Positions 1 to 50,016 of a DNA stretch of 50,016 nucleotides are shown here, one piece after another; position 1 is the first letter of the stretch, and each line of letters opens with the position of its first letter. The stretch is from Acidobacteria bacterium 13_1_20CM_3_53_8 (GTDB lineage: Bacteria; Acidobacteriota; Blastocatellia; Pyrinomonadales; Pyrinomonadaceae): contig MNJR01000029.1 in NCBI GenBank assembly GCA_001920415.1, forward strand, positions 1-50,016. Reading direction: 5' to 3'. Position numbers and translations under genes: made by a program. The notes beneath the pieces are model-generated. The model worked only from the letters and a program-made list of their open reading frames with translations. It was not told the DNA's origin and made no database searches.

Positions 1-2430
1 GGCTACGTGAAGATTCTGGATTTCGGGCTGGCTAAATTGACGGAAAGAGCGGTGGGAGAAGCCGACACGGAAGCGCCCACGCGTGCGCTCGTCAATACGG
101 GCGCGGGCGTAGTGATGGGCACGGCCAGCTACATGTCGCCAGAGCAAGCTCGCGGGGTTGAGGTGGACGCGCGCACGGACATATGGAGTTTGGGAGTTGT
201 GCTGTATGAGATGGTCGCTAGTCGCACGCCGTTTGAAGGCGCGAGCGCGACCGATGTGCTCGCCGCTATACTGAACAAAGAGCCTCAGCCTCTGGCGCGT
301 TACCAACGTGGTGTCCCGGAAGCGCTTGAATGGATAGTTACGAAAGCTCTGACGAAAGATAGAGAAGGTCGCTATCAAACCGCTAAAGAGTTGCTTACGG
401 ACTTGCGCCGACTCAAACAGCGGCTCGAATTTGAAGCAGAGATGGAGCGCTCTGTGTCGCCGGAATCCGTGAGCAGTTTGGCGGGCGACCAAACTGCTGC
501 GATACTCGTCGCGAGCGTGCCTTCGTCTGCGGCGCAGACCGTGAGCGCGCAGACTCCGGTTGAGACCGTAACGAGCGAAACGGCATCACGCACAAGCGAA
601 GTAAGTTCAAAGCATCCGACAACCAGCGCAGAGTATCTTGTTCAGGGGATTAAACAACACAAGACCGGCGCTATCATCTTTTCGATTCTCGCAATCGCTG
701 TGCTGGGCGGTCTCGCGTTCGCCGCCTATAAATTCTTCAACTCTAAGAAGGCCATAGTCCCCTTCCAGAACATGAAGGTGACGAAGCTCACCACCACCGG
801 CAAAGTCACGCTCGCCGCCATCTCGCCCGAAGGCAAGTACGTCGTGCATGTCATTGACGAGGTTGGGAAGCAGAGCCTCTGGATGAGGCAGGTCGCGACG
901 ACCAGCAACGTGCAGATTGTGCCACCCGCGGAAGCGACCTACAGGGGGCTTGCCTTCTCGCCCGATGGGAACTTCCTTTACTTCACGATGTACGACAACA
1001 ACACTCCCATAGGCTATATCTACAAGGTGCCCGTCTTGGGCGGCACGCCTCAAAGGCTCGTCGAAGATGTGGACAGCCCCGCCACGCTTTCGCCCGACGG
1101 CAAGCAGTTCGCATACGTGCGCAACTATCCCAGAGAAGGCGAGCAGGGACTCTTCATCGCCAACGCCGACGGCACGGGGGAACGAAGGCTTGCCACGCTC
1201 AAAAGACCCGAAGGTTTCAGATGGGGAACAGGGGTCGGGCCTGCATGGTCGCCGGACGGCAAAGTGATTGCTTGCGGAGTCTGGGAGGACGAATCGGGCG
1301 TTCCTTACAACACTGTGCTTGGAGTGAGCGTCGCGGACGGAGCGATAAAACCCATAACAACTCAGAAGTGGGAGTCGGTCGGGCAGGTCGCATGGCTGGG
1401 CGACGGGAACGGCCTCATCGTCATCGCTAGAGAACAGTCGTCCAACTCTCTGGGTCAAATCTGGAGCATCTCTTATCCCGGCGGCGAGGTGCGCCGAATC
1501 ACTAACGACCTGAACGATTACCGCAGTATGAGTCTCACGGCAGATTCGCGCGCTCTTGTCACGGTTCAATCGGAGACAACCGGGAATCTATGGGTCGCGC
1601 CGAACGGCGACGCCGCCAGCGCGCGCAAAATTACGTCTAGCAACCGCGACGGGATAGGCATCTCTTGGACTCCTGATGGTCGCATCGTTTACGGGTCAGC
1701 AGTGAATGGCAAGCCGGACATCTGGATAGCTAATGCAGATGGCAGCAATCAGAAGCAGTTGACGACGGACCCTGGGGTCGACAATTTCCCGACCGTTACC
1801 TCTGACGGTCGCTATATCCTCTTCGAGTCTAATCGCGGCGATGCTTCAGGCCGTTCGCACATCTGGCGCATGGACATAGACGGAGGCCAGCCCAAACAAT
1901 TGACGAACGGTTTTGTAGAATTCAGCCCAAGTTGTTCGCCCGACGCCTCTTGGGTGGTTTATGTGGCCGGAAGCCCCGGCCAGCAGATACTTCAAAAAAT
2001 TCCGATTGACGGGGGCGAACCCGTGAGGCTAACTGAGCCGGGCCTAATTTTCGAGGTCGCTTTTGTCTCGCCCGACGGAAAACTAATAGACTGCATCATC
2101 AACGACCTTGATGCTAGGAAATACAGGCTCGCTATTATGCCTTCGGAGGGAGGGCAGATGATAAAATTCTTCGACGTTCCGCGATCCGTAGCCTTAAACG
2201 CGACCGGAGTTTACTGGTCGCCCGATAGTCGCGCGCTCGTTTACATTGACACGCGCGACGGCGTCTCCAACCTGTGGGCGCAGCCCGTTGACGGCGGGCA
2301 GCCTAAACAACTGACCGATGTCAAATCCGATCTCATCTTCGACTTCGCTTGGTCGCGCGACGGGAAGCAATTGGCTCTGGTGCGTGGCACAAGAACTAAC
2401 GACGCAGTTTTGGTTAACGACCTTAGATAG
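1..2430 (+). CDS. Ser/Thr protein kinase (C-terminal part) fused to a TolB/WD40-like beta-propeller; 5' end outside window
   Basis: The reading frame is open from base 1, so the gene begins upstream of the window. The visible part starts just before the kinase DFG motif (residues 7-9), followed by the activation loop, the SPE motif (in SYMSPEQARG) and the alpha-F DIWSLGVVLYE block, so the catalytic loop is lost to the window edge. After the kinase lobe comes a low-complexity Ser/Thr/Ala linker, one membrane segment near residues 222-244, then about 550 residues of TolB-like propeller blades with recurrent SPDGK and ADGS motifs. The family is a PknB-type receptor kinase with an extracytoplasmic sensor, common in Acidobacteriota. 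The ligand cannot be read from sequence. The stop lies 5 bases before a long hairpin repeat, and a sigma/anti-sigma pair follows. Confidence 0.9.
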   Translation, partial: GYVKILDFGLAKLTERAVGEADTEAPTRALVNTGAGVVMGTASYMSPEQARGVEVDARTDIWSLGVVLYEMVASRTPFEGASATDVLAAILNKEPQPLARYQRGVPEALEWIVTKALTKDREGRYQTAKELLTDLRRLKQRLEFEAEMERSVSPESVSSLAGDQTAAILVASVPSSAAQTVSAQTPVETVTSETASRTSEVSSKHPTTSAEYLVQGIKQHKTGAIIFSILAIAVLGGLAFAAYKFFNSKKAIVPFQNMKVTKLTTTGKVTLAAISPEGKYVVHVIDEVGKQSLWMRQVATTSNVQIVPPAEATYRGLAFSPDGNFLYFTMYDNNTPIGYIYKVPVLGGTPQRLVEDVDSPATLSPDGKQFAYVRNYPREGEQGLFIANADGTGERRLATLKRPEGFRWGTGVGPAWSPDGKVIACGVWEDESGVPYNTVLGVSVADGAIKPITTQKWESVGQVAWLGDGNGLIVIAREQSSNSLGQIWSISYPGGEVRRITNDLNDYRSMSLTADSRALVTVQSETTGNLWVAPNGDAASARKITSSNRDGIGISWTPDGRIVYGSAVNGKPDIWIANADGSNQKQLTTDPGVDNFPTVTSDGRYILFESNRGDASGRSHIWRMDIDGGQPKQLTNGFVEFSPSCSPDASWVVYVAGSPGQQILQKIPIDGGEPVRLTEPGLIFEVAFVSPDGKLIDCIINDLDARKYRLAIMPSEGGQMIKFFDVPRSVALNATGVYWSPDSRALVYIDTRDGVSNLWAQPVDGGQPKQLTDVKSDLIFDFAWSRDGKQLALVRGTRTNDAVLVNDLR

Positions 2431-2435
2431 CCATT

Positions 2436-2570
2436 GAAGAAGGCAAAAGTAAAAAGGTAAAAGGCAAAAGTGAGGCTGAAACCGCTTTTACAGATTTGGA
2501 GAAAAGAAGTAATAGCATTGCTTTCATCCTCTTCACCTTTGCCTTTTACCTTTTTACTTTTGCCTTCTTC
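2436..2570. repeat. Long inverted repeat, family A (copy 1)
   Basis: Arms at 2436-2470 and about 2536-2570 are near-perfect reverse complements of about 34 bases. They are built from the words GTAAAAAGG and TAAAAGGCAAAAG. The repeat fills almost the whole gap between the kinase stop and the sigma-factor start 8 bases further on. The transcript would fold into a very long hairpin that could stop or slow polymerase. Confidence 0.85.
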
Positions 2571-2578
2571 TTAAAGAC

Positions 2579-3151
2579 ATGCGTACCGAAACCCCGACAA
2601 CTCCCGATGTTGAAAACTTGCGCGCCATTGCGCGTGGGGACGAGCGTGCGTTGGCCTCCGTTTATGACAGTTACGCGCGAATCCTTTTCGGACTTATCCT
2701 GCGTATATTGAATGACCGCGAAGAGGCGGAGGACGTTTTGCAGGAGGTGTTCCTGCAAGTATGGCGTCGTGCAGAGTCTTACGACGAGGGGCGCGGTCGC
2801 CCCTTCACATGGCTTGTGACTCTGGCGCGCAGCCGCGCCATTGACCGCCTGCGCGCTATCAACTCCAGACAACGAGCGAGCCGTGAAGCCGCGAAAGAAG
2901 TTTCCGATGAAGTGTCGGACGCCGCCACGGACGCTTTCAAATCCGAGCAGGGCGAAGTGGTGCGCCGCGCGCTCGAAGAGTTGCCGGAAGAGCAACGTCG
3001 CGCGCTCCTTCTGGCATATTTCGAGGGACTGTCGCAATCGGAGATTGCTGTAAGGTTGGGTACGCCGCTCGGCACTGTGAAGACGCGCATGCGTTCCGGG
3101 TTGATTAAGCTGCGCGAACTGTTGGGCGCACATATGGAGAGCTTGAGGTAG
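2579..3151 (+). CDS. ECF-type RNA polymerase sigma factor (SigK-like)
   Basis: A 190-residue protein with the two ECF sigma domains. Region 2 covers about residues 20-95, with the EDVLQEVFLQVWRR core-binding helix and a FTWLVTLARSRAIDRLR promoter -10 recognition segment. Region 4 covers about 135-185, with ELPEEQRRALLLAYFEGLS followed by the helix-turn-helix ending GTVKTRMRSGLIKLREL. Length is normal for the family. The ATG lies 8 bases after a hairpin repeat and has no clear Shine-Dalgarno sequence. The next gene, 8 bases downstream, encodes its likely anti-sigma partner, so the two form a regulatory pair controlling an unknown envelope or stress regulon. Confidence 0.93.
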   Translation: MRTETPTTPDVENLRAIARGDERALASVYDSYARILFGLILRILNDREEAEDVLQEVFLQVWRRAESYDEGRGRPFTWLVTLARSRAIDRLRAINSRQRASREAAKEVSDEVSDAATDAFKSEQGEVVRRALEELPEEQRRALLLAYFEGLSQSEIAVRLGTPLGTVKTRMRSGLIKLRELLGAHMESLR

Positions 3152-3159
3152 AACTTTTT

Positions 3160-3999
3160 TTGAGCACGCACGAACCTTACATAGAGATGATGGCGGCTCA
3201 AGCGCTCGGCGCGCTTGAGGCTGGCGAATCGCGCTCGCTCGAAAATCATCTGGCTGAGTGCGCACAGTGTCGAACCCTTTCGGCGAAACTCGACGACACG
3301 GCTGCGGCTCTTGCTTACTCCGTTGAAGCGGACGAACCCTCGCCAGAGGTGCGCGCACGCATTCTTGAAAAGATAAAAGCAGAGACCCGGACAACGGGGA
3401 CGCCAGAAACAGGAGTGAGTCAACAAAGCGCGCCGTCAAACGTCGTACCTCTTACAAAGCCCACGCGCAGCTTTTTCAGAACCGTGTTGAAGTACGGCGC
3501 GATTGCAGCTTCAATCATCCTAGCCGCGCTCATTATCGCAACCGTTCTGCTCTGGCGTCAGAACCAGCGTATGAAAGCTGAGATTGCAGAGTTGAACGAG
3601 AACGCCAATCGCACTCAAACAGAGTTGGCGCGCGAGCGTGAGTTGGTCGAAGCGGTCACAGGCCCAGACGCCACATTTCTCAGGCTCGCCGGCACGGACG
3701 CAGCGCCGCGCGCCCGCGCCCGCCTAGCCTATGACCAGTACACAGGGCGCGCTGTTCTCTTCGCATACGATCTGCCGCCCGTGCCGCCCGGCAAAGCTTA
3801 CCAACTCTGGTTCATCTCGGAAGGCCGCCCGCCTATGCCCGGAAGAGTTTTTACAACGGACGCTACGGGGCGCGCAGTGATGCGCGATGAAGTGCCTGCC
3901 AATGGGCGCGACGCAAAAATCTTTGCCGTCACGCTTGAGCCTGAAGGCGGCGTTCAATCGCCAACGGGCGAGAAGTATCTCATCACGCCAGCTTCATAA
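3160..3999 (+). CDS. Anti-sigma factor, RskA-like, with zinc-binding N-terminus
   Basis: A 279-residue membrane protein. The N-terminus carries a ZAS-type HxxxCxxC motif (H30, C34, C37) that in this family wraps the cognate sigma factor. A single membrane helix spans about 112-132 and is followed by a short coiled coil (about 133-165). The C-terminal extracytoplasmic part matches the RskA (anti-sigma-K) domain, including the YQLWFISEGRPP segment. The start is a TTG 8 bases after the sigma-factor stop, and no other in-frame start keeps the zinc motif. Tight spacing implies co-transcription with the sigma gene and likely release by regulated proteolysis; the trigger is unknown. Confidence 0.9.
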   Translation: MSTHEPYIEMMAAQALGALEAGESRSLENHLAECAQCRTLSAKLDDTAAALAYSVEADEPSPEVRARILEKIKAETRTTGTPETGVSQQSAPSNVVPLTKPTRSFFRTVLKYGAIAASIILAALIIATVLLWRQNQRMKAEIAELNENANRTQTELARERELVEAVTGPDATFLRLAGTDAAPRARARLAYDQYTGRAVLFAYDLPPVPPGKAYQLWFISEGRPPMPGRVFTTDATGRAVMRDEVPANGRDAKIFAVTLEPEGGVQSPTGEKYLITPAS

Positions 4000-4067
4000 T
4001 TTGAGTTGGGGCGGGCGCATTGAGAGTCAATCTGTAAATCTATAACTGCGAAAGGAGGAATACGGTC

Positions 4068-4799
4068 ATGGGTCGAATACTTGCTTTCGTTTACGGGGTG
4101 ATAAGCTACTTGATTTTCTTCGTCACGTTCCTCTACGCCATAGGCTTCGTAGGGAATTTGATTGTGCCCAAACGAATAGATTCCGTCGGGCACGCTCCGT
4201 TTAGTCAAGCGCTGCTGATTAACGTACTGTTGCTTGGCGTCTTCGCTATCCAACACAGCGTTATGGCGCGACCCGCATTCAAACGCTGGTGGACGCGCTT
4301 TGTCCCGCAGCCCGTTGAGCGCAGCACCTTTGTTCTGCTTTCTAGCCTTGCGCTCGTTCTGCTCTTCTGGCAGTGGCGACCAATGACGGACGTGGTATGG
4401 AGCGTTGAGAACACAGTTGGGCGTTATATTTTATGGGCGCTCTTCTTTCTGGGGTGGGCGCTTGTGCTCACCAGCACGTTTCTCATTAACCACTTCGATC
4501 TGTTCGGGCTAAGACAGGTTTACATGTACCAGAGAGGCCAGGAGTACACACATTCGGGATTCAGGACGCCGTTTTTCTACAAATTCGTGCGACACCCGAT
4601 CATGTTGGGCTTCATCATTGCCTTCTGGTCAACGCCTAGCATGACGGTCGGCCATCTACTGTTTGCCATCGCCACGACTGCTTACATCCTCATAGCCATT
4701 CAACTTGAAGAACGCGATCTGGCGAGCATTCACGGCACAACTTATGAAGAATACCGGCGGCAGGTCTCTATGCTCCTACCTATCCCGAAGAAGAGGTAA
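4068..4799 (+). CDS. mddA: Methanethiol S-methyltransferase-like integral membrane protein (MddA/NnrU/ICMT family)
   Basis: A 243-residue protein with about five hydrophobic helices. The N-terminal pattern [20 protein letters not shown] and the C-terminal [16 protein letters not shown] plus EERDL segment are those of MddA and related isoprenylcysteine-methyltransferase folds. MddA uses S-adenosylmethionine to convert methanethiol into dimethyl sulfide, mainly in soil and sediment bacteria. A strong Shine-Dalgarno sequence (AAAGGAGGA, near 4050-4058) fixes the ATG. The gene stands alone after the anti-sigma gene and faces a haemoglobin gene convergently across a hairpin repeat. Substrate is inferred from family; related NnrU-like proteins cannot be fully excluded. 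Confidence 0.78.
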
Positions 4800-4810
4800 C
4801 CTAACTGAGA

Positions 4811-4894
4811 ACAGTTTTCAGTTTTTAGTTTTCAGTTTTCAGATAAGAGCATTTCTCTTATTTCTGAAAACTGAAAACTAAAAACTGAAAACTG
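4811..4894. repeat. Long inverted repeat, family B (copy 1)
   Basis: Arms of 33 bases at 4811-4843 and 4862-4894 are perfect reverse complements made of the words CAGTTTTCAG and TTTTTAGTTTTCAG. The 18-base loop between them holds a smaller hairpin (TAAGAG/CTCTTA). It lies between convergent genes and could act as a two-way transcription stop. Confidence 0.9.
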
Positions 4895-4911
4895 TTTCTT
4901 GTCACTCTCTT

Positions 4912-5493
4912 TTAATGCCTGGTCTTCTTCATCTTTGGCCCGGCGTCAATCTGATTCTGCGGTAGCGCCGGGGCGGGTTTGAAGTTTGCTGGAAGCGGCG
5001 TGCCTGTGGCAGAGGAGTTGACTTCGACTATCTGGCTCTTGAGCGAGCCTAGAATATTCAGCAGATCGGTCTGCTCCTGCTGTGCTATGTTGAGATGATT
5101 CATAGTCGCAACGAGGTCTTCGACCGTAGCATTCCATTCGCCTTCGGTCACCTGCATGTGCCGGTGCGTCTTCTTCATGCTGCGCCCAGTGTACTCGCAG
5201 GGGCCGCCCGTGACCATGCACAGTTGCTCTATAAGGTGCAGGCGCAGGCGCGGTACATCAGTCTTGGCTAGCTTTTTGTTGATGCGCGGGTCAGCAGCGA
5301 GGCGCGCCGCCGCATCGTCAACAAAAGCTGTGATGGCTGGCATGCCGCCCAAACGCTCGTAAAGCGTCCTCTGCTGTGTAGTGCTTGCGGGAGCGCTGTT
5401 GGAGTTGCCGTTCATGTTACCTTGCGCATGCGTGCCGACGGCTGAAACTGCAAACAAAAGAGATGCTATGAGGAGGGCTTTCCACTTACTCAT
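4912..5493 (-). CDS. Secreted group 1 truncated haemoglobin-like protein
   Basis: A 193-residue protein with a signal peptide (about residues 1-24, hydrophobic core then THAQ). A low-complexity N/S linker leads to a truncated-globin domain at about 44-165. The YERLGGMPAI start, GGPCEYTGRSMKKTH segment and the proximal haem histidine (probably H110) are typical of group 1. The usual B10 tyrosine is absent: the segment reads VDDAAARLAADPRI. That suggests ligand chemistry unlike NO-detoxifying forms. The Shine-Dalgarno sequence AGGAGA lies just before the ATG. The location outside the cytoplasm is predicted only from the signal peptide; its role in binding O2, NO or sulfide is not known. Confidence 0.85.
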   Translation of the reverse strand: MSKWKALLIASLLFAVSAVGTHAQGNMNGNSNSAPASTTQQRTLYERLGGMPAITAFVDDAAARLAADPRINKKLAKTDVPRLRLHLIEQLCMVTGGPCEYTGRSMKKTHRHMQVTEGEWNATVEDLVATMNHLNIAQQEQTDLLNILGSLKSQIVEVNSSATGTPLPANFKPAPALPQNQIDAGPKMKKTRH

Positions 5494-5544
5494 TCTCGAT
5501 TCTCCTTTCAGATTCGTGTCACATGAATTTTAGAGCGCAATTCA

Positions 5545-5678
5545 AAACCCGCTTTGCGAGCTTATCTTTTAACTTTGCGCCTTTGCGTGAACCTGCAATT
5601 CTCTCTAAGCTCAAGTTAGTGAGAATTGAGGTTTCACGCAAAGGCGTAAAGGGAAATACTTAAGCTCGCTAAGGGCTG
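5545..5678. repeat. Long inverted repeat, family G (copy 1), in a 437-base gap
   Basis: The arm near 5545-5597 (with GCTTTGCGAGCTTA and TTTGCGCCTTTGCGTGAA) pairs with 5630-5678 (with TTTCACGCAAAGGCG and TTAAGCTCGCTAAG). A closely similar element lies at 45130-45302. Nothing else was recognised in the rest of the 5494-5930 gap. Confidence 0.75.
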
Positions 5679-5930
5679 AACTACTGCTGCAAGTTTTGAA
5701 TTTGCCTCTTGATTAAACGCTCGGTTGCGAACGAATTTTCAAGCCTCTTTGCATAATACGGAGTAGGCCAGCCGCTTGGATTTCAGGGCAAAAATATTTT
5801 AGCGAGAGCGCCCGCCTCAAAAAAAATAGTTTTGTCTGGGGTCAACTACGGGAGCGAAAGCTGCTAAACTATATGAACCGCTATTCTCCCGCGCGGGCTA
5901 TATTAATGGAGCGAGCGAGGAAGTCTGAAA

Positions 5931-6131
5931 GTGGCTGAGAAGAAGAGACCTGTAGTACCGAATTCAATCTCGGACGAGACGGGGCAGTACGACGCCCGCT
6001 TCGTACTGTGGCGCAGGTTCTGCGCAGAGAACAACATACCTGTCGAGACGCTGCCGAGCGACCTTGAAATGGAAGCGCGCGAGAAGTGGGAAAAGATGAA
6101 AGAGCGGCTGCAAAGACCCACGCCGAAGTAG
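5931..6131 (+). CDS. Small conserved-type hypothetical protein (66 residues)
   Basis: A short charged protein starting at GTG with a purine-rich AGCGAGGAAG stretch upstream. The sequence is hydrophilic, with no signal peptide or membrane helix, and has a predicted helical C-terminus (EMEAREKWEKMKERL). Codon use resembles neighbouring genes. It ends shortly before the convergent metallo-hydrolase. No family was recognised and no function is assigned. Confidence 0.55.
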   Translation: MAEKKRPVVPNSISDETGQYDARFVLWRRFCAENNIPVETLPSDLEMEAREKWEKMKERLQRPTPK

Positions 6132-6157
6132 CGCCCGTGAAAATTCCTCTCCTCTTC

Positions 6158-6844
6158 TTAAAGATAGCGCCCGGTGTAAGCTTCGCCCGTGAGGAAAGGG
6201 TTCGTGAGTCGCTCGCGCCCTATGGTCGTCTCAGGCCCATGACCGGAATAGACCACCACGTCGTCGCCTAGCGGAACGATTTTGTTCATCAGCGAATCCA
6301 TCAACTGCTCGCTTGAGCCGCCCGGCAAATCCGTCCTTCCGATTGAACCCGCGAATAGACAGTCGCCTACAAAAACTTTTCTCTCCTTCTCGTTGAAGAG
6401 CACTACGTGACCCGGCGTGTGTCCCGGACAATGAATCACTTTGAACTCTGAATCGCCCACGCCATAAATCTGTCCGTCCTCCCAAAATTCATCAACGGGC
6501 GGCGGCTCTTCGTAATCGAAACCGAGCGCTGCCCATTGTGAGCGCGGAATGCCTATCCACGCGGGCTGCTCAGGCAACCCCTTGTACAAGGGTTCGTCCG
6601 CGCGGTGCAGAATTATCTTCGCAAGCGGGCGCAATCTCTTGAGCGCAGCCACGCCGCCCACATGATCCATATGAGCGTGCGTCAGCGTGATGGCTTGCAG
6701 TTCAAGATGATGCCGTTCGAGAGCATCAACAATTCTTTCCGCCTCATCACCCGGATCAATGCAGATTGCTTGACGGGTTTTCTCGCAACCTACTACGCGC
6801 GTCTGCTGCTGAAAAGGCGTCACGGTAATCTCTTCAATAATCAT
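6158..6844 (-). CDS. Metallo-beta-lactamase-fold hydrolase, glyoxalase II-like
   Basis: A 228-residue single-domain cytoplasmic protein. The THAHMDHVGG motif supplies metal ligands H56, H58, D60 and H61. Further ligands are H142 in the GHTPGH motif, D161 in VGDCLFAGSIGRTD, and H202 in SGHGPETTIG. The C-terminal LTNPFL is usual for YcbL-type hydroxyacylglutathione hydrolases. This type hydrolyses thioesters such as S-lactoylglutathione or a related thiol adduct; the thiol used here is unknown. It is shorter than classical GloB because the C-terminal helical domain is absent. It is transcribed divergently from the radical SAM gene, with about 100 bases between starts. Confidence 0.9.
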   Translation of the reverse strand: MIIEEITVTPFQQQTRVVGCEKTRQAICIDPGDEAERIVDALERHHLELQAITLTHAHMDHVGGVAALKRLRPLAKIILHRADEPLYKGLPEQPAWIGIPRSQWAALGFDYEEPPPVDEFWEDGQIYGVGDSEFKVIHCPGHTPGHVVLFNEKERKVFVGDCLFAGSIGRTDLPGGSSEQLMDSLMNKIVPLGDDVVVYSGHGPETTIGRERLTNPFLTGEAYTGRYL

Positions 6845-6943
6845 TCGAAAATCCCTTAAAAGAGAATGAAGATCAGCATTTTTGCATCTAAGAGAGTATA
6901 ATTCCCCAAAAGGATTTTCGCTATCGGAAGAGGTTTTAAGAGT

Positions 6944-9352
6944 ATGCCTGTCAGCACTAAATCCGCCTCACTCGCAAAGGTTTTAGACGAGCTTACAACT
7001 GAAGGCGCGCCGGAACTAACGGAGCATCTTGAAGGCAATGACTTGCGCTGCTACGCCTGCGGCCATCGCTGTTTGATTAAGGACGGCAGGCGCGGCATCT
7101 GCAAGGTGCGCTACAACGAGAACGGCCATCTGATGGTTCCCGTAAACTACGTCGCAGCGCTCGCCTGCGATCCCACGGAGAAGAAACCATTCTTTCATGT
7201 TCTGCCTGGCTCAGACACTTTAACCTTCGGCATGCTCGGCTGCGATCTTCACTGCGCATACTGCTTCACGGGAGATACGGTCGTCGTTACCAATCGTGGC
7301 CCAATAACTTTCCAAGAAATTTTCGAATCAGCCGAGCGCGTTGACCAGCACCCAGACGCAGAGATTGCATATCACAAAGACCTGAAGGCTGTCGCGGCTT
7401 CGGGAAAGTTGCGCGAAGTGCGTGGCGTGTTCAAACACTCATATAGAGGGAAGCTCGCTGTTGTCCGTCCTTACTATTTGCCTGCGCTACGCTGTACGCC
7501 TGACCATCGCGTTTATGCAACTGACGACACAAACAGCGCCCCCGTACTGATTCAAGCTCAAAAGCTGACAAGCAAACATTATCTGGCGATTCCTAGAAAC
7601 TACTCTTTCTCTTCAATACAAGTCGTGGATGTGGCGAAAGAGTTGAGTGCACATCAGGTGTCTTATCGCGTGCCTTGGGAATTAACTGCGGATACACGTC
7701 AGGCGATTATGGAAGCGACTGCGCGCGGCGAAACATCTCGGCAGATCGGAGCAAGATTAAATAAAGATTCCTCTTACATCCGACACGTGCGCAGCAAAAT
7801 CGCGCGCGGACTGGCGCAGGATGTTCGTTCAGGTAGAGCAATCATCGAAGAAAATATGCTGCGCTTTCCGAATGAGCACCGACCCGGAATTCCTTTATCA
7901 ATTCCCCTAGATGTCGAGATGGCGCGCCTTCTTGGTCTCTATTGCGCTGAAGGTTCTGTTTGCAGTGGCAAGAATCGTCCCAATAGTCATGTGCTTAACT
8001 TCAGCTTCTCTCATGCGGAGACCGAACTTGTTGATGAAACCATAGGGCTGATACAGAAGTGTCTGGGAGCTAAGGCCACGCGAGTGCAGCGTACAACGAC
8101 ACTGGCCGTGGCAGTGAACAAATCTTCCGCTGCTCTCTTGTTCAAATCACTTGCGGGGAAACGATCCGGTGAAAAGCGCGTTCCTCAAATTCTCTTCGAC
8201 GCTCATCGTCATATTGTTCAATCATTTCTCGATGCTTATGTGCAAGGAGACGGGCATCGGTATGAGAATGGGAAAGTGAGCATTACGACCATCTCCCGGC
8301 AGATGGCTTACGGCATTGCATGGCTAGCTTTGAAGCTTGGACACTTGCCTTCGATATACGACACAGCTATGCCGCAGGAAGGTGTCATTCAGAATCGCAC
8401 CGTTAAAAGAGCGCCGCATCAGTACACAGTAGTTTGGTATGAGAACGAGACTGTATCTCGCAAAGCTATCGAGACGAAAGATTACTATCTTGTTCCGTTG
8501 CGTGAGATCAGCTTTGAAGATTATGAAGGCGACGTATACAACATGGAGGTGGATGAAGAACACACCTATCTTGCTGGATTCTTCTCGGTATCGAATTGTC
8601 AAAACTGGATTACCTCGCAATCTCTACGTGACGATGCAGCGGGTGTTGCGCCACAGATCGTGTCGTCGGAGCGTCTGGTTGCTATGGCTAAGGCTTACGG
8701 CGCGGCGATGGTGGGTTCGAGTTATAACGAGCCGTTGATTACTGCCGAATGGGCTGTTGAAGTTTTCAAGCGTGCGAAGCCAGCAGGGTTCAGGACTGCA
8801 TTCATCTCGAACGGGAATGCTACGCCGCAGGTTTTGGATTACCTGCGCCCGTGGACTGATTGCTACAAGATTGATCTCAAATCAATGTCGGATAAGAATT
8901 ACAGGCAGTTGGGCGGTGTGGTTGATAACATTCTTGAGACGGTGAAGATGGTCAATGAGCGCGGCTTCTGGGAAGAGATAGTTACGCTCGTCATTCCGGG
9001 CTTTAACGACTCGGAAGATGAGTTGCGGCGCGCGGCTGATTTCATAGCTTCTGTCTCACCTGACATCCCCTGGCATGTGACGGCGTTTCATCAGGACTAT
9101 CACATGACTGAAAACGCCAACACGACCGCAGAGCAATTGATTCGCGCGTGCGAGATTGGACGCGAGGCTGGTCTTCGATACATCTACGCTGGAAATCTGC
9201 CGGGGCGCGTTGGCCGATGGGAGAACACTTACTGCCCGACGTGCGATGAGATTCTGGTGGAGCGCTACGGCTACATCATCAAGCAGGTTCGTGTCACGCC
9301 CGAAGGCAACTGCCCGAAGTGCGCGACACGCATTCCGGGAATATGGTCGTAA
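6944..9352 (+). CDS. amrS: AmmeMemoRadiSam system radical SAM enzyme interrupted by an intein
   Basis: The 802-residue reading frame is a radical SAM protein of about 357 residues once an internal 445-residue intein is removed. The host part starts with a cysteine cluster (CYACGHRC), then carries the CX3CX2C cluster motif: C100, C104 and, after splicing, the cysteine restored at the junction followed by QNW. The C-terminal part has the TDCYKIDLKSM and CPTCDEILVERYGY segments, with a further CPKC pair. The family is linked to MEMO1 and AMMECR1 proteins (AmmeMemoRadiSam system, substrate uncertain). Neither partner gene is in this window. Without splicing the iron-sulfur site would be split, so activity should depend on intein removal. 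The upstream Shine-Dalgarno sequence is weak (GAAGAGG). Confidence 0.9.
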   Translation: MPVSTKSASLAKVLDELTTEGAPELTEHLEGNDLRCYACGHRCLIKDGRRGICKVRYNENGHLMVPVNYVAALACDPTEKKPFFHVLPGSDTLTFGMLGCDLHCAYCFTGDTVVVTNRGPITFQEIFESAERVDQHPDAEIAYHKDLKAVAASGKLREVRGVFKHSYRGKLAVVRPYYLPALRCTPDHRVYATDDTNSAPVLIQAQKLTSKHYLAIPRNYSFSSIQVVDVAKELSAHQVSYRVPWELTADTRQAIMEATARGETSRQIGARLNKDSSYIRHVRSKIARGLAQDVRSGRAIIEENMLRFPNEHRPGIPLSIPLDVEMARLLGLYCAEGSVCSGKNRPNSHVLNFSFSHAETELVDETIGLIQKCLGAKATRVQRTTTLAVAVNKSSAALLFKSLAGKRSGEKRVPQILFDAHRHIVQSFLDAYVQGDGHRYENGKVSITTISRQMAYGIAWLALKLGHLPSIYDTAMPQEGVIQNRTVKRAPHQYTVVWYENETVSRKAIETKDYYLVPLREISFEDYEGDVYNMEVDEEHTYLAGFFSVSNCQNWITSQSLRDDAAGVAPQIVSSERLVAMAKAYGAAMVGSSYNEPLITAEWAVEVFKRAKPAGFRTAFISNGNATPQVLDYLRPWTDCYKIDLKSMSDKNYRQLGGVVDNILETVKMVNERGFWEEIVTLVIPGFNDSEDELRRAADFIASVSPDIPWHVTAFHQDYHMTENANTTAEQLIRACEIGREAGLRYIYAGNLPGRVGRWENTYCPTCDEILVERYGYIIKQVRVTPEGNCPKCATRIPGIWS
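7262..8596 (+). mobile_element. LAGLIDADG intein inside the radical SAM gene (residues 107-551)
   Basis: The intein begins at Cys107 (CFTGDTVV, block A) and ends at Asn551 (FFSVSN), followed by extein Cys552. Block B contains TPDHRV with its conserved His; block F contains EEHTYL with a conserved His. The usual penultimate His is replaced by Ser (SN instead of HN). The insert carries both dodecapeptide motifs of a homing endonuclease: LLGLYCAEG (329-337, acidic residue E336) and FLDAYVQGDG (428-437, D436). A helix-turn-helix-like segment lies around 251-290. It looks intact for splicing and possibly for DNA cleavage. Confidence 0.93.
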
Positions 9353-9364
9353 AGCAGGAATTAA

Positions 9365-9493
9365 GAAGGCAAAAGTAAAAAGGTAAAAGGCAAAAGGGAT
9401 AAGGATGAAATCAATCCTATTACTCTTCTTCTAAATCTGAAAAATGGTTTCAGCCTTCCTTTTGCCTTTTTACTTTTGCCTTTTGCCTTCTTC
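9365..9493. repeat. Long inverted repeat, family A (copy 2)
   Basis: The left arm, 9365-9397, consists of GAAGGCAAAAG and GTAAAAAGG words. The right arm, 9454-9493, has the complementary words in a slightly permuted order. It starts 12 bases after the radical SAM stop codon. Confidence 0.85.
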
Positions 9494-9811
9494 AGCCTCT
9501 GTCAAATTTTCCTTGCGCTAAAACGCAAACAGTATTAGCTTAATCAACTAACCGAGGGTAAGTATTTCTGGCTGGTTCCTGCTGCGGAGATTTCGACCGA
9601 ACCTTTCCCAAATTTTGGCGCGCCACGCCGAGAAGAGTTTTCCAAAAGACTCTTTTAGGAATCCGAGGCGATTCATTTCCTCCCACGGCAGGCTTCGAGC
9701 CAATCTTTAGTCCAACGAAATTGAACCTTATCTAAAGCGCGAGCGGGGACTCGCGCCACTCTCTCGAAAGGGGAAGTTTGAGATGCCTCAAGCATCTCAG
9801 CAAGAAATAGC
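9494..9811. other. Non-coding gap with two small hairpins
   Basis: No gene was recognised. An imperfect hairpin at 9633-9656 (AAGAGTTTT / AAAAGACTCTT) is followed by a short T-run. A perfect 8-base hairpin, GAGATGCC..GGCATCTC-like, lies at 9780-9798 just upstream of the next start and could affect its translation. Confidence 0.35.
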
Positions 9812-10276
9812 ATGTTCCGAATAATTTTCGCAGCACTTACTGCACTGCTGCTTGCCTCTATAGTCTGCCCGCAGTCGCAGAATTCCTCAAGGCGCGCTCA
9901 CTCGGACGACGATGCGCCACTCTTTAGCGAGTACAGGGGCGTGCATATAGGCATGAGCGCTACAGAAGCTCGCGCCAAGCTGGGCAAGCCGCAGTCGTCT
10001 GGCGACGACCAAGATTTTTACGTTATCAACGAGCACGAGACCATTCAGGTCGCCTACGATAACGCTCAGAAGGTGACAGCCGTCTCGGTTGACTTTATGA
10101 ACGGCTCTACGGACGTGCCTACGGCCAAAGCCGTTTTGGGTCAGGACGTGCCGCCAAAGGCCGACGGCTCCGCTTACCAGATGATTCGCTACCCGCACGC
10201 AGGCTACTGGGTCTCATGGAGCCGCACGGCAGGCTCAACGCCTATTATCACTGTGACGATTCAGAAAATTCCATAA
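9812..10276 (+). CDS. Secreted protein with a BamE/SmpA-like domain signature
   Basis: A 154-residue protein with a signal peptide (about 1-22, FAALTALLLASIV). The motif GVHIGMSATEARAKLGKP near residues 47-64 is the kind of opening helix-turn seen in BamE/SmpA-like folds, and the remainder is predicted beta-rich. Two hypothetical secreted proteins with the same ILGRP/KLGKP style signature occur in this window (see 29730-30242). The closest Shine-Dalgarno is AGCAAGAAA. The function is not known; assignment to outer-membrane assembly would be speculative. It converges with the NagZ-like gene across a family B hairpin. Confidence 0.75.
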   Translation: MFRIIFAALTALLLASIVCPQSQNSSRRAHSDDDAPLFSEYRGVHIGMSATEARAKLGKPQSSGDDQDFYVINEHETIQVAYDNAQKVTAVSVDFMNGSTDVPTAKAVLGQDVPPKADGSAYQMIRYPHAGYWVSWSRTAGSTPIITVTIQKIP

Positions 10277-10277
10277 A

Positions 10278-10380
10278 GCGATAAGAGCAGTTTTCAGTTT
10301 TTAGTTTTCAGTTTTCAGAAATAAGAGAAATGCTCTTATCTGAAAACTGAAAACTAAAAACTGAAAACTGCTCTCATCGC
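10278..10380. repeat. Long inverted repeat, family B (copy 2)
   Basis: Arms of 42 bases at 10278-10319 and 10339-10380 differ by one base. The inner part is the same word series as copy 1. The loop is the reverse complement of the copy 1 loop (TAAGAGAAATGCTCTTA here), so this is the same asymmetric element in the opposite direction. It lies between convergent genes. Confidence 0.9.
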
Positions 10381-10386
10381 TTATCA

Positions 10387-11619
10387 CTAAAAATTCGATG
10401 AGCGGCGAGAGCCGCCTTCCGGTGTGCCGTAAAGGGGTGTGTACTCTTCGTCATCTTCGGCGGCAGAGAGCGCGCGCTTGAGTTCGGCCAGGTCGCGGCG
10501 TGCGGCGTCGAATTCGTCCTGGTCAAACTGCTCTGCTTCGCCAGCTATCTTCAGCACGCGATCCATGCGCTTGCCCGCGCGCTCTAAATCTTCGACCCTG
10601 AGAGTTCCTTCTTCGACTGCGTGAACTAAGCAATCGCGCGCTGCTACGAAATTCGCCGCGTGCTCACAGATCAAGATAGCGTCAGAGCCTGCGTGAATCG
10701 CGCGCAAACTGGCATCCTCAATCGAGAGCGTCTGCACGACCGCGCCCATCTCCAGATCGTCCGTAATCACCAGCCCGTCATACTTCAAAGCCAGACGAAG
10801 GAGTCGCATCACTACGTTATCCGAGATGGTCGCCGGTAGGTTCTGAAAGTTTTCAATCGGTGGAAGCTCGCCCGTTCGCCGGAACCAAGCCTGCAAGAAT
10901 TCCGAGACTTCTGGGAAAGCCGCGTGGCTGACCATCACAGATTGAAGGCGCTCGCCGGGGCGGTGAAACATCAAGTCCATGAAGGGCACCAGATCGCTTT
11001 CCAGAATTTCTTGCCAACTGTGCTGAACTATGGGAAGCCTGCGATGTGAATCAACCGTAGAGCCGCCCAAACCCGGAAAGTGTTTGCCGCACGCTGCCAC
11101 GCCGCCCTCTTGAAGACCGTCAAGAAATGCGCCCGCAAGCATAGAGACTTTCGACGGGTCTGTGCCGAACGTCCTTGCGCGAAGACCGTTGTTCTGGTTG
11201 TCGCCCGAAAGGTCTAGCACGGGCGCGAAATCCATGCTGAAGCCCATCAACCGAAGAACGCGCGCCGTCAACTCCCCGAATTTTTTTGCAAGATCGGAGC
11301 GCCCGGCTTCGCGCACCGCTTTGGCCGAAGGCATAGGCTCTGTGATGTGTCGGAAGCGATCAACGAGTCCGCCTTCCTGGTCAACGGCTATGATGACAGG
11401 ATGTTCTACGGAGTCGCGTATCTGCGCACTAAGAAGAGCGACCTGCTCTGCCGATTCTATGTTGCGACCGAAGAGCACCACGCCGCCGGGCTGAACTTCA
11501 CTCAGGAGCTTGCGCGTCTCGCGCGTCAACAACGTTCCCGGCAAACCTATGAACAGGAGTCGCCCAGCTTTGCGCTTGATGTCCCGCGCGCTCGCACTTT
11601 TCTCAGAAAGCTTCGACAT
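10387..11619 (-). CDS. nagZ: Glycoside hydrolase family 3 beta-N-acetylhexosaminidase, NagZ-like
   Basis: A 410-residue protein covering the GH3 TIM-barrel domain. Visible signatures are VDQEGGLVDRFR, the GKHFPGLGGSTVDSHRRLP loop carrying the NagZ Asp-His pair, and VITDDLEMGAV with the catalytic aspartate. NagZ removes N-acetylglucosamine from muropeptides during cell-wall recycling in the cytoplasm. No signal peptide is visible, which fits that location. The highly charged C-terminal 60 residues, including an acidic AEDDEEYTP stretch, are an extension beyond the usual 340-residue enzyme. No other recycling genes are nearby. Secreted GH3 N-acetylglucosaminidases are the main alternative. Confidence 0.88.
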   Translation of the reverse strand: MSKLSEKSASARDIKRKAGRLLFIGLPGTLLTRETRKLLSEVQPGGVVLFGRNIESAEQVALLSAQIRDSVEHPVIIAVDQEGGLVDRFRHITEPMPSAKAVREAGRSDLAKKFGELTARVLRLMGFSMDFAPVLDLSGDNQNNGLRARTFGTDPSKVSMLAGAFLDGLQEGGVAACGKHFPGLGGSTVDSHRRLPIVQHSWQEILESDLVPFMDLMFHRPGERLQSVMVSHAAFPEVSEFLQAWFRRTGELPPIENFQNLPATISDNVVMRLLRLALKYDGLVITDDLEMGAVVQTLSIEDASLRAIHAGSDAILICEHAANFVAARDCLVHAVEEGTLRVEDLERAGKRMDRVLKIAGEAEQFDQDEFDAARRDLAELKRALSAAEDDEEYTPLYGTPEGGSRRSSNF

Positions 11620-11702
11620 AAAAAGAATTTTTGCTACTCATAAGAGTAATGGCTCACCAGAACGTTTTGCAAGAACGGAGGGATGAAGAAGCTCTGGATT
11701 TC

Positions 11703-11914
11703 AGCCCACGAAAGTGGGCGACAGAGTAAAGCGAGAGTGCGTTAGCACTGGGAAATGGATTGCAGTTAAGATCATCAAGCCCGCGAGAGCGGGCGACAGC
11801 CGTTTAATGGGTGATGGGCTGTCGCTATCTTCGATAGCTCTGACAAATTCCTTTCAACTCTAACGAGAGCCCTCACGGGCTCTCGCTTTACTCTGCCGCC
11901 CACTTTCGTGGGCT
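11703..11914. repeat. REP/BIME-like cluster of hairpins, family E (copy 1)
   Basis: The outer arms begin AGCCCACGAAAGTGGGC and close with the complementary GCCCACTTTCGTGGGCT. Between them lie nested short palindromes (AGTGCGTTAGCACT, GCCCGCGAGAGCGGGC, GCGACAGCC..GGGCTGTCGC, GAGAGCCC..GGGCTCTC). The same modules recur at 43583-43790. They fill most of the 11620-12002 gap. Confidence 0.8.
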
Positions 11915-12002
11915 TTATTTCGTCTTCTTACTTCATCCTCGCTCTTCCTCCCCGCTTGAACTGTTTCTTTGGCCGTCTTACTATTCTCTTCAGTAAATTA
12001 CT

Positions 12003-12965
12003 GTGAGCACACTGACTGACATTGCAATCAGCCCGTCTCTTCTTACTGAGAAGATAAAGGCGCAGGCGCGCGAACTCGGCTTTGAAAAGGTTGGAGTTGT
12101 GCGCGCCGAAGCGTTAATGGAAGAGCATGCGAAGTTGGAAGAATGGCTTCGGCGCGGGTTTCATGGCGAGATGCGATGGATGGCGCGCGACGCAGAGCAG
12201 CGAACAGACCCGCGAAAATTTTTCGCTGAAGCACGTTCGGTCGTCGTCGTGGCGCTCAACTATTTCACGCCGCAAGAGCATGCCCAAAAATCTTCGTCCG
12301 GCAAAATCTCTCGCTACGCATGGGGCGATGACTATCACGATGTCGTAGGCGAGAAGTTGAAACGGCTTCTCGAATGGATTAAAGAGGAGTTTTCTGGGGC
12401 GGAAGGAAAAGTTTGTGTTGACATTCAGCCCCTTATGGACAAGGCTTGGGCTGCGCGCGCCGGCCTTGGCTGGATAGGCAAGCATACCAATCTAATTACG
12501 CGCGAGTACGGCTCATGGGTTTTTCTGGGCGAGCTTTTATTGAACTTAGAACTCGAATACGACGAAGAACGCACGGAAGACCATTGCGGAACCTGCACGC
12601 TCTGCGTTGATGCTTGCCCGACCGGCGCGATTGTCGAAGATTACGTTGTGGATTCCCGCCGCTGCATCTCTTACGCGACGATTGAGCTTCGCAGTGATGC
12701 TATGCCGGAAGAAGTTTCTGGAAATCTGGACGGCTGGCTCTACGGCTGCGACGTTTGCCAAGACGTTTGCCCCTGGAACCGATTCGAGCAGGTGACAAGT
12801 GAAAATAGATTTGAGCCTCGCGCTGGCGATACGTCGCTCAGACTCTCGGATATTCTTGAAATGACTCATGAAGAATATGTCGAACGTTTCCGGCTGAGCG
12901 CTATGAAACGCGCAAAGCTCTCAGGACTAAAACGAAACGCGCGCGCATTGCTAAAACCAGAATGA
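12003..12965 (+). CDS. queG: Epoxyqueuosine reductase QueG
   Basis: A 320-residue cytoplasmic enzyme that reduces epoxyqueuosine to queuosine in tRNA, the last step of queuosine synthesis, using cobalamin and two [4Fe-4S] clusters. The ferredoxin-like motif CGTCTLCVDACPTGA holds C195, C198, C201 and C205. The second motif CDVCQDVCPWN holds C249, C252 and C256. The HEAT-like C-terminal extension of longer homologues is absent. The start is GTG at 12003, just after a REP-like cluster; it gives the expected N-terminus LTEKIKAQARELGFEKVGV. It is followed after 9 bases by the DUF885 gene, probably in one transcript. Confidence 0.94.
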   Translation: MSTLTDIAISPSLLTEKIKAQARELGFEKVGVVRAEALMEEHAKLEEWLRRGFHGEMRWMARDAEQRTDPRKFFAEARSVVVVALNYFTPQEHAQKSSSGKISRYAWGDDYHDVVGEKLKRLLEWIKEEFSGAEGKVCVDIQPLMDKAWAARAGLGWIGKHTNLITREYGSWVFLGELLLNLELEYDEERTEDHCGTCTLCVDACPTGAIVEDYVVDSRRCISYATIELRSDAMPEEVSGNLDGWLYGCDVCQDVCPWNRFEQVTSENRFEPRAGDTSLRLSDILEMTHEEYVERFRLSAMKRAKLSGLKRNARALLKPE

Positions 12966-12974
12966 GGAGAAAAG

Positions 12975-14711
12975 ATGAAACCAATCGCCGCTCTCTTGAT
13001 TGCCCTTCTACTCCTGCCTTTTATGATACGAACAACTGAAGCACAAAGAAGAGGTCGCGTACGCGGGCAGGCTCAATCGTCGCCCACAGAGTTGCGCCGC
13101 ATGGCTGATGATTATTATCGCTGGCGCAACGAGAACTATCCGGTCGGAAGCAGCGACGACGGCCTGCACACCTGGGATAATCGTTTGACAGATTACTCTT
13201 GGCCTGCCGTGCTCAAGCGAAGACAACATGTGCGCGAGCTTCTGGACGGGGTCAACGCTATGCAGACCTCTAACTGGAACAAGAACGACCGCATTGACTG
13301 GATTCTGTTCAGAGCGCAATTGGAAGGCGTGGCCTTCTTTGACCGCGTGCTGGATTTCGAGGAGGCAGACCCGCAGACTTACGTCAACGAGTGCAGCAAC
13401 AGCATCTTCTCGCTCTTGAAAAAAGAGTACGACACGAAGCGCAACCGCGCGCTTTCGGCCACAGCAAGATTGAAGCAGATGCCTGCGATGATTGAAGAGG
13501 GCAAGAAGAATTTGCGAAAGCCCGTAAAACTTTACGCGCAACTGGCGATTGATTCTGCGCGCTCGATTGACAGCCTCTTCACCGATAGCATGATGTCGCT
13601 CGCCGAAGGTCTATCGCCAGCGGAAAGAGATGATCTTGTGACGGCGCGCGATGCTGCCATCAAAGCGATTCACGCTTACGCGGATTGGCTTGAACAGAGA
13701 TTGAACACTATGGTCGCTTTCTCGCCAATGGGCGTGGGCAACTACAATTATTATCTGAAGCGCGTTCTTCTTCTGCCAATCAACTCTGAGCAGTTGGAGA
13801 TGTTGGGACAGACGGAACTTGCGCGCGCACGCGCAATGGAAGCTCTTCTGCCAGACCCTTCGCTTGCAGACCCGAATCCTGCGCGAAGCGCTAACGTTCC
13901 TGCGAATCAGGACGAGTTTCTTCAAGCTTATGAGCGGCGCGAAGCAGAGATGATAGATTTCCTGAAAACAAATCACCTCGTCACACTGCCCTCTTATCTG
14001 GGCCACTTCTACATACGCCAACTGCCAGAAGCTTTTAAGCCCACAAGCCCGGGCGGATTCATGAACGCGCCCGGTCGCTATGACCGCGACCCCAGTGGGT
14101 TCTACTTCATACCGACCTACAATCCGCAGAGCAGGAACTTTTATATTCGCGCTGCGATTGAAGACCCGCGCCCTATATTGGGACACGAAGGCATTCCGGG
14201 CCACTTCGTACAGCTATCAATCGCAAACCATCTCTCAGACGAAATCAGAAAACAGCACTCCGACACGGTCTTCATAGAAGGCTGGGCGCTCTACGGCGAA
14301 GAGATGCTCTCGCGCGAGGGGCTTTACCCGCAAAACTCTCCCGCGTATGGACAGATTCTTCGTCTCACACGCTACCGCGCGGCGCGCATAGGCGTTGACG
14401 TGAATCTGCACACAGGACGCTGGACTTTTGAGCAGGCCGTAAAATATTTCATGGAGTCGGGCGGGCTTGATCGTGAAGCTGCGGAAGGCGAGGCGGCTGG
14501 CGCTGCTGCGAATCCAACGCAGAAGATAAGCTACATCACTGGCAAGTGGCAGATAATGAGACTTCTGGGGCGATACCGCGACCAACAGGGCGCGAACTTT
14601 CGTCTTGGACAATTCCACGATGACCTGATTAAGAACGGAAGCCTTCCGGTCTCCGTCCTCGAATGGATTTTACTGGACGATCCTTCGTCGGTCGAACAAG
14701 CATTACGTTAA
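12975..14711 (+). CDS. DUF885-family putative metallopeptidase, secreted
   Basis: A 578-residue protein with a signal peptide (about 1-24, ending TEAQ). The family hallmark HEGIPGH lies at about 404-410, followed by EGWALYGEEM about 30 residues later; together they look like a gluzincin-type zinc site with a downstream glutamate. DUF885 proteins are large helical peptidase-like proteins with largely untested substrates, likely carboxypeptidase-like. The start has a good Shine-Dalgarno sequence (GAGGAGAAAAG). It is probably co-transcribed with queG, with no obvious functional link. Confidence 0.88.
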   Translation: MKPIAALLIALLLLPFMIRTTEAQRRGRVRGQAQSSPTELRRMADDYYRWRNENYPVGSSDDGLHTWDNRLTDYSWPAVLKRRQHVRELLDGVNAMQTSNWNKNDRIDWILFRAQLEGVAFFDRVLDFEEADPQTYVNECSNSIFSLLKKEYDTKRNRALSATARLKQMPAMIEEGKKNLRKPVKLYAQLAIDSARSIDSLFTDSMMSLAEGLSPAERDDLVTARDAAIKAIHAYADWLEQRLNTMVAFSPMGVGNYNYYLKRVLLLPINSEQLEMLGQTELARARAMEALLPDPSLADPNPARSANVPANQDEFLQAYERREAEMIDFLKTNHLVTLPSYLGHFYIRQLPEAFKPTSPGGFMNAPGRYDRDPSGFYFIPTYNPQSRNFYIRAAIEDPRPILGHEGIPGHFVQLSIANHLSDEIRKQHSDTVFIEGWALYGEEMLSREGLYPQNSPAYGQILRLTRYRAARIGVDVNLHTGRWTFEQAVKYFMESGGLDREAAEGEAAGAAANPTQKISYITGKWQIMRLLGRYRDQQGANFRLGQFHDDLIKNGSLPVSVLEWILLDDPSSVEQALR

Positions 14712-14717
14712 AAAAGT

Positions 14718-14856
14718 CTGAAGTCAGAGCGATTTTGGATTTTAGATTTTGGATTTTGGATTGAAAGACATCTTGTTCGTCAGATTCAATCCGTTTGCTA
14801 ATCCAAAATCGGCAATCCAAAATCCAAAATCCTTCCGACTCCAGACTCCAGACTCT
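14718..14856. repeat. Composite inverted repeat, families D (copy 1) and C
   Basis: The inner arms 14731-14763 and 14800-14832 are made of the words GATTTTGGATT and AATCCAAAATC. Outside them are remnants of a second word family: AAGTCTGAAGTC on the left and GACTCCAGACTCCAGACTC on the right. One word family thus encloses another. The following gene starts 1 base after the element. Confidence 0.8.
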
Positions 14857-14857
14857 T

Positions 14858-15877
14858 ATGGCTCTTGGCCCAAAGTGGCATTTGATGTCTGACGAGGAGT
14901 TGCTGGACGTGCGCATGTGCGATCTGCCTTTGCGCATTCATCGCACTCCTCTGGCCGAGCGCGTCAAGCGGCTCTATGAAGAGTTGGGCGCGCGCGGCAT
15001 ACGTTTTCGTCCTCACGTGTGGCTGGGCGAAGAGTGGTTCTCGCCCGATGGCGTGCCCGGCATCGCGATTCCTTTTTATCTTGCTCACCCGCGATTGATG
15101 AAGCTTGAACGCAAGCAGATGCTCGAAGTCGAAGGCGGGAAAGAGGCCGAGTGTATGCGCATTCTTCGGCATGAAGCAGGGCACTCGATTGATGCTGCCT
15201 ACCGCATTCATTTCAAGCGACAGTACCGAGAGCTTTTCGGCTCGTTCGCAAAACCTTATCCGAAGTCTTACAAACCCAAACCCGAAAGCCGCAACTTTGT
15301 TCTTCACCTGGGCGCGTGGTACGCGCAGGCTCATCCGGCTGAAGACTTTGCGGAAACTTTCGCCGTATGGCTTAGACCAAACTCGCGCTGGCGTCGCCGT
15401 TATCAAGGCTGGCCTGCGCTCAAAAAACTCGAATACGTTGACGCGCTTGTTCGAGAGATTCGCGCGGGCGCAATCAAGAATCGCCGCAGAGAAAAGGTCG
15501 AGCCGCTATCGAAATTGAACATCACTTTGCGCGAGCACTACCGTCGTAAACGCGAGCACTACTATTTTGAACTGCCTGCCTCTTATGATAGAGATTTGAC
15601 GCGCATCTTCTCGCAAGATTCCAACAGTCGCTCGCACCCGCCCGCCTCCACCTTTCTTCGAAGCATACGCCCTGAAGTGCGCGAGATTGTGGCCGAAGGG
15701 ACGGGCGTTCACCAGTACACGATTGACCACGTTCTGAAAAACATGATCGAGCGTTGCAAGGATTTGGGCTTGCGCGTGACGACGACGAAGCGGCAGGCGC
15801 GTCGCCGCGTCCTAGTTGTTCTCACCGTTCAGGTGATGAAGGTTCTGCACACTGGCTATCACAGAATCGCCGTATGA
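14858..15877 (+). CDS. Putative zinc-binding metallopeptidase
   Basis: A 339-residue protein from ATG 14858 (MALGPKWHLM). An earlier in-frame ATG would lie within repeat DNA and is not used here. A zinc motif HEAGH sits at 105-109, and AHPAEDFAETFAVWL about 65 residues later supplies a likely third ligand or catalytic acid. No signal peptide is visible. The C-terminal third is basic. The stop codon overlaps the next start (ATGA), so it is translationally coupled to the ATP-grasp gene. This suggests a joint pathway handling a peptide or amino-acid conjugate; the substrate is unknown. Confidence 0.82.
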   Translation: MALGPKWHLMSDEELLDVRMCDLPLRIHRTPLAERVKRLYEELGARGIRFRPHVWLGEEWFSPDGVPGIAIPFYLAHPRLMKLERKQMLEVEGGKEAECMRILRHEAGHSIDAAYRIHFKRQYRELFGSFAKPYPKSYKPKPESRNFVLHLGAWYAQAHPAEDFAETFAVWLRPNSRWRRRYQGWPALKKLEYVDALVREIRAGAIKNRRREKVEPLSKLNITLREHYRRKREHYYFELPASYDRDLTRIFSQDSNSRSHPPASTFLRSIRPEVREIVAEGTGVHQYTIDHVLKNMIERCKDLGLRVTTTKRQARRRVLVVLTVQVMKVLHTGYHRIAV

Positions 15878-16923
15878 GCTTTCAGATTAAAAACAGGTTG
15901 CGTGTGGTCGTGCTCGTTCACGAGAATCTAGTGCCGCCCGAAACCCTTGAGGGTTTGAGCGAAAAACAGATTCTGGAATTCAAGACAGAGTATGACGTAA
16001 TCTCAACTATCAAAAGAATGGGGCACGACGTGCAGCCCCTTGGACTCTATAGCGATTTGGGTGTCATCTCTACAGCGATTCAAGACTATCGCCCGCACAT
16101 AGCCTTCAATCTTCTGGAAGAATTTCACGGCTACCCGCTTTTTGATCAGCACGTAGTAAGTTATCTGGAACTGATGCGACAACCATACACGGGCTGCAAT
16201 CCACGTGGATTGACGCTCGCGCACGACAAAGCGCTCTCGAAACAGATTCTCTCTTATCATAGAATTTCCGTTCCAGCCTTCGCAGTCTTCGAAATGAATC
16301 GCAAGGTTAAAAGACATGCGCGCCTGAAATTCCCGCTGCTGGTTAAATCCTTGACCGAAGAAGGCTCTGTCGGAATAGCGCGCGCATCTGTCGTCAACGA
16401 CGATGCGAAACTGAAAGAGCGAGTAGAGTTCATTCACCGTCAACTCGGCACGCACGCCATCGCCGAACAATACATAGAAGGTCGTGAGATTTACGTAGGC
16501 CTAATAGGCAATCAGAAGATGCAGACCTATGCGCCCTGGGAATTGGTCATGCAGAATCTTCCCGAAGGCGCGCCGAACATAGCCACGTTGAAAGTGAAAT
16601 GGGACCCGGCCTATCAGAAGAAGATAGGCGTGGTGACGCAGCCAGCGCACCTGACGCCGGATTTGGAAAAAAAATTGGTGCGCATCTCCAAACGCATCTA
16701 CAGGCTGCTTTTTCTGAGCGGCTACGCGCGACTGGATTATCGTTTAACTTCAGACGGCCAGCTCTATCTTTTGGAAGCGAACCCTAACCCTAACGTAGCG
16801 CACGGCGACGATTTCTCAGACTCCGCAGCCCACTGCGGCATCAGTTACGAACAGCTTTTGCAGAAGATTATGACGTTGGGATTAAGTTATAACTCTATGA
16901 GCGTGCGCCGTGGTGGCAACTGA
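15874..16923 (+). CDS. ATP-grasp ligase, D-alanine-D-alanine ligase-like
   Basis: A 349-residue protein beginning at ATG 15874, overlapping the previous stop by 4 bases. The ATP-grasp core is seen in FPLLVKSLTEEGSVGIA (nucleotide-binding loop), EQYIEGREIYVGLIGNQ and the metal-binding EANPNPNVA near residues 305-315. The N-terminal part resembles Ddl-like enzymes but the alignment is loose, so it probably ligates another carboxylate-amine pair and is not a housekeeping cell-wall ligase. Translational coupling with the metallopeptidase argues for related substrates. It is followed by a G-rich hairpin repeat and a DUF1905 gene. Confidence 0.85.
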   Translation: MSFQIKNRLRVVVLVHENLVPPETLEGLSEKQILEFKTEYDVISTIKRMGHDVQPLGLYSDLGVISTAIQDYRPHIAFNLLEEFHGYPLFDQHVVSYLELMRQPYTGCNPRGLTLAHDKALSKQILSYHRISVPAFAVFEMNRKVKRHARLKFPLLVKSLTEEGSVGIARASVVNDDAKLKERVEFIHRQLGTHAIAEQYIEGREIYVGLIGNQKMQTYAPWELVMQNLPEGAPNIATLKVKWDPAYQKKIGVVTQPAHLTPDLEKKLVRISKRIYRLLFLSGYARLDYRLTSDGQLYLLEANPNPNVAHGDDFSDSAAHCGISYEQLLQKIMTLGLSYNSMSVRRGGN

Positions 16924-16929
16924 AGAGCA

Positions 16930-17038
16930 AGAATGGAAGAAGAGGGGGAAAAGGGGAAATGGGTAAGAGGGGAAAAGGTAAAGGCTAACTGCTTTCTCCC
17001 TTTTTACCTTTTACCCTCTTCCCCTTCTTCTTTCCATC
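16930..17038. repeat. Long inverted repeat, G-rich variant of family A
   Basis: The left arm, about 16930-16984, consists of GGGGAAAAGGGGAAATGGG and GAGGGGAAAAGGTAAAG words. The right arm, about 16996-17038, has TTTTTACCTTTTACCCTCTTCCCC. One strand is almost purely purine. The companion copy lies at 38195-38288. Confidence 0.75.
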
Positions 17039-17063
17039 TTTGCTCTTAACGGAGGTTGAATTG

Positions 17064-17522
17064 ATGGCGAAAGTGGAGTTCAGTATAAAACTCGAAGCGG
17101 TTGAGAACAACAAGGTCGTGCCACGCTTCACTCTTCCGAAGAAAGAGAGCGCGAAATTCGGCACACGCGCGCGCGTCCCCGTACGCGGCACAATCAACGG
17201 CTTTCCTTTCCGCTCTTCAATCTTCCCGACGGGCACGGGCACACACTACATGGTCGTCAACCGCGAGATGCGCGAAGGCGCTCGCGTAAAAGTAGGCGAC
17301 CGCGTGAAGATAATTCTGGAAACAGACACAGCGCCGCGCACCGTCGAAGTCCCTGCGGATTTGAAGAAGGCTCTATCGAAATCAAAAAGCTTGCGGACGC
17401 GCTTTGACAAACTCGCTTACTCGCACCGCAAAGAGTACGTGCAATGGATAGAGGCGGCGAAGCGTCCAGAAACTCGCTCGCGCAGAATCGAACGTGTTCT
17501 CGCTCATCTCACGACAGAGTAA
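17064..17522 (+). CDS. DUF1905 / YdeI-like protein
   Basis: A 152-residue protein. The N-terminal beta-barrel region has GTRARVPVRGTINGFPFRSS and the GTHYMVVNREMREGARVKVG stretch typical of DUF1905. The C-terminal region has AYSHRKEYVQWIEAAKRPET, the signature of the YdeI/OmpD-associated family. The ATG at 17064 is fixed by GGAGG at 17051-17055; a longer in-frame extension upstream lacks a ribosome-binding site. The family has no settled biochemical role. It is separated from the ATP-grasp gene by a hairpin repeat and may be expressed from its own promoter or by read-through. Confidence 0.88.
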   Translation: MAKVEFSIKLEAVENNKVVPRFTLPKKESAKFGTRARVPVRGTINGFPFRSSIFPTGTGTHYMVVNREMREGARVKVGDRVKIILETDTAPRTVEVPADLKKALSKSKSLRTRFDKLAYSHRKEYVQWIEAAKRPETRSRRIERVLAHLTTE

Positions 17523-17583
17523 AGCGGAAAGCGCTAAGTTCTGGCAGATTTGTGTTACGATTATTCTCGTAGGAGAAGTTGAA

Positions 17584-18687
17584 ATGATTAAGTCTGTACA
17601 TTTCAAAAATTTCAAGGCGCTCCGAGATGCAACCCTCCCACTAAGTCGCTTTACTTTAATTGTGGGGCCTAATGGAAGCGGCAAGAGCACTGCTATGCAA
17701 GCACTTTCGATGGCATCTAATCCAAACGTAGCCTATTTTGGTGATGTGGTTACGGCGGATTTACAACGATCTAGTGATAGTATTGTAGAAATTTTAATTG
17801 ATTGGGCAGTAGACTATAGGTCTCTTGAAAGCTCGCGGGAAAGAGTTACTGATTCACGTGTATCTAGGCCACTTCAATCCACTGTATCGGTAAAAATCAA
17901 AACATGGTGGGAGCAAAAGGGTAATGCTCAGAACCGGGGCGGCCCTCAATATCAGAATGAATTTGAATATCAAAATGATTTTGCGATAGATTTTAGTCTT
18001 AAACAAGAGATTTACAAGGAATTAACAAGCTTCAAAATATTCTCTTTCGACGCACAGGCCATAACTGCACCTGTGTTAATGCAACCGAATATACAACTTG
18101 AACCGAATGGTTTTAATCTTGCCGGAGTTTTAGAGAATCTTAGAGACAGCGATCATGAAAGATTCGAGGCATTGAATGAGGAACTTGGACGATGGTTGCC
18201 GGAATTTGACCGTATTCTCTTTGAAACGCCCAAGCAAGGCCATAAAGCCTTTATGCTGCGAACGCGCGCCGGTCAACATAAGATTAAGGCTTCCGACCTT
18301 TCTCAAGGAACACTTTTCGCTTTAGCGTTTCTCACATTAGCGTACCTTCCAAATCCTCCATCAATTGTATGCTTTGAAGAGCCAGAGCGAGGTATTCATC
18401 CGCGTCTTCTACGCGAGATACGTGATGCAATGTACCGGCTTTGCTACCCGGAAGAATACGGGGACAAACGCGAGCCTGTACAGGTCATAGCGACAACACA
18501 CTCGCCTTATTTTCTTGATCTATACAAAGACTACCCGGAAGAGATTGTCATTGCGCATAAAGACGAGCAAGGGATTCACTTTGAGCGCCTGTCTGAAAAG
18601 CCTGACATCAATGAATTCCTGCAAGACGCGCCGTTAGGTGAAGTATGGTATAGCGGGATTCTTGGCGGAGTTCCAATGAAACCATGA
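17584..18687 (+). CDS. AAA-family ATPase (AAA_21/OLD-like), probable defence-module component
   Basis: A 367-residue ABC/SMC-type ATPase. It has the Walker A GPNGSGKST at 28-36, an LSQGTLFALAF signature-like segment near 239-249, the Walker B IVCFEEPERGIHPR around 261-274 and an H-loop ATTHSPYF after residue 300. The ATG is set by AGGAGA 8 bases upstream; an earlier in-frame start would read into the previous gene. Base composition is visibly more AT-rich than the flanking genes, which suggests acquisition. The stop overlaps the start of a TOPRIM-like gene by 4 bases. AAA plus TOPRIM pairs form several phage-defence systems (OLD, PARIS, AbiL); assignment here is by architecture only. Confidence 0.88.
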   Translation: MIKSVHFKNFKALRDATLPLSRFTLIVGPNGSGKSTAMQALSMASNPNVAYFGDVVTADLQRSSDSIVEILIDWAVDYRSLESSRERVTDSRVSRPLQSTVSVKIKTWWEQKGNAQNRGGPQYQNEFEYQNDFAIDFSLKQEIYKELTSFKIFSFDAQAITAPVLMQPNIQLEPNGFNLAGVLENLRDSDHERFEALNEELGRWLPEFDRILFETPKQGHKAFMLRTRAGQHKIKASDLSQGTLFALAFLTLAYLPNPPSIVCFEEPERGIHPRLLREIRDAMYRLCYPEEYGDKREPVQVIATTHSPYFLDLYKDYPEEIVIAHKDEQGIHFERLSEKPDINEFLQDAPLGEVWYSGILGGVPMKP

Positions 18688-19316
18688 AGGTGGCTATACT
18701 CAGCGAGTCTTCAGCAGATGAGTCCGCGATTAGAATTATTCTCGAAGCCCTTCTGGGTAGAGAGACAGAAGGAATAGCCTCACTTCCTTTACGCTCAAGA
18801 GGCTGGCCGTCAGTCATCCGAGTTCTTCCTACGGTCTTAAAGTATTTACATTACCGAACAGATGCCGAAGCGCTTGTTGTGATTGTGGATTCCGATGATT
18901 CCACCGTCCATCAAAGCAGCCATGATGAAGAGAATGGCGCGGACATGCTGTGTCGGCTCTGCCAACTTCGCAATGTTGTTTCTTTGGAAACGACAAGGCT
19001 CAGACCAGTTGCAGGCCGTAGCCAGATCAAAGTCGCTCTTGGTTTAGCTGTGCCTGCTATCGAAGCTTGGTATTTATGCGGCTCTGATCCGCATGTTAAT
19101 GAAGCAGCTTGGGCGAGAAGACTGCAACAAGAGCAGATTACCTATACGAGAAGAACATTGAAGGAAGATGTTTATGGCACTGAGAGGCCAACGATAGAAT
19201 TAGAAATGAAACATGCCACCAATGCGGCAAGGCAATTAATAAACGAACTATCTTTGCTTGAACAACTTTTTCCAAACGGATTCGGCTCTTTCGCGCGCGA
19301 TGTGCGTGATTGGTAA
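18684..19316 (+). CDS. TOPRIM-like (DUF4276/RloB-type) protein, partner of the AAA ATPase
   Basis: A 210-residue protein. An N-terminal strand ends in SES (E8) followed by ADE; a second strand VVIVDSDD carries D69, D71 and D72. This is the E...DxD pattern of a TOPRIM metal site. Further on, PAIEAWYLC (E127) matches the E-x-W-x-L segment common to DUF4276, RloB and OLD-nuclease TOPRIM domains. The start overlaps the ATPase stop (ATGA), so the two proteins should be made in step. It may be the nuclease effector of a two-gene immunity system in which the ATPase is the sensor. The GC content is lower than that of surrounding genes. Confidence 0.75.
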   Translation: MKVAILSESSADESAIRIILEALLGRETEGIASLPLRSRGWPSVIRVLPTVLKYLHYRTDAEALVVIVDSDDSTVHQSSHDEENGADMLCRLCQLRNVVSLETTRLRPVAGRSQIKVALGLAVPAIEAWYLCGSDPHVNEAAWARRLQQEQITYTRRTLKEDVYGTERPTIELEMKHATNAARQLINELSLLEQLFPNGFGSFARDVRDW

Positions 19317-19352
19317 ATTGCAGTATTTTAATCAGAGCTTTTAAGGTTAGCC

Positions 19353-19472
19353 ATGAGTTCTGAAAGCAGAGAGCTAACACTAATTTTCACGGCGATGACG
19401 ATATTTCTGGTCATCTGCGCTGTGGCTGTGTTCGTGTTCGTCAGGCAGTGGCTGAGGGAAAAGAAGAAGTAG
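19353..19472 (+). CDS. Possible 39-residue single-span membrane protein
   Basis: A short reading frame starts at ATG 19353, with AAGG 9 bases before. Its product has a charged N-terminus (SSESREL), one hydrophobic helix (about residues 9-30, IFTAMTIFLVICAVAVFVFV) and a basic C-terminus ending REKKK. The layout is that of a small bitopic membrane protein with the tail inside. It follows the AAA/TOPRIM pair after 36 bases and might belong to that unit. No family was recognised, and chance origin is possible. Confidence 0.45.
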   Translation: MSSESRELTLIFTAMTIFLVICAVAVFVFVRQWLREKKK

Positions 19473-19496
19473 CAAAAGTGGAAGAGTGGAATTTTT

Positions 19497-19540
19497 AGAG
19501 CCGTCGTGCAGAGCTAAGTATGGAACTACACGACGGCTCT
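19497..19540. other. Perfect 12-base hairpin between convergent genes
   Basis: Arms AGAGCCGTCGTG (19497-19508) and CACGACGGCTCT (19529-19540) are exact reverse complements. No T-run follows on either strand, so it is not a classical intrinsic terminator, although the position between convergent units fits one. Confidence 0.55.
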
Positions 19541-19580
19541 TGCCATCAATTGCGCAACACACAGAAGCGATCTGCTAGTT

Positions 19581-19649
19581 CGTAGTAGGTCAGTTTGAAA
19601 TTCTAAGCCAGTATTTATCAGTGCTCTAATTTGAAACTGACCCACTAGG
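19581..19649. mobile_element. MITE-like element (69 bases) with 22-base terminal inverted repeats and 8-base target duplication
   Basis: The ends CGTAGTAGGTCAGTTTGAA.. and ..TTGAAACTGACCCACTAGG are inverted repeats of 22 bases with three mismatches. The element is bracketed by the direct repeat TGCTAGTT (19573-19580 and 19650-19657). It codes for nothing, so a transposase elsewhere would have moved it. The right-hand duplication includes the stop codon of the ankyrin gene. Confidence 0.7.
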
Positions 19650-19651
19650 TG

Positions 19652-20974
19652 CTAGTTGTTCAGCTTGACCGCCGTTACATCTTCCAGGGCGTTGTGAATT
19701 TTCAGGTAATCAATAACCTCCTCATAGTTGTTCTCCTGCGCACGCTTCAGCGCTGTGTTGCCGTCGTGATCACGCGCGTTGATGTTGGCTCCGGCGTTGA
19801 AGAGGGCTTCCACTATCTCGACTTCATCGGCACCAGCCGCAGCCATCAGCGCGGTCTCGCCGCTATGGCTGGTCGCGTTGACGTTTGCCCCCGCGCTGAT
19901 TAAAGCCCGCACGACCTCCAGATTGCTGTACTGCGCGGCCATGATTAGAGGCGTGTCGCCGTCTGAGTCTCTGGCATTTACTCTAGCCCCCGCCGACACC
20001 AAATCCCAGACCAGCGCGGCTGTCCCGTCTTCGTCAAGACGCATGAGCGCCGTCTGCTTCCTCTTGGTTCGCGCGTTCACATCCGCGCCCGCGCCTAGAA
20101 GAACGCGAACCATGTCGCGGTTGCCGTGCATTACTGCCTCGTCCAGCGCGGTCGTCTCCGTTTCATCATCCCTCTTGCTAACGTCTGCGCCTTCCTCAAT
20201 CAATTTCTTCACGGCGGCCAGATCGTTTTCTGAAGCGGCTTTGATCAAGGGGTCGCTGGCGATGACAGCCATTGCTCCGCCCATTGTCACAGTCTCGCCG
20301 ACCTCCAGAGACGCGTCGGCGCGTTGTGCCTCGCCATCATGAAGAGCGAGTCCTCTTTGAAAGTACGACTTGAACCCGTTGGAGAAGATTGACAGCGAGT
20401 AGCTGCCCGTTCCAAGGTTCTGGAAATTGTATTGGCCGTACTCGTCCGTCGTCACAGATTGCTGCGCGCCGCTCGTTTCGTTAATGAGGGCGACGTTCGC
20501 TCCGGGTATCACAGCCCCGTTCGCGTCCATAACAGTTCCGGCGAGCGACGCACTGCCGCCGAACATGACCTGCGGGCTTGAGTTGTTAGCTTGAATAGTC
20601 TGCCGGCAAGCTACGGGTTGATCTGGCTGCGTGAGCGTCTGCGCGACTGCGGTCGAAGAAAGGCTCAGGGCTGCCGAGAAAGTCCCGGCTGCAATCTTCG
20701 ACGCGCGGCGCTTGATTCTGTAAAGTCTGCTCGGAGAGTCTGGAAGCGTCTCGGTTGTGCCGTCTGGTCGGCGGTAGTACCTTATGCACAAACGTCCGTG
20801 CGAACGTGCCACGAGTTCGAGCGCGCGCTTTCTGGTCATCTCTGAAATGTTGTTAACATGCTTGCTGCAATGAACGCAGAAGCGAACCTGATCGTTCCCC
20901 GTCATCTCGTCCCATTCGGCTTGACAGGGTGATGGAATGTTTATGCGATCAAGCAGGTCTGAAGCGTTAGACAT
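19652..20974 (-). CDS. Ankyrin-repeat protein with cysteine-rich N-terminus and carboxypeptidase-regulatory-like domain
   Basis: A 440-residue protein starting at 20974, where AGGAGA precedes the ATG; longer in-frame starts have no support. The N-terminus carries a cysteine motif (C17, C33, C36, C63 in RFCVHCSKHVNNIS and RLCIRYYRRPDG) of a kind seen ahead of other domains in Acidobacteriota and Planctomycetota. A hydrophobic segment follows (about 92-111). About 144-220 is a carboxypeptidase-regulatory/CNA-B-like beta-sandwich (GTVMDANGAVIPGANVAL). Residues 255-435 hold about six ankyrin repeats (GADVNAR, GANVNATSHSGETALMAAA). It is likely a membrane-anchored protein-interaction scaffold; partners are unknown. 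Confidence 0.85.
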   Translation of the reverse strand: MSNASDLLDRINIPSPCQAEWDEMTGNDQVRFCVHCSKHVNNISEMTRKRALELVARSHGRLCIRYYRRPDGTTETLPDSPSRLYRIKRRASKIAAGTFSAALSLSSTAVAQTLTQPDQPVACRQTIQANNSSPQVMFGGSASLAGTVMDANGAVIPGANVALINETSGAQQSVTTDEYGQYNFQNLGTGSYSLSIFSNGFKSYFQRGLALHDGEAQRADASLEVGETVTMGGAMAVIASDPLIKAASENDLAAVKKLIEEGADVSKRDDETETTALDEAVMHGNRDMVRVLLGAGADVNARTKRKQTALMRLDEDGTAALVWDLVSAGARVNARDSDGDTPLIMAAQYSNLEVVRALISAGANVNATSHSGETALMAAAGADEVEIVEALFNAGANINARDHDGNTALKRAQENNYEEVIDYLKIHNALEDVTAVKLNN

Positions 20975-21207
20975 AGGCGTTCTCCTTTCAAAAAGAAAGA
21001 CTGTTTGAGTGGAGAGCCTGGGGAGAAGCTCAAGGACTTTGCTTTGAACTCTGTGCGAGTTAAATCGCAGACCTCTGGGGATGGACTTTGATTTTGGCCT
21101 TCTGATGCAAATACTGGTTTGCGCGTTTGTCGGAAGATTCGGATTTTTACGAAAATCCTTAACGGCAAAACAGCAAGCGTCACCCTCACGTTCGCCACTC
21201 AAACAGG

Positions 21208-21293
21208 AAAGTCTGGAGTCTGGAGTCTAGAGTCTGGAGTCAGAAGAAGAAAAGCTTTCTGCCTTTGACTCCAGACTCTAGACTCCAGACTTT
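21208..21293. repeat. Long inverted repeat, family C (copy 1)
   Basis: The left arm, 21208-21242, consists of AGTCTGGAGTC and TAGAGTCTGGAGTC words. The right arm, 21266-21293, is its complement (GACTCCAGACTCTAGACTCC). It lies in the 468-base gap 20975-21442. The rest of the gap shows only a small hairpin (AAGCGAACG / CGTTTGCTT near 21352-21371) upstream of moaA. Confidence 0.85.
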
Positions 21294-21442
21294 CTACTAG
21301 CATTTAGACACTTTTTCGGGGAATTAGTTCCGAGCGGTTTAAGCGAACGCCTTGCGTGCGTTTGCTTGAAGGCTTGGAATGCTGCTGGCGCGCGTCGTAT
21401 GATTGTCTTTAATCGAATTTCCGCTCGTGGCGAAACAAGGAA

Positions 21443-22453
21443 GTGAAGGATAAGTTGACGCAGCTTCTCAAAGATTCTTACGGACGTGCTATACGCGACC
21501 TTCGCGTGTCGCTGACGGATCGCTGCAATTTCCGTTGCTTCTACTGCCTGCCGCATGGCGAGCCGCCCATAGCGCCGAAAGAACAGATGCTCTCTTACGA
21601 AGAGATAGAGTACGTGTGCGACATCTTCGTCTCGCTCGGGATAGAGAAGATTCGATTGACGGGCGGCGAGCCAATGATGCGACGCGACATTGAGACGATT
21701 ATCGAAAAGCTCGCGGCGCTAAAACCCAGCCTGCACGATCTTGCGCTTACGACCAACGGATATTTTCTTCCAGACCGCGCGCAAGGGTTGAAAGAAGCGG
21801 GGCTTGATCGCATCACTATAAGTTTGGACAGCTTAAAACAAGATGTGTTCAGGCGTATGACTGGCGTTAACGTGCTTGACCGTGTGCTCGAAGGAATTTC
21901 TTCTGCCAAGCGCGCACGACTTGATCCTATAAAAATCAACGCCGTCATCGTGCGCGGCCACAACGACGATGAAGTGGCAGACTTCGCAGCCTTTGCACGT
22001 GAGCATGATGTGAAGATGCGTTTTATCGAGTTCATGCCGCTAGATTCCGGCCACGAGTGGTCGCGGCGCGATGTTGTTTCAGGTCGAGAGATTTTCCAAA
22101 AAATCAACGAGCGTTTTCCCCTGATTCCTCTGAATGGCGCGCGCGGCTCTGAAACTTCTGCGCGCTACCGCTTCGCAGACGGCGCTTCGGGCGAGATAGG
22201 CATCATAGCGCCCGTCACAGAACCCTTCTGCGGCGCTTGCTCGCGCATACGCCTGACAGCCGACGGCCAGATAAGAACCTGCCTCTTCTCCACAATTGAG
22301 CACTCCCTGCGCGACGTTGTTCGAAGCCGAGCGACTCGCGCGGAAATCATCGAATTCATAGAATCCGTAGTGATGAAGAAAGAAGCCCGCCACTATATCA
22401 ACGACCCTGATTTTCGTCCGCCCTCGCGCACGATGAGTTTCATTGGTGGTTAA
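21443..22453 (+). CDS. moaA: GTP 3',8-cyclase MoaA
   Basis: A 336-residue radical SAM enzyme that starts molybdenum-cofactor synthesis by cyclising GTP with its partner MoaC. The N-terminal cluster cysteines are C28, C32 and C35 (CNFRCFYC). The C-terminal cluster uses C263, C266 and C280 (FCGACSR, RTCLF). It ends with the GG dipeptide needed for activity in the family. The start is GTG at 21443 after CAAGGAAG. No other moa gene is nearby. It is followed by a Uma2 gene after 18 bases. Confidence 0.96.
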   Translation: MKDKLTQLLKDSYGRAIRDLRVSLTDRCNFRCFYCLPHGEPPIAPKEQMLSYEEIEYVCDIFVSLGIEKIRLTGGEPMMRRDIETIIEKLAALKPSLHDLALTTNGYFLPDRAQGLKEAGLDRITISLDSLKQDVFRRMTGVNVLDRVLEGISSAKRARLDPIKINAVIVRGHNDDEVADFAAFAREHDVKMRFIEFMPLDSGHEWSRRDVVSGREIFQKINERFPLIPLNGARGSETSARYRFADGASGEIGIIAPVTEPFCGACSRIRLTADGQIRTCLFSTIEHSLRDVVRSRATRAEIIEFIESVVMKKEARHYINDPDFRPPSRTMSFIGG

Positions 22454-22471
22454 CTCTTCTGAGGTATCTGT

Positions 22472-23020
22472 ATGAGCACGAAAGTTGAAGCGACGATTGA
22501 TGACCTCTACAAAGTCGAAGGCAAGGCAGAGCTTGTCAACGGGGAGATTGTGAAGATGTCACCCACCGGAGGTTTGCCGAATTATGCAGCGCAGGAGATA
22601 AGTTTTTCTCTGCGCGAATACTCCAAACGAAGGAAGAAAGGCTATGCCGTCGGAGATAACGCAGCGTTTGTAGTTAATCTTCCTAACCGCAAATCGTTCA
22701 GCCCTGATGCAGCTTTTTACGTTGGCGACATCACGATGAAATTTTTTGAAGGTGCGCCCGTATTCGCCGTTGAAGTCAGGAGCGAAAGCGATTATGGCCC
22801 GAAAGCAGAACGCGCTATGGCGAAGAAGCGCGCGGACTATTTTACAGCCGGAACGCAGGTCGTCTGGGATGTTGACTTGCAGAGCGACGATGTTGTTAAA
22901 GTTTATCGTTCGAGCGATCCCAACAGCCCTAAAATTTACCGGCGTGGTGAAATGGCCGAGGCCGAGCCTGCTGTGCCGGGCTGGACAATGGCGGTTGATG
23001 ATCTCTTTGTTAAGGAGTAA
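22472..23020 (+). CDS. Uma2-family putative endonuclease (DUF820, PD-(D/E)XK fold)
   Basis: A 182-residue protein of the Uma2/DUF820 family. Key positions are ELVNGEIVKMSPTG near residues 19-32, the acidic SPDAAFYVGD at about 73-82 and the AVEVRSESD strand near 97-105, where the usual ExK appears as EVR. The C-terminal motif KRADYFTAGTQVVWDVD is typical. Members are presumed nucleases derived from or associated with mobile DNA, often in many copies, with little functional proof. It follows moaA closely and precedes the TPP riboswitch. Confidence 0.9.
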   Translation: MSTKVEATIDDLYKVEGKAELVNGEIVKMSPTGGLPNYAAQEISFSLREYSKRRKKGYAVGDNAAFVVNLPNRKSFSPDAAFYVGDITMKFFEGAPVFAVEVRSESDYGPKAERAMAKKRADYFTAGTQVVWDVDLQSDDVVKVYRSSDPNSPKIYRRGEMAEAEPAVPGWTMAVDDLFVKE

Positions 23021-23063
23021 GCTTTAGAAGCTACTTATAGATTGAAAGTTTAGAAAAGTTTTC

Positions 23064-25275
<2,212 letters not shown>

Positions 25276-25407
25276 AGGACTAAATTTTCAGTGAAGCATG
25301 AATACCTTAAGGGAAGGCATTTTCTGGATGAATTAAGCTTAGACACATTAGCTTCAATTCCATCGAAAGGTTGAGCCATGTAAAATGTAGAGTGAGGAGA
25401 AAGCGCG

Positions 25408-25659
25408 ATGGTAGAAATAATAGTAGAGATGAGCGAGGACGTGCTATCTGCATTGCGCCGCTCGCCAGATGAGTTTGCGCGCGACTTGCGTCTAGCGGCA
25501 GCGATACACTGGTACGAGCGCGGCGAAATCTCGCAGGAGAAAGCTGCTGGAATCGCCGGGCTAGACCGCACTGACTTTCTGCTGGCGCTGGCCCGTGAAA
25601 AGGCTGACGCATTTGTCGTAGATTTCGCCGACCTCGAAAAGGAACTCGAACGTGGTTGA
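25408..25659 (+). CDS. UPF0175-family antitoxin-like protein
   Basis: An 83-residue protein with the UPF0175 pattern: a short N-terminal beta segment, then RLAAAIHWYERGEISQEKAAGIAGLDRTDF, a helix-turn-helix probably used for DNA binding. These proteins commonly precede PIN-like DUF3368 genes. The next start overlaps its end by 8 bases, giving the usual antitoxin-first order. It probably neutralises and autoregulates the pair. Confidence 0.87.
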   Translation: MVEIIVEMSEDVLSALRRSPDEFARDLRLAAAIHWYERGEISQEKAAGIAGLDRTDFLLALAREKADAFVVDFADLEKELERG

Positions 25660-26137
25660 GCGCCCTGCGGTCAACGCTTCACCGCTCATCTTCCTCGCGC
25701 GCGCGGGACTTCTCGATCTACTTCAACTACTCTATGCGGAAATTGTTGTGCCCGAGGCAGTCGCAACGGAGATCAATCATCGCGGCTCAAATGATCCAAC
25801 GGCTCAAGCGATAGCCAACACTTCATGGCTAGTAGTGACGCAGACACCGCCTGTCCCGCAGCAGATTCAGGCGTGGGGACTTGGGCAAGGAGAATCATCC
25901 GTGCTTGCTTGGGCGCACGCACATCCCAGCGCTGAAGCAATCATTGATGATCTGGCGGCACGGCGTTGCGCGGCAACCTTCAGCATCCCTGTGCGCGGGA
26001 CTTTAGGATTGGTGTTGATGGCGAAGCAGAGAGGCTGTATTCCGGCAGCGCGTCCTGTTCTTGAGCAATTAAGGCAAGGCGGAATGTACTTGTCCGACCG
26101 CGTGATGAATCGTGCCTTAGCGTTAGTGGGAGAGTAA
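25652..26137 (+). CDS. DUF3368 PIN-like toxin
   Basis: A 161-residue PIN-fold protein of the DUF3368 family. The opening NASPLIFLARAGLLDLL is the conserved first strand, with Asn replacing the more usual Asp. VPEAVATEI, GQGESSVLAWA (conserved Glu) and AIIDDLAARRCA complete the acidic RNase site. It presumably cleaves RNA when not bound by the UPF0175 partner. Start is GTG at 25652, overlapping the antitoxin gene. The stop codon lies inside the left arm of a family A hairpin. Confidence 0.87.
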   Translation: MVERPAVNASPLIFLARAGLLDLLQLLYAEIVVPEAVATEINHRGSNDPTAQAIANTSWLVVTQTPPVPQQIQAWGLGQGESSVLAWAHAHPSAEAIIDDLAARRCAATFSIPVRGTLGLVLMAKQRGCIPAARPVLEQLRQGGMYLSDRVMNRALALVGE

Positions 26138-26205
26138 AAAGGTAAAAGGCAAAAGTTAGGAAGGCATTCAACCCTCTTCACTTTTACCTTTTTACTTTTG
26201 ACTTA
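26133..26205. repeat. Inverted repeat, family A (copy 3), between convergent genes
   Basis: The left arm GAGTAAAAAGGTAAAAGGC (from 26133) pairs with CTTTTACCTTTTTACTTTTG (to about 26199). It occupies the entire 70-base gap between the DUF3368 and TonB stops and even supplies the first of these stop codons. Confidence 0.85.
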
Positions 26206-26207
26206 TT

Positions 26208-27113
26208 TCAGTGTAGCTCGAATGTGTAGCTGATTGTGCCTCTAACTTTGACGGGTTGTCCTTGAATGGTGACGGGCGTGAACTTGGCTTGGCGCGCGGC
26301 GTCAACTGCGGCCTGCTGCAAAGCGGGCGGGCCTGATATGGCTTGAGCTTCGACGACATTGCCTTGCTCATCAACCAGAATCTGCACGTTGACCGTGCCA
26401 CTTGCTCCTGTGCCTCGTGCCTCTCGCGGGTAAACGGGTTCGGGCAGGCTCAACGCTCTACCGTTGAGTAGTCCGCCGTTGATTGGCCTGCTTGTATCAA
26501 TCGCGTGGCGCTCGGTCTGCGAAACCTCTGTAGGCTCTTGCCTGCGGCGCACGAAGATTGCGCCGCGCGCGACTAGCCCGGCCCTCTGCGCTAGCATGCT
26601 GACGACAGATTCGGTCAACTGCTTGTTTGCCAACTTGAAGCTAGTGATGCCTGCAACGTGCGTGTCTGGGTCTGCGAACTGAAGCGTCAGGTACTGATAC
26701 TTCTTCCTGATGAAAGCTGCGGGCAGGTTGAGAAGATAAGGAGCGGGGACGGAGCTTATGACTGTGGCGGCTGCGGGGCGGCGCGATTGCGTGTCTGCGA
26801 AGGCGGACATGACTCCATCGTAAGGGATGAACAGATACTCCTGTCCCTGCTTGTTGCGAAAGACAAGGCGCTGGTTCGTGTCGTCGAAAGTCAGTGTGCC
26901 GTCCTGCCTCTTGTTGTAGCCGAAGATGCCGCCTTCGTACTTGGCATTGACTGTTTGAGGCGCGGGTGGTACGGGCGACGCTATGGGCTGAGCTTCAGAG
27001 ACGGGCGCGCCTACGGTTTGCGGCGCAGCACCGCGCGGTCTCTGCGCTGAAACCGCGCCTGCCAGAAATAGAAGAAGTATTCCCGTGACAAAAATCTTCG
27101 AGTATTGACTCAT
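26208..27113 (-). CDS. TonB-family energy-transducer-like protein
   Basis: A 301-residue protein from ATG 27113 (GGAG upstream; longer in-frame reading is unsupported). A signal or anchor segment covers residues 1-24. The central region (about 60-190) is a beta-rich domain of unknown type with QRLVFRNKQGQEYLFIPYD. The C-terminal 80 residues match the TonB domain: EPVYPREARGTGASGTVNVQ, DEQGNVVEAQAISGP and ARQAKFTPVTIQGQPVKVRG. The usual proline-rich spacer is poor and there is a cleavable-looking signal, so it may be a periplasmic TonB-domain protein without true energy transduction. It is the last gene of the minus-strand block. Confidence 0.85.
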   Translation of the reverse strand: MSQYSKIFVTGILLLFLAGAVSAQRPRGAAPQTVGAPVSEAQPIASPVPPAPQTVNAKYEGGIFGYNKRQDGTLTFDDTNQRLVFRNKQGQEYLFIPYDGVMSAFADTQSRRPAAATVISSVPAPYLLNLPAAFIRKKYQYLTLQFADPDTHVAGITSFKLANKQLTESVVSMLAQRAGLVARGAIFVRRRQEPTEVSQTERHAIDTSRPINGGLLNGRALSLPEPVYPREARGTGASGTVNVQILVDEQGNVVEAQAISGPPALQQAAVDAARQAKFTPVTIQGQPVKVRGTISYTFELH

Positions 27114-27166
27114 CTTAAACTCTCCGTGTGATGATAGGTTCTGAAATGAAAGAAGGGGGAGCAATT

Positions 27167-27763
27167 CTAAAGACGCATTCCGCCGACCGTACGTTGCCAG
27201 ACGAGCGCCTGTTTTAGCACGCAGAGCCGCTGCCACTCTTCCGCCGCGCAGCCCGTTTCGAGTTGTTCAATAATAGCTTCAATCAGTGGAACGGCGAAAG
27301 CGCCCGCGTGCGTGATGACCTGAGAGTAATAATGAAGCTGAACGCGCCCGTTCTCGCCCTGGTGAAAACGGCGCACGCCCTCAGCGTCCAGAGCGTAAAC
27401 GTCCTGATTGACGGGAATCACACGACGCGGAACGGCCTGCTGATTTTCATTCCCTGAGATGTCACGCCAGCCCAGAAGCAGTATGCCAACGAGCGTGCCC
27501 TGCTCGTTCAAATAATCTGGACTCAGCACAGAGAGGTCTGACGCAGGAGAGAGTCGCGGTCCAAAGTTCCCATAATCTGGATTGGCAAGCTGCGAGTTGT
27601 AGATAACGCCTATTATCTCTGAATCGTCGAGCGGAATAGAGACGAACTGCGCGAAGCCGTAATCGGTCGCCGCCGGAGGCGAGTCCACATCCAGCACATC
27701 AATCACGCGCCCGACGTAATCAACGTGAGAATTCGATTTAACTATTTTAGCAAGCCGAACCAT
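27167..27763 (-). CDS. Probable HAS-barrel domain protein linked to NurA
   Basis: A 198-residue protein with no signal peptide or membrane helix. The N-terminal half is beta-rich (VGRVIDVLDVDS, YGFAQFVSIPL, SEIIGVIYNSQLANPDYGNFGPR), resembling the HerA-ATP-synthase (HAS) barrel found at the N-terminus of HerA and in stand-alone proteins near nurA. The C-terminus is helical. The assignment rests on this weak resemblance plus the nurA neighbourhood. The start codon lies 4 bases from a family D repeat that separates it from the upstream zinc-ribbon gene. Confidence 0.65.
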   Translation of the reverse strand: MVRLAKIVKSNSHVDYVGRVIDVLDVDSPPAATDYGFAQFVSIPLDDSEIIGVIYNSQLANPDYGNFGPRLSPASDLSVLSPDYLNEQGTLVGILLLGWRDISGNENQQAVPRRVIPVNQDVYALDAEGVRRFHQGENGRVQLHYYSQVITHAGAFAVPLIEAIIEQLETGCAAEEWQRLCVLKQALVWQRTVGGMRL

Positions 27764-27767
27764 CGTT

Positions 27768-27874
27768 GGATTTTGGATTTTAGATTTTGGATTTTGGATT
27801 GATGACTTTAACTCATGCTTTTGAGTTACATCTCAATCTCTAATCCAAAATCCAAAATCGGCAATCTAAAATCC
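27768..27874. repeat. Long inverted repeat, family D (copy 2)
   Basis: Left arm 27768-27800 (GGATTTTGGATTTTAGATTT words) pairs with right arm 27842-27874 (AATCCAAAATCCAAAATC words). Its right end contains the last two codons and the stop of the zinc-ribbon gene; its left end lies 4 bases before the next start. Confidence 0.87.
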
Positions 27875-28387
27875 CCTTGCCCATCCCGGTATCTTGTAGA
27901 GAATCCACCACAGGAAGATTTGCGCGCCGAGAATTACTATGCCAAGTATTATGCTGGTCGTGCTGGCGCGTCGCCCGCCCATGTGCGGCGCGCGGACGGA
28001 TTGTATGAGTCCGAAGCCGCCTACGAGCACTGCGCCGGGACAGAAGAGTATGCCCAGATAAGGCACTAGCGAGTAGGTGACGAAAGCGAGCGCAGTCTGG
28101 GAAGCCGTATTGCGATTCTGGCTCTGAGCGATTGGCCGCATAGTTTTATTTCGTGATGGGCGACTGGCGAACGCAACGTTGCCGCGCTCATGCGGGCGGT
28201 CAAAGCGTGATGCGGGGCGGCGGTGCTCTTGATGATAAGAGGCGCGCAACGCATCCGCCGGGCGATAATCTTCGCCGAGCGAGCGCCCGCAGGTTGAGCA
28301 GAATCGCGCTCGCTCTCGGTGCTTACCTGAGCCGCACGCGGCGCAAGTGAGTGGCGTTGATTTTAATTTCCCCAAAATCTCGCTCAT
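27866..28387 (-). CDS. Zinc-ribbon membrane protein
   Basis: A 173-residue protein, starting at ATG 28387 (an alternative start 18 bases upstream is possible). An N-terminal zinc ribbon (CAACG...CSTCG, two CxxC pairs) is followed by a basic, disordered stretch rich in R, H and S. Two hydrophobic helices at the C-terminus (LAFVTYSLVPYLGILFC and STTSIILGIVILGAQIFLWW) resemble DUF4190-type pairs. The ribbon should face the cytoplasm. The gene lies between nurA and the HAS-barrel gene; a role in the same process is only inferred. Its last codons come from a repeat arm. Confidence 0.72.
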   Translation of the reverse strand: MSEILGKLKSTPLTCAACGSGKHRERARFCSTCGRSLGEDYRPADALRASYHQEHRRPASRFDRPHERGNVAFASRPSRNKTMRPIAQSQNRNTASQTALAFVTYSLVPYLGILFCPGAVLVGGFGLIQSVRAPHMGGRRASTTSIILGIVILGAQIFLWWILYKIPGWARGF

Positions 28388-28422
28388 CACCGTTAGATGA
28401 TACATGGAATTTTGATGAAACT

Positions 28423-29625
28423 CTAACGGCGTCGAACTTTGCTCACGGCTTTGCGCGAAACCGTAAAGCCGAAGCCTTCCCTTTCCGCGAACTCCTGTAT
28501 GATGCGCAGGAACTGTGCGCGGTCACGCCCGCTGATTAAAGATGCTTCGTCCGCAGCCTCAATCGCGTAAGGATAACCCAGACCGCTCACGCATTCTGCG
28601 CGCACAGCGTCAATCACGTCCGTCAACAGACCCGCTTCGTAAACCCACGCAGGCACGTCCAGACGCGCGGGCGCGCCCTCGCCCGTAGTCTGCATATAAG
28701 TAAAACCGACAAGGGGCTTGCCCTCTTCGTCGTCAAACCCTTCGCGGCGCGAATAGCAGAACGCCGTGCGGTCGCCCCAAGCGCTAAGGACGCGAGCGCC
28801 GCCGTTAACTTCAGCGTGAAGAAACTGCGCGTCGTAGATTGAGAGCGCACCCGTTTCGGTTGGATGAATGTTATCTAATAGACGAACCAAGTCGCGCGCG
28901 TAGGATTGATCCACGTAACCAACGACCGGCACACGCAGGTCGCGCGAGAGCTTCACGAGTTCTACGAGCGCTTTAACATACTCGTTTTGAATTCGTGTTG
29001 CGGGCAGGCCGATTGATATAAGAAGCGTTCCGTCAAAGAACGCAACGGGCGTGCGCTCTTGCCTTTTGCGCCAATCACTTTTCTTCTCAAGAAATCTTTT
29101 TATCTCTTCAACCTCAAGTTTGAAGCGCTCAAATCCGACCACAGTCTCGGCGTTGACGCGGTCGTCCCCGGTTCTCTCAAGCAATTGACTTGGAGAGATG
29201 ATGGAGCAGCGCGCTTGCTTCTCGTATTTGCCATCACGCGCGTGCGGATTCTCAAACCAGGCGACCTGCACGACGGCTACGGGCATGGAGATTTCTCTTC
29301 CGGGAAGCAACTGGCTGCCGTCCGCAGCGAAAGTAGTGCGCTCGTGTAGAGCGTCAACAGCCCAACGCCGCGCCTCCTCATGGTTTCGCCAACTCACACC
29401 GAAAGGCACTACCATCGAACCCACTTCTTCTAGTTCGCGTGAAGGAATTGCGCCCGCCGCGTTTGCGAACAAGGGCGAACGCTCAATCAAGAAGAGCGCA
29501 TCGGGGCCAAGCGCCAACAAGCGTCTGGCGTAATCGCTCGTACGCTCGCGCCAAGACCTATCAAAGCTCACGAACTCCTCGCGTCGCTCGTCCAACTCTC
29601 TTGTCAGAAGATTAGGGTACAGCAT
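28423..29625 (-). CDS. nurA: NurA-domain nuclease (double-strand-break repair type)
   Basis: A 400-residue protein with the RNase H-like NurA core. Acidic metal-site positions are visible in FAADGSQLL (D102), VAFFDGTLLIS (D198) and VGYVDQSYARDL (D239); a C-terminal VDVIDAVRAEC helix follows the MQTTGEGAPARLDVPAW segment. NurA is the 5'-3' exonuclease partner of the HerA helicase in archaea and some bacteria. No HerA gene is in the window. The start lies 4 bases from a family B repeat, so the leader RNA is nearly all hairpin. Confidence 0.87.
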   Translation of the reverse strand: MLYPNLLTRELDERREEFVSFDRSWRERTSDYARRLLALGPDALFLIERSPLFANAAGAIPSRELEEVGSMVVPFGVSWRNHEEARRWAVDALHERTTFAADGSQLLPGREISMPVAVVQVAWFENPHARDGKYEKQARCSIISPSQLLERTGDDRVNAETVVGFERFKLEVEEIKRFLEKKSDWRKRQERTPVAFFDGTLLISIGLPATRIQNEYVKALVELVKLSRDLRVPVVGYVDQSYARDLVRLLDNIHPTETGALSIYDAQFLHAEVNGGARVLSAWGDRTAFCYSRREGFDDEEGKPLVGFTYMQTTGEGAPARLDVPAWVYEAGLLTDVIDAVRAECVSGLGYPYAIEAADEASLISGRDRAQFLRIIQEFAEREGFGFTVSRKAVSKVRRR

Positions 29626-29629
29626 GAAA

Positions 29630-29722
29630 ACAGTTTTCAGTTTTTAGTTTTCAGTTTTCAGTTAGTCGTCAGCAAAGGCCGCAGCTTTTTCTTAAAGCTG
29701 AAAACTGAAAACTAAAAACTGT
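29630..29722. repeat. Long inverted repeat, family B (copy 3)
   Basis: Left arm from 29630 (ACAGTTTTCAG words) pairs with 29696-29722 (GAAAACTGAAAACTAAAAAC words). Unlike copies 1 and 2 it has an unrelated, longer loop and lies between co-directional genes, directly before the nurA start. Confidence 0.87.
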
Positions 29723-29729
29723 CTCTTTC

Positions 29730-30242
29730 TCATCTTTGCGTGCGCGACAGCTCCCTGGTCGAGGGCGAGTAGCGCGTGGTCTTCAGGCGATTGTTGATGA
29801 AGGTGTAGACGATGCCGTCGCGCAGGTTGCTGTAGATGATAGCGCCGTGCTGATCATCGCGCTTGAACTCGTGCTTCTGCGGCAGCCCCAAAGATTCGGG
29901 CGTGTCGGAAGAGTTTTCGTGTTGTAGAACAACTTCAAGAACAGTGCCCTCCAAATCTGCTGGCAGCTTCTTATTCTTAACGAAGCGCGCGTCTGTGAAA
30001 AAGACCGTGACGAGTCCGCCAGCGACTTTGAAGCGAAGCGTGTTCTGCTGCCCGCCTGACTCCTGCGGAAGCGGACGACCCAGTATGCGCTCAACGTCTG
30101 CGCGTCTGGATTTCAGCGGCTCGATTCCATTCCAGCTTGCGGCCTGCGTGGTTTGAGAGAAGATGAAAATGGCGGCGAAGACTGCGGCAACCGTGACGGT
30201 CACGCGCCGCGCATGACACGCGAAGGGGCTTTGGTTCGTCAT
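29730..30242 (-). CDS. Secreted hypothetical protein with SmpA/BamE-like opening motif
   Basis: A 170-residue protein with a signal peptide (basic start, hydrophobic VTVTVAAVFAAIFIF, then TTQAA). The mature N-terminus WNGIEPLKSRRADVERILGRP resembles the GxxPGxTxxxVxxxLGxP segment of BamE-like folds. Most of the rest is predicted beta-strand (LRFKVAGGLVTVFFTDARF, GAIIYSNLRDGIVYTFINN). No function is known. It lies upstream of nurA in the same direction but separated by a hairpin repeat, so co-transcription is uncertain. Confidence 0.75.
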   Translation of the reverse strand: MTNQSPFACHARRVTVTVAAVFAAIFIFSQTTQAASWNGIEPLKSRRADVERILGRPLPQESGGQQNTLRFKVAGGLVTVFFTDARFVKNKKLPADLEGTVLEVVLQHENSSDTPESLGLPQKHEFKRDDQHGAIIYSNLRDGIVYTFINNRLKTTRYSPSTRELSRTQR

Positions 30243-30296
30243 GGCGCAGATGCTAACTCAGAGCGTGACAGGTGACAAGGGAATAAGTGACTGGAA

Positions 30297-30388
30297 AAGT
30301 CTGGAGTCTAGAGTCTGGAGTCAAAGGTAAAAGCAAAGAACTGTTTTTGACCTCGGACTCCAGACTCTAGACTCCAGACTCCAGACTT
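30297..30388. repeat. Long inverted repeat, family C (copy 2)
   Basis: Left arm 30297-30322 (AAGTCTGGAGTCTAGAGTC words) pairs with 30356-30388 (GACTCCAGACTCTAGACTCC words). The stop codon of the TPR gene overlaps the right end. Confidence 0.87.
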
Positions 30389-31610
30389 ATTCATGTGTCT
30401 GCGGCTGAACGCGTGCGACGGATTCTTTCAACTCGGCGTCGTCGGGCGCGAGTGCCAGACCTTTTTGATATGCTGCGAGCGCTTTCGCGTACTGCCGTTG
30501 AACTTCGTAGGTGTAGCCGAGCAGGCGATAGACGTTGACGTTGTCGGGCGTCTTCGCTGCTGCGCGTTCGAGTGCGGCTGCGGCCTTTGGATAATTTTTG
30601 GCGTTAACATAAGCGAAGCCCAGCATGTAGAGCGTATCGCCTTGCGCGTTGGGCGAGATTGCGGCTCTCTCCAGTGTTTCAGCCGCGCGCTCGTACTGTT
30701 TAGAACCTATCAGCGCTCTGCCGTAAATCAGAGTCGAGCGTTCGTCCGGGCGCACACGCACTAAAGATTCTGCGGAGCGAACCGCGCTCAGATAATCTGC
30801 CTGCGCTTTGGTCGCGTCAGTTTGCGCATCTGCGCGTTGAAGATAAGCAGAGGTGAGAAGTTCCCACGCCTGAGCCACGCGCGGGTCTGCGAGTGTCGCG
30901 CGGTTGAGCGCGGCGATTGCTGCGTCCGCGTCGTTTCGCTTGAGCGCTAGCTGTCCCAGATAGAAGAGCGCTCCGGCCATCTTCGGGTTAGCGCTGACGG
31001 CTGCTTTGAACGAGCGCTCGGCGTCATCCGTTTTATTGAGTTGATACTGCGCGACGCCTCGAAGATAGAGCATGTCCGCATTTGGTTGCGCGCCCGCACG
31101 GTTCGTTGCCGCTATGAGCAGTGGCAGCGCCTGATCGAATTTCTTTGCGTAGACGTAAGCCTGTGCCAGCGCATCAACTGTGTTGGGGTCTTCCTGATTC
31201 GCTGCGCGCTGAAGGTCTAGCGCGCGCTGCAAATCCGCAGCGGCCTCTTCGTACTGCCTCAGACTAATCTCCGCGAAGCCCGCTATCTTCCATGCTTCAG
31301 AGTTGTTCGGGTCTGCGGCGGCCACGCGCTTTGCCTCGGCTGCGGCTGCCGCGTACTGCCGCTGTTGCAGAAGCGCATAGGCGCGCGAGGTGTCGGACGA
31401 CGCGGGCGTTGCTCTTCTGTTTGCGCTTGCAACCGGCGCGTTGTTGTTTGAAACAGAAGGCTGATTCGTCTCCGTGCTCGTCGCAGTAGTCTCTGGCGGC
31501 GGATTGACGCGACGCGGGCGTACAGAGCCTGATTGCCCGAAAGCAAACGATGCAGAGGCGAAGAGAGTGAAGAGTAGAGCTATGAAGTTCCTGGATATTT
31601 TACGAGCCAT
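30387..31610 (-). CDS. Secreted tetratricopeptide-repeat protein
   Basis: A 407-residue protein, taking ATG 31610 (MARKISRNF) as start; an upstream TTG is possible. A signal peptide covers about 1-26 (FIALLFTLFASASFAFGQ). A disordered N/T/P-rich linker follows. From about residue 75 to the end there are about nine TPR units, for example AEAKRVAAADPNNSEAWKI and ALFYLGQLALKRNDADAAIA. Such proteins act as periplasmic or outer-surface scaffolds; partners are unknown. It is the first gene of the minus-strand block. Confidence 0.85.
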   Translation of the reverse strand: MARKISRNFIALLFTLFASASFAFGQSGSVRPRRVNPPPETTATSTETNQPSVSNNNAPVASANRRATPASSDTSRAYALLQQRQYAAAAAEAKRVAAADPNNSEAWKIAGFAEISLRQYEEAAADLQRALDLQRAANQEDPNTVDALAQAYVYAKKFDQALPLLIAATNRAGAQPNADMLYLRGVAQYQLNKTDDAERSFKAAVSANPKMAGALFYLGQLALKRNDADAAIAALNRATLADPRVAQAWELLTSAYLQRADAQTDATKAQADYLSAVRSAESLVRVRPDERSTLIYGRALIGSKQYERAAETLERAAISPNAQGDTLYMLGFAYVNAKNYPKAAAALERAAAKTPDNVNVYRLLGYTYEVQRQYAKALAAYQKGLALAPDDAELKESVARVQPQTHE

Positions 31611-31772
31611 TTTTATAACCGAGGGTTTTTCCGATCCTGTTTTCAACGTAGGAGAGTGGCGACATATTTGCGATGCTTTGCAAGACGCTCAGGTTCGCTC
31701 ATCGCGCTAGATTCTAAATCCTCAACATCCAGATTATACCGAATTGTACAATAAAATAAGGTCAACAGATTA

Positions 31773-31842
31773 TCCACTAAATCACACGCGCACGACACGA
31801 AGTCAGGCGCTAGGTTTAGTGTCGCTTCGTGTGGCTTCGTGG
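31773..31842. repeat. Inverted repeat, family F (copy 1)
   Basis: Words CACGACACGAAG and GTCGCTTCGTGTGGCTTCG form an imperfect hairpin. Related copies lie at 44626-44697 and 48659-48753. It is in the 31611-32108 gap. Confidence 0.65.
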
Positions 31843-31884
31843 ACAGCTTTTGCTGAATCTTATTTTGTTCTGCAATCCGGTTAA

Positions 31885-32014
31885 GAGTTACGCAGTTGAC
31901 AGGAAAGTGCAGCAAAAGTCAGTACCGCCTGCGGTAGCGGGCGGGTAGTTGCCGCATCTAAGACCCGCCCGCTACCGCAGGCGGTACTGACACGCTCGTT
32001 CAACTGCGTAACTC
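31885..32014. repeat. Two-tier nested palindrome (family H)
   Basis: Outer arms GAGTTACGCAGTTGA (31885-31899) and TCAACTGCGTAACTC (32000-32014) are exact complements. Inner arms of 27 bases at 31920-31946 and 31963-31989 are also exact (CAGTACCGCCTGCGGTAGCG...). The two tiers are separated by unpaired spacers of about 10-20 bases. It codes for nothing. Confidence 0.85.
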
Positions 32015-32042
32015 CTACCGGTATTAAATCTATTTTCAGTAT

Positions 32043-32085
32043 AAAAGAGAAGCGACCGGCAAGCTTTTAACTCTTGCCAGTCGCT
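32043..32085 (-). terminator. Intrinsic terminator of the TonB-dependent receptor
   Basis: On the minus strand AGCGACTGGCAAG pairs with CTTGCCGGTCGCT (one mismatch), then TCTCTTTTAT follows. It begins about 24 bases after the receptor stop codon. Confidence 0.82.
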
Positions 32086-32108
32086 CTTTCATTTCAAGCT
32101 CGCTCAGC

Positions 32109-35100
32109 TCAGAAGCTCAGTTTTAACCCAAACTGGAACTGTCTTGGATCGAACGAGGCGGTCGGGCGGCTATAGTAACGACCGCCGGGGGCGCGTTGGT
32201 TGAATGTATTCACGTCCGGGAAGAAGGGCGAAGCCGCCGCTTCGTTGAAGCGATTGAAGAGATTGAACCCTTCTGCAATCAGGTCTAGACGGACGCGCTC
32301 GTTGAAGTGAATCGCTCGTGTCAGGCGCGCGTCCAGAGACATGAAGCGATGCGTGATTCCTCGGTTGCGCCCGAGCGTTGCATCCTGCGGCGGCCCCGTA
32401 GGAGCGAACAGCACGCCGTTAGCTCCCACGCTCGGTCGCTCGTTCGTTGCCTGAAGATCGTAGTTGGCGTCAACGCCGCTCAGTATGTTGAACGGTCGCC
32501 CTGATGATGCTTCAAAGATGGGCGCGAGCGAGAAGTCAGCCAAGAAGCGATACCAGCCGCTATCAGAATGACGCCATTCCGCTGGCGACATTACGACGGC
32601 GCTGAAGACGAAACGGTGGCGCTGGTCGAAGAGCGAATCCGAGCGATCCAGCCGTACGTTGCGGTTATTCATAGGCTTCAAGAGCGTCTGCAAGTCTGAC
32701 GATTCGTCAATCGAGTGCGCCCATGTGTACGACGCCAGGAACGTGAAGTTGTTCGCCATGCGGCGCTTCAAATCAATGTTCATGGCGTTGTAGTTAGAGT
32801 TACCGATTGACGATTGCGCGTTCACGTCACCAAAGGGCGCGATGACGGTTGTAGGCGTGCGAAGCGTGCCCGCTAGCTGCGCGTTGAATGCTGCGGGTGG
32901 CAATCCCGTCAGCGCTTGAACCAGAAAATAGTTCGAGCCGCTTGGACGGAAGAAGTTCGCAGCAAAAGGCGAGATGACTTTGCCGCGTGGGCCAACGACG
33001 ATGAAGCCGGGAATAATCGTCGTAAAAGTCTCGCCCGTTATAGAGTTGGTGAAAGTCCCGCCCGGTGCTCCGCCTGCGCCTGTGGTCGGGAAAAGGTTGG
33101 CTAGAGTTGATTCGCTAAAACTGTTCGGCCCGCGATTGGCGAAGCGGCGGAAATTTTCAACCAGCAAGTCCTGTCTCACTTCGTTCACGTCGCGCGGCAG
33201 CGGAAGATGATGCGCGCCAACGTAGATGTACGAAGCGGAGAGAGACATGTTTTTAGTCAACTGCCGCTCGACTGTGAAGTTGCCCTGGTTGGCGTAAGCG
33301 TAAACGAAGTCGTTGGCGACGGGCAGCGTGAACGGCAACAGTTGGCCGAAGCCCGGGAACGTCTGATCGTTAAAGCGCTGGCGACCGAATTGATACTGCG
33401 TGCCGACTGCAACGCCGGGCGTGAAAACTCCCGCAGGGCAAATCCCGGGCGTAGCCGATCCCGGCACGCACACCGTACCTTGAAAGACTTGCACTGCGTT
33501 CAAGAGTGAATTCTGCGCGGGGCTGCCCGGCAGCAGAGTTGATTGCTGCTGCTGCGCTGCGTCAGCTATGTCGGAGTTGAAGGCTACGGCCAGAAGCGGG
33601 TGGTCATAGAAGATCCCTATGGCCGCGCGTATCACTGTCTTCTGGTCGTTCCAGGGGTCCCATGCTACAGCCACGCGCGGCGCAAAGTTGTTCGTGTCGC
33701 GCGGAAATCCTTGACGCACGTTGAGCACGTCCTGAGCCGCTTGAATATCCGAAGCCGAGAGCGTGATGCTCGAAAGTGGGTCTGTGAACGGCGTGGGTCG
33801 AATCTGTTCGGTCAACTCAATGTCGTAGCGTATGCCGTAGTTGAGCGTCAGGTTCGGCCTTACCTTCCACGAATCCTGCGCGAACCACGCGAGAGGCTTA
33901 TTGCTTATACGGCTGACAGGATTGCCGAAGCCCTGTATGTAGCTGCCCGGAAAGCCCAGACCATACTGCTGCACGGGAGTGAAATCGGGCGCGCCGAGCG
34001 TTGTGAAAGCAGAGTTCAGCGTGCCTGCGGACAGGCCGCCGAAGTTGAATAGACCTGCGAAGTTTAATTCAAAGACAGCGCTGGGAATTCTCACGAACGC
34101 TACGTCGCCGCCGAACTTGAATGTGTGCGTGCCCATGACCACGTTTAGGCTATCAGTCCACTCGTAGCGCGTCTCTGTGCGCACGACGGGCGAAAATAGT
34201 TCGCGCCCTATGAAGGCCGTGCCTGTAATGTTGAAGGCCACCGCGTCGTTATTCTGAGAGCGAAAGACCGCGCGGCGCTCGCCGAAATTGAAGCGCGCCT
34301 CGTTGACCATGTTGTTAGAGATGGTAGAGGTGAGCGTCGCAACGGCAGAAAAATCGCGCAACTGCTGGAAGCCTGTGCGCGAAACGTCGTTCTGTCCAAG
34401 AGACTGATTCTGAGATTCGACCTGAATGCCTGAAATGCGGCTGGGGTTGTAGCCGAAGCGGAAAGCGAATTGATGATTCTTCGTAATCAGGTGGTCTATG
34501 CGGAACGAGTTGAACGTCGTGCGATCCGTTATGGGAAAGATTCTGTCCAGATTGAGCAGCGGGCGGAACGCTATGAATTGCCCTGAGGCGTTCGTCGTTC
34601 CCGACGAGCGAGTTGCTGCCCGTTAGTGCCGTAGAGCCGCCGCTCGAAGCTAGAAATGCGTACTGAACGGCTGCGTTAATCAGCGTAGCGTTCCCAGTAG
34701 CAAGCAGCCCGTTGATGAACGCAGCTTGCGGCGCTGTGATGTTGCGAAATGTCGTCGCACCCAGGCCAGTTATAGGGATAGTAACGGAAGAGGTCAGCCC
34801 CTGCGTTACATCGCTCGTGAAAAAGCCGGATTCGTTGCGGCGGCGCTGCTCGAACGCGAAGAAGAAGAAGGTGCGGTCGTGATCCAATGGGCCGCCCAAG
34901 GTGAAGCCGTACTGTTTACGATTGAACGGCGGATTCTGAACGGGAGCGAACGGGTTGCGCGCCTGAAATCTGCGGTCGCGCAAAAACCCAAAAACGTTGC
35001 CGTGAAAATCGTTCGTGCCCGATTTGGTCACGACGTTTACGACGCCGCCAGCGCTACGACCAAACTCAGGCGCGAAAGAGTTGGTCACAACCTGAAACTC

Positions 35101-35784
35101 CTGCACGGCCTCCTGAGAGACTGTAGAGCGCGCGGCGTTCACAGAGTTGTCAGTGTTGTCTGCGCCGTCAACCTGCACAAGATTCGAGCGACCGCGCTGG
35201 CCGCCGAAGTTCAAGCCTGTCGTGGGTGCCGGGCCAATCGGGCGAGTGTTGTCGCGCCCGACAGTAGAAGTTGTGAGCGCGAATGAAAGATAGTTGCGTT
35301 CGTTAATCGGCAAATTATCTATTCGCTGCTGATCAATTGTTGTCGCAACAGCCGTGCGTGAAGTCTCCACCACATCGGTCGTAGCGCCTGAAACGGTTAC
35401 GGTGGCGCTCACCTCGCCCACCTCAAGAGGCACGTCAAGCGTGGCGCGCTGTCCGACCGTCACAGTCACAGTAGGTATGATGGCGCGCTTGAAGTTGGGC
35501 GCTTCGACCGCCACCTCGTAATCGCCGGGCGGCAGATTTGTTATCTGATAATAACCGTCATCATTTGTCGTCGTCGTGCGCTCAATGCTTTTAGCGGGAT
35601 TGCGCGCCGTCACTGTCGCGCCCGAAACGACTCTGCCCTGCGGGTCGCGCACGTAACCGCCCAGGTCTGCGGCGTTAGCCTGCGCCTGTCCCAGCGCGGC
35701 GCTCGCGCACAGCGATATACACGCGCAGACGAGGAGAAAAATGAGCGAAGTTGCGAAAAGCCTGTTAAGGGGGAACGAACGCAT
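32109..35784 (-). pseudogene. TonB-dependent outer-membrane receptor with N-terminal carboxypeptidase-regulatory domain, interrupted by a frameshift
   Basis: The first reading frame (35784 to about 34600) gives a signal peptide, a carboxypeptidase-regulatory domain (GGYVRDPQGRVVSGATVTAR) and the plug (VQVDGADNTDNSVNAARS). The second (about 34600 to 32109) gives the beta-barrel, ending FQFGLKLSF. Near 34600-34602 a run of three C on the plus strand shifts the frame; removing one base joins the frames into SLVGTTNASGQFIAFRPLL. The total length, 3676 bases, becomes a multiple of three after one deletion, giving 1224 residues, normal for this Oar-like family. It could be a real pseudogene, phase variation or a sequencing error. 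A terminator follows it. Confidence 0.85.
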
Positions 35785-36065
35785 CGTAACACTCTCCTTT
35801 AAGCTTAAAAGAAATATTGCCGTTTGGAAATTTTGTTCAACTTTCGAGGGTTATATTTCAGCGCATGAGCGGGCAGACAGGATTCGCGCTTTTATCCCCT
35901 CGGAGAAAACTGAAACTGTTTCACAATTACTTTAGAGACTTTATGCTCGGCGCTTCACCGCGAGAGTGGGCTTTCTCTACAGAGAGAAAGATTGTAGGCG
36001 AATCTCATCACGAGCATTTCAACTTACGAAACGCGCCCCTTTGTACCGCAAAACGCAGCGAAGAG

Positions 36066-36212
36066 CAAGGAAGAAGATAAGGCAAAAGGAAAAAGGTAAA
36101 AGGAAAAAGTTAGGCGGAAGCCACTTTTATAGATTTAGAGAGAAGCAATAATAGAATTGTCTTTATCCTTATCACTTTTGCCTTTTTACTTTTTCCTTTT
36201 ACCTTCCCTCGT
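36066..36212. repeat. Long inverted repeat, family A (copy 4), in a 400-base gap
   Basis: Left arm about 36066-36112 (AGGCAAAAGGAAAAAGGTAA words) pairs with about 36172-36212 (TTTGCCTTTTTACTTTTTCC words). The right arm encodes the C-terminus of the FAD gene. Nothing was recognised in the remaining 35785-36065 stretch. Confidence 0.82.
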
Positions 36213-37388
36213 TGCTCGTGCGAGTCTGCGGCGCGCCGCGTCGCTTTTGCCTAGCGCGAAGATCATAGCTTCGGCCAGACGTGGGACGAATGCCGCGCGT
36301 CGCACGAGAGCGCAGATGCGTAGACGCGCGGCGAACTTCTGGCTGTAGCGTGCGCTATAATCTTCTGCGAGCATCTTCGGATTTTCGTCGCTGAAACTTT
36401 CAGCGAGCCAGCGCGCTATCGTCTGTGCTGCGAGTTCCCCGCTCTCAAGAGCCATAAGCATCCCGCTGCCCGTGAATGGGTCTATGAATGAAGCCGCGTC
36501 TCCGATTGCTATCAACCCGCAGGCTGGCGCTAAAGCGCGTCTTCCAAAACCGTCCAACGAAACCGCAAGCCACTCGCACGCAGGTCGCGCATCTCCTAAA
36601 GTCTCTCGCGCGCGAGCATTCGACATTACAACTTCGCGCATCACGCGCCCAGCGTCGCTTCGGCACGCGCGCACGTCTCGCGCAGAGGCTATGAAACAGA
36701 GATTGCTCAAACCATTTTCAACGCGGCTCAGTCCGCCATAACCGCCGCGATAAAAATAGATTTCGCAAACATTAGCCAGCCCGCGCGCGTTTTCAAGGTG
36801 CGCTTTGAAAGCAACTAGCGTACGGCTTCGGCGCGTCATGCGCGAATGGCCGTTTGCTCTGTCTCCAAAAAAACGAGAGAGCGCGTGCTCTCTTCCCGTC
36901 GCGTCAACGACGATGCGCGCCGTGCATTCAAAGACCTCTCCGCTGCTTTTCAAACGCACGCCGCGCACGCGCCCCCTTTCAATCAAGAGACCAGTGCCTT
37001 GCGTCTCCTCAAAAACTTCAGCGCCCGTCTCACGCGCGCGCATGAGCAAATTATTATCCATCTCAGCACGGCTCAGCCCCAGCGCCATCCTTCGAGCGCC
37101 GAACCACTCGCTAGGCACATCCACCTTGCTTCCGTTGCGCGAATAAAAGACTGTCTCATTCAGTCGCGCTCCGCCCGCCGCGAGCATTCTTTCTTCAACG
37201 CCGAGGCGCGCAAAGTGCTCCAGACATTCCGGCGAGATGAACTCGCCGCACAATTTCGCGCGCGGAAATTTTTTCTGCTCGGCAATCATCACGCGCGCGC
37301 CCATGCTCGCCAGATGAATCGCCGCGCTCGCTCCCGCAGGCCCGCCGCCCACGATCACAACATCATATTTTCCCGAAGACACGCTCAT
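36186..37388 (-). CDS. FAD-dependent oxidoreductase, geranylgeranyl-reductase-like
   Basis: A 400-residue flavoprotein. The Rossmann motif VVIVGGGPAGASAA lies at about 9-22, the KLCGEFISPECLEHF segment near 45-60, ARIVVDATGREHALSRFFG in the middle and the second FAD motif GLIAIGDAASFIDPFTGSGM near 285-305. This is the geranylgeranyl-reductase/halogenase-type group 2 flavin family. It is the third gene of a ketosynthase-methyltransferase-oxidoreductase operon, so it may oxidise or reduce an acyl or polyketide-like product. The last residues (EGKRKK) are encoded by a repeat arm. Confidence 0.87.
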   Translation of the reverse strand: MSVSSGKYDVVIVGGGPAGASAAIHLASMGARVMIAEQKKFPRAKLCGEFISPECLEHFARLGVEERMLAAGGARLNETVFYSRNGSKVDVPSEWFGARRMALGLSRAEMDNNLLMRARETGAEVFEETQGTGLLIERGRVRGVRLKSSGEVFECTARIVVDATGREHALSRFFGDRANGHSRMTRRSRTLVAFKAHLENARGLANVCEIYFYRGGYGGLSRVENGLSNLCFIASARDVRACRSDAGRVMREVVMSNARARETLGDARPACEWLAVSLDGFGRRALAPACGLIAIGDAASFIDPFTGSGMLMALESGELAAQTIARWLAESFSDENPKMLAEDYSARYSQKFAARLRICALVRRAAFVPRLAEAMIFALGKSDAARRRLARATREGKRKK

Positions 37389-37435
37389 CTGAAATTTTAT
37401 TCAAGCAAACCCTTTTTCAAGCCGCAACGCTCACC

Positions 37436-38191
37436 TCACCTTTTTCTCGCCGCGTCTCCTCGGTCGCCCACTCCCCGCGTCCCTTCCTTCGACGCGCTCA
37501 AGACCAGACGAAAAGCGAATCGCCGCTCGACTTTGATTCGCTTGAGACCGGCGCGCTGGGCTAATCCGAAAAGCTCACTGGGTTGGAAGCTGCGCAGGAT
37601 AGAGAGCGCGCCGTCTTCGCGTATCAGGCGATTGTGAAGAAAGAGGTGTCCGGCTGTAGTATAAAGAAGATAGGCTAGCGGGTGGCGATGCAGGTCTATG
37701 ACGAAGATGCTACGGCGCGCAACTCGACTCATCTCGCGCAAGATTGATACGACCGCTTCATCTTTGAAATGATGCGTGAAGAGTGAGCAGATAGCATAAT
37801 CGAATTGATTATCATCGAAAGGCAGACCGAGCGCATCGCCGCGCACAGAGCTAATTTCGAAAAAGTTTCCAGACTCTTCAAGAATCGCGCGAGCCGAGCG
37901 CGCGTTCAATTCAAGCCCGACCAGGTTCGCTCTCCTTCCCGTCGCGTGCGCCCATTCTGCAACCACGCGCAGCAACTCGCCCGAACCCGCGCCAACATCT
38001 AATACAGAAAAACCCTTCACGCCATCGCGCGCAATCTCCGCCAGCAGCGTTCTCTTCAAAGCGCCCGCATCGCCCAGCCACTCGTTGATTTTTCTTAACT
38101 CAACCAGACACCCTTCATACTCTTCAGCCGTGTAATCACCTTTATCAAGGTGCTCAAGCTCGTAGCTTCGTTGTCGAAAACGCTCAAACAT
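37436..38191 (-). CDS. Class I SAM-dependent methyltransferase
   Basis: A 251-residue methyltransferase with motif I VLDVGAGSGELLRV near 63-76, NLVGLELNARSA (motif II acidic residue) and DYAICSLFTHHFKDE for motif IV. The VIDLHRHPLAYLLY stretch recurs in methyltransferases found beside type III polyketide or ketosynthase genes. It lies 47 bases upstream of the FAD gene and downstream of the ketosynthase, separated from it by a G-rich repeat. It probably methylates the same pathway's product; the acceptor atom is unknown. Confidence 0.88.
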   Translation of the reverse strand: MFERFRQRSYELEHLDKGDYTAEEYEGCLVELRKINEWLGDAGALKRTLLAEIARDGVKGFSVLDVGAGSGELLRVVAEWAHATGRRANLVGLELNARSARAILEESGNFFEISSVRGDALGLPFDDNQFDYAICSLFTHHFKDEAVVSILREMSRVARRSIFVIDLHRHPLAYLLYTTAGHLFLHNRLIREDGALSILRSFQPSELFGLAQRAGLKRIKVERRFAFRLVLSASKEGTRGVGDRGDAARKR

Positions 38192-38194
38192 AAT

Positions 38195-38288
38195 AAGAAG
38201 GGGAAGAGGGGAAATGGGGAAATGGGGTAAAAGGAAAAGCGAAGAATCATCTCCCTTTCCCTCTTCCCCTTTTTTCCTTTTACCCCAT
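38195..38288. repeat. Long inverted repeat, G-rich variant of family A (copy 2)
   Basis: The left side, AAGGGGAAGAGGGGAAATGGG (about 38198-38239), pairs with CCCTCTTCCCC and CCTTTTACCCC to 38288. The right end contains the final codons and stop of the ketosynthase gene. Confidence 0.78.
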
Positions 38289-39509
38289 TTTTTCTATGAC
38301 TAGCGCGCTATTCTTCGAGCCGAAGCCTATGCAGTTGCAGAGCGCAACGCGCACGCTCTGTTCGCGTGCTTCGTTCGGAACGTAATCAAGGTCGCATGCG
38401 GGGTCGGCTTCGTCCAGATTGATTGTTGGAGGGATAAGGTTCGTGTGCATGGCGCAGAGAGCAGCGCCAAGACCGGCAGCGCCGCTCGCTCCCTGCGGAT
38501 GTCCTACTTGAGATTTCGTACCGGACATGGGGATGCGCGCGGCGTGGCTGTTGAATGCAAGCTTCAAGGCTTGCGTCTCTATGCGGTCGTTGAGAACGGT
38601 GCTAGTGCCATGCAGGTTGACGTAATCAACGTCCGCAGGATTTAGACCAGCGTCTTCCATCGCCAGAGTCATTGCGCGCGCAGGCTCGTCGCCAGTCTCT
38701 TCCAGTCGCACGCGATGGTAAGCGTCGCACGTAGCGCCGTAACCTTTTATCTCCGCATAAATTTTTGCGCCGCGCTTACGCGCACGCTCATACTCTTCCA
38801 GAACGTAAATCCAAGCGCCTTCGCCCAGCACAATTCCAGAACGATTCTTTGAGAATGGGCGAGAGGCTCTATGAGGCTCGTCGTTCCACTCGTTCGTTAG
38901 AACAGTCATCAGGTTGAACGCCGCTAAGATGCCCGGAGCAACGGGCGCGTCCACTCCGCCTGTAATCATCATCTCCTGACGACCGAGCGCAATGTGTTCC
39001 GCAGCATAAGCGATGGCATCTGTGGAACTGGTGCAGCCGGTAGAGATTATGTGCGAGAGACCGCGCAGGCCGAAGACCATAGAAAGCTCTGAGGATAGCC
39101 CGCCATGCGTTGACGAAGGAATCGTGTAGACGCTGGCCTTGTGCGCTTGACCCGTTAGCCAGTAGGTGTACTGTCTTTCGGTGAAAGCGAGTCCGCCGCC
39201 GCCAGTGCCCAGCACCACACCTATCTCGCGCCGTTGGCCCAATGACAGATCGCCTGTATGAACGCCAGCATCAGTGAGAGCTTCGCGCGCTGCTGCCAGA
39301 GCCAGGGGAACTGTGCGCGGGACATGCTTTCGATCTTTCGGGTTGAGTTGAGATTCCCAATCGAAGTCGTCGAAGCTTTCAATACGGCGCACGCCGCTCT
39401 CGCCGCGCTGAAGGGCGCTCCAAAACTTTTCGCGCCCGATGCCAATGGGCGTCACACAGCCCATCCCTGTGATGACGACTCGGCGTGGCGTTCTCAAGCG
39501 TCTCAACAT
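38280..39509 (-). CDS. Beta-ketoacyl-ACP synthase (FabF/KAS II-like)
   Basis: A 409-residue thiolase-fold condensing enzyme. Active-site residues are C159 (STGCTSSTDA), H300 (NLHGTSTVLND), K332 and H337 (GTKSQVGHPQG), the Cys-His-His triad of decarboxylating ketosynthases. Glycine-rich FGSKNSALVI ends the protein. It is the first gene of a three-gene operon with a methyltransferase and an FAD oxidoreductase, and no other fatty-acid genes are adjacent, so it is more likely a specialised synthase than the housekeeping FabF. Such clusters often make aryl polyenes, resorcinols or modified lipids; which applies is unknown. Confidence 0.9.
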   Translation of the reverse strand: MLRRLRTPRRVVITGMGCVTPIGIGREKFWSALQRGESGVRRIESFDDFDWESQLNPKDRKHVPRTVPLALAAAREALTDAGVHTGDLSLGQRREIGVVLGTGGGGLAFTERQYTYWLTGQAHKASVYTIPSSTHGGLSSELSMVFGLRGLSHIISTGCTSSTDAIAYAAEHIALGRQEMMITGGVDAPVAPGILAAFNLMTVLTNEWNDEPHRASRPFSKNRSGIVLGEGAWIYVLEEYERARKRGAKIYAEIKGYGATCDAYHRVRLEETGDEPARAMTLAMEDAGLNPADVDYVNLHGTSTVLNDRIETQALKLAFNSHAARIPMSGTKSQVGHPQGASGAAGLGAALCAMHTNLIPPTINLDEADPACDLDYVPNEAREQSVRVALCNCIGFGSKNSALVIEKMG

Positions 39510-39735
39510 AACAGATTACCTACGTCTTTCGGTCGGGCTAATTTTTATCTTCTATACGGGGAGACCGCTTGCCAGCATAGCATCCGCGCCAGCATCAAGG
39601 CTATAAGTTGTGGCACTTTTCGTTGTCAGGAATTTCGAGCTTGGGTCAGTAAGATGAAAGCGTGATTATACGGAACTCAGTATTAATAGCACGTTTAAAG
39701 GGAGTATTATCTGTACCGTATCCGCATAATCAATA

Positions 39736-40352
39736 GTTATGCGCTAGCTTCTTTCACAATTTGAAAGGCGGAGTTTATGGGACCGGGACCACTTCCTGTA
39801 GTTCAACCAATACAGTTTCAAAAGGCAATGGTATTCATTGATGGCACAAATCTCTTTCATCGCTTAGATGCCGCCAAGTTAAATTTAAATCAAAACCTCT
39901 CGCAGCTTCTTACAGCATTCTTAGGTCGTCGGCAGATTGTCCGTATATACCTTTATACAATCGAAGAGCACCTTAATAAAGCCAAAACTTTTCATGGCAA
40001 TCATATTACCGAAGGAATACGAGTGGTGTTCGGTGAAGGCATCCCTACCAAAGATGGTAATATAAAGGAAAAGGGTGTTGACGCTTTGCTAGTAGCTGAT
40101 CTCATCTATCATGCAGCCGTTAAAAACTATGATTATGCATTGGTTGTTAGTACAGACACAGATTTTGTTAAGGCTCTCCGTAGAGTTGAAGATTTCGGTT
40201 GTCGAACAGGTGTGCTAGCCGTTTGCAGTGATGTACCAGATAGGTTACGTGAGGCTTGCGATGAACCTAAAAGTTGTTCTAAGCACCAGATGCTTCAATG
40301 GGCAGTGCGTAGAACTTAATAAGTCGTGCTTTCCAATGAAGGCGCGCATAAC
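39736..40352 (+). mobile_element. Putative integron-like gene cassette carrying the NYN gene
   Basis: The left border GTTATGCGC (39736-39744) is the exact reverse complement of GCGCATAAC at 40344-40352. GTTATGC fits the integron core site GTTRRRY, and GCATAAC fits its partner RYYYAAC at the start of an attC, here followed by AACTCATTCGACCGGATGCG. The distal end of the attC is not clear. The insert is AT-richer than its surroundings. Confidence 0.45.
39777..40319 (+). CDS. NYN-domain (PIN-like) protein
   Basis: A 180-residue protein of the NYN/LabA/DUF88 type. The opening strand MVFIDGTNLFHRL carries D22 and N25. Downstream acidic residues are D102 and D108 (VDALLVADLIYHA) and D127 and D129 (VVSTDTDFVKALRR), the metal-dependent RNase site of the PIN-like fold. 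Start is ATG 39777 with AAAGGCGGA upstream. Codon use is markedly AT-richer than neighbours, and the gene is bounded by inverted 9-base sequences resembling integron cassette junctions. It may be an acquired RNA-processing or defence-related nuclease; targets are unknown. Confidence 0.88.
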   Translation: MGPGPLPVVQPIQFQKAMVFIDGTNLFHRLDAAKLNLNQNLSQLLTAFLGRRQIVRIYLYTIEEHLNKAKTFHGNHITEGIRVVFGEGIPTKDGNIKEKGVDALLVADLIYHAAVKNYDYALVVSTDTDFVKALRRVEDFGCRTGVLAVCSDVPDRLREACDEPKSCSKHQMLQWAVRRT

Positions 40353-40437
40353 AACTCATTCGACCGGATGCGCCGATAGCGTGTCTCTCATCAAACTCAA
40401 CTTGCGGGTGCCTGCTTTATTGTCATTCTTAACCGAT

Positions 40438-40475
40438 GTGAGTGCTGGCCGTAGTTGTATACGACCAGCACTCAC
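40438..40475. other. 16-base hairpin downstream of the NYN gene
   Basis: GTGAGTGCTGGCCGTA (40438-40453) pairs with TACGACCAGCACTCAC (40460-40475) with one mismatch and a 6-base loop. There is no T-run. It lies between convergent genes and may be a terminator or part of a decayed attC-like site. Confidence 0.55.
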
Positions 40476-40528
40476 TGTGGCATATTGCTCACCTCTCGCA
40501 CATTGTATAGGCGCTGTGCTTCAACGCA

Positions 40529-41086
40529 TCATGGCAGTTGCTCTATTTGAAGTCGAGTCCCTTGAGCCGTGGCACAGCAGCCGTTGAAGATCAGATTGTT
40601 GTTGGTGTCGAAGTGAGTCAGATCAAGCCTGCCGCTTAACTGCCCTGTGGCGTTATCTATGTTCAGTGTGCCTCGAATTTTATCCGAGCCTGTGAATTGC
40701 AGACTGGAATCGAAATCCAGGCACAGGTATGTCAAGGCAAACGTGTGATCTCCTGTCCTAGTCCAGACGCCGTGACATGGATTTCCCAGAGCCGGGAAAT
40801 CCCCCGCCGTGCCTGTCGCTAAGAGGTTTCCGTCGCCCGTAAATGTGAAGAGCAGTTTAAAAGGTGGCGCGCCGGATTCCGATGGAGGGGTGATGGTGGT
40901 TGTCCATGTGCCCGTTAAATCCGGTGACTTTTTCTGCTTAACGTCCGTGCCGGATTGAGCCAGAGAGATTCCGGCCAACAAGGCTGTTGCGATTACTATC
41001 CAGAGAATCCTTCTGGCGATCATGCGTTGCATACGATTCATTGAACCGGGTTGAAGATTCCTCGCGTTGTTTAGCTGTACTTTCAT
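40529..41086 (-). CDS. Secreted hypothetical protein
   Basis: A 185-residue protein starting at ATG 41086, preceded by a good GAAGGAG. The first 50 residues include a basic stretch and a hydrophobic signal segment (ILWIVIATALLAGISLAQ); an internal ATG (MNRMQRM) may be the true signal-peptide start. The mature part is beta-rich, beginning PDLTGTWTTTITPP and containing LLFTFTGDGNLLATGTAG and NPCHGVWTRTGDHTFAL, a pattern seen in small lipocalin-like secreted proteins of Acidobacteriota. It is probably co-transcribed with the 85-residue protein 15 bases upstream. Function unknown. Confidence 0.78.
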   Translation of the reverse strand: MKVQLNNARNLQPGSMNRMQRMIARRILWIVIATALLAGISLAQSGTDVKQKKSPDLTGTWTTTITPPSESGAPPFKLLFTFTGDGNLLATGTAGDFPALGNPCHGVWTRTGDHTFALTYLCLDFDSSLQFTGSDKIRGTLNIDNATGQLSGRLDLTHFDTNNNLIFNGCCATAQGTRLQIEQLP

Positions 41087-41100
41087 ACTCTTTCTCCTTC

Positions 41101-41358
41101 TCAAATCTGAATTGATGGTAGTAATGAGTTGAAACAAATGAAAAGCAGCCCATCGGTCTGTTCGATGAAATGTAGAGTCCCCACATCAACCCTGTGGCAT
41201 ATCGCGCGCAGGCTGACACGGGCCAGGGCGGCTGCCTGTTCGGCTCTGAGCATTGGTACTTGCCCGCCGCACGCTGGACACCAAGCGTGAACAAAGCCTC
41301 TGGGGCTTCTTATGGCGAGTAGCTGCCTGGTCTCTATTGTGATCTTGCTTCTTTTCAT
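41101..41358 (-). CDS. Small zinc-ribbon/helix-turn-helix protein (85 residues)
   Basis: A short protein with AWCPACGG (one CxxC pair, near residues 26-33), followed by LRAEQAAALARVSLRAICHRVD, a helix-turn-helix like that of excisionase/MerR-type proteins, and a TLHFIEQTDGLLFICFNSL end. Small proteins of this plan seem common in Acidobacteriota upstream of secreted or regulatory genes; a specific role is not known to me. It is the first gene of a two-gene minus-strand unit, divergent from the winged-helix/TPR regulator across about 185 bases. Confidence 0.75.
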   Translation of the reverse strand: MKRSKITIETRQLLAIRSPRGFVHAWCPACGGQVPMLRAEQAAALARVSLRAICHRVDVGTLHFIEQTDGLLFICFNSLLPSIQI

Positions 41359-41472
41359 GTTGTTTTCGATTTCAGCGGCGAGAGGCTAAGAGCGCTCTCG
41401 TTTGAGATATCAATCTCGTCGCTGCTAGTCGAGCACGTTTGGCGCGCTTCGAGACGGATGATGCGTGAGCGT

Positions 41473-41504
41473 GTGGTAAAATGTCGTTGGAGAGGTGGTA
41501 AAAT
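41473..41504 (+). promoter_or_regulatory. Candidate operator: two GTGGTAAAAT direct repeats spaced 22 bases
   Basis: GTGGTAAAAT occurs at 41473-41482 and 41495-41504, a spacing of about two helical turns, in the divergent region just before the winged-helix gene. OmpR-type winged-helix proteins often bind direct repeats, so autoregulation is possible. Confidence 0.35.
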
Positions 41505-41543
41505 TTTGCTGAATTTTGTCAGCCTTCTGGAAAAGAAGCCCTT

Positions 41544-43523
41544 ATGAGCGTGCCTGTCAGACAAGTATACGAGTTCGGCCCTTTCCGTCTTGATGTTACC
41601 AGACGACTCCTGCTCAAAGGGGATGTGTCCGTACCGCTTACTTCCAAGGTGTTCGATACCCTACAGGCGTTGATCGAGAACAGCGGAGAGATTCTTGAAA
41701 AGGATTCCCTGCTTGACAGGATTTGGCCGGATACGACCGTCGAAGAAAAGAATCTGACCATAGCAATCTCCGCACTGAGAAAAGCACTTGGCGAGACCCC
41801 CAGCCAGCATCAGTTCATAGTCACAGTGCCGGGACGCGGCTATAAATTTGTGGCAACGGTCAGGGAGTTGATAAGCGAAGACGCAGACCTGATAGTTGAG
41901 AAGCGAACCACAGAACAGATCATACTTGAAGAGGACGAACCGCAGGGAACGCTAGGGGAAGTGCCGGTCGGGGAAAAGGGACGGCAGCTACTTACGGCTG
42001 GCCCACGTTCGGGATGGCACCGGTTCACGTCCAGAAAGTTAATCATAGCTTTCGGCCTGGTGCTGATTACCACGGCTGCTGTTCTTTACTTTCAACTTTC
42101 CCGCCGCAGTTCTCAGCCGCCGCAGCCAAGCTCCATGATAGGCTCGCTTGCAGTGCTTCCGTTCAAATCATTAGAGACGGATGTCGAAGACAAATACTTG
42201 GGATTAGGAATTACCGATGCGTTAATCACCCGGTTGAGCAATATCAACCAAGTCATCGTGCGTCCGACCACAGCCGTGCGTAAGTATGACGAGACGGAGC
42301 AAGACCCTGTCTCAGCCGGACGAGAACTGAAAGTTGATTCCGTGCTGGAAGGAAATATACAGCAGTCGGCTGATCGCGTTCGTGTGACCGTGCAGCTTAT
42401 TAGGATCAGTGATGGCAAGCCTCTCTGGGGAGAGACTTTCGACGAGCCGCTTAACGGTATGTTCGCGCTGGAAGATTCAATCTCAAGGCGTGTGGTCGAA
42501 GCGCTGACGCTCAAATTAACGAGTCAGGAGAGAGAACGTCTCGCCAAACATTACACGGAAAATGCCCAAGCCTATCAACTTTATCTCAAGGGCCGTTATT
42601 ATTCGAGCAGTTGGACCCTCGAAGGATTCCGCAAGGCCGTAGGGTATTTCAATGATGCGATTGCGCTTGATCCCACCTACGCTCTGGCCTACGCGGGGCT
42701 GGCAGATGCTTATTACAGAAATTCGACGGTGCATATTCCTCTACAAGAGGCTGTGCCGAAGGCTAGAGCAGCAGCCATGCAAGCCTTGCGGCTCGATGAC
42801 ACTCTCGCTGAAGCCCACACCTCTCTGGGCGCGATTAAATTCCGCTACGATTGGGACTGGGCTGGCGCGGAGAGCGAATTCAAGCGTGCCATCGAGCTTA
42901 ACCAAAACTACTCAACCGCTCATCAATGGTACAGTGAATATCTGACGGCTCTGGGTCGCACGGACGAGGCGGTAGCGGAGGGTGGCCGGGCCGAGCAGAT
43001 TGATCCGATCACGCCGGAAGTAGGCTGGGATTTAGGACTGGCTCTCTTCTTCGGGCGGCGGTACGACGCGGCCATAGAACAGTTCAAAAAGAGCGTCGAT
43101 CTAAATCCTAACTTCTGGCTCTCGCATTCATTCCTTGCCTGGAGTTACGGAGAGAAGGGCGAATTCGATCAAGCCTTCGCCGAATATCAAAAGGCACTGG
43201 CTCTCGATGATAACGATGACACGCGCTCGCATCTGGCATCAATTTACGTGAAAGCGGGCAAGCGGAACGAGGCTCAAAAAATCCTTAATGAAATGATTCA
43301 GCGATCAAAGCGAAAAGAGGTCTCGCCATTTTATGTAGCAGTCGTCTATATAGCTCTCGGTGATAAAGAGCACGGGATTGAATGGCTCAAAAGGGCTTAT
43401 GAAGAGAGGGCGGAACTGTTGGTTTTTCTGAAAGTCGCTCCGATTTTTGATTCAGTTCGTTCAGACCCCAGATTTATACAAATCATGCAAGGCGTTGGTC
43501 TACTGCCTCAAGCAAATCAGTGA
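41544..43523 (+). CDS. Winged-helix (CadC/OmpR-type) transmembrane regulator with TPR repeats
   Basis: A 659-residue protein. Residues 10-105 form a Trans_reg_C winged helix ([56 protein letters not shown]). A single membrane helix spans about 168-187 ([18 protein letters not shown]). An extracytoplasmic FlgO/TolB-like domain follows ([12 protein letters not shown] ... [19 protein letters not shown]). The C-terminal half has about seven TPR units. This ToxR/CadC-like design couples an outside signal to DNA binding at the membrane. It is transcribed away from the small zinc-ribbon gene, a likely target. Confidence 0.92.
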
Positions 43524-43582
43524 TAAAAACAAGCTACATTATACTTAACTTACAAACTCATGTTACGCAACGAAAAATTTCT

Positions 43583-43790
43583 AAGCCGTCGAAGATGGCG
43601 GCAGAGTAAAGCCCAGTGCGTGAGCACTGGGGTGGAGCGCAAGAATGAAGAGCGAGCTATCGAAGACGAGCGACAGCCGTTTGATTATTATGGGCTGTCG
43701 CCCGCTCACGCGGGCTTAGGTAATCTTGATGGCAATCTTCCCCAGCGCTAACGCACTGGGCTTTAGACGGTCGCCCGCTTGCGCGGGCTG
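43583..43790. repeat. REP/BIME-like hairpin cluster, family E (copy 2)
   Basis: A series of short palindromes shares modules with 11703-11914: GCCCAGTGCGTGAGCACTGG, GAGCTATCGAAGA, GCGACAGCCGTTT.. with GGGCTGTCGC, GCCCGCTCACGCGGGC, AGCGCTAACGCACTGGGCT and GCCCGCTTGCGCGGGC. It lies in the 43524-44071 gap. Confidence 0.8.
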
Positions 43791-43865
43791 AAAACAAACT
43801 TTTGCGTAAGGTGAGTTACAAAGAGATACAGGCAGAGGCATCGTGTCAGTCTACTCCAAAAATCT

Positions 43866-43963
43866 GCCTGACAATTCATTCAACCGGAGCGGAAATAGCT
43901 TGTCTTTCATCCGCTAGATTGAAGGCTTGGTTGGATTCTTCCCGCCCGGTTCGAGCGTTAGAC
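43866..43963 (+). other. attC-like site without an obvious cassette
   Basis: GCCTGAC (5 of 7 complementary to the end) begins the site, followed by AATTCATTCAACCGG. It closes with CCGGTTCGAGC and the core GTTAGAC (43957-43963, fits GTTRRRY). AACCGG/CCGGTT pair exactly. Its left half is clearly similar to 40346-40390. Confidence 0.4.
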
Positions 43964-44071
43964 TGCTTCTTCATTCACGACATTACGTTTTCAAAAAAAG
44001 CATTGACGTTGCCGCCTCTCCTGAGATAGAAGGGCGATGCTAGCCTATTTCAGATACGAGAAGGCCAAGAT

Positions 44072-44584
44072 ATGACGCGGCGTATACAGATTGAACAAAT
44101 CCTCCTGTGGCTCTTTGTGATTCTTTCAGGCATCGTTATCGGAGGTGGTTTATACGAGATGCGCGTGATAGTTCCGCTCTGGGCTAATTCGCCGCCTGAA
44201 TCCGCATGGTACTGGGAGGCGCAGCGAATTGCCAATCCGCAGTACGCTCCTAATTCCGGCTTGAGATTCTGGATTTTTCTTACTCCCACACATCTTCTGT
44301 TGTCATTGGCGACTCTGATTGCAGGCTGGAAAACATTGGGCGATCATCGAAAATGGCTCTTTGCTTCTACGATTGCTTTCATCGTTCTACATACAAGCGC
44401 TCTAGTCTGGTTCGTTCCCACTATAGGCGAGATACTGAACAGCCGCAGCTTAGGAATCAGTCCCGAACAGGTGACGGCGAAAGTTCACATGTGGGTGACA
44501 TTCAGTTGGGTACGTGCAGCAATTGGGCTGGCCGCCTTCGTCGCTGGCCTGCGCGCACTGACCATTCCTCCTTTGCGGGAATGA
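44072..44584 (+). CDS. Four-helix membrane protein, DUF1772-like
   Basis: A 170-residue protein with four predicted membrane helices: about 8-28, 65-85 (FWIFLTPTHLLLSLATLIAG), 93-115 and 140-160. The segment ALVWFVPTIGEIL recalls DUF1772/anthrone-oxygenase-like membrane proteins; GGGLYEMRVIVPLW at the first helix end fits too. No catalytic residues are assigned. Start is ATG 44072. It is followed after a family F repeat by another small membrane protein, with which it may share a function. Confidence 0.72.
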   Translation: MTRRIQIEQILLWLFVILSGIVIGGGLYEMRVIVPLWANSPPESAWYWEAQRIANPQYAPNSGLRFWIFLTPTHLLLSLATLIAGWKTLGDHRKWLFASTIAFIVLHTSALVWFVPTIGEILNSRSLGISPEQVTAKVHMWVTFSWVRAAIGLAAFVAGLRALTIPPLRE

Positions 44585-44625
44585 AATCTATATCAATAGA
44601 GAGAAAGAGAGTGAGGGCAGAAGCT

Positions 44626-44697
44626 ATCCACGAAAACACACGAAGCCACACGAAATGATCTGTTCTATTCCTGTGGCTTCGTGTGATGCGCGTGGAT
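44626..44697. repeat. Inverted repeat, family F (copy 2)
   Basis: ATCCACGAAAACACACGAAGC (partial, from 44626) pairs with TGTGGCTTCGTGTGATGCG to 44697. Words match copy 1 (31773) and copy 3 (48659). Confidence 0.8.
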
Positions 44698-44766
44698 GAT
44701 TGATCTTCTCTTATCTTTCTTATGGCTTAAATCGAACTTACATTAATGTATGGAGGAATAGGTATC

Positions 44767-45090
44767 ATGCAATGGCTCTTCCTTGTTGCGGCAATCTTAG
44801 GCACGATTCTACCCTTCTCATACCTCGTCCCCTTTCTGGCAACTCATGGTCTTGATTTGCCGTTGTTCTTCAAGCAACTTTTTCAGAACAACGCCTCTGC
44901 ATTCTTCGGCATGGATGTTATAGTCTCGGCTCTGGCGCTATGGCTCTTCGTATTCTCTGAAGGGCGCAGGCTTCGCATGAAGCATCTGTGGGTTTACATC
45001 CTCTGTACTCTATTGGTCGGCGTGTCACTGGGTTTGCCGTTGTTTCTTTTCTTTCGAGAGCGCAAACTCAATGTTGAGAGAACCGCTTGA
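44767..45090 (+). CDS. DUF2834 small membrane protein
   Basis: A 107-residue protein with three membrane helices. The motif THGLDLPLFFKQLFQNNASA followed by FFGMDVIVSALALWLFVF is the DUF2834 signature. The ATG at 44767 is preceded by GGAGGA with 9-base spacing; an ATG 21 bases earlier overlaps that site and is not preferred. DUF2834 proteins have no known activity. It lies downstream of the DUF1772-like gene. Confidence 0.87.
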   Translation: MQWLFLVAAILGTILPFSYLVPFLATHGLDLPLFFKQLFQNNASAFFGMDVIVSALALWLFVFSEGRRLRMKHLWVYILCTLLVGVSLGLPLFLFFRERKLNVERTA

Positions 45091-45129
45091 GTGCTTCCTG
45101 CTTTTCGTTGCTGCATACTCGCAGGGCAA

Positions 45130-45302
45130 ACTAAGAAGCTATTTCAAAACCCGCTTTGCGAGCTTATCTCTTAATCTTTGCGCCTTTGCGAGAACCCTCA
45201 ATTCTATTAACACTTCAAGATTAATGAGAGTTGCAGTTTCACGCAAAGGCGCAAAGTGAAATGCTTAAGCTCGCTAAGAGGGTTTTGAAATAGCTTCTTA
45301 GT
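45130..45302. repeat. Long inverted repeat, family G (copy 2)
   Basis: CTAAGAAGCTATTTCAAAACC (partial, from 45130) pairs with GGTTTTGAAATAGCTTCTTAG near 45302. Inside, CGCTTTGCGAGCTTA pairs with TAAGCTCGCTAAG and TTTGCGCCTTTGCG with CGCAAAGGCGCAAAG. It is more complete than copy 1 at 5545-5678. The remaining 45303-45451 stretch shows no feature besides the next gene's ribosome-binding site. Confidence 0.85.
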
Positions 45303-45451
45303 TTGCTTACCTGTCCGAACTTCTTTGCGTTCACTCGTCGCCGAAATATTGCGCCGCTACCTCTCGTCACTCATTTTCCCGTTAAATTCTCGCCGCACAC
45401 GTGCGGCACTGTGATTGCCCTTCGTTGCGGCGGGAGGACAAGTTTAGCCGT

Positions 45452-46090
45452 ATGACAAGCCTGCTCCATAGTGCGCAACGTCGCCGCAAGCGTCTGCGTA
45501 GGCGTCTGACCGTCGGCAAGGCTTATGATATGGCGCTTGAAGTGGCGCGCGTGCTTCCACGCAATGCGCGTGTGTTGGACGTGGGCTGCGGCAACGGTTT
45601 TATCGCGCATCATCTGACGGCCATCTTAGGCGCAAGCGTGGTCGGTCTGGATGTGGCGAAGAACGCCGAAGCTCCAATCGAATATCTGCATTATAACGGC
45701 ACGCAATTTCCTGTGCCCGACAACTCATTCGACGCTGTGCTGCTCTGCTACGTGCTGCATCATGCGCAAGACTTTCGTGCTGTGCTGAATGAAGTGCGCA
45801 GAGTGTTGCGAGACGGCGGTCTGGTCGTCGTGTACGAAGATATTCCGCGAAGTTGGTGGGATAGTTTCGTATGCTGGACTCACGACCTGCGCTGGCGAAG
45901 CCGCACAGGACACTGCACCTTTCGTCACGAGCCTGAGTGGCGCTCGCTCTTCAGCGCCTTCGGCTTTGAGATAATAACGGAGCGCCCGCTCTCACGCTGG
46001 CGCAATCTGGCGCATCCCGTCTGCCACTGGTTCTACGTGCTGAAGTCGAATGGCGCGGCGAAGTTTGAACTGATGCTGTCAACCGCCTGA
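45452..46090 (+). CDS. Class I SAM-dependent methyltransferase (Methyltransf_11-like)
   Basis: A 212-residue protein starting at ATG 45452, with GGAGGA about 13 bases before. Motif I VLDVGCGNGFIAHHL lies near 41-55, motif II VVGLDV near 63-68 and PDNSFDAVLLCYVLHHAQD (motif IV) near 86-104. VLRDGGLVVVYED follows. The C-terminus has HEPEWRSLFSAFGFEI, usual for Methyltransf_11 enzymes acting on small molecules. The substrate is unknown. It converges with the next gene across a family A repeat. Confidence 0.88.
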   Translation: MTSLLHSAQRRRKRLRRRLTVGKAYDMALEVARVLPRNARVLDVGCGNGFIAHHLTAILGASVVGLDVAKNAEAPIEYLHYNGTQFPVPDNSFDAVLLCYVLHHAQDFRAVLNEVRRVLRDGGLVVVYEDIPRSWWDSFVCWTHDLRWRSRTGHCTFRHEPEWRSLFSAFGFEIITERPLSRWRNLAHPVCHWFYVLKSNGAAKFELMLSTA

Positions 46091-46099
46091 CAAAGAGAA

Positions 46100-46251
46100 A
46101 GAAGGCAAAGGAAAGTAAAAAGGTAAAAGGTAAAAGGCAAAAGTGCGGACAAAAGCATTTTTAATTAAAAGTGGTTTCAGCCTTCCTTTTGCCTTTTACC
46201 TTTTTACTTTTGCCTTTCCTTTGCCTTTTACCTTTTTACTTTTGCCTTTCT
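46100..46251. repeat. Long inverted repeat, family A (copy 5), between convergent genes
   Basis: Left arm 46100-46143 (AGGCAAAGGAAAGTAAAAAGG words) pairs with right arm 46188-46251, where the complementary words are present twice in tandem (TTTTGCCTTTTACC, then repeated). It fills nearly the whole gap between the two stop codons. Confidence 0.85.
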
Positions 46252-46257
46252 TATTGA

Positions 46258-47019
46258 CTAATCAATCAGCACTCGTGTGCCGAGGGCTTCGGCGCGCTCC
46301 ATTGCGGCGAGCAGGCGCAGGAATTGTGCATAGTTGCGACCGCGTGCGTGAAGTCGTTCGCGCTCTTGTTGAGAGAGGTCGTTGCGTAAGATTAGATCAA
46401 GGAAGTCGTAATAGTCTGGCGTAGCGGCGAGCGGAAATTCGCGCGTGTAGGTCGTGAACTGTTCATCATCTGAGCGAAAGCCCGCGAGCAGGTCGAAGAG
46501 ATGATCGGTTGTGACGTGCGCGGCCTCGCGCGTGAATTTTATGGGCAGGCGCAGCTCGAAAAATCTCAAGCCCTGCGCCGTCGTCACGCGCCGCAACTCT
46601 TTCGCGCCTTCGCCATCGAACGGCGATTCCGTGTCAACAAGTATGCGCAGCAGTCGCGGCTGGTCTTCAGGGTCTAGCGTGTCTAGCGCGAGTTGCACGC
46701 GGTCGGCCAGAAATTTTTCAAACTGCGCTTCAATCGGGTAAGTGACGCGCCCAAGGCATCCGACCGCTTCGCCTTCGCCCGCATCCGCGCGCGGCAGGCA
46801 CGCAGGACATGAAGTACAAAGCGCAGTCTCCTCTTGCATCAACTCAACCTCGTCGCGCGCGTTCTCTACAAAGCGCACTTTTTCTTCCGACGGCGCGAAC
46901 GGGTCGCCAGTGGTCAGGCGCGTGTGCAGGCTACTCAGTTGTCCCCAAGCACGCAGATGCTTCTCGTCATAACGCGCACGTAACGGGCATGGATGCTCTA
47001 CAGCGAATTCTAAAGACAA
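46258..47019 (-). CDS. Hypothetical protein with cysteine cluster
   Basis: A 253-residue soluble protein without signal peptide or membrane helices. A CTSCPACLP motif near residues 88-96, plus C107 further on, could bind a metal. The remainder is helical and acidic, with EFPLAATPDYYDFLDLILRN and RERLHARGRNYAQFLRLLAA near the end. No family was recognised. It is divergent from the cytochrome P450 gene; codon use is ordinary for the window, so a real gene is likely. Confidence 0.7.
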   Translation of the reverse strand: MSLEFAVEHPCPLRARYDEKHLRAWGQLSSLHTRLTTGDPFAPSEEKVRFVENARDEVELMQEETALCTSCPACLPRADAGEGEAVGCLGRVTYPIEAQFEKFLADRVQLALDTLDPEDQPRLLRILVDTESPFDGEGAKELRRVTTAQGLRFFELRLPIKFTREAAHVTTDHLFDLLAGFRSDDEQFTTYTREFPLAATPDYYDFLDLILRNDLSQQERERLHARGRNYAQFLRLLAAMERAEALGTRVLID

Positions 47020-47174
47020 TCTCTTCTCCCCTTGTTCTTGTTATAAAACGGCAGGCGATTGATTCTCGCACTTCATCACTAACACACGAGGGCGCGGCTC
47101 GGCAAGCGCGCGAAGAATTTAGCGTTGATTCTGTTTGAAATCATCATCAGGTATTTATAACCTTTTTGATTTAA

Positions 47175-47193
47175 AATTTGGAAATTCCAAATT
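47175..47193. promoter_or_regulatory. Candidate operator: perfect palindrome between divergent genes
   Basis: AATTTGGAAATTCCAAATT is a 9-base inverted repeat around one central base, in the 259-base region between the cysteine-cluster gene and the P450 gene. It is AT-rich and unlike the word hairpins, suggesting a dimeric repressor site. Confidence 0.4.
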
Positions 47194-47278
47194 AAAAGTT
47201 TCAGAGCCGATAGCAAATGCGTTAACATCCTGGAAGCAGCACGCCCGCGCCGCCTTATAGGCGAAGGAGTTTTCTAAA

Positions 47279-48628
47279 TTGAGTTCCGCGCAAAAATTTC
47301 CCCCAGGCCCTAAGAGCTTTTTCCCTGTCAAAAACTTTTTCACCTTCCGCCGCGATGCCACCAGCTACTTGCAGCATCTTGCGCAAAAGTACGGCGACGT
47401 AGTCTATTTCAAGATGGGGCCGCAGCACGTCTTCTTTCTAAACCATCCTGATCTTGTTAAGGATGTTCTCATAACTCGCAACGACAATTTCATAAAGGGT
47501 CGTGCGCTGCAAAGGGCGAAAAGATTATTGGGCGAAGGATTGCTGACGAGCGAGGGCGAGTTTCATCGCAGGCAGAAGCGGCTGGCGCTTCCAGCATTTC
47601 ATCGCCAGCGCATAGCAGCTTACGCCGAAGTGATGACAGAGTACGGCGAGCGCATCTCGTCAGATTGGCGCGATGGCGAGGCAATGGACATTTCAGTTGA
47701 AATGATGCGGCTGACGCTAGCAGTCGTCGGCAAGACTTTATTTGACGCAGACGTTGAGCGCGACGCGCAGGACGTTGGCGAAAGCCTCTCGGCAATCATG
47801 AATCTTTTCGATGCAATGCTCCTGCCGTTCTCGGAATATCTTGAAAAATTGCCGCTGCCGCAGACTCGCCGTTTCGAGAAGGCAAAAGAGAAACTCGATG
47901 CGATAATCTACAAGATAATTGACGAGCGAAGAAGGAGTGGGATTGATCGCGGCGATCTGCTTTCAATGCTTCTGCTGGCGCAGGACGAAGAGGGCGCAAG
48001 AAGCGAGCAGATGACCGATGAACAGGTGCGCGATGAAGTGATGACGCTTTTCCTCGCAGGTCACGAAACGACAGCGAACGCGCTCACATGGACTTGGTAT
48101 CTGCTTTCGCAAAATACGGAAGTGGAGCAGAGGTTTCATGCTGAGATTGATGAAGTGCTTGGCGACAGGCTTCCGTCGGTTGATGACGTGCCGAAACTAA
48201 AATACGCGGAGATGGTGCTGGCCGAGTCTATGCGTCTTTATCCGCCAGCGTGGGCGATTGGCCGTCTTGCAGTGAAGGATTTTCAACTTGACGGCTACAC
48301 TGTTCCAGCAGGCTCGCTAGTGCTTCTCAGCCAGTTCGTAATGCACCGCGACCCGCGTTTCTTTCCAGACCCTGCGCGCTTTCGTCCCGAACGTTGGACA
48401 ACAGATGAGCGCGAATCTCGTCCGCAATACTCATACTTTCCATTCGGCGCAGGCTCGCGCCGCTGCATAGGCGAAAGCTTCGCATGGATGGAGGGCGTGC
48501 TTCTGCTCGCAACAGTCGCCAGAAAATGGCGAATGAGTTTAGTACCCAATCACAGGATAGAACTTCAACCCGTAATCACTCTTAGACCGAAGCATGGAAT
48601 GAGAATGGTTGTGGAAAGAAGAAGGTAA
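47279..48628 (+). CDS. Cytochrome P450
   Basis: A 449-residue soluble P450. The I-helix oxygen-binding motif AGHETT lies at 260-265, the K-helix ESMR (ExxR) at 316-319 and the haem loop [14 protein letters not shown] with ligand C396. There is no N-terminal membrane anchor. The start is TTG at 47279, with GAAGGAG about 9 bases before, giving the usual FPPGPKSF opening. Bacterial class I P450s need a ferredoxin and reductase, neither of which is nearby. The CYP family and substrate cannot be told from here; the overall look is of fatty-acid or terpenoid hydroxylases. Confidence 0.95.
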
Positions 48629-48658
48629 TATCAATTTGCAAACTCTAAGGAAGTAAAT

Positions 48659-48753
48659 GATCCACGCGCTTCACACGAAACGGCACGAAGAAAAAGAGCC
48701 GGACAAGATTCGTCCTCTTTTCGTGTTGTTTCGTGTGAAGCGCGTGGATGATC
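48659..48753. repeat. Inverted repeat, family F (copy 3), in a 328-base gap
   Basis: GATCCACGCGCTTCACACGAA (partial, from 48659) pairs with TTCGTGTGAAGCGCGTGGATG, ending at 48753; arms are about 39 bases. A further half-word (TGCCGTTTCGTGTGGCGCG) follows at 48764-48783. The remaining stretch to 48956 shows nothing. Confidence 0.85.
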
Positions 48754-48956
48754 TTTTTCCTTTGTGCCGTTTCGTGTGGCGCGCTTTGATCGTTCACTTC
48801 ATTTTCTTCGACGGCAATCCGGCATAAGCTATGAGTCTTATTTGTTTCCTTGCTGTCCATGTCCTTACTTAACGGCTCGTCACCTGCCAGCGTTTTTGTT
48901 AAGCTTTCGGCTTCGGTAATAAGCTGGAAAGCTCGAACGTGAAAGGTGCGAAGCAG

Positions 48957-49148
48957 ATGGCAATCAGTCAAGATTTGTTGGAGATTCTGGCCTGCCCCGT
49001 GTGCAAGGTGAAGGTGGAGATGAACGAGGACGCGAGCGCGTTGAAGTGTCCTCAGTGCAAGCGCGTTTATCCTATACGCGACGATATTCCTGTGATGTTG
49101 ATTGACGAAGCTACGATTGAAGATGAAGAGCCTGCGTCACAATCTTGA
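48957..49148 (+). CDS. Trm112-family zinc-ribbon protein
   Basis: A 63-residue protein with two CxxC pairs (CPVCKVKV and [18 protein letters not shown]), the whole Trm112/YcaR family domain. ATG 48957 gives the expected start ([13 protein letters not shown]); a GTG 18 bases earlier is possible. In eukaryotes and archaea Trm112 activates methyltransferases; bacterial copies often neighbour lipid A or cell-surface glycosylation genes. Here the next gene, a glycosyltransferase, overlaps its end by 26 bases. Confidence 0.9.
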
Positions 49149-50016
49149 AGCGCCGCAGAGTTGGCCCAACGTTGTTGCGAGCGAGGTGCGCGCGTTCGAT
49201 GAAGAGGCGCGTGCACTCGCGCCTGCGCGTTGGGACTGGCGAGAGGTGCGGCGCGTGCTGGTGGTGCGCCTTCGTTCGATTGGCGACACTGTGCTTGCTA
49301 CGCCTTCGCTCTACGCGCTGCGCCGCTTTCTGCCCCGCGCTCGCATTGACGTTTTATTGGAAGATTGGGTCGCGCCGCTGCTCGACGGTTTCGATTGTGT
49401 GGATAACGTCATCACAGTTGAGCGCGGGAGCACAAGCGCGCGCGTCAAGGTTGCACGTGAGCTTCGCGCGAATCGGTACGATGTCGCTTACAATCTTCAC
49501 GGCGGAACGACAGCCAGCTTGCTGACAAGAGCTTCGGGCGCGCGTCATCGTGTGGGCTACGCGGCCTATCAATACAGCAAACTTCACAATCATCTCTCGC
49601 CGTCGTCATCAGAGCTTTGGGGTAGAGAGAAGACGCATGCTGTCGAACAGCAGTTGGCGCTGCTGGGTTGGACGGGCGTGCCCGTAAGCGATAGACCGCG
49701 CACACGGCTTGCCGTGACCGAAGAGGCTTCGCGTAAAATTACTGAAAGACTTCGCGCAGCAGGGTTCGATGAATCGCACGATTTCGCGCTCATTCATCCG
49801 GTCGCCGCGTTTGACACAAAACAGTGGGCTACGGAAAATTTCGCGCGCGTCATCGAATGGCTTCGCGCGCGGGAAATTTCTTCAATCGCCATAGCCGCTT
49901 GGAATGAAGCGAATACAATTTCGGAGCTACAAAAAGATTGTTCTGCGCCGGTTCTCTCTTTCACAGATATGTCTTTGCCTGAAGTCACTGCGCTGGCCGC
50001 ACGCGCTCGCGTCTTC
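49123..50016 (+). CDS. Glycosyltransferase family 9 (heptosyltransferase-like), 3' end outside window
   Basis: The frame is open from ATG 49123 to the window edge (298 codons) with no stop. The start [35 protein letters not shown] and [15 protein letters not shown] are typical of the first Rossmann domain of GT9; [20 protein letters not shown] begins the second. GT9 enzymes add heptose or related sugars to lipopolysaccharide core, which indicates an outer membrane with LPS. The ATG lies within the end of the Trm112-like gene (26-base overlap), so the two are co-translated. A GTG at 49186 is a less likely alternative. Confidence 0.88.

Follow-up and report, generated by a model that had tools for sequence, protein, structure and literature searches.

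In the window, the whole 50,016-nucleotide stretch of the acidobacterial genome analysed here, a single open frame of 802 amino acids (positions 6944–9352; this frame and all features described below lie on the + strand) encodes an AmmeMemoRadiSam radical SAM enzyme interrupted by an intein. The split host scores 243.9 bits against the NCBIfam model TIGR04337, above the cut-off of 220 for membership of the AmmeMemoRadiSam family, and the precursor matches the Pfam Radical_SAM model with 57.7 bits (cut-off 29.5). CX3CX2C is the cluster motif of radical SAM enzymes, and here it is divided between the two exteins. The N-extein (residues 1–106, positions 6944–7261) ends in CDLHCAY and contains the first cluster cysteine, Cys100 (7241–7243), and the second, Cys104 (7253–7255), which stands at extein position –3 and is, on the precedent of the P. 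abyssi MoaA intein, the proposed disulfide partner of the first intein residue. The C-extein (residues 552–802, positions 8597–9349) opens with Cys552 (8597–8599), at once the C+1 residue and the third cluster cysteine, followed by QNW. The AmmeMemo partners A (AMMECR1) and B (Memo/LigB-like) are present on another contig of the same genome as one fused LigB-AMMECR1 protein of 463 aa (L202), which scores 130.2 bits against TIGR04335 (cut-off 99) and narrowly passes TIGR04336 (27.7 bits, cut-off 26); its Pfam scores are 155.8 for AMMECR1 and 130.8 for LigB, and a profile search of the genome returned no match to the Memo model PF01875.

The intein itself spans 445 residues from Cys1 to Asn445 (precursor residues 107–551, positions 7262–8596), with boundaries given by domain matches and empty sites. 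The NCBIfam intein_Nterm model TIGR01445 (36.3 bits on the precursor, 37.7 on the intein alone, cut-off 24.5) begins its match on Cys1 (Cys107, 7262–7264), the predicted splicing nucleophile, in the block A sequence CFTGDT. Block B (7496–7507) reads TPDH, of the TxxH form, as in 11 of 11 aligned rows longer than 430 aa (TPEH in G175). Between block B and the endonuclease lies a three-helix, helix-turn-helix-like insert (7688–7804), with a weak HTH_38 match (E 1.3e-4, 22.1 bits, below the cut-off of 27) and helices at 249–260, 265–272 and 276–287 in the AlphaFold2 model. Two LAGLIDADG-type motifs, each with an acidic residue, mark the endonuclease: LLGLYCAEG (7928–7954), which takes the form LLGxYxAEG in 11 and LFGYYCAEG in 2 of the 13 endonuclease-bearing rows, and FLDAYVQGDG (8225–8254), whose FL....GDG pattern is kept in all 13. 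This part matches LAGLIDADG_3 (Pfam PF14528; 35.2 bits on the precursor, 37.4 on the intein alone, cut-off 22.5), and by sequence it has a solved relative in PI-PkoII (2cw7, E 2.4e-15). Blocks F and G (8528–8596), GDVYNMEVDEEHTYLAGFFSVSN, end in a penultimate Ser and the terminal Asn, with an Asn in block F where Asp is usual (VYNMEV). The Pfam Intein_splicing model PF14890 reaches intein residue 438 and scores below its cut-off of 35.8 both on the intein alone (35.7 bits, 0.1 bit short) and on the precursor (33.3 bits, 2.5 short). For the precursor, AlphaFold2 gives a mean pLDDT of 60.5, with values below 50 at the junction, and the model is uninformative on the geometry there.

These data confirm, beyond chance, that the locus is an intein-split radical SAM gene, and most of what an earlier note had read from the sequence is borne out: an intein of 445 residues in a host of 357, as the frame and boundaries give; its position exactly before the third cluster cysteine, on the domain matches and on empty alleles continuous at 107/552; a C+1 residue that becomes the third ligand, with CDLHCAY before the intein and CQNW after it; and splicing and endonuclease motifs that look complete (Cys1, TPDH, Asn551/Cys552, two LAGLIDADG motifs). 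The intein thus has the Cys1 nucleophile, TxxH block B, terminal Asn551 and C+1 Cys552 of class 1; Ser, also as first read, takes the place of the penultimate His, which is usual but not obligatory in that class.

Alleles without the intein mark the insertion site. Searching with the full protein among 60 relatives gave 40 matches at E 1e-3. In 15 of the 36 other genomes of the same family the two halves of the gene (to residue 107; from residue 550–552) lie end to end, so that the N-extein directly adjoins residue 552 onward, and 8 of 23 genomes of the same class are also empty at the site; three of the 36 carry the intein (G025, G001, G010). A search with the intein only, over 119 genomes of the family at E 1e-20, matched eight, five of which carry the window's intein (the source genome G000, with G025, G077, G001 and G010); the other three show partial matches of 29–34% identity in other genes. 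The matches of G143 (locus L066) and of G025 to the precursor agree in coordinates and score. In the assemblies, four of these five family alleles are damaged: G001 and G010 have in-frame losses within the splicing domain, and G077 and G025 have frameshifting gaps. The damage may be assembly error or real decay. Many of the compared genomes are metagenome-assembled, according to their titles. The DNA of the target site is not unusually conserved: across 12 empty alleles, mean column conservation is 0.85 in a 40-base window at the insertion site versus 0.83 in the gene, and 479 of 980 windows are at least as conserved.

Beyond the four further members of the family, related inteins occupy the same codon in Chloroflexota and Rokubacteria. 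Across Acidobacteriota, Chloroflexota and Rokubacteria they are 46–70% identical to the window's and keep its motifs, apart from a mini-intein at 34% (G145, Rokubacteriota; 172 aa), which keeps the splicing ends and has no endonuclease. Four Chloroflexota inteins share 56–57% intein identity and 58–63% extein identity with the window's. Among 41 genomes around the Chloroflexota carrier G148, seven hold a full-length intein at the site, all in stop-free frames, and 28 are empty (both halves found in 27); in the remaining 6 the search at E 1e-30 found nothing or just a distant paralogue. Among 17 same-site alleles, 13 have a penultimate Ser, three a Lys (G077, G144, G145) and one a His (G175), and according to a review cyanobacterial DnaE inteins have Ser or Ala there (available text of PMC5874633). 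On these two grounds we reject the view of the penultimate Ser as a defect, and the replacement of His pointed out in the earlier note is no warning sign.

The coding constraint on the intein is purifying. Between G025 and G077, dN is 0.15 and dS 0.58 for the intein, and dN is 0.06 and dS 0.39 for the extein; synonymous sites are saturated or nearly so in intein comparisons with G000. Constraint is of similar strength in the endonuclease and splicing parts. In an extein tree of 32 rows, which left out G003 and G036, carriers require 6 changes, at least 3 of them forced by well-supported branches, whereas shuffled carrier labels require 9.4 on average and only 6 of 500 shuffles reach a value as low as 6. 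Carriers are therefore patchy yet clustered, and only their scatter within the family is informative, since the Chloroflexota and Rokubacteria rows were picked as carriers.

We also scanned 84,980 species genomes for DNA reading C-x3-C-x-[FY]-C-hydrophobic-x-G-D-T, that is, block A at the third cysteine, a pattern that is blind to inteins at the first or second radical SAM cysteine and supports no claim of preference among the three. At least 119 stretches matched, and they are not a random sample. Among the matches listed, 95 of 119 have a strict C-terminal junction in frame within the stretch, with Asn before C[FY]A in 92 and before CQN in 3; the penultimate residue is His in 92 of these 95 junctions, the other three being AmmeMemo proteins. 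Many of the 24 listed matches with no strict junction end at a stretch or frame edge, and at least five listed matches with short frames look like chance (L062, L067, L103, L133, L149). Many listed matches carry an SxxH block B, and a rule admitting TxxH only passes just 14 of 119. Seven of the 119 listed matches have an AmmeMemo context (L044, L066, L069, L075, L076, L091, L105, from Chloroflexota, Acidobacteria and Rokubacteriota), and in each of these seven genomes the precursor finds matches on either side of the site; among the matches listed, the site is mostly occupied in proteins of the Rv2578c/PA0069 type. In an NCBIfam scan of ten non-AmmeMemo proteins from the motif matches, L047 scores above the cut-off of NF038136 ('intein-containing Rv2578c family radical SAM protein'), two others (L063, L070) exceed that of NF033668 (PA0069), with L099 just below it, and the six viral proteins among the ten pass no NCBIfam cut-off. 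In viral contigs, 25 stretches hold 26 occurrences of the pattern, of which 14 show a block B as well as the N-C pair; a peptide-pattern search found none of the window's own intein in viral contigs, where other third-cysteine inteins do occur. The third cluster cysteine is thus a recurrent intein site, not a one-off, and the same-site alleles in three phyla together with the scan, which extends to other radical SAM families, lead us to reject the uniqueness of the site.

A splicing-domain tree of 29 rows, built on the first 115 and last 55 residues, bears on the number of invasions. In it the AmmeMemo inteins group together (96/88), with the long-branched viral row L186 among them, and lie nearest to inteins inserted before the active-site cysteine of IMP dehydrogenase in the same bacterial family. 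The Rv2578c/PA0069 inteins form a separate group with three viral rows, and a single clade for all sampled third-cysteine inteins is rejected (p-AU 0.005). The third radical SAM cysteine has probably been invaded at least twice; the evidence for this is moderate, because four rows of the tree are long-branched and the outgroup has just three.

Several known systems resemble the window's intein in part. Inteins of the Rv2578c (NF038136) and PA0069 families likewise start at the third CX3CX2C cysteine and end in Asn, followed there by CFAR or CYAR, but they belong to other radical SAM families, have a penultimate His in the junctions read and fall in the separate tree group. NF045703, an intein-containing tetraether lipid synthase Tes, also has a radical SAM host, and its profile matches weakly through the C-end of the window's intein into C+1; Tes is an archaeal lipid enzyme. 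The IMP dehydrogenase inteins (GPGSI-C ... VHN-CTTR), neighbours in the 29-row tree, include one in the window's own genome (L002). Their C+1 residue, the cysteine after GPGSI, is the catalytic cysteine of IMP dehydrogenase; the host is not a radical SAM enzyme, and their penultimate residue is His, unlike the Ser of the window's intein. The M. tuberculosis SufB intein shares Cys1 and a C+1 Cys and sits in an Fe-S assembly protein (PMC8891592), and it is reported to be a sensor of oxidative and nitrosative stress (PMC5874633), but its host and site differ and the available passages of these two sources describe no Cys-3 trap.

The closest precedent is in MoaA, which is a radical SAM enzyme. 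Its P. abyssi intein combines, like the window's, an N-extein Cys-3 with intein Cys1 in a radical SAM host, and according to Callahan and co-workers, as cited in a review (PMC3922620), the native Cys-3/Cys1 disulfide can control activity; a second source presents this disulfide as protecting an oxygen-labile enzyme (PMC10663303). The systems differ in that the MoaA disulfide is reported for another host enzyme in a hyperthermophilic archaeon, and the identity of the site is suggested by the –3/1 numbering in the available text (PMC3922620). In a search of the open-licence literature, outside which most subscription journals lie, only the MoaA passages were found to bear on inteins at radical SAM cysteines, and no paper on an intein in Rv2578c turned up.

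Our preferred reading, to which we give a probability of roughly 0.88, is that the element is a full-length class 1 LAGLIDADG intein kept chiefly through homing, its redox sensitivity being incidental. An intein with a LAGLIDADG homing endonuclease would have entered the radical SAM gene at its third [4Fe-4S] cysteine codon. Because its splicing motifs are present, we infer class 1 splicing: Cys1, aided by the block B TPDH, would form a thioester with the N-extein; this would pass to Cys552; Asn551 would cyclise and free the intein; and an S-N shift would complete a ligation that remakes CDLHCAYCQNW and turns C+1 into a cluster ligand. Patchy presence and a constrained endonuclease lead us to put homing first, the intein being maintained chiefly, on this account, by movement of the gene into empty alleles. 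Motifs kept across phyla, purifying constraint, seven of seven stop-free frames and carriers scattered among empty alleles all point this way; the clustering of carriers and the similar intein and extein identities across phyla would also fit old vertical descent with losses, and the sub-threshold PF14890 score and the broken same-family alleles weigh against the explanation as a whole. Since the radical SAM motif itself sets a cysteine at –3, oxidation can probably link Cys-3 and Cys1 of the precursor in a disulfide that blocks splicing, a sensitivity that most likely arises as a side effect of the insertion site.

Redox-sensitive splicing is plausible here by analogy, because Cys104 (–3) and Cys107 (1) correspond to the pair that forms the P. 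abyssi MoaA disulfide. The redox-switch hypothesis is already in print, and what it gains from this locus is a concrete residue pair, since the second ligand lies at –3, a point that the earlier note had overlooked. A bolder version would make the switch the reason why the intein is retained, with oxidation joining Cys104 to Cys107 and keeping an oxygen-sensitive enzyme as precursor until the cell is reduced. In its favour, the pair is the one in the native MoaA redox trap, likewise of an oxygen-labile enzyme in the cited passages (PMC3922620; PMC10663303), the third-cysteine site recurs in several radical SAM families, and a heme-copper oxidase gene is present in 16 of the 17 carriers checked, so that they probably meet oxygen. 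However, the pair is an automatic outcome of the motif, carriers are patchy among relatives, and the endonuclease is constrained about like the splicing part, as for a homing element. A heme-copper oxidase is encoded in 7 of 7 Chloroflexota carriers versus 20 of 28 empty relatives, an enrichment that is not significant (two-sided Fisher p 0.17), and we reject a link to aerobic life. With no sign of selection for a switch in the carrier distribution or the heme-copper oxidase comparison, we regard an evolved switch as unlikely. A related proposal starts from the observation that Cys1 sits at the place of the third ligand, so the precursor bears a full CX3CX2C of its own (Cys100, Cys104, Cys107); for this reason the earlier note goes too far in ruling out any cluster assembly before splicing. 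The precursor could in principle act as a metal or cluster sensor, in which a cluster or metal on these three cysteines holds the chain unspliced, oxidation holds it through Cys104-Cys107, and splicing proceeds only in the reduced, metal-free state. For the M. smegmatis DnaBi1 intein, a block by zinc bound to its catalytic nucleophile has been reported (PMC7360933). Splicing would then swap one CX3CX2C for another, and the same logic would apply to any intein inserted at the third-ligand position of a radical SAM enzyme, but we hold this reading to be quite improbable.

The remaining alternatives concern whether the element works or exists at all. A degenerate, non-splicing intein, leaving a dead gene or a precursor only, could be read from the penultimate Ser, the block F Asn and the four broken same-family alleles; it is very unlikely given that extein and intein are both constrained, that stop-free alleles from other phyla have the same non-His ends and that cyanobacterial DnaE inteins have Ser or Ala at the penultimate place (available text of PMC5874633). 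The source assembly consists of 155 contigs, which might raise the suspicion that the junction is a chimera of two genes. The host is restored exactly and in frame, though, and independent same-site alleles with the same junction, from other assemblies and three phyla, in effect already refute a chimera, leaving it a negligible chance.

Taken singly, this locus is ordinary in kind. The wider question, still open, is whether inteins are purely selfish or can also work as switches. One catalytic position, the third cluster cysteine, is occupied in several enzyme families, probably by at least two intein lineages. Each case brings with it the Cys-3/Cys1 pair known from the MoaA redox trap, and third-cysteine inteins therefore provide a clean and repeatable test set, with many hosts, one arrangement and empty alleles as controls.

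The gene for the AmmeMemoRadiSam radical SAM enzyme adjoins a divergent gene for a metallo-beta-lactamase-fold protein (6158-6844, minus strand). This neighbor also lies beside the enzyme gene in G001 and G010, two genomes of the same family, and because it is common to all three the enzyme locus is conserved. Elsewhere in the window's genome, a single chain of 463 aa (625-2013 of locus L202, on contig C124) fuses a LigB-like and an AMMECR1 domain, which are the AmmeMemoRadiSam system proteins B and A.

The same-site alleles of G001 and G010 (L008 and L009) carry in-frame deletions in the assembled sequence. The G001 allele lacks extein residue 54 through about intein residue 24, a stretch that takes in two cluster cysteines and Cys1, and the G010 allele lacks about intein residues 4-58. 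These deletions may be either real or assembly errors; a search of 60 relatives with the full precursor protein found no additional copy of the enzyme in either genome. Frameshifting gaps occur in two further alleles, one of about 98 bases in the C-extein (L007, G025) and one of 8 bases in the intein (L039, G077), and the intein-free allele of G024 also lacks about residues 652-761. The Rokubacteriota genome G145 (L194 on contig C60 and L199 on C54) encodes an allele with a 172-aa mini-intein and, in addition, a relative of the enzyme that is free of intein and 40% identical over residues 552-802.

We also observed what is apparently one radical SAM gene, third-cysteine intein included, in four viral contigs from different samples (796 aa each in L163, L172 and L180; cut in L165). 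The relatives of this viral gene are of B12-type.

Five intein matches lie in long frames within the window's genome. Besides the window intein, these are L002 (contig C44, match 80363-81088) and L003, L004 and L005 (C60, C57 and C119, respectively), with both intein ends visible in L005 and one each in L003 and L004. The L002 intein starts with the C that follows GPGSI and ends with VHN, after which comes CTTR; it thus sits exactly before what appears to be the active-site cysteine of IMP dehydrogenase, and an intein in G072 (L042) is placed likewise. In a 29-row splicing-domain tree, these apparent IMP dehydrogenase-site inteins are the nearest neighbors of the AmmeMemo inteins.

The window intein contains a helix-turn-helix-like insert (7688-7804, plus strand), which follows splicing block B and precedes the endonuclease. 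By eye, the insert is present in the full-length alleles and is missing from the 172-aa mini-intein; it could perhaps have a role in DNA binding.
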